A stretch of DNA of 64,000 nucleotides, from assembly GCA_949752745.1 (NCBI GenBank), contig OX457028.1, forward strand, positions 3,695,996 to 3,759,995, given 5' to 3'. Positions within the stretch are counted from its first letter, which is position 1. Each line of letters starts with the position of its first letter. The notes under the pieces are model-generated. The model was not told where the DNA came from, did no database searches, and saw nothing but the letters and a program-made list of their open reading frames with translations. The translations under genes were made by a program, and so were the position numbers. Positions 1-64,000 of the stretch are shown here, piece by piece. Source of the DNA: Protula sp. h YS-2021. Lineage: Eukaryota; Annelida; Polychaeta; Sabellida; Serpulidae.

Positions 1-78
1 ATACCCGGGCTCGAACCACCAACCTTCCGGGCATGGGTCCAACCAGGAGTCCCACGCTCTACCAACTGAGCTATTCCG
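1..78 (-). other. tRNA-like sequence at left end
   Basis: On the minus strand this has a tRNA box A (TAGCTCAGTTGGTAGAG) and box B (GGTTCGAGCCC) at normal tRNA spacing, with an acceptor-like stem start. The anticodon arm and T stem do not pair properly, so I call it tRNA-like (SINE-head or tRNA-derived) and not a functional tRNA. It is oriented outward from the element. Its 3' acceptor half would lie beyond the window start. Confidence 0.6.
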
Positions 79-164
79 GACTGAACCAGAATGTATTGTG
101 AGAACATGCCATATAAGGCTATAATGCACACATTCATGTCTGGTCCAAAAACCCCTATGCTATA

Positions 165-600
165 GTAGTGGGAAAATGGTGGTTCTAGAACAACTTTAAT
201 AAATGTAGTTTTTCCAAAACATATGATGTGTCAGATAAGTTTTAGCATTTTACCATGCTACTTATTCGAATGTTCTAAAGTTATAGTAGTGGAAAAATGG
301 TGGTTCTTGACCAACTTTAACAAATTTAGTTTTTGACAACATATGATATATAAAATAAGTTTTATCATTTTAGCATGCTACTTATTCAAATGTTCTAAAA
401 TCATAGTAGGGGAAAACGATGCTTCTAGACCAACTTTAACAAATTTCGTTTTTTGACAACATATGATGTATAAATAAATTTGAACATTTTACCATGTTGT
501 AGTAGGGGAAAAATCAGAGTTCTAAAACAACTTTAACAAATGTAGTTGTTTTTTGTTGTTGAAAACATATGATATACAAAATAAGTTTGACATAAGACAT
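165..600 (+). repeat. ~95-125-base subterminal repeats, about four units
   Basis: Units start near 165, 285, 404 and 499. Each begins with AGTAGTGGGAAAA or AGTAGGGGAAAA, continues through AACTTTAACAAAT and ACATATGAT, and ends with ATTTTACCATG. The units are diverged. The same series occurs in reverse complement in the right arm at about 3435-3870. Confidence 0.75.
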
Positions 601-749
601 AAGTTTTTTTTTGGTGAGAAGAGCACACCATTCAAACATGTATTCGAATGGAAAGCCTCATTCAAAGACGTATTCGAATGGCAAGCCCCATTTGAAACAC
701 GTGTTCGAATTATTTTTGGAACATATTACGTCGTGGTATTTTTCAACAA

Positions 750-920
750 TTTTTTGAACAGGTTCAACAATTGTTCAACAAATTGTTCAACAAGTTGTTC
801 AACATGTTGAACATGTTGAACATGTTGAGCATGTTCAAAATGTTCAACATGTTGAACATGTTGAATTTGTTGTTCAACATGTTGTTCAACATGTTCAACA
901 AGTTGTTGTTCAACAAGTTG
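750..920. repeat. GTTCAACA/TGTTGAAC palindrome cluster (left arm)
   Basis: About 170 bases consist almost entirely of GTTGAAC and GTTCAAC words separated by AT, giving nested palindromes such as TGTTGAACATGTTCAACA. The cluster sits directly upstream of the TATA box at 924-932. The arrangement suggests an array of sites for a dimeric DNA-binding protein or a structure-forming tract. It is mirrored at 3140-3280. Confidence 0.8.
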
Positions 921-923
921 TTG

Positions 924-932
924 TATATAAAG
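924..932 (+). promoter_or_regulatory. TATA box of zinc-finger gene
   Basis: TATATAAAG lies 53 bases before the start codon at 985, so transcription would start near 955 and leave a short leader. It lies inside the inverted repeat, and an identical box faces the other way at 3131-3139. Confidence 0.65.
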
Positions 933-984
933 CTATGTTTAAAGACTTTCTCTTCATTTGAAAAGTGTAGGTTGAACAGAAAGG

Positions 985-1710
985 ATGTGTAAATGCAACG
1001 TTTGTTCGAAATCTTACAATTGGCCACAAAGTCTTAAAACACACTTAAAGGTTGCTCACTCTTCAGAAGTGGATGAAGAATCGGATATGGAAAACCCTGT
1101 GAAACTACCTTTCACGGAAACTTTAGATGAGTCTTCTACGGAAAGTCAAAGCGTCAACATGGCTGAAAAGAATGCACATGCTTGTGCAGAATGTGGTGCA
1201 TTATACAACAGCGAAGAAGCTTTGCTCAAACATATGGAGCAGTGTGGTGAGGATGCTGATGACAGGAGTTCTGAAAGTGAGTCAGAAACAGACTCTGAAA
1301 GTGAGTCAGAAATAGACTCTGTTTGGTATGATATGGTTCAAGAAGTCTACGATAACTATAAAGACAATTTTCAAGAAAAGGTTTCAGAATATGAAGAACA
1401 AGGACTTGAAGATGCAAGTGAAATAGCAAGTGATGACCTTCGACCCATTTATAAGCATGGGCTAAAACAACTGTTTATGAGACTATTCAACTATACCCAG
1501 CGTCTAGAACAAAGCCAACATTATCAAACCATTTTAGAGGACTTTAATTACTTTGTTGATGAAAAACATTACAAGTATTCAAAGGCACTAAAGGCGGCTA
1601 TAAGGAAAAACAATGCATTCTTTGAAGAGCTACTAGCTAAGGAAGAGGAGGAGGGTGGTGAAGAAAGTGGCATGGACAGTGAACAGAGTGAGACAGATGA
1701 AGAACAATAG
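985..1710 (+). CDS. Acidic two-finger zinc-finger protein of the 4-kb element
   Basis: Intronless, 241 aa. Residues 4-25 form a C2H2 finger (C4, C7, H20, H25). Residues 67-87 form a C2HC-type finger (C67, C70, H83, C87). A Ser/Glu-rich acidic stretch with SESE repeats follows at about 93-110. The last ~130 residues look helical and charged and end in a Glu-rich tail. The ATG at 985 is the first after the TATA box. An AATAAA lies at 1732-1737, 22 bases past the stop. The first finger begins inside the inverted repeat, so the other arm repeats its start. The likely role is sequence-specific DNA binding, perhaps at the palindromes in the arms; this is inference. I do not recognise the C-terminal domain. 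Confidence 0.8.
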   Translation: MCKCNVCSKSYNWPQSLKTHLKVAHSSEVDEESDMENPVKLPFTETLDESSTESQSVNMAEKNAHACAECGALYNSEEALLKHMEQCGEDADDRSSESESETDSESESEIDSVWYDMVQEVYDNYKDNFQEKVSEYEEQGLEDASEIASDDLRPIYKHGLKQLFMRLFNYTQRLEQSQHYQTILEDFNYFVDEKHYKYSKALKAAIRKNNAFFEELLAKEEEEGGEESGMDSEQSETDEEQ

Positions 1711-2246
1711 ACTTATTTGACTAAACCTTATAATAAAGACTTTATAAATGTTGTAATATTTTATTAACTTAAGTGTTGTGTGTTAATATATGTCTTGCTT
1801 TGCAACATATGAAGTCGTAAGGTTCCTGACGCGGTGTGAATTCACCCGTAAACCATATATCATATATTATATATTATAATTAAGTATTGCATTATTATGT
1901 AATATATTCAAGTATTGTATAATTACGTATTCTATTCAAGTGTTTTATTATTATGTATTCTATCCAAGTATTGTATGAGAAAAATAAATAAGTTGAAAAG
2001 CATTATATGTGTTTTTATTGAATATTACAAATATGTACAATTATGATAAAACAAAACTATTTCAAATATATATTATGTTAATACATGCGCAGACTCACAA
2101 GAACTTAACTTAAAATGTTATAAAAACTGACTTCACATGAACATAGATAATGTTAATTTTATAGTCTACATATGAAGACAATTTTATTTGAACTACATAT
2201 CAAATGTATATGTCCATATGAGTCAAAACTAAGTTTCAAATTCTTG
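1711..2246. other. Intergenic core between the convergent genes
   Basis: AT-rich spacer holding both polyadenylation signals (1732-1737 on +, 2014-2019 on -). Around 1880-1980 there are short repeats of CAAGTATTGTAT and ATTATGTATTCTAT. No further reading frame is convincing. Confidence 0.6.
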
Positions 2247-2918
2247 TCAAGCTTCAAAACCTTCCCTCCAATCTTCTGCACTGAGGGTGATGAAATCATA
2301 GCATCCACTAAGCTCATCATGCTGTAAAAACTGTATACGGTCATCTCGCTGTCTACTCAACGTCTTCTGACAGTCACTGCATTGATATAGAACCATTTTC
2401 TGAAGCATGAGATCCACTGACGTCATTTGCTTCTTCAGCATTTGCCAATCTTTCAATGGCAACAAAATTCCCTTCTTGGTAGAATGTAACCTCCCAGATG
2501 TATGATCCGTAATATATTCACGAATGTTAACCATCACTTTCTGTTGATATTTCGCCAATTTAATATATATTTCTCCATTAATAGGTAGCATAACCGGTAA
2601 ATCGTCTACACTCATCTTCTTCATGGTGGTAGCAGCTTTACGCTCCGGTTCTCGCTTCATTTTAGGCTCTGTCTTAATTTTTCGCTTTTTACACGGCGGC
2701 GCCATAGCTGGTAACTCATCTCTTTTCATCTTTCTAAGATGTGGTCGCTTTTGACGCTGCTGACGTGACTTCGCCTTAGACTTTACCATGGGCATTGCCT
2801 TAGACTTTGCTGTAGGTATTGTCTCAGGCTTTACTATAAAATTTTCTGCAAGCATTATCTCGGACTTTTCTACAGGCATTGTCATAGATGGTAGTTGTTG
2901 TTCGCTCACTGCAGACAT
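2247..2918 (-). CDS. PC4-domain (transcriptional coactivator p15-like) protein
   Basis: Intronless, 223 aa from the ATG at 2918. Residues 1-110 are basic and Pro/Lys-rich, with a nuclear-signal-like PPCKKRKIK at 74-82 and imperfect repeats of KSKAMP and DELPAM. Residues about 113-176 match the PC4/Sub1 fold: an IYIKL strand, then VMVNIREY, then KKGILLPLKDW and a final helix. In PC4 this domain binds single-stranded DNA and dimerises. A CSDC pair follows at 180-183. TATA-like CATAAAAGG lies at 2972-2980, about 55 bases upstream. An AATAAA lies at 2014-2019 on this strand. The gene converges on the zinc-finger gene. A PC4 protein in a small inverted-repeat element is unexpected; a role in replication or transcription of the element is inference. 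Confidence 0.82.
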   Translation of the reverse strand: MSAVSEQQLPSMTMPVEKSEIMLAENFIVKPETIPTAKSKAMPMVKSKAKSRQQRQKRPHLRKMKRDELPAMAPPCKKRKIKTEPKMKREPERKAATTMKKMSVDDLPVMLPINGEIYIKLAKYQQKVMVNIREYITDHTSGRLHSTKKGILLPLKDWQMLKKQMTSVDLMLQKMVLYQCSDCQKTLSRQRDDRIQFLQHDELSGCYDFITLSAEDWREGFEA

Positions 2919-2971
2919 GTTCACACTTCAGTATCTTGATACAGAATGTGTGTTACGTCTGAGGGCGGGTG

Positions 2972-2980
2972 CCTTTTATG
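2972..2980 (-). promoter_or_regulatory. TATA-like box of PC4-domain gene
   Basis: CATAAAAGG on the minus strand lies 54-62 bases before the PC4 start codon. This is nearly the same spacing as for the zinc-finger gene. It lies in the unique core just inside the right arm. Confidence 0.5.
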
Positions 2981-3130
2981 CTTTGTAGTGAGTTGTCTTA
3001 ATATGTTTAGAAATAACTTTACCACGTTTGCCTTTGTGGCCAATTATAAGATTTCGAACAAACGTTGCATTTACACATCCTTTCGGTTCAACCTACACTA
3101 TTCAAATGAAGAGAAAGTTATTAAACATAG

Positions 3131-3139
3131 CTTTATATA
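3131..3139 (-). promoter_or_regulatory. Duplicate TATA box in right arm
   Basis: TATATAAAG on the minus strand is the arm copy of 924-932. It could drive a longer PC4 transcript carrying the 19-codon remnant of the zinc-finger start as an upstream ORF. Confidence 0.5.
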
Positions 3140-3280
3140 CAACAAATTGTTGAACAACAACTTGTTGAACATGTTGAACATGTTGAACATGTTCAACATG
3201 TTGAACATTTTGAACATGTTCAACATGTTCAACATGTTGAACAACTTGTTGAACAATTTGTTGAACAATTGTTGAACATG
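3140..3280. repeat. GTTCAACA/TGTTGAAC palindrome cluster (right arm)
   Basis: Mirror copy of 750-920 with fewer words. It lies upstream of the minus-strand TATA box at 3131-3139. The shorter length accounts for part of the length difference between the arms. Confidence 0.8.
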
Positions 3281-3951
3281 CTCAAAAAATTGTGGAACAA
3301 TGCCACGACGTAATATGTTCCAAAAATAATTCGAACACGTGTTTCAAATGGGGCTTGCCATTCGATCACGTCTTTGAATGGGGCTTTCCATTCAAATACA
3401 TGTTTGAATGGTGTGCTCTTCTCACCAAAAAATACTTATGTGTTATGTCAAACTTATTTTATACATCATATGTTTTAAAAATATGCTAAATTTGTTAAAG
3501 TTGTTTAGAACTCTGATTTTTCCCCTACTACAACATGGTAAAATGATCAAACTTATTTATACATCATATGTTGTCAAAAAAACGAAATTTGTTAAAGTTG
3601 GTCTAGAAGCATCGTTTTCCCCTACTATGGTTTTAGAACATTTGAATAAGTAGCATGCTAAAATGATAAAACTTATTTTATATATCATATGTTGTCAAAA
3701 ACTAAATTTGTTAAAGTTGGTCTAGAACCATCATTTTTCCACTACTATAACTTTAGAACATACGAATAAGTAGCATGGTAAAATGCTAAAACTTATCTGA
3801 CACATCATATGTTTTTCAAAAACTACATTTATTAAACTTGTTCTAGAAACACCATTTTCCCACTACTGTAGCATTGGGGTTTTTGAACCAGACATGAATG
3901 TGTGCATTATAGCCTTATATGGCATGTTCTCACAATACATTCTGGTTCAGT

Positions 3952-4036
3952 CCGGAATAGCTCAGTTGGTAGAGCGTGGGACTCCTGGTTGGACCCATGC
4001 CCGGAAGGTTGGTGGTTCGAGCCCCGGTATGGACAG
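3952..4036 (+). other. tRNA-like sequence at right end
   Basis: This mirrors the copy at 1-78. GTCCGGA at the start can pair, with one mismatch, with TATGGAC at the end, like a 7-bp acceptor stem. The D-arm GCTC/GAGC and the box B are clear. The anticodon stem is not standard and the T stem is poorly paired. It reads outward. It may be the integration target, a polymerase III promoter of the element or a captured SINE head. Confidence 0.6.
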
Positions 4037-4059
4037 CCTAACCCTAAACCATAGAGTGC

Positions 4060-4180
4060 ATTATGAATGTGTATAATGAATGAATATTATTAATGAGTAC
4101 ATTATGAATGAGTACATTATGAATGAATACGTGATGAATTTGTATGATAAATGTGTATGATGAATGTGTTATGAATGAGT
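4060..4180 (+). repeat. ATTATGAATG minisatellite
   Basis: Degenerate 10-13-base units built on ATTATGAATGAGTAC run from just outside the tRNA-like end. They are preceded by CCTAACCCTAAACC, which resembles two telomeric repeats. Confidence 0.6.
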
Positions 4181-4229
4181 GCGCTATGGCCGGGGGGGGA
4201 GGGGGGATGGTCTGAAATTATGAGCTGAA

Positions 4230-4830
4230 AGAAGGGACGTTTCCTAGGGGTCTGACGTCATTATGACGTCACAAGTGGCGTGGAACACCCATGGGGGTTC
4301 TGGACCAATAGAATGTTCTAGAAAAAAGTGGTGTGGAACTCTCGTTTCCTCATGATAGACAGATGGTAGAAGGGACGTCTCCTAGGGGTCTGACGTCATT
4401 ATGACGACAAAAAGTGGCCTGGAAGTCTTGTTAGGGTTAGGGTCACATGACCGATGATTGACAAGTCACGTGACTGATGATGATTGACAGGTCACGTGAC
4501 TAATGACGTCATGGTGATTGACAGGTGACTTAGGGTTATGCTGCTTAGGAGAGTCTTAATCTGATGTCATGACATCATAACGTCATTTTGACGTCATGAT
4601 AACGCCATGATGACGTCATTATAACGTCATGGTGATGTCATTTTAGTGTCATGATGACGCCATTGTAACGTCATGATTACGTCATTGGCACGGGCGCGCG
4701 GTCCTATAAATCATCTGGTCCAGAACTCTCATAGGTGTTCCAGACCATCTGGTCCAGAACTCTCGTGGGTCTTCCAGACCAACCTTTCTGACGTAATTTT
4801 GACGTCATACCTGGTCTGGGACTCTCTTTT
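4230..4830. repeat. TGACGTCA (CRE-like) palindrome cluster with near-tandem blocks
   Basis: Many exact or one-mismatch TGACGTCA words occur (for example 4252, 4264, 4392, 4502 and a run at 4560-4680). GGTCACGTGAC E-box palindromes occur near 4445-4500. The block GGGACGTTTCCTAGGGGTC is repeated at about 4237 and 4372, and CCAGAACTCTC blocks repeat at 4715-4770. TTAGGGTTAGGG occurs at about 4433. No gene is seen. Confidence 0.6.
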
Positions 4831-4839
4831 TCCAACTAC

Positions 4840-5720
4840 TCATAATGCTGCTGTTTTCTTTCATTTATATAACTCGATCTGTGGGAAGCTTATTTTTCAA
4901 CATTGCCACAATGTTTCTCAAAAAGGCTAGGGAAGTATCTCCTTTTGCAATATTTTAAAATATAATTAAGTTTATATCTATAGTTCTTGAATTTAGCAAT
5001 CAGTTTTATTATAAATTTTTTGCCTTAAGAAATCTATGGATATCTTGTCTTTTTATGGCATACTTTAAGTGAATATTTGCAACACACGTTTTATTTTATT
5101 CTTTTCATTTCTTAAGCATGTTTATGGAACAAGTTGCAAAGTATGTAAATGGTTTAACGATTGGAGGGAAAATTTTGTTTGTAGTGCACACGGTAACATT
5201 TTCACAGTCAAGTGAATTCTTATCTGTAAACGAATTTGCTAAATCTAGCAGTTCTTTCTCATCCCTGTTTATACTGAACACAGTTCTTTCGTTTAAATTT
5301 TCAAGTATTCAAAAGCGTTTCCGTCACCAACGTTATTAATTTTCTTCACGAAACTATGACATATGTTTGTTAAGAAATTATTAAAAGCTCTTTTTCTTCT
5401 TACAATTTTTGCCGTCTGAACTATTAAACGCAATCTAAATAAGCATAATGCTGCTGTTTTCTTTTAATGATATAATTCTATGTGTACCAATCCTTTTTTA
5501 ACATTGCCACAATGTTTCTCTAAAGGGCTAGGGAAGTATTTCTTTTTGCGTTATTTCAAAATATAATTCAGTTTCTATCTATCATTGTTATTATTATAAT
5601 TTTTTTGCCTTAAGAAATGGATAACTTGACTTTTTATGAATACTTTTAAGTGACTATTTGCAACACAGGTTTTATTTTATCCTTTGCATTTTCTTAAGCA
5701 TGTTAATGGACAGTGCTTAA
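4840..5720 (+). repeat. Diverged direct duplication of ~290 bases
   Basis: 4845-5150 and 5443-5710 share CATAATGCTGCTGTTTTCTTT, the words ACATTGCCACAATGTTTCTC and GGCTAGGGAAGTAT, and a final TTGCAACACA...TTTTATTTTAT. The copies are about 600 bases apart in the same orientation. No coding potential is evident. Confidence 0.65.
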
Positions 5721-8700
5721 AGTGGCTTAAATTTATTGTTAGCTGTCGTGACCTTGATTTACATTGAATCTGATTAATACGTTATGCCAAATACATTTTT
5801 AAGGTCAAAGAATTTTCATTTCAAATTATGTAATTGTTTGTTAATTAATATTTGGCAGGAGGCTATTTCCCACCTGCCAAACTGGCGAAAGCATCTTCTT
5901 TTCGAGAAAGAGGATATTGTTCTCGTTTCAATATCGGATTTAGTATATTCTTGAAATCTCCACGATTTAGGTGGTTTGTTGGTTCCTCGTGAACTTCGTG
6001 TTTCAATGAATACAGGAGCTTTCACAAACTTTTATGCGACATCGCCTTTGACGTTAAACTTGGCCTGGAAATTTCTAGGTAATCTATATCAGGTTCAAAT
6101 AGCGATATATGATGGGTAGGCATATCTTGGCGGCGTGGAGATCTTGCAGGCAATTCATTGGTAACGTTATTATCCGATTTGCTGTGTTAAGTTATTTGCA
6201 TGTCAATTCAGACCAGTTTTGAAACTCTTATCTAATCTCGACTCTTTTGTGGCTTTAGATACAACTGGAGCGTATAACCTGCACTTCCACGATTTGTAAT
6301 GAATTGTTACATGTATTACAACTAGGCATTTCACGAGTTCTGCTTGGAGATGTCGTAGTTTTCTGCTTTTTCTTTCTGTAGAAATGTTGTTCATAAATGT
6401 TCTGTGTCAGATTGAGCACCCACTACACACTTCAGGTTCATCAGATATGTCATTTAGTTGTGACATCTCCATAACCCCATTTCTGAGTGTACCACCTACA
6501 TTGTGAACCTTGAGATAAAACACATCCTTATACGTTTTCGATTTTCCTGATGTTGATCTTTATTTTTAAACTTTTCATTCTGGTATGATGTGGGACTTGC
6601 CCTGTCCTCTCCCCTTTCTGTCATAAAGCCTATTTCTACAGGCTTTACTGATGTGATGAATCCTCTTGTAGTAGCTGTAAGCCACGGGAAGGCGGGAATA
6701 AGGTCGGCTGTAGGCTGTAGGTTGTAGACACATTATTGCAAAAGGTTGTCTGAATGAGAAACAAATAAAAAGAATTCTGCAAAATCCCACTACTCTCACT
6801 GACTCATTATAGAAACACACTTAAAACCTTTACTGCTTCACATTATACTTATTAGTTCAAAGATAAATACAAACAAGCACAGTATTTATCTAATATGACT
6901 CGCCTAAGTTCCTTAAACTGCGTTATCAACATGATCCTCAACATCAAACATGTAGTGAACTCTTAAATAAACACATGAACTAAACGATAAATCGGTTCAC
7001 ATTAACGTTAAATATTGAGAGGTTAAACACATGTCAGAGACTAAGTCCGGATTTAGACCAAGAACAGCTCTCATTAGATAAAAATAAATTCATAGAAATA
7101 TTAATGAAGAAACGTCCATTTGTTACACAAAGGGAGCGATCATTCGTTACTGTAATTGCAGTGCTAATTTTTACACGGATATGCGTCCGGCGTGTGTTCA
7201 CTAGAGAGTTCAGAGTCCTGAAATATAATTTTCTGCTTGTACTCTGAATACTAATAGTTTCGCGATAACATCTATTACGGTAATTGTCATGAGCGGCATG
7301 TTTACGTTTCTCAGAGTAGCTTATACTGATTTCGGTTTCATTTTGATTTTCAGTTTCACGACTCGCTTCGTCACAAGGCTGTCTCAATTTCGTAACTTTC
7401 GTCAAACTTGTGATCGGTTTTTTAGATATTAATTTCTTGCGAATATCACTATTTTGAACCCTAGTATATATCGAATCTGTCTTAAATGTTTGCTTCAGTG
7501 TGTCGTTTCTAAGTCACAATTGATATTAAGCTGTTTTGTCACAAAATCGGAAGCAGTTTTTGAGCACCAATTAGGCTTGATAATGACGCATACCTTAAAG
7601 AGTCTGCGAAACGATTACATACAAAAATGTGAACCTTTATCGCATCTTTTGAATGTGTCTATATACCATATCTGATTTTCAGCCATATTGAGGGATATTA
7701 CCATAAATGTAAATGTTGGACATGTCCCACCCTTTGGTGTGTGTACAATGCGTTGTTAACAACCGACCAATCAGCGTGTGGCAGTGTCAATAACCTGATC
7801 AAATAATATCCACTTATCGCTGTCCAGGTCGGCAGGATTTTTTTAACCGTCCATATTTTTTTTACTTTGATGGACAAAATTCAATGTGAATCGCACGCTT
7901 TTAGATATTATTTATCTTTTGTACTATCTGCATGTAGACTGTAAGTTTTGTCTTGTTTTTTTTTCGGGTTACGGTTTGCGGACTTTGCTGATTCATACAC
8001 ATGGTAGTTCTGAATTTTGTCAAACCTGCTTTCGTTCGCTGAAATCTTCCCGGCCATCAGGAACTTCAGTATAGGTTACAGTTGATATACAGTGAGGTCA
8101 TTTTTAAGTGATTTTCTCGAAAATCTTATCTCCAGGGCTTTCCTGCGAGCAGTAGAGTTTTAACTTTTCGCTGTCTTCCGTCGCTTCTGTCAGCAACAGG
8201 GCATTGCATGGTATGCAGGGGAATACATGGTCGGTACTGCAGCGACTTTTCTTTAGAATTGTTGCAACCACTGTGTTTTTCGCCACACTTTCATTTCCAG
8301 ATGCTGTGTCAATTTGTTGAGCCGGACACCAATTTCCTGAATGATTGTGTCGTTGCAGCGTCAAGAGTTTACTTAGGCTGAGTGTTTTTTATTGTCGTCT
8401 TTTTGCGCCGGATTTGTTGAAAGAAGGAATCGACGAAGCCCGACTGAATACACAAGATACTCTTATGCGCACAGCCTTGAATCCGTAGCACAAGAAGCCT
8501 AGGCAACGACAACCGTTCAGACCCTCCACGCTAGCTGTCAAGAAGCTGCCTGAGTCTTCAAGTGTGTCTACTCCACAGGCGAAGATGCCCAAGTTGGGCA
8601 ACAAAAAAGTCGGCCGCTGCTACGAAGCAAAGATAACAACCAGTTAAAGTATCCGCTCGAATTCGAACAGTGATCTCGTTCAGATACTTTAAGTTCTCAT

Positions 8701-10920
8701 GAAAATTAGTTCTTCTGTTAAACAAATCAAGAACAAATTGGCTCGTAATAGGAAGACTTAAAGCATTTTTCGCAAGTTTGACTTGACACAACTCAATTAG
8801 TTCTTACATCTCGCGTCGTTCAAAATGGACACTGCTTCTTATCAAATAATCACTAAATCATGGCACATAGGCCATCTCGGTGGATCATGGTAATTGTTTT
8901 TTTGTAGACTACAAGCCAATATTTTTTAAATTAAAATTGAAATGTTAAGTTCTTCTACCTCATTTTTATGAGTAAAATATCTTGTATTATACCCGCCCAC
9001 CACCCCATCAATTGGGGTCGTGGTATTTGGTAAGTTGATATGGTTGGTACGATCAGAAGAGTGAAATTCAACCGAGGTTGCGTGGTTGGTTGACGACGCA
9101 TTTTAAACAGAGCAAAGGGTGGAATCCGTTTAATATTCACATTTTCGGTAATATCAGCAAAATTTTTATTAAGGATCGTGATAGCCAATGTTAACACATT
9201 AGAAAACCCATACATATTGTACTGATAAAAATGAGTATTAAGAACTTTAGTGCTTCGTTTTGCGGTAGGTCCATATTTTAGTCCCGTGAATTTGTTTTTA
9301 CTCATGCATATGTAACAATCATAGTGCATTAGGCCAGAGTTCCATTAGGTTTTTTGCAGTTTTTACCTTTTTTACTTTACGACAGGTGAACCTAAACTTG
9401 ATCTCAATTCACACGGATAAAGTGATTTAATCTAAAAATATTGATAGATATAAACATTCGCTTCTCTATTCGATGTTGTATGTTTTGGTAAATTCAAAAT
9501 AATAAATGTACATGCTTCTGTTTGTTTCTGCATCTATTTTTGAATTAACATGCATGCGTGTTGAGAGAGCGGCGGAAATTCTAAACTTGATGTAAAACAT
9601 TGGATGATGTGACTCAATACACAACAAAGAATAAACAACCAAAGAATAACCGTGTTTTGCATGAGTTTTGGACTGTTTCTAGCTTAATAGAACAATAATA
9701 ATCTTTTGTGTGGTGTCAGAAGCCCTTGGATGAAGTTATAATACGCGCAATTTACAATTAAGCATTCATGTTTCAATTTCAATTAACAAAAACAGTGTCC
9801 GTCAGGAAAAGCTTGAAATCTTTTCCTTGACGGCAATCTTAGGTGCATTTTGGTTTTTGATGTCTTCCGAAGCAATTGTACCCTTGGAGGATGAGGCTCC
9901 GCTACTCGTAAAATGAACTGTTTAGCGTAGTTGGCCTAGTGCATTGTATGAACATATTCTGCTTCTGAAAATGAATTGGACTGTGTTACATCGAGACACA
10001 AATGAAATAATAAGCACCAAAAATGCTGTCTACTTGTACTATAGGTATGCAGACTCATAAACAAACTACGCACAAACGTCAATGTTTTGTGGATTTCCTA
10101 AATTAGCACGCGGTGGAGCAACTGATACACGCATAATGGCCCCGTTTTGATTTCGAAGCTAAATAAACACAGGGCCACAATATCCAACGATGCTTTTCAG
10201 GAGCTGGCTTGATTTTTAAGTGTAAGTTCTCGAACATTTTTTTGCTTTCAATTTATTTTAAGATATTTCATACATGTCAATAAGTCAACGCGAATGTCAC
10301 ACTGGTTTTCAAATATAAAGAGCTATTTCATGAAATTGGAATAATGTGTGGGCGATTATAAAGTTACGAAAATCATATGTTTTTGAAATACCCTGACGTT
10401 TGTTTTGTATCGCCTTATTTGTTTCCATTAATTTTACAGATATGTCATGCAGATAAGCAAAATTAAAAAAAAACATCTCACTATTTCTTCTTACAGAGAA
10501 CTTTGGGCGATAATAGTGTTATAGCAAATTATATGTTTTTTCAAAAGCCGTGACTTTTGTGTATTTATGTATGTGTATAAGACATAATTAGCCCTATGTT
10601 AAGGCCTGTTTTTCGCAATTGTTGTGTTGAAGTCGTGTTGGAGTTGTTCCTTTAAATGCCCAACAGTCAGTTGTACTATTAAACATTGTGCTATATAGTA
10701 TTGCCCTTTCTGCTTATCCTTAAGGTTGACATTCATCACGGTGTGAAACATCTCCTTGATTTAAGAAAACCTACTTGCACAGCGAGAAAGAATCACCATA
10801 TCCGCCTTTAAACTATGGTCAACAGCATCTTTGAAACCTTTCCTAACAGTACGAAAGAAGTATATTTTGAGTTCTTTTGAGGATCTTGCGGCAAGGAAAA
10901 TGATTTTTTATAACCCAAGT
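5721..10920. other. Region without a recognisable gene
   Basis: Only short scattered reading frames occur (for example near 5816-6025, 7034-7405, 8104-8604 and 8955-9329), none with a domain I recognise. A CCAAT-type word lies at about 7768. 10345-10400 and 10505-10560 form an imperfect direct repeat of GGGCGATWATA...TATGTTTTT. Old decayed repeats or an unidentified gene's introns could account for the region. Confidence 0.5.
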
Positions 10921-10932
10921 AGAAAAAAGTCT

Positions 10933-10974
10933 CATGACACCTGTATTTAAACGAAGAGAAATACAGGTGTCATG
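10933..10974. repeat. Perfect 16-bp hairpin
   Basis: CATGACACCTGTATTT at 10933-10948 and its exact reverse complement at 10959-10974 flank a 10-base loop. A-rich runs lie on both sides (AGAAAAAAG before, CAAAAAAAAA after). It could be a structured RNA element or a foldback insertion scar. Confidence 0.75.
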
Positions 10975-11225
10975 CAAAAAAAAACCTGTCCTGTACAATG
11001 TGATAAAGAAAGAAATTGTTAACTTCTGCGAACCAAGAGTCTGAAGTAAATAATTAAATAAATAAATAAATAAGATAAAACATAACAGATACAGCCACAG
11101 ATTTGATGGTCTAAGGTCTTGCACATAATCTATCTGTATAATTAAAGACTTTGTACATTGCTTTGCATTTGATAAAAAACATACATAAAACTAGACCGAA
11201 TTTCGCTACACGTAGCGAAATGACA

Positions 11226-12778
11226 CCCACTTGCAATGGTATAATCTATCTGGTTAAAGACATATTTTCAGTCTTTCCACATAATTGTCAGCTTCCGACT
11301 TATTATAATGAACAAGGACATCGAAGTATAATGTAATCTCAAATAATCAAATTCAGTTTTCCAACCGTTTTCGAGATAATGGTCAACTTCCGGTTTTTGA
11401 CCTTGACCATGACGGAGGAGGTCAAGGTCACCGAGGTACCTCTTATACAACGTCTTTTAGGCTCAAAGGGTCGAAAATAAGCTCAAAATCGCTCTATCTC
11501 TAACCATTTTCGAGATAATGGTCAACTTCCGGTTTTTGACCTTGACCATGACGGAGGAGGTCAAGGTCACCGAGGTACCTCTTACATAACGTCTTTTAGG
11601 CCCAAAGGATCGGAAATAAGCTCAAAATCGCTCTATCTCTAACCGTTTTCGAGATAATGGTCAACTTTCGGTTTTTGACCTTGACCATGACGGAGGAGGT
11701 CAAGGTCACCGAGGTACCTCTTATGTAACGTCTTTTAGGCCCAGAGGGTCGAAATTAAGCTCAAAATCGCTCTATCTCTAACCGTTTTCGAGATAATGGT
11801 CAACTTCCGGTTTTTGACCTAGACCATGACGGAGGAGGTCAAGGTCACCGAGGTACCTCTTACATAACGTCTTTTAGGCCCAAAGGGTCGAAAATAAGCT
11901 CAAAATCGCTCTATCTCTAACCGTTTTCGAGATAATAGTCAACTTCCGGTTTTTGACATTGACCATGACGGAGGAGGTCAAGATCACCGAGGTACCTCTT
12001 ACATAACGTCTTTTAGGCCCAAAGGGTCGAAAATAAGCTCAAAATCGCTCTATCTCTAACCGTTTTCGAGATAATGGTCAACTTCCGGTTTTTGACCTTG
12101 ACCATGACGAAGGAGGTCAAGGTCACCGAGGTACCTCTTATATAACGTCTTTTAGGCCCAAAGGGTCGAAAATAAGCTCAAAATCGCTCTATCTCTAACC
12201 GTTTTCGAGATAATGGACAATTTGTCTCTAAGGGATTTCAATATACAAAAGTCACATGACCTTGACCTTGACACTGAATGTCGAGATTTCATCAATGATG
12301 TTACTGCCTACTGACACTGTACACGTGTTGAAACAAGGATTTGAGCGCTATTTCCAGCAAATTTCCGTGATGGAATAGGTTTTTGAAAAAATATTTTGAC
12401 CTCAATTTGACCTTGAAGGTCAAGGTCAAGATCAAAAAATTTTGCGGATTTCACGACAACTCATTACCCTCTATGTTTCTGCCAAATGCCGTCTTTCTAC
12501 TACAAACCGTGTAGGAGGAGTTTTCTGGAAACCAATTTGTGGTAAAAAAACTTTGACCTCAACTTGACCTTGACCTTGAAGGTCAAGGTCAAAAAAAATT
12601 TGCGGATTTCACGACATCTCGTTGCCCTCTATCTCTGTGCCAAATTTCATCGTCCTACGTCAAATAGCGTAGGAGGAGTTTTCTGGAAACCTCCGTGACA
12701 GAAAAAAAAAAGGGAAGGAATAAACGGCCAGAATTCTTTGCAAAGTATACCCATTTGCAAACTCTGTTTGCAAGTGGG
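11226..12778. mobile_element. 1.55-kb MITE-like element with internal tandem repeats
   Basis: An 11-base perfect inverted repeat, CCCACTTGCAA at 11226-11236 and TTGCAAGTGGG at 12768-12778, bounds a block made of a 139-base tandem array plus two ~150-base repeats near 12400-12700. No transposase is present. A target-site duplication is not clear. A hairpin TTCGCTA/TAGCGAA lies just outside at about 11201. Confidence 0.55.
11366..12225 (+). repeat. 139-base tandem array, about six copies
   Basis: CGAGATAATGG recurs at 11372, 11511, 11650, 11789, 11928, 12067 and 12206, exactly 139 bases apart each time. Each unit contains GACCTTGACC ... GGTCAAGGTC, which are complementary and could form a stem, then GAGGTACCTC. 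Copies differ at only a few positions, so the array is young or homogenised. Confidence 0.9.
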
Positions 12779-14820
12779 AATGAATAAAACAAAATACTTA
12801 ACGACATGAGTATTTTTATAGGGCATTCATTGCTTTGGAGGAAGATGCCTTAGTTGACGGCAGCAAGGAGGACAATCTGCGTTGCAACCTTGAAGCTCAA
12901 AATTTGCGACAACGTAATTCCGGACCCTTCACCCTCAAAAATGGCTGGCTCAATGAAGACGAGGGAGAATTTCTCAGCTTGTATTTTAGTGATATTTCTG
13001 AATATTTAAAGGAAAAAACCCAAGTGACCTGTACATGAAGCTGTGTAATGAATATAAGCAAGGCAAAGTATACAGGTAATCATCACTTTGCTTAATCACC
13101 CAGCAAAGCGTTATATCTTCGCTTCACAATAAAAGAATACATTAGAATACCATATTAAAAACAAATAGTGTTTTCAGCATAAAACACAGTGACGTTTATT
13201 ATTTAATAAGAAGTTAATTGTTGTTTTTTTCAGTTACTTCATCTCTGGCCAGTTATTGTCGTTGTTTTTTTTTCAGATACTTCATCTCTGGCCAATTTTC
13301 ACGAACAATATCGGTGAAAGCATACCCGTTGTACTGTTGAATACCGCGTAAATGCTTCGGTGAAAACTCAACCTCCGTATCAAGTGTGGCTTGCGGTTGA
13401 AAAGAACCAAAAAGAAATTCTTGGGGGTCACATTTACAGCGCTTACTCCACCTGTCCCGTGGGGTGAGTTCGGGTAAAGTAAATAAATAGCCAGGTTTTA
13501 CCTTTGACAAAAAATGCAGTTAAACCTTAACATGTGGAATGTTCTTTTAATGTATTCTAGAGACGCATATGTTATTTACACGGAGGCTTGAGTGGGACGA
13601 AATCTTAACTGTTTGGATCAGAATTCAATTTCTTTTCAGGTTACATGGATCCTGCAATTATATAGCGTGAGTGCTGTTCTATGTTAAATACGTTATCCGT
13701 ACCGGCAAAGCAGGCTGCACTTCAAAACCATGCGGTAATACACGTGTTGTAGCACGCGCAACAAAAGTGAGAGACATGTACTGGAGGAAAGATCAATAAT
13801 TTAATCAAGGCATGCTAGATGTCTCGGTTTGTGGAGATTCATTGAAGACAGTACATGCAATTGAAAGTAAACGTAAGATTGAACGTACATTGCTGTATCA
13901 TTTCAGACTCAACAGTGGAACATCATTCATGTTCGGCCAACGAGGTCTCGTCGCTGTCGAAGGAAGGAAGGCTCTACAATTTTACTTGAGGAAGCTCCGA
14001 ATTGTGTGTTCGTACAGCTGAAAGACAGGAAGAAGAAACAAGACAGAGAAATACCAAAAGCAATTCCGACCCTCATAGAACTAGAAAAAGAAATTGATAT
14101 TTCAACGACATCTATGAAACAGCCAATCAAATCACTGTCAGCAAACAGCAACTTTAGCACATTACAGAGTAAAGTTCAATTCAAAGTGAATCACATAAGT
14201 ATGGTGTTCATACAGAAATGCCCGTATTACTGCCAGCAAAATGAAAGATGTGTTCAAATGTTGCAGAAAAACCACCCATGAAAATGTGTCTAATTTAATT
14301 TCAAATGTTATGGAATACAAAAGCCCTCCCGCAAACAGTAGCGATGAAGCACGGTATTTCGTTAGAACCACATTTTCAAACGTTATTATTCAGGTTTCCT
14401 GAAAAGAACACATAAATTTTTTTCTGCTCAAAATACAGGGTTAGTTATTCACCCAGAAAAGCAGTATATCGTATCGCAGCGTCCCCAGATTTATTAATTT
14501 CATGCTTGTGTTGTCGCAGTGGCGTTTGCGAAAATAAGTATCTTTTTTAATGCAGAAATGAAAAACATGTGAATTATAGAGAAATTCTGCATATTATTAT
14601 CAAGTTCAAGGTCAAATAGGTCGGAAGCATGCGGATTTCTTTGTTTATACTCCACATGGCCATTATGTGGAGAGAATTGTGTTTGACTCAAAATTGTGAT
14701 TTTTCTGATCAAATTTTTTGGCCAAAGAATTGTTAACGAGATCATCATTTACAAAACCGAGTGAAGAATATCATTACCACAAAACGATGGCTTACCCTGA
14801 CAAGAAATTTGTACTGTCAG
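12779..14820. other. Possible orphan coding fragments, none identified
   Basis: Two stretches look more protein-like than random. 12811-13038 (+) follows a TATAG acceptor-like site and is open for ~70 codons (..ALEEDALVDGSKEDNLRC..). 13253-13510 (-) encodes ~85 residues (..RWSKRCKCDPQEFLFGSF..) but has no ATG. 13812-14281 (+) holds two overlapping short frames. I recognise none of them. They may be exons of an unknown gene or decayed transposon pieces. Confidence 0.3.
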
Positions 14821-14824
14821 TGAA

Positions 14825-15545
14825 GGGAAACCCCCGAACCGAAAACCCCTTGCCCTAACCCCCTCGTCCAGCCCCCCCCCCGACTAAATCCCTCGGCGGT
14901 CTAACCCCCCACGACCCAACCCCCCCTACCGTTCTCAAAGGAAATGTGTAAGTTCTGGTGCCTGTTTTCGCACTCGTACGAAACATATCTATTTGCTAGA
15001 TTTTTTTTGCTTTACGTACAAATGCCCTTGGTACAATATCTTTGGATTCCCCTTAGCAGATGTGATGTATTCCATGATGGTAGCATGATTTTTCACAGCA
15101 ATCTGGGTTACTAAATTACCCATTCAAGTGAATCACAATGGATATAAGTCACATCTACCGTAAGACAAATCTAAACTCGACTGATCTCGCAACCGGCATA
15201 TGAATTGGATTTCTAATGTGAACACACTCATCAATCGTAAGAGCAATTGCAATTGCAAAAACTGAGTGCTTTCATCAATGGATGTATGAAGTTTCTTTAA
15301 TAATGATGATCAATTCCTTCAGTTGTTCAGAAAGTGCAATTTTAAACGCCATGTGGTCTCTTCAATGGGCATTTGAAGTATAATTAATGGATGTATCGCA
15401 ATTACAACATATAAAATAGACCTGAGAACCGGGGGATTCTGGGTCGTGTGTTTAGGCTGCAGGGGGGTTTTAGTCCGGGGGGGAGTTGACGGGGAATTTA
15501 GGGCCGGGGGGTTTCGATCTGGGGGTTTGGGACTAGACCCATCAG
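14825..15545. mobile_element. GC-rich inverted-repeat (foldback) element
   Basis: 14825-14940 (C-rich, AAACCCCCGAACCGAAA ... GACTAAA ... ACGACCC ... GTTCTCA) aligns with the reverse complement of 15420-15540 along its whole length. The ~480 bases between are ordinary AT-rich DNA. This is the structure of a MITE or foldback element with ~115-base arms. Confidence 0.7.
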
Positions 15546-17640
15546 GGAAGGGGCACTGACGGCTTCAAAGCTTCCAGTGGTCAACATATGTGCTATATGC
15601 ACGGCAGATTGCATATCTTGTCCATCGATGTGTCTTTATTCATATATTTTTTTACCTTTCGGAGTGGGGGAAGAGACTGGATGGTTGGGGTAGGGGGGTT
15701 AGTATTTATCTTTTGAAACAAGTAAAGCAAAAAGAAATAATAAAACATAATTCTCTTCAACCTGTACTAGAAGCTCGCCAAGCAATGAGGCTCCACACTC
15801 AGGCAGCAAAAGAGGCATTGAATCAGAATACATCTTAGTTTAACTATGGTTATAGAACGGACACATATTGTTGGTCCATCTGCACAAGATTGTTTTAAGA
15901 TTTCTTACAAGAAGATGGCTAGAGTCATGGTTATTTCGGTATAATGTGGCAAGGGGATCCCATACAACCATAACAGTTGAAAGGGATTTAAAGAACAATG
16001 CAATACTTTCCCTCGAGAAACAGACATTCTAATCCCTATGCAACGAGTTTTTTTGTGTTACACAAAGCGACACAAACACGAATAATGTTGTCTAAATAAG
16101 GCACTAAACTAACAGGAACCTGACTGCTCAAAATTCTAAAGCTTTTTACTTGCTCTACTAATATGCGCACATTTGCAATACGTTTGGTTTTTTTAATAGC
16201 TGTACTTGATATTTACGTTTGACACCGCAATTCTGGTGGCACATACAAAGTTATCAACAGCGCCATGCATTCCTGTTGAATGTTGAAGCCTTTGTCTGCC
16301 TTTATCATATTCTACGGGTCGCACAATTCTAAAAATCCACTATCATTTGTAATTTCTTCGTCGCTTGTTCTCAAACCGTACGTTGGAGAAATAAATGTTA
16401 TTGAAGAGTTAGGGGCGCAACAAATAAGAAATTTAGCCGTGTTATGATGTTTATAATTTGACCAAGTCAGGTTCTGTCAATTTAGATCTTTTGGGTTCTC
16501 AATAAAAATTTCGGAGCAATCAATTATTCCTCTTAAGTCAGGAACTTTGAAAAACGTGATGGTTTTGACACACTAATCTCCTCTTTAATCGGCCAGGAAA
16601 CAAGTTTTCCTAAAGTTTGTGACATTGCTCATAACCAGCTATAAAAATTTTTTTAACTAAGGACCTCAGAAACACCAAAACGTTCTTTGTCACATAATAA
16701 CAATTTTTCATAAGCAAATTTTGACCTGCTCTTTTTCTTTTGTTTTAGTTGCAGTTAGTGTCGCACAATAGTGTTTTTTCATATTTTAGTTTTACATTGT
16801 CAGTCTTAAGCGTTCTTACTAAAGCGAGTAAAATGAATACAATAAACGTATACGCCAAGGACTGACCACTACGTGCATCCGCAACATCTTCAACTTCCAG
16901 CAAGCTGTCCTCACTTGCAGCTATGGTCAGCGTTTCAAGGACAATTTCTTCTTTTTGTTCCACTCAACGAAGGAACCTCTTCTTCCTTTCACAGTAGTCT
17001 TCATTAGCTTATCTTTTGTAACTGTGACTGAAAAAAGCATATGTAAGTGCATCCCCCCAAAAAAAGGCACAAATGCCTTATTATTTTGCAATGCAACTTA
17101 AAACTATCTTCTACCACCTGCACTACTGCTAGGCAACTATCCCATCACGTTACACTACTTCTATGAACTACCCTCAACTACAGCAATGGAAACTACCGCC
17201 TACCATCTGCACCACTTTAAGGACAACTGCCCCAATCAATATGAACTATTTCTATGAACAACTACCCTCAACTACCTGTACTGCTGCCAAGGCAACTACC
17301 CTCTACTGCCTGCACTACTGTCAGGACAACATCCGTATCAACCGCACTACCTTTATAAACAACTAATAATTACCTGAAGTACTCCGTCTAGGAATATTTC
17401 CCCCCTGGAAAATCCCCCGGACACTCCTCCCCTGAAAAAATAACTCCCTTTGGATATCCCCCTATAATTCACCTGCAGCGTTTTTTGTTATTATTTGAGC
17501 TGCCATTTGTTTTAAAAATAATTGCATATTAGATTCAGAGTCTTCAGCCAATAGCAGTTACATCACTGTGGGCGAGTTACTCTTTTGAGACATCGCCCCG
17601 ACAAAAAGTTCAAAGTGCAACGGGAGGATAGGACACGGGG
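15546..17640. other. Region without a recognisable gene
   Basis: No convincing coding sequence. 17090-17360 is a diffuse repeat of CTACC, CTGCACTACTG and GGCAACTACC words. 17390-17470 is C-rich low complexity. Confidence 0.5.
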
Positions 17641-17654
17641 CAAATTAAACCCTC

Positions 17655-17935
17655 ACCATTGGTGCACATCTACACTATAGATACTTCCTTTCTGTAAGGT
17701 ATGGTAAAGATCTTATCAATAGTTTTTGTAATATCAACCAGACAAAAACGTCCGACGGACGGGAAGACGGTTAAACAAGGGAGAAAATAAACCCGTCGTT
17801 GCACATCTACACTATATATACTTCCTTCCTGTAAAGTTTGGTCAAGATCCGACGAATCGTATTTGAGAAATCGTCCGGACAAAAAAGTTTACGGACAGAC
17901 GGACGGACGGACAGACCGATAGCAATAGTCTTCAG
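17655..17935 (+). repeat. Two-copy ~137-base repeat ending in GACGGACGG
   Basis: GCACATCTACACTATA recurs at 17664 and 17801, followed each time by ATACTTCCTT, a TTTGGTCAAGATC-type word and a GACGGACGGAC tract. Repeats of this style are common between genes of molluscs and other invertebrates; that comparison is from general knowledge. Confidence 0.7.
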
Positions 17936-18070
17936 CCAAATTGACTGAGGGCTAAAAACAAAAAGACCTGCAGAGGGGTAGTTTTCGAGGAGGAGTATTT
18001 CTGTCCCCTCTCAACTATAACAATAATAAACTTCAACCAACTGCACCAAAACAGAATACATGCTACTTAC

Positions 18071-18230
18071 GATTCTGGGGACAGATTAAGTTCGGATCAG
18101 GATGGGCCTCGCTCGGATAACCATCAACGAAATGTCTAGAGCAAACCCTTTGACATTGCTGGGCTTTAGCCAAATGTGTGGCTTCTTTGTGTCCGCCCGG
18201 TTTAAGGCCTTGCTTCAGGCCTCTTTTTCA
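18071..18230 (-). CDS. THAP-like zinc-finger exon (partial)
   Basis: On the minus strand an open stretch of ~50 codons ends at a canonical donor (GAATC|GTAAGT, exon end 18071). It reads ..CQRVCSRHFVDGYPSEAHP.., which resembles the closing C-x2-H and HF of a THAP finger followed by its Pro-rich loop. The upstream half with the first two cysteines is not visible nearby. It could be an exon of a THAP gene or of a THAP-bearing transposon. No partner exon was found. Confidence 0.4.
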
Positions 18231-19213
18231 GTGTAGGAAAGTTAAACAGCCTACAAGTTCCATAAATAAAATAAATGTTGTGTTAATCATTTGAAATTTG
18301 GGGTGCGAAAACATTAAATTCTTTAAGAATAATAAAAAAAGAAATGTATACACGACATCATTTGTCTTTTCAAGTCAAATTACTGTCATTTATGAAAATA
18401 CCGTTCGTTTATATCTTGCCTTTTTTTACCATTTTGTATTGTCCGCTTACACTCTCAGAACTCAGTGTATAAGGTAAACGGTCAAGTAAACTCTTAGATC
18501 GAGGTGATGTAAACTGAAAAAACGATATTTCTTTTTTTCACTTCTCTGCTGGTCTATTTTACTTACCTATTAAACAGAAGGATCAACTGGGAACAGTAAC
18601 TTAACAAAACAATATTTCAACACCTTAGCACACTATATTGTACGTGAATGGTGGCTGACAATCACAGGATGTATGGCCATGGCGCACGCAATGCAAAGTG
18701 CAATTTTCTGCCTTCCATCGTTCTAGCTTATACTGCCAATTGGGCACAGCCAACGGATGAGTGGTAACAATGAGTGTTCATCCGTGTGTTTCTTTCCACT
18801 GACTTATGTCCCAAATACTGTGAAATGTAAACAAGCTGCGCAGTGGGAATGACAGCTGTTTGTTTACCACATACGTCACCAGAAAGAAACAAGAGAGACA
18901 GCTGTTTGTTTACAAGATACCATAGGCGCAGAGATAGCAGTATTTATCGCTCAATATGGATTGCCCTTCATTGTTTTTGCTGTTAGATGAGAAAAAAAGA
19001 CGTGGAAGATGAGATGAATCACTTCCTATCGAGAAGAAAAGAAGTTGCTTTTTCAATGCTGCAGTATGTAAAGCGTTGAGGAGGTGGGGGAGAGGGAGAG
19101 TTCGTCTTGAATGCATGTAGTGGCCTCTTAAGGCGACTTAAAGCAGTCCGATGAAGCTGACTTGTTGTTTTTCCGTAAGCTGGTCATCTAAGGGTACTAA
19201 AAAGTAAAAAAAA

Positions 19214-19214
19214 A

Positions 19215-19286
<72 letters not shown>

Positions 19287-19287
19287 A
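19214..19287. repeat. (AT)n(GT)n microsatellite
   Basis: About 60 bases of AT dinucleotide followed by 12 of GT, just upstream of the Harbinger transposase. Reading frames through it are artefacts. Confidence 0.95.
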
Positions 19288-19469
19288 AAACAGTTGCACA
19301 TGAACTGTTCTTCTGTTGTTCCTTTCCACAGTTACATAGATCAGAAGATAGCAGAGGCGACAATAGTTTTGGAATTGCCCGTTTGACCCCTTTCCCACAT
19401 AAAAATAATGATGGCTATTGTTATAAGAATAAAAATAAGTATAATAATTACACTACTAATAATAGTGAA

Positions 19470-21216
19470 ATGTTCACATTTCATTTCAAAAGGTTGAATG
19501 ACTTGTTCTCATTATGTTTGTCATATTATAGGTGTTCAGTCTCCGAACTCTTGCAAGCAGATGACAGGAATAGAATGCGCGGTTTCGCAGATGCCCTCTT
19601 TGAAAGATATAGAGAGGATGAATTCCGGATGTTCTTTAGGATGTCAAAGCGATCAGCAGCTCGCTTATTGAAGAAATTGAAAGAGTGGTCAGAGAAAATG
19701 ACTGCCCCTACCTTTCGCCACGACACGTTCCGGGAGGAAGAAAAGGAGTTTGTATTTATGCCATATATATTTCTGTCTATCCTTCTTTTGTTTTTTCTTT
19801 TCTTTTTTTTTTTTGGCGGGGGCATTTGTTAGTGCAACAGTAAAAATTGTATAAATATACGAATATCACGAAAAAACTGTTGTAACGTTTTGACTGCATG
19901 TAAAGATGGAAAAGACGGGTTCATGTGGAACATATCACGTAGAATATGCCCTATAACACTTGAAATGTGAAGGCGCTGGCAAAAATATGGTACATGCGTG
20001 TGATTCTGAAGTATATAGTCAATAAGTGATTTTGTTTCAGATACAACTTAGAACTAAGGTACTCGTGATGTTGTGGTATATGGCGTCTTCCTGTACCTAC
20101 CGGCAGTTGGCAACAATGTTTGGGGTGACTGAAAGTACAGCTAGTCATTGTGTGAAAGCGATAATTAATGTTACGGTGGACCACTTACTCCAGAGAATAA
20201 TTAGCTGGCCAAGTGATGAAGAGGCTATACAGATCAGTAACATGTTCGAAAAAGTAAAGGATTTTCCTGGAGTCACTGGATTCATTGACGGGACACATAT
20301 ACCTATATGTAAGCCATCTGTGAGGGATCAGGACTACTACAATCGTAAAGACTTCTATTCCATACAGTTACAAGGTACGTGTAGTTTCTCAGCAATGCGC
20401 TTCTGAAAAAGTGCAATGAAAGGTTAAGAATAAGAAGGACAGCAATGTGACGGAAAATTTTGCGCAAAACTGACAGACACGCTACAAAACCACCCCCCCC
20501 CCGTAATCCATGTGTACATATTTTATTATTGGCTCAAAGGTGTGGTGCGAGAAGATATGCGTTTCATAGACGTATACACAGGCTGGCCAGGAAAAGTACA
20601 CGATGCGCGTATTTTTGCCGCTTCCCCGCTTGCCCAAAATGGAGCGAGATTATGCGGACGACGTCACATATTAGCGGATGCGGCGTACCTGTGCCTTTAT
20701 TGGTTATTGACACCGTTCCGTTTAGACAGCCAAGACTTAACGGAGTGTTACAGAAGCCGACAACATTACAACAGAGTATTATCTTCCATGAGAGTGACAG
20801 TGGAGCTTGCTTTTGGGTGAGTTGTTTTTATTGCAACACTGCGTAAACTGTCATCGCTCGTGCCGAACGTCTTTGCGTCTCGACCGAAATCCCTTTGGAT
20901 AACACTTTGAAGAAATGACAGAAGAAGCTTATAAAAATGTATGAAGTGCCTGTTTGCAGTTGATAGCTTTCCTAATGAGGGCAATTTGTGTTTCAGGTTA
21001 CTGAAAGCCCGCTTCAAGCGATTAAGACCTCTTGTCCAAAGCGAGATTGAGCAGATGAATAACACAATTGTATGTGCCTGCATTTTACACATCATTTGTA
21101 TCATGTCAGAGGATGGATATATCGCAAATGTCATATTTGGTGGTCAAGAGCGAGCAAGGGGAAACATTAAACGTTTAACTATAGCGAGAAGGCTTTATGC
21201 AGCACAGAGAAATTAG
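19470..21216 (+). CDS. PIF/Harbinger (HARBI1-like) transposase, four exons
   Basis: Exons are about 19470-19751, 20041-20374, 20540-20816 and 20997-21216. All junctions are GT-AG and in phase, with a stop at 21214-21216 and AATAAA at 21221. Exon 1 encodes the N-terminal region (..FRMFFRMSKRSAARLLKKL..). Exon 2 carries a helix-turn-helix (YRQLATMFGVTESTAS) and the first catalytic Asp in GFIDGTHIPI. Exon 3 has the second Asp region (FIDVYTGWPGKVHDARIF) and the Glu in VTVELAFG, so the DDE triad is present. The usual GDxxYPL motif reads ADAAYLCL here, which may weaken activity. The start is uncertain: an ATG at 19470, or an unseen upstream exon joining at the TATAG near 19532. The family cuts at 3-bp TWA targets and needs a Myb-like partner, found just downstream. 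Confidence 0.85.
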
Positions 21217-21467
21217 GAATAATAAAAGAAATGCTAACTTGAAAGTGCTGTCTCTCATTTATTTCACCTCTATCGTTTCTCATATGTTACGGAAAATAGC
21301 ACACTAAAAAACACCACATATGAAGAACATTACGGTTTCCACATTTCGACAGTAAATCTTTCTCTGAATATTCGAAACAGAACACATACAACATTCAAAA
21401 CGTTAACTTTTCTGAGACAGTGCACTTAGAATGGATGACAGTGAACAATACAGACACCAGTTAAACA

Positions 21468-22374
21468 TTACTTTGGTGTCGAGGTACGCTCAACGAGCCT
21501 CTCTAAGAGCGCCAATTTTCTGTCCTCCTGCTCGCGGGCTGCCCTTCGCTCCGCTAGGAACTTTTCGTCACTTTCCTTCAAATAGGAAAGAGTGTTGTCA
21601 AGCTTGCCCAGAATTTCCTTCTTGTAGTCAACTGAGCTGCTTTTCTTTTGTTGCGGTTGTTCATCATTGCTTGAAGCGTCAACATGTTCACACTTCACAC
21701 CAGACCCCGCTGTGCTTTTAGGTGTCGGTGGCCTATTATTTTCTGCATGTTGTCGAATACTTCAGTTCTTTGGAAGGAAGCGCCACTTCTTTCCTTGCGG
21801 GCCAAATCACTTTCGATAGTGCCGCATCATATTTGCCCATTTGTACTCGATGTCATTCCCACTGAAAGGCAGGCCTTTCTTGAACAGACACTTTGAGATG
21901 TCTTCATAAATGTCCTTTTTCTGAATAAAGGGATTGTCAAGATCACCCATGCGGTTTCCCATCATATCCAACAGAAAGTCGGTTGCGACAGCACTCCACC
22001 GTTTTCTGCCTTCGAAACCTGTTGAACAAATATACATTTGTCAAAATCAAAGAAATAACTTGCTTTTGGTGCGTTATGTCTGTGCAAAGCATACAGGAAT
22101 GTGTTATGAAAGCTGGATTCTACGTATTCTACGTAAAGGTTACTGTCTATGGAGATTGCCTGCTAAGTTATCCATGTGCAGTTATTGAGCTTCTCTTACC
22201 TTTCCAAGTGTCACAGAAGGTAGTCGGCTCACTCTTGTGGCTTCCCTCTTCTCTCTCATCTCGGTTATGCAATTGAGGTTGCTCATGTTGCTGATCTGCA
22301 CCCTGCCCTCCCTGCAGATCTACTCGCCTTCGTATGTCAGCAAGTACTTCTTGCTTCTCCGAAAATACGGACAC
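21468..22374 (-). pseudogene. Harbinger Myb/SANT-like partner protein, apparently frameshifted
   Basis: Minus-strand gene convergent on the transposase. Exon 22374-22200 (no in-frame ATG, so a 5' exon is missing) joins by a GTAAGA donor and a CAACAG acceptor to an exon starting at 22018. That exon reads ..TWK|GFEGRKRWSAVATDFLL.. and ..FSGNDIEYKWANMMRHYRK, a MADF/Myb-SANT-like trihelix. Between about 21815 and 21745 the homologous-looking pieces GKKWRF and FDNMQKIIG fall in different frames with stops. The last 76 residues (end 21468) are a charged coiled coil (EKFLAERRAAREQEDRKL). In this transposon class the Myb-like protein binds the ends and imports the transposase. The frameshifts suggest this copy cannot act alone. 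Confidence 0.6.
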
Positions 22375-23790
22375 ATGTCATCATTAACTCATTAGTGCAA
22401 TTTTCTCGTATGCATATTACACTCTGTTTCATCAAGAAAAACTTGGAAATTTTTCATATCTGCAATTATAATATGGGATGCATCGTTATTGACATATATA
22501 GCATTTCATGCCCCTGAAAACATTTGTGTCCCTTCAGCATTTCCTACACAGTTTTAATTATTAAGAGCTTCTCCGTTTTTCCCTTACAACAACACTCAAG
22601 CACCTCCCTTCCTTCTTCTGTCACTTCTCGGTTACATCGGTTATGAGCCCAATGCGATCAGTTCAGTAATGAAAATGAGTGCAACACAATGCAAAGGATA
22701 CATAGGACAGTTCAAAAAGGTGCCTGTTGGCCAACACCCAGGACTTGTTAGTACAGTGGGCCAAAATGGTACAACAGTGCATACGCAGGACTGTAATGAC
22801 TAACACAGCATCAAGAGCCTTACTTAAATATTTACTTCACTCTTTATATGAACAACAATTACGGTGAGTGATTTGTGCAGCTTCAAGCTAATGCTTTTCA
22901 AACCTTCCGGGGAACACATTTCTAAACACATTTCTCTCCCTGTCGGTGAGGACTATGCTGATGACAAGCCCGTCCGCGTAACGAATTTGAGTTTTGCAGC
23001 TGAAACCGCATTTCAATAACAGTAACTGTATGACACTTAAATGTGTAAAAACATGGACACTGACTTTTGAAATCATTTCACGCGAAGTGATTTACATAAG
23101 ACACACCCCTTAGGAATGTACCATTACATGGTGTGGGCAAAACGGGCGATATATGGGAATATTGCCATGAACTGCATGAAGTACTTCAAACACAGCAAAG
23201 CAATAAGTGAAAGAACAGCATATTATGTAATTATGTAATGCAATGACTTTCTTGTGAAAAACAGTGCGTACACTGTTCATAATACACTTGCAAAAGTAAT
23301 ACCTCGTTGCCATTATCACCCAAAAGGTCAAGGCCACACTTTGACTGGCCGCAAAACCTCTGTTACAGATGTCAAAACAAAGGAAACCGGAAACACGTGC
23401 TGACCACGTTTCAATTTGACATGCAACGATATGTCAATGACTTTTTTTTACTTGACAGACATATCTGTCATAAAAGAAACATCAGGCATGATAACTCTGT
23501 TGTAGATATTCGAGTTGTTTATGCCAGCAAAGAGCGAAAAAAAGCAACTTCGCACAGCCATCCCCCACTCCCACCCCACCACAAGTTAGCATTGGATACA
23601 TTAAGCACAGCGTACTGCTGCCATGTTGGAAGTGAATAACGCATGGATATCAAAGCATTTGTTTATGTGATGGGTGTGTACATCGCGTTGAAATGTGGCC
23701 ACTCCCCCACCCCCACAACCCCATTTCAAAATTCAGCCCCTCAGGGTCTACAGGTTCACTGATCTAAGCTCTCATTTTGATAATACACAT
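22375..23790. other. Region without a recognisable gene
   Basis: This may contain the missing 5' exon of the Myb-like gene and the right end of the Harbinger element. I could not find matching terminal inverted repeats. The short frames present are not convincing. Confidence 0.4.
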
Positions 23791-23824
23791 ATAAGCGGAT
23801 TCGTACTTCGACTTTTGCCAAAAG

Positions 23825-24122
23825 ATTTTTGGTTTTGACTGAGTTCAGTTGTGATAAGAAGGTAAATAAATAATTATAAAAACTGGCAAAATCAGCAAAA
23901 TTTGATTTTGCCGGAAACATATCCACATGTTGGCTCAAAAAGGACCTGAATAGTATGTAAAATAGTTTTTATAAGGTGATATATTAGCTTTTTAAATTGA
24001 AAACTGTGCCTGTTGAAAGAAAATTAGAATTTTGATGTTTTTTCCTTATCATTTCTTTATAATTTATCCCAAAAAAATTGCAGTCGAAACGACTCCTCCA
24101 TCGGAAAGAACTGAAAGTACAA
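23825..24122 (+). repeat. ~300-base repeat, copy 1 (inverted relative to 27959-28255)
   Basis: It shares TTTTGACTGAGTTCAGTTG, CACATGTTGGCT, GAAAATTAGAATTTTGATG, TCTTTATAATTTATCC and GAAACGAC...CGGAAAGA with the reverse complement of 27959-28255. The copies are diverged (I estimate 75-85%). Confidence 0.75.
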
Positions 24123-24908
24123 ATTGGCTTATTTAAAAAAGAGCCTTTTCTGAATACAAAAATTTAATCTAAATGGCCACCACCTGTGCTTTTCATACAT
24201 ACAGAAATGCCATTTATCAAGTTGCTAAAATGTGACTGCTTCACCATTAAAATTGCTACTGTTTATTTTTATTGTTACTCACTCTTGAAACGATTAAAAA
24301 TGTGCAGTGAAAGCTTCAGGATAAACAACAAAAGACATAATTTGAGAAAAAAACCTCAAACTGTTGCTCTATGCTCATTCATCTCAATGCAAATGGAGTC
24401 GTTATTTACCAAAAAAAAAAAAAAATCAGTGCACATCCCGCATTAAATGTAAACATTTTTGTGATTGGCTCAGAGTCGAAACTCTTTATTCTTGTATTAC
24501 ATTTCCAAAGATTTTGATTGGTTCATAACTTCATTGCCTGGTCAATTCATGAACGAGCTTTATCAAGAAAGAATTATAAAGATCTTTCGCCCTCAGTGAT
24601 TGTGTGTGTGTGTTGTGCGTGAAACGTGAATCGAATAAACCTGGCAACGAAAAAACAACAGAACATTTGACCAGGAAAAAACATATATCCTTTCTTTTTT
24701 GGTGTAAAACAAAACAACCTGTTCAACAAACACTATATTGTTATCAATTAGCTCAAACGGTACACCACTTTTCTTGACTACAAATGACAGTTATGCACAA
24801 ATCCTTGCATATCGCCCGTCAATTGGGTCCATTCGACTGGTGAATTCCGAAGTCAGAGGCAACAGTGCGCAGGAGAGTCAACTAATACCAGTTAGAGCGA
24901 TCATCAAC

Positions 24909-25628
24909 ATGCCCCCCAAGAACAGAAATGCCAGTGTGGATGAGATAGCGTCTCTTTCCCAACAAATAACTGAACTTAAGGAAAGTGTTCAAACCCTACT
25001 CGAGGGGCAAGCAGCATTGTTATCATTACAACAGACAGTAAACAAGCTGGTCGAGGAAAATAAAAAGAAGGACATCGAAATAGCTTCTCTCCAACAACGA
25101 GTAAGTGATCTGGAACAATACACAAGGAGAGATGATATTATCATCACTCGACTCAAGACGAAAAAAGCCAGCTGGGCCAGAGCGGTGGACAAAGAATCTC
25201 CGGAAAATGATGCTGAGGCACCGGAATACGAGCAGAAAAGTGTAGAAGGCCAAGTCATTGACTTTTTACAGGGAAAAGGGGTGTTACTGTGTGACAGTGA
25301 AATATCTGCCTGTCACACACTTAAAGCGAAAGTGCCCACTATTGTTGTAAGGCTTGTTAATCGGAAATCTAAGGTGCGATTATTATCCGAAGCAAAAAAG
25401 CTGAAAGGATCAAACGTGCATATCAATGAGCACTTGAGTAAGAGTAACGCTGATTTGTTCAGAAGAGCTAGAATTCTAAAACGAAAAAATGTTGTACTCG
25501 CCACGTTCACCAGAAATGGTAAAGTTTTTGTCAAAACAAAGGGGCGAACTCCCGAAGAAGTTCAGAAACTTCTGATCAGGGATGAAAGCGATTTCATGAA
25601 ACATGGTTTCGCCAAGTATCTCGACTAA
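24909..25628 (+). CDS. Retrotransposon ORF1 protein (coiled coil plus RNA-binding fold)
   Basis: 239 aa from MPPKN. The frame is open further upstream to 24738, but the later ATG fits ORF1 proteins better. Residues about 10-75 are a coiled coil (SLQQTVNKLVEENKKKD), ending in the LEQYTRRDDIIITRL motif seen in LINE ORF1 or transposase-22-like proteins. Residues 110-239 resemble the RRM and C-terminal domains (VRLVNRKSKVRLLSEAKKL, NADLFRRARILKR). In this class the protein coats element RNA. The frame is intact although ORF2 is broken. Confidence 0.75.
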   Translation: MPPKNRNASVDEIASLSQQITELKESVQTLLEGQAALLSLQQTVNKLVEENKKKDIEIASLQQRVSDLEQYTRRDDIIITRLKTKKASWARAVDKESPENDAEAPEYEQKSVEGQVIDFLQGKGVLLCDSEISACHTLKAKVPTIVVRLVNRKSKVRLLSEAKKLKGSNVHINEHLSKSNADLFRRARILKRKNVVLATFTRNGKVFVKTKGRTPEEVQKLLIRDESDFMKHGFAKYLD

Positions 25629-25689
25629 CAGCGTACTATGGGTTTTACTTTACTTAGTCTAGTGTTTACTTTTCTTTTGCTTACACACC

Positions 25690-27178
25690 ACCTTGATAGA
25701 AGAAGATCGTCGATGTATTAAATGCCAAAAAAATGTTGGTGAATTTGCGATTGAATGTTCAATTTGTAAAAAGTGGATCCATTGTAATGTATCCTTTCAA
25801 ATGGGCACTTTCCCGGATGAAGACTGCAAAAATTGTTCCTTTGTTTAAATCTGGCAACTGTTCATTGTTCACAAATTATAGGCCCGTTTCACTGCTACCT
25901 CAAATCTCCAAAATACTTGAGAAATTGTTTCACTTGCTTCTTATGTAATATATTGAGTCCAATAACTTATTCTCTGCTAGTCAATATGGGTTTAGAAATA
26001 AAAGGTCAACGTCATTAGCATAAGTCGATTTAACTGAGGAAATTACTGAAGCTATTGATAATAAGAAAGTTACTATTGGTGTTTTTATTGATCTGAAAAA
26101 AGCTTTTGACACAATTAATCATGAATTACTATTGAAAAAGCTTCATTATTATGGTGTTAGAGGGCTATCCAATAAGTGGATTTCTAGTTACCTGACAGGC
26201 AGGAAACAATTTGTAAAATTTAATGCTTCTGATTCTGATATGTTACCAATCACTTGTGGTGTACCTCAAGGATCTATTTTAGGCCCACTCCCATTGGTTT
26301 TATACATCAAAGACTTAGGAAATGTCTCAAATATTCTGAAGTTTGTGCTTTTTGCTGAAGACACGAACTTGTTCCTATCTGGTAATAATATTGTGGAAAT
26401 CTGTGAATCTATGAATGTAGAACTAGTGAATATAAATATGTGGTTTAAACTCAACAAACTGTCGCTCAACGTGTTAAAGACAAATTATATGGTTTTTACA
26501 AATAAGCCTTCTTTTGAAAATTTTACCCTAAAAATTGATGAATATGAAATAGACAGAGTGTATGTAACCAAGTTCTTAGGTGTTCTGGTTGACAGTAGGC
26601 TGACTTGGTCCAATCATATTTTGAATATCAAACAAAAACTCTCGAAATGTACTGGTGTTATATATAAATGTAGAGACATTTTGGTGCGCTACGCACATTA
26701 TACTGTTCTCTCTTCCTACCGTATATATCTTACTGTGTTGAAGTGTGGGGTACTGCTTATAAATGTGCAACCAAATGCATCTCTTTACTCCAGAAAAAAA
26801 TAGTTAGAATTATTTGCAAAGTTAACAAATACGATCATACAAGTTCTCTGTTTCTTTATTTAAAGTTATTAAAGTTTTTATGATTTAGTTGATTTTAGAG
26901 TGTCTACTGTAATGTATAAAGCTTATTTGGGTGACTTGCCCGAAAATATTCAATGTAAAGTAGCTATTAGAGACGCTAACTCGAAATACTCATTGAGAAG
27001 CATCGGGAAATTTAGGACCAAGTATGCAAGAACGTCCTTAAAAGGTCGTTGTGTATGTATTTATGGTATCGCTCTTTTTAATACTTTACCGGATGATGTC
27101 AAAAGTGCAAAAAACTTCTGCATGTTCAAAAAATTGTACAAGAAAAATGTCTTTCTTCAGTATGAAAACAGTCTTTAA
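25690..27178 (+). pseudogene. Broken ORF2 reverse transcriptase
   Basis: It begins with a PHD-like cysteine segment (RRCIKCQKNVGEFAIECSIC..W.H). A frameshift near 25815 leads into KTAKIVPLFKSG...YRPVSLLPQISK. Stops near 25945 and 26020 interrupt it before the main domain (DLKKAFDTINHELL, GVPQGSILGPL). The catalytic YADD-type box reads FAEDTNLF, so one catalytic Asp is replaced by Glu. The C-terminal part (26900-27178) ends ..FNTLPDDVK...MFKKLYKKN. Endonuclease sequence is absent between the Cys segment and the RT, which implies an internal deletion. Confidence 0.8.
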
Positions 27179-27580
27179 TAACGATTAGTAAAGGTACCTG
27201 TATCAGTTCCAAGACGGCTTACGCTTATCTAGAATGGGTGAGGTTTGTTCTAAATGTGGTAGTTCCAGTGTTTTTTCGATGCTATCATGAGGTAAATTTG
27301 GGTTCAGTCTAATGGCGATTTCGTTCTATAAGCATTTGCTTACTGAAATCGCCTTTTCCTCTGTTCAGAAATTTCTATGTAATATTATGATTCATGTATA
27401 TGTATATATATATTTGCTCAGCTCTGTGTTCAGATGAATAAATCAAATTGTTTCCTAAATCTGCTAGTTGTTGCTGATCTGCCGTAAATTACACCACTCT
27501 TTGGCTATTTACATACGTTGTTATGTAACAGGTGACCTCTGGACAGACCGCCGCAGAGGTTTGCTGACGAAGAGAAAATA

Positions 27581-30500
27581 ATGAGTGGTTTAGTGCCTTT
27601 TCCTCCACCCCTACCTCCACCTGTACCGGAAATAAAAGCACCATGCGATCGGAGTGATATGAAGAAACTCGTTTTGCACCATCTTAACCAATCTAGCTAT
27701 TCCGATTACGACTTTGCGGCGTACGAACGCCAACTCCTTTCAAGGTACGATCGGAGTGCCTCCACGGCTACGGGCAGTCGTTTCTTGATGATATGATATA
27801 GTTTCAAGGCCCGATAATTCAAAAGCGAAACTACAGCCGAATTCGGATTTTTCTAAGCAAAGTGACATAAAAGGAAACTTATAAAACGTTAAATTACTGC
27901 ACTCTACTTTTACCGTGCATAAAATAAATTTACTTGTAATGGACAACAATTAATTATTCGTACTTTCGGATCTTTCCGCTGGTGGTGTCGTTTCTATCGC
28001 AGTTTTTTTTGGATAAATTATAAAGAAAAGAGGAAAACATCAAAATTCTAATTTTCTTTGAACATGCACACTGTCGAATTAAAAAAAGCCATCATATGGG
28101 CCTTTAAAAAGTATTTACATGTTATTCGTCCCTTTAATAGCCAACATGTGAACATGTTTCTGACGAAATGGAATTTTGTTGATGTTTTTGCTACTTTTTC
28201 CATCATATCTTTATATCCTTATCCCAACTGAACTGAGTCAAAACGCAATCAAGAACTTTTTAGCATTTTTTTTTCGATCAGGGAGTCTGAGGTACTGATA
28301 CTCAGGAAAGTTCACGCTTCACAGATTAACAAAATGACGTCACGTACTTGAGTCAATTGCAGGCTGAACTGTGCAGGGGAGGGCAGTGATTTTATCTCGT
28401 ATCTAAAACCAGTGCAGCCGATTCTACAGGATGGCCCCAAGTAAGCTATTCGAATTGCTTCTTTCTTTAAGATTTGTTTAAAAGGCCACTCTTGCATGGA
28501 AAGTTACTTTTTAATTCTTAGAATTATGTTATAATAGCAATAAAATGTAGAAAATAGTTCTACTTTGAATTTAATTAGATACAGGTTAACTGCTGTCTTT
28601 ATGAAACGTTATATAATCGTGGAGTTGTTGTTATAGATGTGGTTTAGTGGCTATGTGCATGGCGGCACAGTTACTGTATGACTTGCAGCTAGATGTGGAG
28701 ACGGTCTACGAGCGGGCGCATGCAAAGGGCTTCACAAAACAGGGAGAAATGTTCTCAGGTGAGCTATCTACCGGGAATGTCTCTAAGTTGTCCCGCCCTG
28801 TTCGTCATTTTGGCTGCTTCACTATTTACCCTAGCATATACAACCTTGTACTGTGAAAATATATATATATTGAAGTTGTACAGCGTCGTGTTACTTTTCA
28901 AATCGGTAAAAAAATTGCCAAATTGGCGACTTGTCTAAACTTGCCAATTTGTTAGATAACTCTAATGTAAGACTTAGGTGGTTTCCACGGGAGTTCTCCG
29001 AAACTATTTACCCTGGGCATATGCAACCTTATACAGTGAAAATATATATATATTGAAATTGTGCAAAGTCGTGTTATTTTTCAAAAAATAAAAAATTGCC
29101 AAAATGGCGACTTGTTGTGTCCGGTTGGGGTCTGCGCCTTCGACGATGGCTTGTTTTTTTTTTTTCTAAGTCTTGTTCAACCTTGTGAACAACGTGTGGT
29201 TTTGGTCATCCCTGGTGAATGGATGAAAGGCTCTCATGGAAAATAATCTAATCATGGTTCATCCATGACCGAAGTGTTGCGTTCGATTATTTTAATCCGT
29301 GATAACAAACGTTTGTTTCGTAACGCTGTAGTATTAAAAGTCATAAAGAGAACTTTTAACCGAAACCTGGAATACATGCCTTGACATTGTAGTCGTGGAG
29401 CGAAGAAGCGGGGGTGGGGGGGGGGGGGAGGGGAATTCAGGGTTAGTATCCTCCTCCGCCCCCCCCCCCAAATCTAGAACAAAATAAGACTGTCAAACTT
29501 TGTGTTTTAACATAAAGTTTCACTGATAAACTCGCTATTTCTGGTAAAGTTAAAGTTAGTAAATAAATAAAAAAAAAAAATAGTGACAAAGTGGTATCAG
29601 GTTGGACTTTATGGTTCACTTGTTATAATCTTTGATCTTTGTTATAATCTTTGATCTTGTGTGAATAGCCGCTGAGATGGCGTCATTGGCTAGTGAGATG
29701 CTGCGTTGCCAGGCAACTGTAGTGAGGGGAGAAGACAGACGAGCCCAGATACTGGACGCTATATGTCAAGGTCACGCAGTACTCGTACCGTATCCTTGTT
29801 GACATTAGTGTGACAGTAGTCTTGTGGAAAGGGTGTAAATCAGGGCTGGTAAAAATTTCGAAATTTTTAAAAATTTCATGAAATTTGAAATTTTTGAAAT
29901 ATTTCAGAAATGTTGAAATTTTTGAAATCTTTCAAAGCACATTAGAAAACACACACATTTCCAGGCTATGCGAATATCTATTCGTTTAATTTAACAAATA
30001 CCACCGTCAAAAACGTATAGACAGATAAAATGACTGAACGCATACTGGTTAAAGGCATAAATCGGTTGATTGCATAAAAGTATGTATTTTTAACCGGTAA
30101 TTGCATGCCGCTTTATCGTAAAACCGGATGAAGGCAAAGCTTTTTCTTGTTTAAATAGGAAACACCGCTTAATTGCAGAATTAGGGGTGACTATTCAAAC
30201 ATTGCTAAATTTGAAGGAAACTCGCTCACGGGCGAGAGGTGCTCCGTTTGTTTAGCTAACATACTGTGTGCTATATTTTTGACCTATTGTGTACATATCC
30301 GAACTCTTTCCCCTGTGCCGTTAACAGTGAGACCCTTTCAGCAGTTGCTATAAACCCTCCTGCCTCCCTCCTCACCCCTCAGAAACACCCGCTCAGATAC
30401 CCGGAGTAGATGTGCCAAGGGTGCTATATGCCAGCAACTGCTAGCTTTGTTACTCAAAAGTCATACTTTACGCAGGATTTCTGTTGTTGAATTGTTTACT

Positions 30501-32858
30501 GGTAGACTTATGCCAACACAGTTTGTTAACTGACAACTTAAGATGAATGTCCGTTGATCGGTATCCGTCAGTATTTAGTATTCTTGATGTCCAACTTATT
30601 TCTTATTTAAAATTTTCAAAATATGTGAAATTTTTGAAATTTTTACAGTGAAATATTTCATGAAATATTTCAAGAAATATTTCATTCGAAATATTTCATA
30701 CCAGCCCGGGTGTAAATACTGGTCTTTTTTTCGGCGATTACAAAAGTTTCAAATCACGGTGGATATTCCCGGCTACATTGCACTGGGAAATTTTCGATTT
30801 CCAGGGTGTTACTACTGTGAAAGTGAATTTTGCCTGTATTATGGCTCTGTGATAGCCCCACACCCTGTAAAAACCCTGAAATGCAAAAAAAAAAAAAAAA
30901 AAAAAAAAATACCTTTTACTGGCAGTGCATCGTCTGTGCTCAGAGTAAACCCTTTGGAACGTTACAGCCACAGTGCTCTGTTTTGCGCCAATAGTTAATC
31001 CGTATTTATTTATTCATACATTTATTTATTAATTTATATATGTACTTAGAAGCGGAAATGTAGAATGTATCTATTTTTAAAATCTTGACCCTATCACTTT
31101 TTTTTTTAAATTAATGAGCCCTAGATTATTAAACAGAATATGCACAGTGCTGCTGTTCTGCCAAAGAATAAAACAGTTTTGTTGCTAAGTACTAGAAATT
31201 CATGTTAATATCTTGTTGATTTAACCTTGACCCTTCATCGGCTATTCCGAAATAGTTTCCTTTGTACTGAATCAATCTGGTAATATTCAGTAATATATTG
31301 TCGTGATTTAGTTGGTTGGCACGGGCATTCCTTGACTACGTAGCAGCTACGATCGTGATTCGAACAACGAGCCCTGTACCCGGGGTGGCACCAAAGCGCA
31401 CTGGGCACTCCTCACAGGTTAGTACTGACTGCAGAGGCATCTCATGGGCGTGTAGAGGGAGGGAGGGGGGAGGGGAAGGGGGGTGCTACGATCGTGACTG
31501 TAACAACGAGCCCTGTGCGGGGGTTGGGGGGGGGGCACACTAAAGCACACTGTTCACTCCTCACGGGTAATACTAACTACAGAGACACCTCATGGGCGTG
31601 TGGAGGGGGGGGGGGGGGTGCTACGATCGTGACTATAACAACGAGCCCTGTGCCGGGGTTGGGGGGGGGCACACTAAAGCACACTGTTCACTCCTCACGG
31701 GTATATACTGACTGCAGAGTCACCTCATGGGCGTGTGGAGGGAGGGGGGGGGGGGTGCTGCGATCGTGACTCTAACAATGTGCCCGATACCGGCGGTTGG
31801 AGTTGCCGGGGGGAGGAGGGGGTGGGGGAGAGCAGCTGCTCACGTATATACTGACTGCAAAAGAAAAAAAAAACAAAAAAACAAAAAAACATGACATTAA
31901 GATGATTGGTAAAGATCGAGCCAAAATGGCAATGGCCGGGCTCGTGACGTAAATGACATATCAAAGAGCAAAATTATCACAAACTTAAAACAAGAACGAG
32001 CCCCGAAGCCGATACAGCTGTTAATTCAATGACGTCATACTCATTAACGCGTCCCGGGTTTTGTACGGAAGACATTTTGCACGAATTCTGAGAAATTTTG
32101 AAGATGACAATTTTTAAAACAAAAAATCGAGGCTGTTTATTGCGTAGAGCGGCTTGGGGGGACTGTAGTTTTCCGTTCTGTCTTTCTGTCTATCGACACG
32201 TTTTTGTTAACACACTCAAGCCTATATTTCTTGATCGATTGGCGAAATATTGTACATATAGGTAGTTTGGGTGCTAACAAGGGTTGGTTTTGTAAAAAGA
32301 GCCGGGTGCGGGCAGAGGACATAGGCCCAGCTGAAGTTAAAAATTCACGAATATGATACGATTGCTTAAGAGGTGATGTCAAACCTAACAGTATAAATAG
32401 TGGGATTGTACGCCGGCGGGGAGCGTAGTCTGTTTCACTGACCTACTTGTTCATCTTAATTTTTATCGCCGTGCGCGTAAATCTGATGCCACAAATTTTT
32501 GTTTTCAGGCGTAGTAATACAAATGCAAGAAGGCAGCCTTTCTGAAGAGGTCTTCAGTCAGATAGAACAAGACTCGGAGTGGCCGAACTTACACCGCGTA
32601 AAAAATTCAAAAACACTGAGTAGCTTACCGATGAGTATGATGACGTCATCGCCTCATGTTTATGTCTATGCGTATCAGGGAAAGAGCCAGAGACCACAGC
32701 TATGGGAGATGAGCCATCTGTTGGAGAGTAACGCCCAGCTGGTGACGCCAGATCCGTATATTGTGGAGAATAGGGATCAGTTCAGAGTGCCCGAGTGTGG
32801 CGTAGAGGAGGGACTTAGCAACCAAATTGTTATCCTTGGGAAAGAACGGTCGTTATGA
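27581..32858 (+). CDS. ACTMAP: Actin maturation protease (ACTMAP, C19orf54-like)
   Basis: Six exons: 27581-27744, 28363-28440, 28637-28758, 29669-29789, 31347-31417 and 32509-32858. All junctions are GT-AG, phases agree and the total is 906 bases (301 aa). The product has a Pro-rich N-terminus (FPPPLPPPVP), then the catalytic-Cys motif QDGPKCGLVAM (Cys82), then AHAKGFTKQGEMFS, and ICQGHAVLVPYDRD. The catalytic-His motif GTKAHWALLTG (His180) is in exon 5. The C-terminus has YQGKSQRPQLW and EGLSNQIVILGK. The family removes the N-terminal residue of actin after synthesis, in the cytosol. Human ACTMAP is about 350 aa, so this is slightly short. AATAAA at 33106 is a likely polyadenylation signal, in the interval shared with the convergent sulfotransferase. 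Identification rests on the ordered motifs across six exons. Confidence 0.9.
27959..28255 (-). repeat. ~300-base repeat, copy 2, in ACTMAP intron 1
   Basis: Inverted partner of 23825-24122, lying inside the first intron of ACTMAP. Two separate insertions are more likely than a single 4.4-kb element, because a host exon lies between them. Confidence 0.75.
28823..29118 (+). repeat. ~184-base tandem duplication in ACTMAP intron 3
   Basis: TATTTACCCTRGSATATRCAACCTT and GTGAAAATATATATATATTG, through to AAAATTGCCAAAWTGGCGACTTG, recur at 28823-28938 and 29007-29118. No exon lies in it. Confidence 0.8.
29841..30709. mobile_element. hAT-like MITE in ACTMAP intron 4
   Basis: The ends CAGGGCTGGTA... 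and ...TACCAGCCCGG are inverted repeats, extended inward by AAATTTC/GAAATATTTC palindromes. The 8-base direct repeat GTGTAAAT flanks it exactly (29833-29840 and 30710-30717). An 8-bp duplication with a CAGGG-type end is the signature of hAT transposons. The interior has no transposase. Confidence 0.85.
30884..30909 (+). repeat. Poly-A tract in ACTMAP intron 4
   Basis: An uninterrupted A run of about 26 bases. It may be the tail of an old retroposed insertion, but no clear head was found. Confidence 0.7.
31347..31830 (+). repeat. Tandem copies of the ACTMAP catalytic-His exon
   Basis: The exon 31347-31417 and its following intron are repeated with a period of about 135 bases: copies near 31485, 31622 and 31759. 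Copy 2 (CTACGATCGTGACTG..., ..AAAGCACACTGTTCACTCC..) and copy 3 keep the exon outline, but G-tract expansion inserts residues and the Trp after the active-site His becomes Cys. Copy 2 is out of frame; copy 3 is open (..NNEPC...HTKAHCSLLTG). Copy 4 is badly decayed. The AG acceptor of copy 1 is replaced by G-rich sequence in the others, so they are probably not spliced. Confidence 0.8.
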
Positions 32859-32859
32859 T

Positions 32860-33055
32860 GCCACTAACGGGGGGTGGGGGTGGGGGGGGGGCGTCAGCAG
32901 TGTTTGACTAACAAATATATAGTTGTTCTTTGGTTTATTCTATTCAATTATTATTATTATTTTATTTATTTACTATTATTTGTTATTATTTGTTACTGTT
33001 ATTTATTTTCTCCTTTTTTTCGGGGGGGGGGGGGGGGGAGGGGGTGTATTAATTT
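32860..33055 (+). repeat. G-tracts and TTATTATT low complexity, 3' region of ACTMAP
   Basis: Two poly-G tracts (near 32869-32892 and 33022-33042) flank a TTATTATTTATT-rich stretch. They lie in the likely 3' UTR. No gene. Confidence 0.7.
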
Positions 33056-33311
33056 ATTTTGATAGCCAGGCGAATCTGTTGTTTTGAAATATTGAAAAGT
33101 GTCAAAATAAACCTGGTATGTTTACACCATTTATTGTTTTTATTTTTTGTTTTGGGAGTCAGTATAAAATTGATCTTTACACAAACCAACAAAACAGTAT
33201 TCTGTGATGTACTCCCTCGTCTTTCAAAAATAATTGTAGCAAATCTGAATGATACATTAACCGTGTTTCCCGTTCAAATCTGAATCAATTGAAACCGGAA
33301 TAAAAGTTTTA

Positions 33312-34805
33312 TCAAGAACCGAAGTTTTTGAGACAACCTGCTCTCGTTTCGAATAGACTATGTTTGACTAATGACCAGGGTAGTCGATTGACTACGTAGT
33401 CACTCTCATGACAGAACGCCTTGTTAAATTTCAGATCATATTTTCCGCAAAAGGTACCTGGATACTGTTTGACCTTGATGACGTTCTGATACGTCACTGT
33501 TCCCTGGGACATAGCCAGACAATCCAGATACGTGACGTCAAAAGCTTGATTAAAATCTGTGGCTTCAAATACAGCCATGTGATGACGCAGAAACGTCAGA
33601 GCCTCCTCACGCGTCATCCTCAACATTTTATTCGTATTTTCATAACACATGGAAGCACAAAACGCCTTGACCTTGTTTTCGAACAGTTTGAACACTTTCA
33701 CTTCCTCCCAAAAGTTCAACGGCATTCCGTCCAAAATGGTGTTTAATTTTGAGTGGTAATGGTTATACAACTGGTAGTCTATTGGACTCCATTTCTTGTG
33801 TAATTCTATCAAAGTGTCAGTTTCGTTTTTGCTCCGTTTTATTCTGACGTCATGCTTATTGTGATATTTTAAGCTCCACAAAGGAAGGTAGATGAGGTCG
33901 GATAATTGCCAGTGAAATGATCGTTTCAGAAGTATTAAGCTTTCATCAAATTTCTCCAGTATTAGCACCAGTGTTATTTGTTCATCCAGCTTCTCTAGGA
34001 ATTGGTTTATGGTGTCTGGATCGCTCTCACCTGGATATGATAATCCAAAATGGTGTGCTATTGCATTTCGCGTGTAGGATGGGTTGCGGTAGGGACCGCA
34101 TTCTTTTGAGCTACCTTCAAATCTCGCATATTTATCATACAAATCAGCGTTCCCGAGAAACGCCTTTGTGACGTCATAGATGCTGGCTAATCCCATGCGA
34201 CTGGCCAATCCATGGAAGGCTATAGTCGATTGCAAGAACTCAAAGGGGTGTCTAAGCAGGGAGATGACCTTGACATCACGTGACATGTATTCCCGGAAGC
34301 TGGCGTTGTCATACTGCGCATGCTCACACATAATATTGTAGTTGCTATAGTTACCTCGTAAAAATTGTTTGTAGGCGGGGTTTGGATAGGGCATACCATT
34401 ACCACAATAATAAGATGCGATTAATAAATCCCTACGCAGTCCAAATCTGTATAAAATATTCTGAAAAGTAGTACTTCCGGTTTTGTGAACTTTTATGTAG
34501 TACAAATCACAAGTCTCTTGTTCACAGGGATTTGTTGACAATGTGGGGCGTTTCTGCTTGATGTTTCTTTCCGACTGTTGCACTTTGACGGCGTTGTCAT
34601 GGCTACTGTTCAGCTGCTCCCCGTTGCTAAGATCCACGTCACGTGGTGTCACCACGTGTTCGAGCAAGACCTGGTGTTTGTGACGTGATACGTAGAGGTA
34701 CTTGCCGTATGTGGTGATGAAGACGAGGAGTACGAAGCTGGAGATGAGAGCCTGGAGCGTCCTGTGTTGACACTCTGGATCGCAGCCCTCTGGCCATTTC
34801 TTCAC
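33312..34805 (-). CDS. GAL3ST-like: Galactose 3-O-sulfotransferase-like (GAL3ST) type II membrane enzyme, last exon
   Basis: A single exon of ~497 codons. It begins after a CCTTAAG acceptor-like site at 34806; the frame has no ATG upstream, so at least one 5' exon is missing. A short tail (KKWPEGCDPEC) is followed by a membrane anchor (ISSFVLLVFITTYGKYLYV) and a linker. The PAPS 5'-phosphosulfate loop IKVHKTGSTT lies near 34490 and the 3'-phosphate site VISLLRHPFEFLQS near 34265. Conserved features of the family follow (CGPYRNPS, LVLILEKFDESLILLKR, YLPLWSLKYH). Family enzymes transfer sulfate from PAPS to the 3-OH of galactose on glycolipids or glycans in the Golgi. It converges on ACTMAP; AATAAA for this strand lies at 33130-33135. 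The exact acceptor substrate cannot be inferred. Confidence 0.88.
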   Translation of the reverse strand: MKKWPEGCDPECQHRTLQALISSFVLLVFITTYGKYLYVSRHKHQVLLEHVVTPRDVDLSNGEQLNSSHDNAVKVQQSERNIKQKRPTLSTNPCEQETCDLYYIKVHKTGSTTFQNILYRFGLRRDLLIASYYCGNGMPYPNPAYKQFLRGNYSNYNIMCEHAQYDNASFREYMSRDVKVISLLRHPFEFLQSTIAFHGLASRMGLASIYDVTKAFLGNADLYDKYARFEGSSKECGPYRNPSYTRNAIAHHFGLSYPGESDPDTINQFLEKLDEQITLVLILEKFDESLILLKRSFHWQLSDLIYLPLWSLKYHNKHDVRIKRSKNETDTLIELHKKWSPIDYQLYNHYHSKLNTILDGMPLNFWEEVKVFKLFENKVKAFCASMCYENTNKMLRMTREEALTFLRHHMAVFEATDFNQAFDVTYLDCLAMSQGTVTYQNVIKVKQYPGTFCGKYDLKFNKAFCHESDYVVNRLPWSLVKHSLFETRAGCLKNFGS

Positions 34806-34859
34806 CTTAAGGACACAGTTCGAAATAATACGTGAGTATAGCAAGAAAAGGATATACAC

Positions 34860-35900
34860 CAGCCTGTATTTCTAGGTATCAATTAGGGCAGGAACAGCGT
34901 CGTTTTTTTAAACACTTGCTGGGTCATCATAAAAAGAACAGCTCCAACCGGAAGTGAAAATCCAATATGGCGGCCTTGAAATTAGGTCAAGATCAAAGCA
35001 ATCTAAGCAATATGATAGGTCATATGTATACCAAAGATCATAGGAAAAGGATTATCAGGGGTTTTATTTCCCTTCCAGAGATAATGTTGAAATTATTGGG
35101 ATGAATCCGAAACATAACGGGTAAAAAAAAAACAAATCGACCGTGCATGTGCAAAAAATGTCATCCGAAATGCAAGTGGCCTTTCTGGCGGTTGCCGTAA
35201 AATGCGACCAGCTGCGTTGACCCCCGTGACCTTTGGTGTTGACCCCCCCCCCCCCACCCCCGACCTTTGGCGCTGACCCACGTGATCTTTTGTGCTGACC
35301 CCCGTGACCTTGGGCTTTGACATTTTCTTGCAAAAAAACACTTCGTAATAATATCACAAATAATGCAACAGTACTCGAATATCAATCATGACTGGATCGA
35401 CGGAATTTCAGAAAGAGGGAGGGGGGGGGGGGTAACATTAATTTCTCATTTGTTGGGATTTTAGTTTAGTTGTGAAATAATTGCAAGAGAAAGTATAGAA
35501 GTCACGAGGACACTAGTGTAGACGTCACCAAGACACTTACATAGAAGTCACGAGGACACTAGTGTAGAAGTCACTGGCAAGCTTTAAAAGAAAACCCTTA
35601 CCTTTTTAGCCATCGTGCCATTACAAAGTATAGAAAAGGAGATCAAATTCAACTTTTGTTCACAAAGGCACTCTTATATCCTTCCTTTAGCTTTATTATA
35701 GTTGGTTCAAAATTTAGGACAAACATTATGATGATACTTAATATACTGTGATACTTATTATTAATATCACAGCAGATGGACAATTAGTGTCGGGTGAATA
35801 CGTTAATATTAGCTAGAAGTGGTTACCTGTCGTCCTTTTTTGTGTGTGCACTTTATCGTACTTGGAAAACATCTCCTGTGATAGTCATCTATTGTTGTAA
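34860..35900. other. Upstream of the sulfotransferase: repeats, no identified exon
   Basis: 35190-35320 has four to five ~24-base units of TGACCCCCGTGACCTTTGG. 35485-35575 has repeats of TAGAAGTCACGAGGACACTAG. The missing 5' exon of the sulfotransferase should lie here or further right, but I cannot pick it. Confidence 0.6.
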
Positions 35901-36339
35901 GGGGCCATACATAAAGTACGTACGCAAAATTTTGTTAATTTTTGAACCCCCCCTCCACCCCTGTACACAGGGTCCTAGACTCCCCCCCCCTCCCTTCCTG
36001 TGCACATGTACGCAATGTGTTGTGGTATATTGAAAAAGAACTGATTTGTTTTAAAAAACCTTAATGCCAATTAATCAGTGACAAGATTGAAAGTGTACAA
36101 ACTAACATACATTAAAATAAATAATGTGAATTAAATAGACATTGCACTAAAAGAGTACAATATTTAGTTTGTAAATCGATGTATTAGGATATTTAATTAC
36201 ATAAAATATGTTTCAGATGTGTTTAAAAAATGCGTATGTATACAGCAGCCCGAACCCTCCCCCTCCCAAAAAGCAGTGCATATGCACCGACCGTGACCCC
36301 CCTCAACCCTCTGTGCGTTCGTACTTTATGGATGATCCC
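35901..36339. mobile_element. Harbinger-type MITE flanked by TAA
   Basis: The left end GGGGCCATACATAAAGTACG and the right end (reverse complement) GGGATCATCCATAAAGTACG are inverted repeats extending through ACGCA. Each end is flanked by TAA (35898-35900 and 36340-36342). A 3-bp TAA duplication is typical of PIF/Harbinger. No coding sequence. Its interior edges are C-rich. Confidence 0.8.
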
Positions 36340-36394
36340 TAACGGTTGAAGCTGTTCAAGGACGCATTGCATTTCAGTTTTGCCAGACCTATTC

Positions 36395-36600
36395 TGAGCT
36401 TGATCGGGGGGGGGGGGGGGGGGGGGGGGTTGGACGAGGGTGGGGGAGGGGCGTGTGTGGTGACGACCGTTTAGAAAAAAATGCTTCACGAATGACTATC
36501 TACCCGGTAACCATAGAGGCGTTCCATCGACGTTGGGTAGATGTCACACCCCCCCCTCCCCCCTTCCCCCCCCCCCCCCGACGTCAGATCAATGTTGTGT
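36395..36600. repeat. Poly-G and poly-C tracts
   Basis: A G run near 36403-36429 and C-rich runs near 36549-36580. Likely unstable low-complexity sequence. Confidence 0.7.
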
Positions 36601-36929
36601 AAAGGTTACAAAATGGAAGTCCAACCAACCTCTATCTCCTGACCTTGTAAAGGCGCCCAGAAAGTGACCGCCTGTCGGGAAATCGATGGGAAGTATTAAT
36701 ATAAAACTGCTGTCAAGACGGCGCCAATCATGGTGTGGTTACCCCGGGTTACATTATCTCCACCACTGAATACGTATATGAAGCCTATTTCCATGAATAT
36801 TTCTCAAAACTAGGTGGGGGAAAAACCAACGCACTCTTGATATTCTTATATTTGACGTCATTGATTTGGTCTATTTTAAAAATAACCCGTCTTGCTTCCA
36901 TTTTCGCTGAGCGATAATACAAGGTTTTT

Positions 36930-37150
36930 TTGCTTGTGAGTCCAACGTCTACACAACCTCGATTTTTCGACGTCCATCCAAAGTCGATTTTTCGACGTCC
37001 ATCCAAAGTCGATTTTTCAACGTCTATTCAACGTTGCACCAAAAACGTTAGAGAAAGTTGGTGCGTTTTAGTTGCAATCAAAAGCTGCATCTCAACTTTG
37101 CCCAACGTCTGTTCAACGTTGTGTCAAAGACGTTGATTAGACGTTGATGT
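36930..37150. repeat. CAACGT/ACGTTG repeat region
   Basis: GATTTTTCGACGTCCATCC is repeated in tandem around 36960-37010. Many TTCAACGTTG and CCAACGTCT words, several palindromic, follow up to 37140. No gene. Confidence 0.65.
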
Positions 37151-37352
37151 GAGGTCGCGATTACAGCCAGAGTTAATGTTTGGGTTTTGTCGAATTGACA
37201 TTGCAACCTCAAATCGACGTTGGCTATGCCTTGGAATGTTTATGGGGGCTGGTGAGCAAATAGCCTCACCCTATGGGTACGCCGGAGCCACTCCGTTCTA
37301 GCGGAAAGTTCTGGGGATTGAAAAAAAAATAACCGAACGATCCAGATTCTGA

Positions 37353-37382
37353 AGGATGGTGGTGGTGGTGGTGGTGGTGGTT
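37353..37382 (+). repeat. (GGT)n microsatellite
   Basis: About nine GGT units within an otherwise unremarkable stretch. Confidence 0.9.
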
Positions 37383-37828
37383 CCAGGGGGAGAGGGGGGA
37401 GGAGCGAGGGGTTTTATGGTGATAAATTTGAAGCCATTTATCTCCTGTATGAGTGTAGTTGTGTGGCAAAAGCCTCAATGGCTGTTTTTTCCTCTTGTCA
37501 ATTGAATCACATAGTTATTTTTGGCTGTTTTTTTTAAATCCTGTGTTTAATTTTAGGATAAAGAAACTTAATAGTTGAATACTCTCAGTCAGCGCTAGTA
37601 TTAAAAAGGTCAGGGTCATTTAATACCTGAGTTCCCCCTACCCCTCGGCCCTCAGTCAGTTATGATTGCTGGTCTCACAAGATTTTTCTCGGCAAAATGA
37701 TATGATAATAACGCAGTACTTATAACCGTTATCTTTCTCCTTCATAGCCAATGACCTTATCAGCTGGGCCAGTTTGATAAGGTATAACATCATGTGCAAA
37801 TGAATAGCTATCTCTGTAGCCCAGTTTA

Positions 37829-37962
37829 GTGTGTTGGTGTGTGTTGGTGTGTTGGTGTGTGTTGGTGTGTTGGTATGTTGCTGTGTTGGTGTGTTGGTGT
37901 GTGTTGGTGTGTGTTGGTGTGTTGGTATGTTGGTGTGTTGGTGTGTGTTGGTGTGTGTTGGG
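37829..37962 (+). repeat. GTGTTG minisatellite
   Basis: Tandem TGTGTTGGTG-type units, about 130 bases, mixing 8-base and 10-base periods. Confidence 0.9.
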
Positions 37963-38417
37963 GTAGCGAGATACTTCTAAAATTTGGGTTAGGTGGTTAT
38001 TTGTGCCGGGAGAGACTCTCCTCTTAATTTTCTAAGCCTCGACTATCTTTTCGAATTCCTCCCTCCCCCATCCCAAAAAAAAAAAATCTGATTTAAATAA
38101 TTTTCGAATAAAGCATTTTTCAAAGTGAAGATTTTGCGGAGCCTTTGGCCGCACACCAACCACTTTCCAAACCATTGCCTCCCCCAGACCTATCCACCGC
38201 TGCCCCACCCTCCCGCCATTCCTTTTTTTACACATTTTTCACCCAGAGCCCCCCCCCCCCCCCCCAAAAAAAAAAAAAAAAAAGACAGAACAGTGAGGAG
38301 AGTGACATTTCATTTAATATAAATACTAACTTAAAACAATTTTACGAAAACGTCTTTTTTTTTAAGCTGTTGTTTTCCAGAACTGTTTTGAGGAAACAAC
38401 TTTTACGGAAATACGTA

Positions 38418-40230
38418 ACCAACGTCATAACACAGAGTACGTGTATCCTTTCTGTAGATCACTACACAGAGTGGATGTATCTATAGATAACCTTGCAGAG
38501 TGCATCCTTTCTGAAGATCATCACGCAGCGTGCATCTTTTCTATAGATCACCATGCAGAGTGCATATTTTCTGTGGATCACCATGCAGAGTGCACCTTTT
38601 CTGTAGATCACCATTCAGAGTGCATATTTTCTGTGGATCACCATGCAGAGTGCATCCTTTCTGTAGATCATCATACAGCGTGCATCTTTTCTATAGATCA
38701 CCATGCAGAGTGCATCCTTTCTGTAGATCATCATACAGCGTGCATCTTTTCTATAGATCACCATGCAGAGTGCATATTTTATGCAGATCACCATGCAGAA
38801 TGCATCCTTTCTGTATATCACCATGCAGAGTGCATATTTTCTGTGGATCACCATGCAGAGTGCATCCTTTCTGTAGATCACAATACATATGCATCATTTC
38901 TGAAGATCACTATGCAGAGTGCATATTTTCTGTAGATCACCATGCAGAGCGCATCCTTTCTGTAGATCATCATACAGAGTGCACCCTTTCTGTAGATCAC
39001 CATGCAGAGTGCATCCTTTCTGTAGATCACCATACAGAGTACATCCTTTCTGAAGATGACCATGCAGAGTGCATCCTTTCTGTAGATCATCATGCAGAGG
39101 GCATATTTTCTATAGATCACCATATAGAGTGCATCCTTTCTGAAGATGACCATGCAGAATGCATCCTTTCTGTAGATCACCATGCAGAGAGTATGTTTTC
39201 TATAGATCACCATGCAGAGTGCATCCTTTCTGTAGGTCACCATGCAGAGTGCATATTTTATGTAGATCACCATGCAGAATGCATCCTTTCTGTAGATCAC
39301 CATGCAGAGTACATATTTTCTGTGGATCACCATGCAGAGTGCATCCTTTCTGTAGATCACCATACAGAATGCATCCTTTCTGAAGATCACTATGCAGAGT
39401 GCGTATTTTCTGTAGATCACCATGCAGAGCGCATCCTTTCTGTAGATCATCATACAGAGTGCACCCTTTCTGTAGATCACCATGCAGAGTGCATCCTTTC
39501 TGTAGATCACCATATAGAGTACATCCTTCCTGAAGATGACCATGCAGAGTGCATCCTTTCTGTAGATCACCATGCAGAGGGCATATTTTCTATAGACCAC
39601 CATGCAGAGTGCATCCTTTCTGTAGATCACCATATAGAGTATATCCTTTCTGAAGATGACCATGCAGAGTGCATCCTTTCTATAGATCACCATGCAGAGT
39701 GCATCCTTTCTGTAGATCACCATGCAGAGTGCATATTTTCTGTGTATCACCATGCAGAGTGCATCCTTTCTGTAGATCACCATACAGAATGCATCCTTTC
39801 TGAAGATCACTATGCAGAGTGCATTTCTTCTGTAGATCACCATGCAGGGCGCATCCTTTCTGTAGATCATCATACAGAGTGCACCCTTCTTGTAGATCAC
39901 TACGTAGAGTGGATCCTTTCTGTAGATCACCATGAAGAGTGCATCCTTTCTGTAGATCACCATGCAGAGTGCATCCTTTCTGTAGATCACCATATAGAGT
40001 AAATCCTTTCTGAAGATGACCATGCAGAGTGTATCCTTTCTGTAGATCACCATGCAGAGGGCATATTTTCTATAGATCACCATGCAGAGTGCATCCTTTC
40101 TGTAGATCACCATGCAGAGGGCATATTTTCTATAGATCATCATGCACAGTGCATCCTTTCTGTAGATCATCATGCAGAGTGCATCCTTTCTGTAGAATAC
40201 CATGCGGAGTGGATCTTTTCTCTGGTACCC
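38418..40230 (+). repeat. 1.8-kb satellite of ~60 units of 30 bases with higher-order repeat
   Basis: The basic unit is CACCATGCAGAGTGCATCCTTTCTGTAGAT-like; by words, CATGCAGAGTGCATCC then TTTCTGTAGATCAC. Lines at 38941 and 39421 are identical over 60 bases, and neighbouring units also match 480 bases apart. A further copy is 420 bases on (39841), so 16- and 14-unit higher-order repeats exist. Because 30 is divisible by 3, long frames stay open on both strands: + decapeptides SVDHHAECIL and CRSPCRVHPF, - decapeptide YRKDALCMVI. I treat these as by-products, not genes. Confidence 0.92.
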
Positions 40231-40385
40231 AAAGTAGAGTTCTATAAATCATTATGAATAAATACGTCGGACCTTTTGGTTCTTTTTTCTAAGTTGTTCA
40301 TGAAAAAGTGTTAATACGTATCGTGTTAATTAAGTGTTTTTAAAGGGATGGCCGAAAAGACTCAGTGGGTGTTAATTTTGAATTT

Positions 40386-40525
40386 CGTGACAGATGATCT
40401 AACCACTTGGCTAAGGCATTTGGAACTAACATCAGTAATTCGCTTACCACCTCGGACCGGCTTCAAATCTGGGGCTTTACGATTACCAGAGCAACCCTCC
40501 AACCAATTGAGCTAAAACCTTACAA
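40386..40525 (-). repeat. tRNA-derived SINE-like sequence
   Basis: On the minus strand, TTTTAGCTCAATTGGTTGGAG is a tRNA box A and GATTTGAAGCC about 40 bases on is a degenerate box B. A second box-A-like TAGCCAAGTGGTTAGA follows at about 40395-40410. This suggests a composite tRNA-derived SINE rather than an active tRNA gene. Confidence 0.45.
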
Positions 40526-40529
40526 AACA

Positions 40530-41750
40530 CTATACGTATATTATACGTATTTAATATCTAAAATGCATGGGCAAAATGGGCATCTTTTCTCGGACGCATA
40601 ATAAACGTATAAATTACGTATAAAACTATCCGCATTTCTAGAACCACATATTAAAATGCGTGGGGAAAAAGATTCTCATATTGAATCCGCATATAATACA
40701 TGTATTTTCCCACGTATAATATGCCCATATCAATGAACGTTTATTACACATATAAAATACGCGGGAAAATATATGCCCATTTTCTATGTGCATATTATGC
40801 GCATATTTTCCTACGCATATTGTTCACGTATCTAGGGACGCATATTACGCATATATTTTGCATAGTAAAAAAGATGCACCTATTTGAAACGCATATTAAA
40901 CACATTTTTATTCACGTATGTAAGACGCATATTTAAGAACGTTTATTACACGCATTTTCCCTCATACATATTATGCGTGTAATATGTGACGCATATTAAG
41001 CATATATTTTACGTGGGATTTCCCATATGGGTATTCCCATGTAAATTACACGTATATAACGCGTGAAAATTTCCAGGTAGCAAATGCATGGGAAAATATA
41101 CGTATATTATTAGTCTGGCAATGTGGGCCTATTATCACAGACCGGAAACAGCCGCCATTGAGCGATAATATATTTAAATTTTTTTGCTAAATGCTGAATA
41201 TTTTGGTGGAGGGCAGCCTTTTTCTAAGTATAATAGAAAGTTAGACACGGGAATACCAATTTCACTAAAATTTTTATTCTGGAAAATGTTTTAAGGAGTA
41301 CTTTATAACTGCACTATAGTGATAAAGCTTCATGTGCATAATACATATCGGAAAGAGTCTAAAACTTCCTAAATCCCATGTAACTATCTCCCAACAAAAC
41401 ACACATTATTTATGCATGGGTACGTGGCAATACCTACATATATTATGCATAGTCTCCATGTGGGATTGCTATCTAGATCATTACATTGGTGGGCAAACTC
41501 TGAAATGCATATAAAATCAATTTAAGAAATGCCTGAAATGTGTCTGATATCAATGGGAAAAAACACGTGTTAAAAGCGATTACTAATTGGTGGAAATTAC
41601 GTCTATAAATGTTTATGTGGGAAAATATGCGAATTTTATGCGCATTATCGATGAGCAAAATGGCCAAAATACACGGATATTACACCTTACTTGCCCATTT
41701 TGCCCACGTATTTTACACGTAAAATATCCGCTAAAAGGTCGCCCTAGAAT
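40530..41750. repeat. CGTATA/ACGCATAT-rich inverted-repeat zone
   Basis: Degenerate words such as ACGCATATTA, CGTATATTATACGT and GGGAAAATATG recur on both strands. AAAATGCATGGGCAAAATGG near 40560 is matched in reverse complement near 41690-41720 (CCATTTTGCCCACGTATTTT). The zone may be a foldback element. Confidence 0.5.
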
Positions 41751-41789
41751 TCCGGTTTCCATATCCAAAGTGCAAGAATGTCCATTGTG

Positions 41790-43205
41790 CTAGATTCAAA
41801 CACATACTAGATTCGGCTTTCGAAGTGACAAACCTAACGCAAAAAAGAGAGTTGAGAAGAGGAACCTTTAGTGACTCAATCTAAATGGCGTTTCCATACT
41901 GAGATAAAGATTGTCTGATGTCATCTGTGCATCTAAAAGTAGATGTCTGTTTAATGAAAGGTAATTTTGATTGCATTATGGATGCTAAGATTTTCCCATA
42001 TTGTTTGTAGCAATTATCTGCTTGGCGAAATTAGAGAAATTATAGGATCGGCCTGGACGTGTGATCAATGTTGTTCTTAGGCATAAAGTTGCGTGTGAAA
42101 TTCCTGCCTCAAATTTATTCCATATTTAAATATATTCCTAGTCAACAGGTTAGTCAACAAAAAATGTATAATATGCAAATATGCAAATGATATGCAGAAA
42201 TATGTAGATGACCCTATTTGGAGAGAAACATCAAAAGAAGAAAATGTATATGAACGAATACAAAAAATGACAATCTACTGAGTTGTTTAGATCCGTCAAC
42301 CTTAAGTGCTCAAGGCCTATCAATGGCCAAACTGCTCCGTCTGTTTTAAAAACACCGGTACGATTTAATAATGCATCAACCTATATTTATATTTTTAGTT
42401 TTTAAATTGTTTTAGAAAACAATGACCAAATTCAAAACATGTTTCATCTTCAAAATACCCCAATTTCCACAGTTCCTCACGGCTGTAAGATTTTTGCATG
42501 AATGCAACGTTTAGTAAATTATTTTCGGTCCAAAAATTGACCAAATATTGGTATTTTAATCTTTTGCTAAAGCATTGACTAAATACCACCATCTAGTACT
42601 TGATTGGCGAGATATGAATTAGTCACAATGTTCTTGGACATTCCTTTTAATATATATTATTTGTTTTCATACACAATTAAATTATATGATTAAAAGCTTT
42701 GAAACTAAATCTAGTCTAAAAATTTCTGGAAGGTAAGATTTCTACCCATTTTAATTTATTGTTTTTGTCATAAAGATGCTTAAGTTTTTTTTAAAATTTT
42801 TATATATTTCCTTTTAATATTTGATAAAAATGATTAGATTTTTACGTTGTTCTTTGCTAGTCTTTGATATTAAGCATCCTTTGACAGGGTAATTAACAGT
42901 TGTAGCAAGCTGTGATAAAAAGCACGTATGCGTATTTCTACTCTTCACCTGGAGTAGGTGTAAACCTCCAATTCACACGGTCGTAATTGTTTTCTTAGAA
43001 ATCAAAAATGTTATGGGTATGTTGAAATGCGTATGTTGAATTGATATTTTGACATTTAACTGATGATGAATTTGACATTAAAAGGAATATAGAGATATAA
43101 ATACGACGTTTATTATGCGATTTCTGATATTTCAAACTTAAAATTTTAATTGTCATTTTAACAAAGCTTGTTGTGCTTGTTTCAAAATTCTGTATTAAAA
43201 TAAAC
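41790..43205. other. Region without a recognisable gene
   Basis: AT-rich DNA upstream of the receptor-like gene. It presumably contains its promoter and 5' UTR. No exon or strong core promoter word is evident. Confidence 0.4.
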
Positions 43206-46693
<3,488 letters not shown>

Positions 46694-49238
46694 CGAGTGC
46701 TTAATTCAAAGACAAACGAAACACTGGTGGAAGTAATCATAAGTTTCAATTAATATTATAAAACAAAGCAAATCGTATCTGCTTAAGTCTTATTTGGATA
46801 AACATAAAACATTAAATTATTAAGGATTTAAAGAATGAAATAAAAATAGCAATGTTCAGGGCATTTGCATTTATAAAAAGTATGACGTGTCATGGTCTTT
46901 TTCTATTGTCTTGATTCAGCTGCCTATGTTGCCTTTTGTATGACTGCTTTCATAAGCTGTAATTGTTGTTGTAAACTTAGATCAGAAAGAGAGACTGTCG
47001 TACATAAAATTGGTTACCATGTGCGTCTATCATCTTTTAAGATGAACTAAGTTTGAAATGATATCTCATTTCTAACCAAACGCGGAATGCAGTTCTTAAG
47101 GAGACCCCGTTTTTTATGGGCAAAGCGGAGTACTGATCAAAATTTGCTCTCCATATTTTTAATGAAATTATCCCTCATAATAGACCGCGTCTGGCCTCAA
47201 TCTGTCCTCTTCGATCTTTTTTTTTTTGGGCATAAATAGCAACCCATATGATATCCATATGTCCTCATTTCAGCCCTAAACCTAGAATTAAAAACTGTAT
47301 TTCTGATAAGGGCCAATAATGCCGATACTGTGCTATATATGTATTGAGATTTTTAGTCGGAGCAATGTTAATCAAGTGACTGCTCTGGCTGTGTTTTCTG
47401 AAAGATAGTTCTATTCAAGCTGCCTATAACGTGAAGAGAGATAGATAGAAAGACAGACAGAGAGATAGACAGATGGAGAGATAGATACACCGAGTGACAA
47501 TGCACTTCCTTTTAAAGAAAAAAGTAAATTATGCGCTATCGAGCATCGTACTAGCCTGATTCACACTTCGCAGCTTCAAAGGTTACATTAACTCAAGGTC
47601 ATAGGTATAAGTCTCTATGACTCTGACGAAGGCTTCGTGATGTAACGCTCCTTCTTAACCATGAAAATTGCCATGTAACACACACATGTGGCGTCACACT
47701 ACGGCGAAGTATTTGAGGAAGGCTTTGTGATGGAAACCTTTTTGCTTTGCACAAAGAAAAGACGTTTTATAATACAAGAAAGTATTGTTAGGTAAAAGTA
47801 GGTTATTTAGTGATATATACTGCTCAATGCTGTGTGTATGTATTATGATAACGATGAATAGTCGGACTGGTGTGCTTTGCATTGCATTGGGCCACATGTG
47901 GAAATAAAAAAGCTACTCAGGATACCACGGTTCGTTTATAACCTTTCTACGTGTGCTTGAATCGAATGCAAATCACCCATTCAAATTATATATGCCTGTA
48001 GCATCTAATAGCACGTTCAAAAATCAACGATTTCACGCCAAACAAGTTTTACTTCAAGTAATCAGTATCCTGAAATTATATTAAAATTAGGCTGTTATAT
48101 GTAAAGCAGTTTTACGTAGGAATATATGGACTTTTTGACACATGTCATTAAATTAATTTTGCTCTCCATAACCTTCGTTTTCACGAAGTAAATAAACTTA
48201 TGCGCTTAAAAATTTATTTGAATTTTATCTTTCTCATTCGTATTTCACTGTGACAACTAGTACCCTGTGCATCATGTGATTTTAATTCAAGGAAGAAACT
48301 AAGAAAATTCCACGAAAGCTATTGGGATTTCATTTGTGGCAAATTTTTGCAGTGTGGTTCGCCAATATAAGTTATACTGTTGTTGTTACAATGATGGTTA
48401 CTGCTGTTGCTGTTAAATGTAATATGTAAAAAGAAATTGTTATAAATAGTTGTGTTAGAGAACATGTTTCAATGGCTTACTGAAACTTATGATTAAATAA
48501 AATATGTGGAGAAACTAAAATATGTTCAACTCACTGAGTTTTTGAAATTATAAAAAGGTTTACTTTGTGGTTATCATGTTTTGAGACTGAGCATTGAAAT
48601 ATTGAAACCTGGCAGAAAGAGCTGACAAGAACAATAAGCGAATCACAGCTAGACTGAAATGTTGCTACTGGTTACCGAATCATCTCTATATGAACTAAAA
48701 CTGCAATGGTCACAGTCAACATTACAAAGTTTCCTTGAACTTAAGCGCAAAATTCGCAACACCGCATACAAAAATGTGATACAAATCTTGATGGTGTTCT
48801 ATACTGAGTAAGTAACATCACCTCTGACCTTGACAATCAAATTCAACTTAAGATCATGTGACGTCATGTCATCCCTCCATTGTGGCTGGAATCCAAATGT
48901 GAGTCCAATATGAATGCATCTGTAAAGGTTTCTGGGATGCCTTAAGAAACATCATCAATGACCTTGCCAATGTCCAGGCCAGACTATGAAGTGGATCTCA
49001 TGTCACTCTGCATAGGGGCTCAATACAAAATTAAGTTCAAATTCTCTGCATAACTAAAGCTAACATCGCCAACTAATCCTGGACCAGGTCATATTTCAGA
49101 TCACAAAATTACCTCTTATGTTACTACGCATGGGGGTTGATTTTAAAAATTAGGACAAAGTAGCATTATCTTTAAATGATGTGTATTTGGTACTCAGCTT
49201 TGCTCTCACACTTACCAATTATATTAAAACTCACGAAA

Positions 49239-49360
49239 GGAAAGTCTAAAACTGAAGTTTTACTAAATCTCTTACAGCTTGAAATTAAAAAGACGGTCTA
49301 AAGGAAAGTCTAAAACTGAAGTTTTACTAAATCTCTTACAGCTTGAAATTAAAAAGACGG
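49239..49360 (+). repeat. 61-base tandem duplication
   Basis: GGAAAGTCTAAAACTGAAG through AAAAAGACGGTCT occurs twice back to back, essentially identical, so it is a recent event. Confidence 0.9.
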
Positions 49361-49399
49361 TCTTAATCATGCGTAGAGCCTTGAAAGTCAATATAGAAA

Positions 49400-49620
49400 A
49401 CTAATGATGCAAACACACCTCCTCAGATATACAGGCATACTTCCTCAGATATATAAACATACTTCTTCAGATATACAAGCACGCTTCCTCAGATATACAG
49501 AACTACGTCCTCAGATAACAAGATATATTTTCTCAGATATTCAGACATACTTCCTCAGATATACAGCCATACTTCCTCAGATATACAAACATACTTCCTC
49601 AGCAGATATACAGGCATACT
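49400..49620 (+). repeat. CTTCCTCAGATATACA minisatellite
   Basis: About ten units of 22-26 bases reading CTTCCTCAGATATACARRCATA. Confidence 0.85.
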
Positions 49621-50742
49621 GCCACGCCATAGCCGCTGTGTGAAGCGAAAATTTAATAAAAAATACCTTAAAGAAGACGTCAAGTCGTTTCTACAATTTC
49701 CTACTGCAGCACTGACTGACCAATATGCAAATTAGGATAAACTGTGATTTCTTTGTCCTGGCATATACGATTTACTTTGACCGGTTATTTTAGTTTTTAC
49801 CATAGAAAGTTACTTAATAAAAAGCGACACTAACAGCAAACTAGATAATGACAATGAGACACGAGTGCAAAAGAGAGTTGAGTGATCACACATTTTAGAG
49901 ACGGTTAAAATATTAAAAGCCAGCGATTGAAAAGCATTTGAAAGTAATTTCCATTTAATGTAATACATATTATACATTTAGAATTGGTTACAAATAAGAT
50001 AAAGACGGAAGTTAGGTTTAATTTTTTTGGTAGGTTTAGGGTTAGCTCTGTTGATTAGAGCCCTAGTGAATCCATGTTCTCCTGATTCCTAGTACCAGGT
50101 GGTAAGTGAGTTTTATATTCAATCCAGCTGCATTAACTCAGCAGATGCAATTATTTAGATCACTTATTTCGAGTATTAAGTCTTCAACAATCCCTTCAAA
50201 CTCTTTTTATAATAAATACTGCTTGTTTTAGAGAACGCAAACAAATATTTTTATGGAGGATTTCGCTTACTCAACATTTTCAGGACACTATGTATTCGGT
50301 GCTACTAATATCGACTAGCCGCTCTATCTCGCTAATGGGTAAAGGGATAGTAGACTTGTTGTAGGGTATAAGCCAATCTTAAATTGATAGTGACATCATA
50401 CATAATTCGCATTTAATGAGTTTTATATTACCTTTTGGCGGCGGAAGTCTTGACTGCGTTTGAATGACTTTTGACGACTGGAATCGCAATGAGGATTATA
50501 ATGATTTTTGTTAGGAAAAAATTTTGAATCACACTTTAATGGTTTTACACCCGGGGGATGTTTGTTCTGCCTATTTAACCATTTTGTGAATAGCTAATCC
50601 ATTTACACATGCAGTATATCCACACAGTTTTCACGCTGGCGCATTTTGAGGATTTAAGTTCAATTTTAATATAAATTTTCAACGACACATAAATCAACGG
50701 GTTTTTAGGTTAAGAATTGACATTCTTCAATAACGTATTGAA

Positions 50743-53700
50743 ATGGATAAAGGTAATTTGGTTTATTTTCTTTGTTCTATCACAGGCTTTAGTTTATTTT
50801 ATTTTGCCATTTTCATTAATCTTTTCATGGCAACAAGAGCGATGTTTGGGAAACAGAACATATTTATGAAGGTCGATTCAAACACACTGTCAGTATTAAT
50901 GGCGTCTCTCCTTGTACTGATATCATCATAACCTCTGTTATTTAATGCAAGTTAGCAACAGACTAACAATTACATTGTTCTCACAGGCCCCAAAAGAAAA
51001 AATAGATTACTTTCTCCTACTAATTGTTATAAAATGGACCAGGTGGCGTCAGAAATAATGGGTCTAATTTCTTTTTTCTCTCAAAATATGGTTCGTTGCT
51101 TTTTGCAAAATGTCAGTTTTATTACGTCATTTTTTACTTTCAAAAAATTAAGGTTTTCGATTAAAATTTTCATTTAATTGTCTTTTATTATATTTTATTT
51201 TGTAAATGGGCTTACATTATTTAATAGTGTTCTGATATTTGTGCAAGATATTGGAAAATATATTGTCTACTCTTTGTCGTGAAGACACCCAGGAAGAAAA
51301 TACAAGCAGTGAGTTTGGAAGAGTACTACAACACGTCTCGCTTTCACGAAATATCCCTATTGGGATTGGAGCGAGCGGTTTCAGAGCTATTTTTGCTACG
51401 CTCGTACTGGTGTTTGTGGTATATGCAGACGATAGCAACATCAATTCAGGTAGTTGTGTCAATAAAATTAGGTATTTTTAATCACATTTCATTGTATGTA
51501 TTTATATTGTTATGCTTGTCCATTTGCGTAAAAATACTGTGATAAATATAAAAAAAACATTCCTTTCCGGTCTTGTTTCTGAAACCCCCTCCTCCATCGT
51601 TTTAAGACTGTTGTGTCTGGAATAAACCAACGTTGAAGAAAAAGCAAACCCTCTTGCGAGTGTACATCTAATGGTACATTTGCCAGAACTTTGTAAATAT
51701 ACAGTCCGAAAATATCTATTTGTGCTTGAGACATTCGCTTACCTGCCTATTGCCCATGAACCTCAGGTGGAATGTCGGTATCTTTTAACCCAGATTTATT
51801 GGAGAGTTCATGACTTGACCTATTTTAATTCGTGCTTTAATTGGTTGACACCCACGAGATCATCATGAAGGCTGTGACTATGCATATGGATAAAAAACAA
51901 AATCCATTCAGCAAAGAAATTATATTAAATCTTCAACTGAACGAGGTGCTATTGGGGAAAGTGCATTACTAAATAGAGGCGTATCTCATAAAAACTAAAA
52001 CGTTATATTGAAAAAAGTGCATTAGCAAAGAATCGTCTTCCTTTTACTTTTTAGAGCAAGTATAAAACAAAATACAACTAGCATACGATTGATTGATCGA
52101 TTAGAGATGACTATAGAACCTAGTAAAATGATAAAAATCAATAGTACTGTAAATTTTGGTCTGTAACTAAAGAAAGTCAGATATTACTTGATACATTGAT
52201 ATGTATTTGTGCATCTTTATATGCTTACACTGTCACACAACTCTATATGCTTGAGGTTCTACACTGTGCCGTATATTTCCAGTCTAAATATATTACGTCA
52301 ATTTTCTGTATCTAATTCCTCCCAAACATTTCGCTTATTCTGATTTTTTTTTCAAATGACGAGACTAAATTGCTCTTTTATCTTTTAATTATAGGTTTTA
52401 TTTTATTTATTGCCTAATGTTATAGCATAAACAACTTACACATTCATTTCCGAATTAGCAATCTTAGCGATCGCATCTTTTACTTTCTATGCGTTTAGTT
52501 TTATTTCGTTATGGGCTCCATGAATTAGGTCACGATTACGTCACGTGATCGCCATCTTTTACTTTCTATGCGTTTAGTTTTATTGCGTTATGGGCTCCAT
52601 GAATTAGGTCACGATTACGTCACGTGATCGCCATCTTTTCCTTTCTATGCGTTCAGTTTACTGCATTTTGTACTACAAAATGTGATTTTGGAGTAAAAAA
52701 GATCTCAAGGGGGAGGGGGAGGGGAAACATATATTATAGCAAGTGTCCTTACCTGTCATGCTCCTTTGAAAGTCTTAGTCATTGAATGCCGTTATGGTTT
52801 CCTATATAAAGTATACAAAAATTGATAAAGCTGCCCCGTAGAATTTAGGAAATTCCTGACCAAATCGACTTTAATATCGCTCTTTCATTGGTTGACACTG
52901 ACGAGATTATCGAGAAGCATGAGACTGATTTTGTTTCTATAATAAATATTCTGTGTCTAAAGATAAAAACTAAAAGTAAAGAGAAAACAGGTCAATACAT
53001 GCTTTTACATTCTATTAATAATAAACACCTTAATATCTCGTTGTCTTCAAAATTAATGCCCAGTTCTCTTCTTCCATGCTTTTCTATTTTATCAATAACA
53101 AATTAAATGATTTTTATGTTTTAAGTCATCACTAGAATTCATCGATCCATACTATTCTGAATATTATAGAAAATCTCCGTATAACAGTAAATCCACTGGA
53201 CGTGTTAAGTGTAAAAGGCAAACCCATTGTACTGTGCTGTGAGGCCAAAGGAAAACCAGCACCCAACCGCTACGAATGGTAGGTTATGGTTTTTATCTTT
53301 TCGTTCTACCATATGACATCAAACTAGTTTTTTTTTTAAATGCGTTATTGCTTTCCTTAAATAGGTAAGTGAATACATTGAACGTACAGATTTTGGTCAG
53401 GAGGGCGGATGCAGGGGGTTTAACTTACATAATCATCCGAAGTAGTGAATTTACCACTTAAACTCTTTATATGAAAATACGGAGCATATGAGCCTACTTT
53501 TTAAATTTTAAGGGAAAGGGGTTGCAGCCCCTGAACTCCCCTAGATAGATCTGCCACTGATATCTGTTAACTATTACGATACAACATTTTTTCTTTCTAT
53601 CCTGTTCATGTTTTACATTTGGATGAATTGATTTATGAAGTAGAATGCGGAAAACGTGTCAACAGCAGAATAGTTCTTGAAACAAACCCTGATGTAATCT

Positions 53701-56700
53701 TATACTTGGTCTATCAGTGTATTAGTGAATATGTGTTTGCATTGATGAGTGCCTGTGAACAGTGTTTGTCTCTCGGTTTGAGGGGGAGGAGGGTGTTGGT
53801 ACCACATGTTACCTGCATGTCCAAAATATGTGGAGAAAAGGGATGTTTCTAAGGTCAGACGATGTACGCGCGGAGTGCTAATTTCGTTTAAGAACGGGAA
53901 ATTTTTAGTAAGTACTCCGCGTTTGATATAAATTGATAGTTTATTTGAAAGCTCACTCCGTGTTTGGTTAAGAAAGGGATATATTTTTCAAATTTAGCAT
54001 TCCCAGTGTAGGAGTCGTTTTTAAAAAGCTCAATGACACGAATGTTGACACTTAGTACGTGGGTACCCCCATTCCAGCTCAGAAACCGTCGATGATAAGT
54101 GACATGCATGTGCATTCTCTAACATTTGCCTCATGAATGTGGCATTCATTAGGCTGCTATTGAATTGCAAATTGTTTTACATTAGGGAACACCGAAATTT
54201 TCATATTGAATATAGACTGCATAATATCAACTTTGAACAAATATCACCAATAACGAGCTCTCAACAAACCCTTGATTGTGTATAGTCGTGTAGCAGATTA
54301 GCCCGTTTTCGTTTAATTATAAGCATGCTTTGGGACTGTATGCTAGAAAATAAAGTCAAGTTATTTAACAACATTATTTTCACGCCTTTTTAATGCAATG
54401 TAAAAGAATTGGTAGGTTTTCTGTTGTGTTTTGTTTCAGTTTTGGTTTCAGTACCCATAGTTTAATTTAATTAGTACTGTTTGTGCATTCCCATCTTATT
54501 CCGTTTTTCTGCCATGCCAAACGTGTCTGACTAACTAGTCTTAGACTAAAGGTCAAACTATTGCACTCTGACGATTCAAGCATTTGTTTTGTGTTTTAAA
54601 AAGTGTTTTGCATCCCCAAATATCCCATTTTTAGCTCTCAATTGCGTAATCGGTCTTGCTGTTTCTGGTACTGCAGGCTGAAGAACGAATCTGTGATACA
54701 GAGTTACTACGTTAAGAACGGTAGCAGGCTGGTTATAGAAAGCGCGGTACTGACTGATACTGGCTTCTATCGCTGCAGAGCCAGTAATGACTACAGTGCT
54801 ATACTCTCTTCCGTCGCTTACGTAGTCGTAAAAGGTATAGTATTTTAGTAATGATGTATCGCATGCATGACGATATGATTTCATAATGTTAATATTTGAT
54901 GGAATTTTCCTTATGAAACTTCTTCTATTTCAAAGGGTATAAAGTAAACAAATCCTTTCTATATCTCTTTGTTTAAGTTGGCATTTTGTATGCAAATCTC
55001 ACATTATTTTTAGAATCAGAGAACGAGTTCTGTTCGGTGTATCCACAATCTAATGTTGTAACACTTCCCAGCGGATGCCTTCATCAGAACGCCATGACCA
55101 TAGATAAAAGGATGTGTGAAGCGAATCCCTGCAACACAGAAAACACCACAGGCTGTGCGAGCTCCGGGACTTGCTGCTGTGGTATAACGTCATCATCACA
55201 AGTACTTGTTAACTGCATAAAGTATTCGCTTTCGGTATATGTTGTCACTTCCTGTGGCTGCACCGTATGTACACAGCCATCTTTGACAGTATTTGGATTT
55301 GCTGGATCTCGGCAGGGTGATCCGCTACAACACGCTCACATATACAATGGTAACATTCTTATTGGTTATACAGAAGCAGATGGGACATTTTCGGTTGACA
55401 TTTACCGACATGAGACAAGAGTGTCCTTGCTATTTGTTGACAACCAAAATAAAATGTTTCTGGACACCACGTATACCTTTTATGTACCAATTGACAGCTC
55501 AGACTCATTTTATATTCGAGTGATTGCTTTCAAAAGAGGACATCCCGCGCACATGAATTCATCCGAAGAAAATGCAATAGAAACAGAGTCTATGCTAATT
55601 CATCTTCCGAGGGACTCCTTTTACACACAAGATGGACAACGTTTTGAAGTGAGCCCTTATTTTGTTGCCTACTGGGCCTACTTTTTAGTCTACGTTTTAA
55701 GCATAATGAAAAAATTTTCTCTTATTTTTTCTTTTCTTCTCTCCTTCTTTCAATTCGCAACCTCAGTGTTACGATATTTGAATGAGCTTAATAAATTATT
55801 GATGAATACAGTTTTACGTTTTACAAAACCCTCATTTTTCACCTTTAGCTGTTATAAATGATACCTTTTGATATGTATCAGGCTGTTATCAGTGACTATT
55901 GTTCATCAATTACATTATTACATTCTTGAGCATAAATCAAAATGACAGAACCACACAAACGATAGCACTGATTAAAAGGAAAAATCCTCGCGCACCTGTA
56001 GCAAAGGTAGCATGACACTGAAAGATAAGTGCCAACGGTATGCATTGCTATCAATTAGAAATATTTTACACTCCTCTGTGATGTTTCTGTCATATAGTTA
56101 CGTTGATGTGGCGATTTCAAGTACACACCTTCAGTAGCGAGTAGCATAACGTTTTATATGCTAGAAATGCGGTGAATACGGAAGTGCGCAAGTACCAGGC
56201 TTATATACCAGTCAAAATACTACTTCTTCCTTTGCACGCATAATGGCAATCATGTGAAACATTACTTTACTTGTTTTGTGCAGGGAAATGTTCGTTCAAC
56301 ATTAACAACAATTGATCCTACTCACGTGGAGGAAATGGCTGCAGCTCCAGAACACTTCTCTTTGATTGTTGAGAATGGAGACAATCAAACTTTGCAATCC
56401 AATGGTGCATTATTTAGATACGTATTTTTGGTTCTAATCCTAATTAGATAATTAATAAGATACGTAAGAATTCCAAGAACAGAATATCTGAAGTCCAGAA
56501 ATACGCCTATTTTCTTCACTTCCGCTTCATTTCAGTGTCATTATAAAATAAACCCGGAAATAAGACCTTTTTGCTTCACTTCCGCTTCGTTTCAGTGCCA
56601 TTATAAAATACACCCGGAAATGACATTTTTCTTCACTTCCGCTTCGTTTCCTTACCATTATAAAATAAATCCGACAATAAGCCCGTTTTTTCTTCATTTC

Positions 56701-58738
56701 CGCTTCGTTTCAGTGCCATTATAAAATACACCCAGAAATAAGATCACTTTTCTTCACTTCCACTAAAACAATAAACCCGTAAATAAGATCATGTCGAAAT
56801 TATGCTAACTTCAACCAGTCTCTAAAGGTGTCTCTAAAAGGGGTGCAATTGTATGTTTACAAATCTCCAACAGCAGTTGAATTTATTAAAGTTTACTGTG
56901 AAAAGCTTGATCTTAAGTTTTTGAGATAAAGGTATTCACTAATTTATACTGCAGGTTTGTCTGGCGTGCGATTTGAAGATGGCACAGGAAATAGACTGGG
57001 TGTATCGGGAGAAATATCCATATCATTGCCGTCAGAATCACATGGAAATAGAAGTGGCGTGTCTCAAATCAAAGCATGGACTCTTAACCCAGTAACTGGA
57101 CTGTGGGTGTATGCTACGGATCTTAACGTTGAAGACAATGAATCTTCCCTGAGAAAACGTCAGATCCTATCCAATGGCTGGGGTCAAAGTTCATATCAAA
57201 CAAGAATTCGTGGGATCTCCATAAACTCCATTTGGTTTGATTTTGATGCTGTTTCTTCACAAGCATGTGTTGTGAAAGTGCGCTTGTTTAGTGATAACAC
57301 CTATCAAAACCAATTATCTCATGGTCGAGTGTCAGTGGTATTTGAGGATTCTAATGGCTACCATTCACTATCAAGTCTCCGCGTTCGTACCGACCAGGGA
57401 AATTTGCACGGTTACTGCATCGTATTACCCTGTCAGACAAAGCGCAGTGGTTCTTCTATGCGTTTCCGTGGCTACATATTTGCTGATGATGAAAATGGAG
57501 AATTGATTCCTGCTTCTATAAACGACAGCGGCCTTGACAACAGTCACTTGAAATTAACTGAAAATCTTCATTACGAAATTATTGAGAATAAAATCAAAGT
57601 GGATTTCAACGAGCAGTTAGTTAACTTTGAATTTAAAGGACCGTTTTATGACTGGGAGGGAAAGTGGTCTTATTCGCATGCTTGTTCAGGGGCTGACATT
57701 TCAGATAATCATTTTAGATTTTATCAAAAACCATCCTGCTATTTAAGTACTAACTTTATTGATTTCGTCCCAGTGAACCCATACCAGGAGCTTTCTAGTA
57801 ACTATTTACTATGGCATGACTTGTTTAGTTATTTCCCTGAATTCGGCCCTGTTGCTAGAAGGAGCAAACCCTTTAGAACATGCTTTATAAAAGTCTTAGC
57901 CCCAGCAGACACAAGGGTACAAGCGTCGAGCTATGTAGCTGATGAGAATCATGCGTTCTATGAGAGCTCGGACAATGTGTACGGAGTACGACAGGACTGT
58001 GTCACTAATGGCGCAGTGTGTCTGGAAGTAAGACCTCCAGGGATGCCGAGACGATCAGCTCAAGAGAACAGTGACTTTCAAGAACAGAAAGTTCTGATTA
58101 GAATACAGACAATAGATCCCGTGTATTCAGTGATAGATATATCATCGCACCTATTGAATGCCACTGATTTTGCAGATAATATCATTAATCTAGGTGGTAC
58201 CTTTGAGGTAAGCCTTTTGTGGATCACGCTGAACATATTTCAATGTGTCATATAAGGCTGCTTTAGGCATTATCGGGACCAGGCAAGTATACAAAAGGAT
58301 AATATAGGCCTTATCGGGACCATGCACATATATGTTAAATATATGGCATTAGCGGTACCACTTTTATTTTGCATATTTTTTAAATTTTTATTATAATTTT
58401 TGAATTTTTTATGATTATAATTGTGAGTCAATATTTAACATATTAAGCTCGCACATAAAATAAAAAATAAATGATATTTTAATATAGTTTAATATATAAT
58501 ATTAGGCGAAAATTGTAATGCGGTCTTGATAATGCCTATTATATACAATATATAATATATACAAGAGAATAATTATAAACTAAAAATTTATCAAAATAGC
58601 AAAATTCTCGCAAAATAGTGGAGTGTAAATGATGTTTCGATATAAATTCTTTACAACAACAGCAAAGTTTAATGTTTTTAACAAATATGTGACATGGAGC
58701 ACCGAAGTCAAAATTATCGAGGCCCTCTTTTGGTCCCG

Positions 58739-58769
<31 letters not shown>

Positions 58770-61700
58770 TTCAATACGTTACAAATATATGAGTTAAATA
58801 GAAATACTCAGACAACAAACTTTAACTCAGTGAATTATATATTTTTGGAAAGAAAATAACGAAACATTTATTTTCTCTCTCTCTCTCTCTGTCTCTCTCT
58901 CTCTCTCTCTCTCCTCCTCCTCCTCCTCCTCCTCCTCCTCTCTCTAAAATGAACTTATATACATTAATCATATGAAAGCCAGTTTTTCATATAATACTTG
59001 TGTTATCTTGTTTTATCAAGGCAGGAAATACTAACAAACTACTTAACTTCAACTCTTAATTGGTTTCTGATATTTACTATATTTTTGCTTAAGACGTACA
59101 GTAAATGTGTATTTATTTTAAGTTACAATTTTTTGCCCAGTAACATTCTTTCAATTTGCGTTTAGATGTACCTAACAACGGCAGATGGATACTCCCCTAA
59201 TCATGGCATATATTGCTCCCAAGGCCATACTCAAACACTTGCAGAACAGCAGGCTTTATCCATGTGCAAAAACGGTACCAGTTCTGGGACCAGTACCAGC
59301 CTAAGCTTTTGGGCAGTTCAATTTGGAGACCAAAAAGGTGCAAAGTTTTATTTATCTTCATTTTAAACGGATTTATTTTAAAGCCACTAATATGCCTTTC
59401 ATACCAACGTTTTTAACTTTTTTATTGTAAAAATGAAAGTCTAAAAAGATATGTGAGCTTTCGATATTTATATGTACAAGACAGGAAAATGGCGGTTGGT
59501 ACTCAATTATTTTTGGGTATTTCTAAACTTGTATTTCTTTTTTATAAAGTATCATATGGCGAATGGTGGTAGGTATGAGCCTTTAAGGTTTGTTGCAAAC
59601 GAAGTCTAAAATGTGAAGAGAAAAACAATACAACTAAATTTCACTATAATGCTTTGATGCAATTAAAATTTTTTGTTGTCATTTTTAATAGAAAATTGAA
59701 TCTTCATTTTGTATTTTTTTAACAATTTGCAGTCAATTATTAGTAATTATTCCGGGGAATTTAATTTTAACGTAATAATTCCTGTTATAATTAAGCCACT
59801 TTGAAATATGTAACATGATTTAAGTCTTAAATGTTCAATTGAAACTGTAAAACAGCAATAAAGAAACAGCAAAATTTACAAATTAACTCCCCAGCCGCTA
59901 GCAAGTATCACAACAGAGGGTACAGCTGGTGTGTAAATTGATACCAACTCAAGTACAGAACCCATTACAATTACTGCAACAAAGAGTAGAGCCCGTATGT
60001 AAAATGAAAACAAATTAAGCAATCAACCAATAGTAAGTACTACAGCAGCAGGTGCAGCCGGTGTGCAAAATGATAACAAATTAAATGCAGAATTGATAGC
60101 AAGTACTTCAACGGAGGGTATATTCTGCATGTAAATAATGAGAAATTAAATACAGAACCGATAGGAAGTACTCAAGTACGATAACATAGGATACCTATGT
60201 GAAATGATAGCAGATTACATACAGAACCAGTAGATATTACTACAACAGAGAGTAAAGCCGGTATGAAGATTGATAGCACATTAAGTACACAAATAATAAA
60301 AATTATGCATTTGATTGGGACACATAATAAGAAGTACTAAATGGCTTGAGAAAAACTTTTGAATTATCTAAAAACTACACAGTATGATAATTATACTAAA
60401 AAAATCATGTACCGAGTCTAAGTACCAAAATTCATACAGCTTTCTCCAATACTGTTCTTGTAATGCTCCTGTGGCCATTCTTATGTGATTCTATGATCTG
60501 AAGCTGCCGAGAGGTTTGTTATCCAGTGTGACGTCACAAATGCACAATACCTTAACATTTTAACTGATCAAATATTGCTCGTTTTACATATAAAGTGCAG
60601 ATAAATTTCCCTAACTAATTTAAAAGATGGTTATACAGACATACCAGAGTATTCCTCTGTCCATGTGATTTTCCTAGTCCAAACCGTTAAAGGTCAGAAA
60701 AACATTAGACGGCAACGCACTGCACGAATTCATGAAAGGATTGGCTATTGGAAATCCTAAAGTCAAGATATAAACGTACAACAGGCAACACAGTTTCATA
60801 CAGACGATTTACTTTATTAAAGTGATATTTGAGATTATTAACATCCAGTGTTCTAGCATTTCAAATATCAAGGCAGCATGACTTGTGAAAATGTGGCCAA
60901 TATGAGAACAACACTGTATTTTAAACAGTTTGAATCATTACAAAAGGTTCTTAACATTGTACTATTTATTCACTGGTGATATTAAAATTGTCAACAATAT
61001 AATCTGACAGGTGCTGAAAGGTCAGCATGCCACTGTGGTTTTGCGCTTACTATTGGGGTCATGTGCTTATCACTGCAGTCATGTGCTTAGGACTGTGGCG
61101 ATGTGCTTACACTATGATCATGTGCTTACCACTGCGGTCCTGTACTTATGACTGTGGTCATGTGCTTAATATTGTGGTTATGTGCTCAATACTGTGGTCA
61201 TATGTTGACAATATGGTCAGGTGCTGGGTACGGTGGTCATGTGCTTGCCACTGTGGCGATGTGCTTACACTATGATCACGTGCGTACCACTGCGGTCCTG
61301 TACTTACCGTTGTGGTCATATGCTTAATACTCTGGTTATATGCTTAATGCTTTGGTGATGAGCATACTGCTATGGTCATGTGCTTAAAATGTTGTCAAGT
61401 ACTGGCCACTGTGATCATGTGTTTACCATCGTGGTTCTATGCCTACGACTGTTACCAAAATTAATGCTGTGGTGATGTGCTTGCTACTCTGGTCATGTGG
61501 AGACCACTGTGGTCATTTACTTACCCCTTCGGCCATGTACAACTCACTGTAGTACTGTACGTACCACTATGATCATGTGCTTACCACTGTAGTCATGTAC
61601 TTATCATTGTGATAATGTACGTAGCGCTGTTGTCGTGTGCTTCACAGTGTTGTGTTGTGCTTACCACTGTGGCCACGTGCCTACCACTAAGGTTATGTAT

Positions 61701-62301
61701 TCAGAACTATGATGATATCCTTACCACTGGCGTACTGTTGCTAACCACTGTGATCAAGTGCTTACCACTGGTACCTACTGCTTACCACTGTGATAATTTG
61801 CTTGCAACAGTACAAATGTTTCTGCCTCCGCCGTCATGTCATTACTACTGTAGTCACATGCTTACAACTGTAGCCATGTGCGTGCTTATGTGTTTGGTTA
61901 CCACAGCTGTCATGCGCTTGCCATTTGTGGTCGTATGCTCACAACTGGGGTCAAGTGTTTACCACTCTGATCAAGTGCCTTTTACTGTGGTTATGTGGTT
62001 ATAACGGTGGTTATGTGTTTACCACTCTGGTCATGTGTTTACTACTGTGGTCATGTGTTTATAACTCTGGTCAAGGGTCAATACTGTGGTCATGTGCTTA
62101 CCACTCTGGTCATACTCTTACTACTGTGCTCACGTGCGTTTTACTGTGGTTATGTGGTTATATCCCATAGTTGCCCAGTGTGCGGATATGTCCACTGTAC
62201 ATTTGTCAATCAATGTTCCAGACATTTCCAGGGCAGTTAATGAAACCACAGGCATCAAGCAAATCGCTGGCAGAAACTATGACGTCACATCCAAAAGATA
62301 A
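50743..62301 (+). CDS. CILP-like: CILP-like extracellular protein with Ig domain
   Basis: Proposed exons: 50743-50752, 51285-51449, 53170-53278, 54677-54834, 55014-55648, 56284-56404, 56955-58207, 59166-59337 and 62171-62301. Phases agree throughout, total 2754 bases (917 aa). The first exon (ATGGATAAAG before GTAATT) and the last exon are inferred. Near the N-terminus is a hydrophobic anchor or signal (AIFATLVLVFVVYA). An Ig domain follows (IVLCCEAKGKPAPNRYEW .. LTDTGFYRCRASN). Then come a Cys-rich region (CASSGTCCCG), CTVCTQPSLTVFGFAG with a carboxypeptidase-regulatory-like fold (HIYNGNILIGYTEADGTFSV), and GNVRSTLTTIDPTHVEEM. The large C-terminal region contains KWSYSHACSG, FRFYQKPSCY and RTCFIKV. 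The order resembles cartilage intermediate layer protein, but thrombospondin type 1 and WxxW parts are not seen. RKRQ in exon 7 could be a furin site. CILP proteins are secreted matrix proteins. Confidence 0.68.
52475..52660 (+). repeat. ~80-base tandem duplication in CILP-like intron
   Basis: CATCTTTTACTTTCTATGCG through GATTACGTCACGTGATCGC is repeated twice plus a partial third copy. It contains ACGTCACGTGA, a CRE/E-box-like word. Confidence 0.85.
56505..56800 (+). repeat. ~60-base minisatellite in CILP-like intron
   Basis: Five units of CTTCACTTCCGCTTCGTTTC plus AGTGCCATTATAAAATA and CCCGGAAATAAGA. The last unit is truncated. Confidence 0.85.
58266..58770. repeat. TTATCGGGACC repeat block with (TA)n
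   Basis: ATTATCGGGACC occurs on + at about 58271 and 58311 and as GGTCCCGATAAT at about 58732, with weaker copies between. It may be a small inverted-repeat element. It ends in a (TA)n run at 58741-58770. Confidence 0.5.
58872..58945 (+). repeat. (CT)n(CCT)n microsatellite
   Basis: A CT dinucleotide run, then CCT trinucleotides, then CT again, in the CILP-like intron. Confidence 0.95.
59885..60300 (+). repeat. ~65-base degenerate repeat in CILP-like intron
   Basis: About six units reading roughly AGTACTACAACAGAGGGTA, GCCGGTATGTAAAATGATA, ACAAATTAAGTACAGAACC. Confidence 0.7.
61027..62165 (+). repeat. 20-base minisatellite, about 57 units, last CILP-like intron
   Basis: The unit is CATGTGCTTACCACTGTGGT with variation and occasional indels. 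It ends a few bases before the proposed final CILP-like exon (acceptor at 62170). Open frames within it are periodic artefacts. Confidence 0.9.
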
Positions 62302-64000
62302 GGTAAATTTCTGATACACTTTTTAATACCACCTTATACAGGAGAAGGGGTTAGAGCAGTCATCAAAGGTATATGCGTCTGTGAATATGGGCGCATTTAA
62401 GTTGAAAACCGGTTCTTCTTCTCAGCTAAAAGCCAGAATATTGGCCAAAAACCAATGTTTTTAAAAAGTATCTCCTCCTAGCGTTTCAATGGAAACGCTT
62501 TAATTTTTGGTAATTCGCCAAAAATTAGAGAAATATTGGCTTGGTAAAAAAAAATTAGTAAACTCTAAGCTCACACTAGAGAAATGGCCTTACTGTCTAG
62601 AAATTTTGGTTAAAGCTAGAAGTTATTGATACTTAACTGGCTTTTACAGTTTTTTCGCTTTCAAAAACAAGTGAGGGAAACATTGGCAAAACTGTAATTA
62701 CTTACTAAAATCTTAACTAAAGCTAGTATTTAATCGTAACGTCTTAAAATTTTAACGAGGAAAGCGGACATTACTTAATTTTAAAACTTAACTGATGCCA
62801 GAGAAATTTAATAAAAATACGGGATTATCTGATTATTACTGGTTTTCTTAAATACTAGACTCTTGACTAACGCTAGTAGTATGATATGAAAGTCTCAACA
62901 TTTTCAATGAAAGAAGTTGACATTGTTACCTACCTGGCTATTTTTATAATTATTTTTGGTTATTTGACAAAACCTTGGGGGAAATATTCTTACTGAAAAG
63001 TAACCAAACACCACAGCCTACTCTTTTGAAGTTTTGGTTGATGGTACCGAGGATTGGTACCTACATTTCTTTGAAGCGGCCTATGTGCCCATTTGGTTAT
63101 TTGGTTTTCCATGATTAGAGAAATGTGGCAGAAATATTGAGAAGAAATAATTTCTCACCAAAAATCTTAAATAAGCCTAGTTATATAATCTTATACTATA
63201 AATTGAATTAGTGAAGATAGCATTAGAACCTACCTGTTACTTTCTTTGATGATTCGCCAAAATATTTCAGAAATATTTGCGAAACAGCAATTTCTTAGTA
63301 GGAAAGTGATTACATTGTGAGAGAGACATGTAAGAGACACATGTGTCTATCTTTCTATTTCTTTTTTAGAGATTTTCAAAAACTTGTAGAAAATTTTGAC
63401 AAAATCCAAATTGTTTTAGTAATCTCTTTATTGTGAGCAGGGAAACAACGTTACTGACTTGAAGTTTCCTAATTCCAGAGAAATAGCCTTTTTTTAAATT
63501 TTAGCTAAAGCTATTTCCAATGTTATTCAAATGGATGTTCCCTTTTTCCCATGATTCGGAAAAAATACTCAAAGAATTTGGCGAAAAAACTAATTTCTTA
63601 TTAAAATCTTAAGGCTAAAATCTTTCTGTATTAAATTTTAAAACAGCGAATCAAACCATAGTACTTCCTACTACTTTTTTGTGAATAGCCAAAATTAGCC
63701 AAAAACCTATGTTTAGAAAAAAACGTATTTTTTAAAAGAAAAGTTAATAAATCCTGATGGAATGTGTGGGTGTCTATCTGGCTATTTGTTTTTCTTAACA
63801 GCTGGCGTCTTTTTTCAGCAGTTGGCGGAAATATGCGCAAAAAGCTGTTTTCGTAAATTATTAACAGAAATTAGTAAAATAGTCCTACTCTTGTTAAGTG
63901 TTAAGCAAGTGTATCAAGAATTACTGTCTACCTGGCTATTACTTTATAGTGATTCACAACAAACTGGCTTTGCTATTATTATTATTGTTACTTTTTATTG
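62302..64000. repeat. Diverged AT-rich repeat region
   Basis: Words such as CCAAAAATTAGAGAAATATTGG, AATTTCTTACTAAAATCTTAA and CTACCTGGCTATT recur every ~150-250 bases to the window end. This suggests an old tandem array. AATAAA at about 62810 could serve the CILP-like gene. No coding sequence. Confidence 0.55.

Follow-up and report, generated by a model that had tools for sequence, protein, structure and literature searches.

A 5,545-bp element at the start of the analysed window (64,000 nucleotides of contig OX457028.1 of the serpulid annelid Protula sp. h YS-2021) is very probably a coding, non-autonomous Polinton/Maverick, that is, a satellite that has its own DNA-binding and PC4-type proteins and borrows a polymerase and an integrase. 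An earlier sequence-only reading had proposed a satellite of another element, a new self-replicating element or a mobile regulatory cassette. The first proposal is supported by arms that are common to the element and to PolB-bearing Polintons, together with dispersal, target duplications and an empty site. Self-replication is unsupported: the recurrent genes number just two, and neither resembles a polymerase or a recombinase. Each arm contains promoter-like sequence, so a regulatory effect may occur as a by-product, but the anatomy can be explained without one.

Structure of the Element and Its Arms

The whole element extends from window position -704 to 4840 (C5:3695291 to C5:3700835), and the window copy with its flanks is referred to as locus L009. 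The ~1-kb inverted arms described in the sequence-only reading were confirmed as an inverted repeat (93.0% identity over 1,032 columns), but they extend beyond the interval given there. When the flanking genome is included, the arms align over L009 1406-3031 / 5032-6642 at 91.3% identity, and their full length is approximately 1.7-1.8 kb. Terminal inverted repeats are a feature of full Polintons, and those of the young copy L042 match over 2.3 kb at 98.2% identity. The high arm identity had also been taken as a sign of recent activity or homogenisation. At 91-93%, the window copy falls below two of the younger copies (97.5% and 98.2%), though not below another one, the last of the three that were read (90.0%). 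Its recent origin was rejected; it is an older element related to a younger burst. Its terminal hexamers are exactly AGTAGT and ACTACT, and the corresponding empty site is a tandem paralogue inside the window (Table 1).

Table 1. Features of the element and its surroundings in window coordinates.
Feature	Position	Strand	Evidence or remarks
Visible part of the element	1..4840	.	Termini AGTAGTTGGAAA...TTTCCAACTACT at L009 1296/6840
Left arm (terminal inverted repeat), inner part	1..1031	+	93.0% inverted match to 3032-4030
tRNA-like module, left arm	7..73	-	A-box- and B-box-like motifs
Subterminal direct repeats of ~120 bp, left arm	161..590	+	Self-matches, terminus-like matches; 84.3% over 432 bp to L046
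TGTT(G/C)AACA palindrome array (TGTTGAACA array), upstream of zinc-finger gene	740..930	+	11 occurrences
TATA-like box TATAAAG	926..932	+	59 nt before the ATG of the zinc-finger gene
Zinc-finger gene, 241 aa	985..1710	+	ORF; two C2H2 fingers, Ser/Glu-rich linker, conserved C-terminal region
PC4-domain gene, 223 aa	2247..2918	-	PF02229 8.6e-10, residues 115-163
Right arm (terminal inverted repeat), ending ...TTTCCAACTACT	3032..4840	-	Inverted-arm alignments and terminus
Mirror TATA-like box, right arm	3131..3137	-	Points towards the PC4 gene
Subterminal repeats as in the left arm, right arm	3448..3870	-	Self-matches; 85.0% over 426 bp to L046
tRNA-like module, right arm	3958..4024	+	-
Right target-site duplication copy CATAAT	4841..4846	+	Left copy CATAAG outside the window, 5/6 bases
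Paralogous empty site	5300..5582	+	Alignment to the two flanks with the element removed: 87% over 285 columns, single CATAAT

The arms contain several kinds of internal sequence. The subterminal repeat units of the left arm start with AGTAG(T/G)GG..AAA and resemble the terminus, and the repeat stretch is the part that is common to the window copy and a PolB-bearing Polinton. None of 500 shuffles contained more than one palindrome of the type that forms the array. The tRNA-like module of the window copy has no Rfam tRNA match, and the module in other copies passes the Rfam tRNA cut-off. ARAGORN found no tRNA in the window, and no Rfam match in the window reached the gathering threshold. Many miRNA and snoRNA matches, which were far below the cut-offs and located in simple palindromic sequence, were disregarded.

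Copies and Target Duplications

The element is dispersed. A genome search with the arm, in which the best 40 of 5,904 candidates were scored, gave at least 94 matches; those listed are located on contigs C1-C6 and C8-C10, and the copies that were read have differing flanks and target duplications. Shared ends, target duplications and the empty site were located, and the mobility that had been suspected from the letters alone is thereby confirmed as past mobility. Thirty loci were fetched with flanks, and 14 of them, including L022 and L028, were omitted from the duplication count as having no clear end pair. With end pairs chosen from terminus-motif matches, with the flanks in view rather than blind, exact 6-bp duplications were found in 11 of 16 copies and agreement at five or more of the six bases in 14 (random pairs 0.0004 and 0.0067, respectively); the other two copies match at just four. 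On recount, L022 became a 17th copy with an exact 6-bp duplication, and the candidate ends of L028 gave none. The duplicated 6-mers are diverse among copies; for example, the duplication of the 7.2-kb young copy L040 is an exact TCAGCC. Both terminal hexamers are exact in 5/16 copies and at least one is exact in 12/16, the remaining ends being one or two bases off. The genome also contains short derivatives, namely L021 (2,158 bp) and a 1.7-kb arm pair on C9.

PolB-Bearing Polintons of the Same Genome

The arms and the end motif are shared with Polintons. A piece of arm sequence located upstream of one intact PolB gene (locus L046) is 93.7% identical to the young copy L042 over 619 bp, and it matches both arms of the window copy (Table 1). 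This piece has at least 40 long matches in the genome (the best 40 of 2,721 candidates were scored), and 18 of the 40 listed matches have a PolB gene, from a list of 150, no more than 15 kb away, with 0.21 expected. Among the listed matches, 13 of 14 inverted pairs are spaced 13.9-14.3 kb apart, and 7 of these 13 enclose a listed PolB gene. The genome contains Polintons with near-identical arms ~14 kb apart around intact PolB genes, and these large residents are presumably active. One of the intact Polintons is located at C5:3650257-3664851, ~30 kb to the left of the window copy. They are known here from PolB genes and arm pieces, and the parts read of PolB elements show no integrase or capsid gene. 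An older PolB-bearing element of 27.4 kb (C1:105893577-105920977) has AGTAGTTG ends and an exact 6-bp duplication. Over stretches of 89-112 bp, its end regions are 79-90% similar to L013 and L022, both of them two-gene copies, and its end resembles the window copy over just 19 bp and L040 over 25 bp.

Pfam gave no match on the PolB pieces, so the identification of PolB rests on polymerase motifs recognised by eye and on the annotations of relatives. There are 7,989 such relatives, some with PF03175/PF02945, a combination reported for Maverick POLB in an excerpt of PMC5803895. When 49 PF03175 places were compared with 23 of the 150 listed PolB places, no pair was separated by 20 kb or less, and for this reason two PolB lineages are likely to be present in the genome. 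Pox_A32 gave two marginal matches and was of no help in orienting the Polintons.

The Two Genes

The core of two convergent genes, described earlier as encoding a zinc-finger and a PC4-domain protein, was confirmed by Pfam for both ORFs. The zinc-finger protein scores 2.4e-7 with PF13912 and 3.9e-5 with PF00096, the latter just under the cut-off of that family, and the first 47 nt of its gene lie within the arm. In most other copies read, the PC4 gene ends earlier and has a different C-terminus. The convergent layout recurs, and both genes are present in 22 of the 30 loci. The absence of a recognised recombinase or polymerase, also remarked on earlier, holds for both recurrent genes; no PolB is encoded by the element. 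The Pfam scan covered these two ORFs. The next longest ORF of the window copy has 109 aa, and none besides the two is long enough for an integrase, ATPase, protease or capsid protein.

At least 150 strong zinc-finger matches are present in the genome, all 150 of the best-scored being strong, and those listed fall on every contig from C1 to C11; the copy number of the PC4 gene is known from the fetched loci. The PC4 core (residues 112-174) resembles human PC4/SUB1 (PDB 1pcf, 4usg; phmmer E ~1e-5). Unlike the human protein, the element's version has a long basic N-terminal region and is located in a mobile element.

Comparison with Known Elements

MITEs and other non-autonomous DNA transposons move in trans via common ends. 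The element would be mobile in the same way, and its short derivatives resemble MITEs; unlike them, it retains two protein genes that recur in a constant arrangement. Virophages, transpovirons and phage satellites of the P4/PICI type are small elements with their own proteins that exploit the replication machinery of a larger element. The same logic of exploitation would apply here, by description and leaving homology aside, with the differences that there is no sign of packaging in this case and that the helper would be a transposon in the same genome. In an excerpt of PMC8097293, vertebrate Mavericks have AGTAGT...ACTACT or (AG)3...(CT)3 ends and a 6-bp target duplication, and intact ones measure 12.7-24.6 kb with inverted repeats of 46-1,447 bp. 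The element is similar to Polintons in its ends, its 6-bp duplications, its terminal inverted repeats and the arms it has in common with PolB-bearing elements of its genome. It differs in its length of 5.5 kb, in inverted repeats that exceed the vertebrate range given in that excerpt, and in its content of two genes, with no PolB, integrase or capsid recognised.

Alternative Explanations

It is unlikely that the element is an ordinary deletion derivative of a Polinton whose two genes are leftovers or cargo with no function in a satellite. The common arms agree with such an origin, as does selection that looks weak among older copies (tree-based omega 0.79-0.92 on internal and terminal branches; median pairwise omega 0.58 and 0.68). 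However, zinc-finger and PolB places are unclustered: none of the 150x150 listed pairs lies within 10 kb (0.52 expected), and two lie within 20 kb (1.04 expected). The ~4.3 kb read of an intact PolB element that is >14 kb long contains neither a zinc finger nor PC4. In addition, 146 of the 150 scored zinc-finger matches have no stop, and stops on internal branches are rarer than expected, the 1 and 2 observed being 0.18 and 0.21 of the expected numbers. From few substitutions, dN/dS is 0.25-0.31 for the zinc finger in three young copies and 0.19 for PC4 in the single intact pair.

A self-sufficient new transposon is improbable. Its zinc-finger protein would be an unrecognised transposase, and its Polinton-like ends would have come by capture or recombination. 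Candidates drawn from a collection of 5.8 billion proteins, mollusc proteins included, contain no homologue of either protein at E <= 1e-3, and viral contigs contain none, which leaves room for such a function. Nevertheless, the 6-bp duplication, the end motif and the long arms are all Polinton-like, and Pfam finds two C2H2 fingers in the zinc-finger protein, with neither a nuclease nor a recombinase domain; the structure models of both proteins (mean pLDDT 42.7 and 45.7) are too poor to help.

Membership in another superfamily (Ginger, Dada or IS3EU) is more improbable still. Short target duplications occur in some of these, with 6 bp in IS3EU and 6-7 bp in Dada, but the duplicated 6-mers are diverse, the arms match PolB elements, and no transposase-like ORF was recognised in the element. 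Ginger was rejected on its ends and duplication length, and its inverted repeats also differ: according to an excerpt of PMC2836005, Ginger elements have TGTNR ends and inverted repeats that measure 40-270 bp, and they produce duplications of 4 bp, or of 5 bp in the case of TDD-4/5. Finally, a local palindromic duplication or an assembly artefact, which the sequence-only reading had considered alongside a single copy, would account for the inverted repeat alone and can be dismissed in view of dispersed copies with their own flanks and target duplications and of the empty site.

Proposed Mechanism and Significance

For the satellite of a Polinton, mobilisation in trans can be envisaged. A protein-primed PolB and an integrase would come from resident Polintons whose arms are the same; the element would be copied as linear DNA from both ends, and the copy would be inserted with a 6-bp target duplication. 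Both proteins are probably transcribed inward, one from each arm. The zinc-finger protein may bind the DNA of the element, for example, at the palindrome array or the subterminal repeats. The PC4-type protein may be a single-strand DNA-binding protein or transcription cofactor that acts in strand-displacement replication or at the element's own promoters.

Non-autonomous DNA transposons usually retain little beyond their ends. In this case, many copies of a small element of the Polinton type have the same two genes in the same arrangement, and the element coexists with near-identical, presumably active Polintons. It is possible, though on balance doubtful, that the element is a satellite that carries genes and depends obligately on animal Polintons, a dedicated hyperparasite whose PC4-type DNA-binding protein and zinc-finger regulator capture the polymerase and integrase (perhaps also the capsids) of Polintons, and that it has been amplified in step with its helper in the genome. 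If true, such a hyperparasite would be the transposon-world counterpart of virophages and phage satellites. Within a single genome, it can be asked whether there are coding satellites of Polintons, whether a satellite of this kind supports its helper or suppresses it, and what part a PC4-type protein may play in protein-primed strand-displacement replication.

Structure of the two-gene element

The sequence-only reading had placed inverted arms and two convergent genes within about 4 kb. The architecture stands: the inner arm segments are inverted copies with 93.0% identity, and the core holds the open reading frames (ORFs) of a C2H2 zinc finger and a PC4 protein. The extent does not, as the arm alignment reached further out once the left flank was added (91.3% identity). 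The arms align past that interval, and the termini lie beyond it; therefore, the earlier reading had seen the inner part of a 5,545 bp element.

From the outside inward, the arms of the window copy contain the AGTAGT terminus, GACGTCAT-rich sequence, a tRNA-like module, subterminal repeats of about 120 bp whose unit starts like the terminus, a palindrome array, and a TATA-like box. The palindromic motif TGTT(G/C)AACA occurs 11 times in the window copy (locus L009) and 33, 11, and 17 times in the young copies L040, L041, and L042, with at most 1 occurrence in shuffles. In the window copy, the TATA-like box precedes the start codon of the zinc-finger gene by 59 nt, and each arm of L009, L040, and L041 has it at that spacing, as does one of the two arms of L042. 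In these four copies, arm sequence enters the zinc-finger gene by 47–49 nt; therefore, the opposite arm carries its own copy of this stretch facing the PC4 gene. A scan with the Rfam tRNA model, covering nine loci, gave scores above the 29-bit cut-off in L014, L028, L031, L033, and L040 and none that high in L009, L029, L041, and L042. The sequences above the cut-off lie in or beside the arms, although for L014 and L033 the placement in an arm is putative. Possibly, these sequences serve as Pol III promoters or insulators.

Coordinates of the element, related loci, and other features (window positions unless a contig, C, or fetched locus, L, is named)
Feature	Position	Strand	Remarks
Element termini	-704; 4840		AGTAGTTGGAAA; TTTCCAACTACT
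Inner arm segments	1-1031; 3032-4030		inverted
Extended arms	L009 1406-3031; 5032-6642		inverted
C2H2 zinc-finger ORF	985-1710	+	convergent with PC4 ORF
PC4 ORF	2247-2918	-	convergent with zinc-finger ORF
Tandem-duplicated sequence around insertion	4841-5600		87% over 285 columns; element in one copy
Tandem array	11360-12223		about 139-bp period; copies about 96% identical
LINE-like remnant	24738-26803		coiled-coil ORF, then reverse-transcriptase piece (by eye)
Degenerate tandem array	38425-40225		long; very long ORFs on both strands
tRNA-like sequences above cut-off	L028 1277/1555/6898; L031 2296; L014 6184/6340; L033 3550; L040 6445		L028: mirrored between arms (1277/6898)
Short arm-sharing derivative	L021 1363-3520		2,158 bp; neither gene; exact CCAATT duplication
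Short arm-sharing derivative	C9:22220035-22222411		arm pair 1.7 kb apart
Apparent full-size Polinton	C5:3650257-3664851		about 30 kb left of window element; listed PolB inside; both arm pieces 100% identical to arm query
Older PolB-bearing element, arms	C1:105893577; C1:105920977	+; -	AGTAGTTG ends; exact duplication ATAATC
Older PolB-bearing element, whole (an old Polinton)	C1:105893577-105920977 (L030, L039)		retroelement-like ORFs (by eye); truncated two-gene-type arm nested beside PolB fragment
Close inverted PolB pairs, examples	C3:98126045/C3:98130443; C5:28717970/C5:28723094	+/-; -/+	4-5 kb apart

Mobility

The suggestion that the element is mobile was borne out by its dispersed copies, target duplications, and an empty site. 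The genome (863 Mb, 218 contigs) includes the window at C5:3695996-3759995, and it is probably that of an animal, judging from the window's genes, viewed by eye, and from PolB relatives that bear names. In it, the left arm gave at least 94 listed matches on C1–C6 and C8–C10 (best 40 of 5,904 first-look candidates scored). Thirty loci were fetched with flanks, and both ends were obtained in 16. The 6-bp flanks are identical in 11 of these 16 copies and agree in at least 5 of the 6 bases in 14, which is expected for 0.04% and 0.67% of random 6-mer pairs, respectively. A recount added a 17th copy with a duplication (L022, AATTAT on both sides); the young copy L040 (7,210 bp) has TCAGCC on both sides. 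Of the 16 copies, 5 carry the exact AGTAGT and ACTACT hexamers as a pair, and 12 carry at least one of the two; the remaining terminal hexamers deviate by a base or two, often as AGTAGG. The window copy is flanked by CATAAG/CATAAT; its two flanks, once joined, are 87% identical across 285 columns to an uninterrupted paralogue at 5300-5582 that carries a single CATAAT. This paralogue is the empty site of the element. The two-gene element has moved.

The two genes across copies

By tblastn, 22 of the 30 loci carry both genes, always in convergent order; the zinc finger alone is found in two, PC4 alone in one, and neither in five, and many older copies contain stops or frameshifts. When the genome was searched with the zinc-finger protein, all 150 scored loci (best 150 of 6,123 candidates) matched at E < 1e-131, 146 of them without a stop. 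Excepting the window copy itself, identity among the matches listed is 88–91%, and many scores are equal; therefore, the family had a burst of similar copies. The window copy is an older relative of this burst, because its arms are 91–93% identical, compared with 97.5% in L040 and 98.2% in L042 (L041, 90.0%). Copy numbers are lower bounds from the matches listed, and PC4 counts refer to the fetched loci only.

The zinc finger of L040–L042 has 244 aa. The PC4 protein has 181 aa in L040 and 180 aa in L042 and is shortened to 140 aa in L041; that of the window has 223 aa, and its C-terminus differs from the young copies. Within the sensitivity of the search made, the protein collection, which includes mollusc proteins, gave no homologue of either protein. 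Pairwise omega has a median of 0.58 for 24 zinc-finger copies and 0.68 for 20 PC4 copies, and tree-based values for internal/terminal branches are 0.79/0.83 and 0.88/0.92. Stops on internal branches are few (1 and 2; 0.18 and 0.21 of expectation). Omega is 0.25–0.31 among the three young zinc fingers and 0.19 between the two intact PC4 genes, estimates that draw on few substitutions; comparisons with the shortened PC4 of L041 yield 0.80 and 1.17. Constraint in active copies is thus suggested but not proven.

Arms shared with resident Polintons

L046, upstream of an intact gene for PolB, the protein-primed DNA polymerase of Polintons (Mavericks), contains the arm of the two-gene element in matching orientation. 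This arm sequence shares 93.7% identity over 619 bp with each arm of L042; with the window element the figures are 84.3% over 432 bp and 85.0% over 426 bp. A two-gene copy merely parked upstream of PolB was rejected, since the adjoining sequence, L047, has an uninterrupted PolB frame and lacks the zinc finger. Among the 40 long matches listed for this arm piece (best 40 of 2,721 candidates scored), ten are identical over the full 652 bp, the query's own place included, and 18 have a PolB gene from the list of 150 within 15 kb (0.21 expected), at recurring distances of about 3.4–3.7 or 10.2–10.6 kb. The matches listed form 14 inverted pairs, one spaced 1.7 kb and 13 spaced 13.9–14.3 kb, with a listed PolB inside seven of the 13. 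These 13 pairs look like young full-size Polintons. Among the best 150 places of each, zinc fingers and PolB are not clustered: no pair lies within 10 kb (0.52 expected) and two within 20 kb (1.04 expected).

A PF03175 profile search marked other PolB genes at 84 places, many of which have a 1,351-aa frame. They probably belong to another lineage, and the close inverted pairs among them hint at palindromic or foldback Polintons. The older PolB-bearing element on C1 was reached by another route, from an arm fragment at L030/L039; its end regions are 79–90% like those of L013 and L022 over 89–112 bp, from about 30 nt inside its end. All 150 scored loci (best 150 of 5,695 candidates) match its PolB fragment, many with 1,242–1,356-aa frames. 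A 566-aa piece of one of these (P0001), the intact PolB that L046 precedes, shows, by eye, the exonuclease and polymerase motifs DANNLYG, KLMNNSVFG, and DTDS. Its scored relatives number 7,989; PF03175, PF02945, or both are present in some of the 120 listed, and two from Mytilus edulis bear the name DNA-directed DNA polymerase. A predicted endonuclease VII domain together with POLB2 is reported for Maverick POLB in PMC5803895.

Proposed mechanism

Vertebrate Mavericks, according to PMC8097293, have (AGT)2...(ACT)2 or (AG)3...(CT)3 ends and 6-bp duplications; the end motif and the duplication are also present in the two-gene element. Its arms are common with resident Polintons, and no Polinton enzymes were recognised in it. 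By title, the open-access literature yielded no description of a non-autonomous or defective Polinton like it, and a Repbase entry is possible; no mention of PC4 linked with Polintons or Mavericks was found in open-access papers on the topic. The simplest account is that the element would be copied in trans by Polinton PolB and inserted in trans by a putative helper integrase. PolB of the Polinton type replicates by strand displacement, and PC4 relatives bind single-stranded DNA; a PC4-type protein could thus serve the element as a single-strand-binding cofactor or as a promoter coactivator. We infer that the zinc finger, in turn, may recognise the palindrome array or the subterminal repeats.
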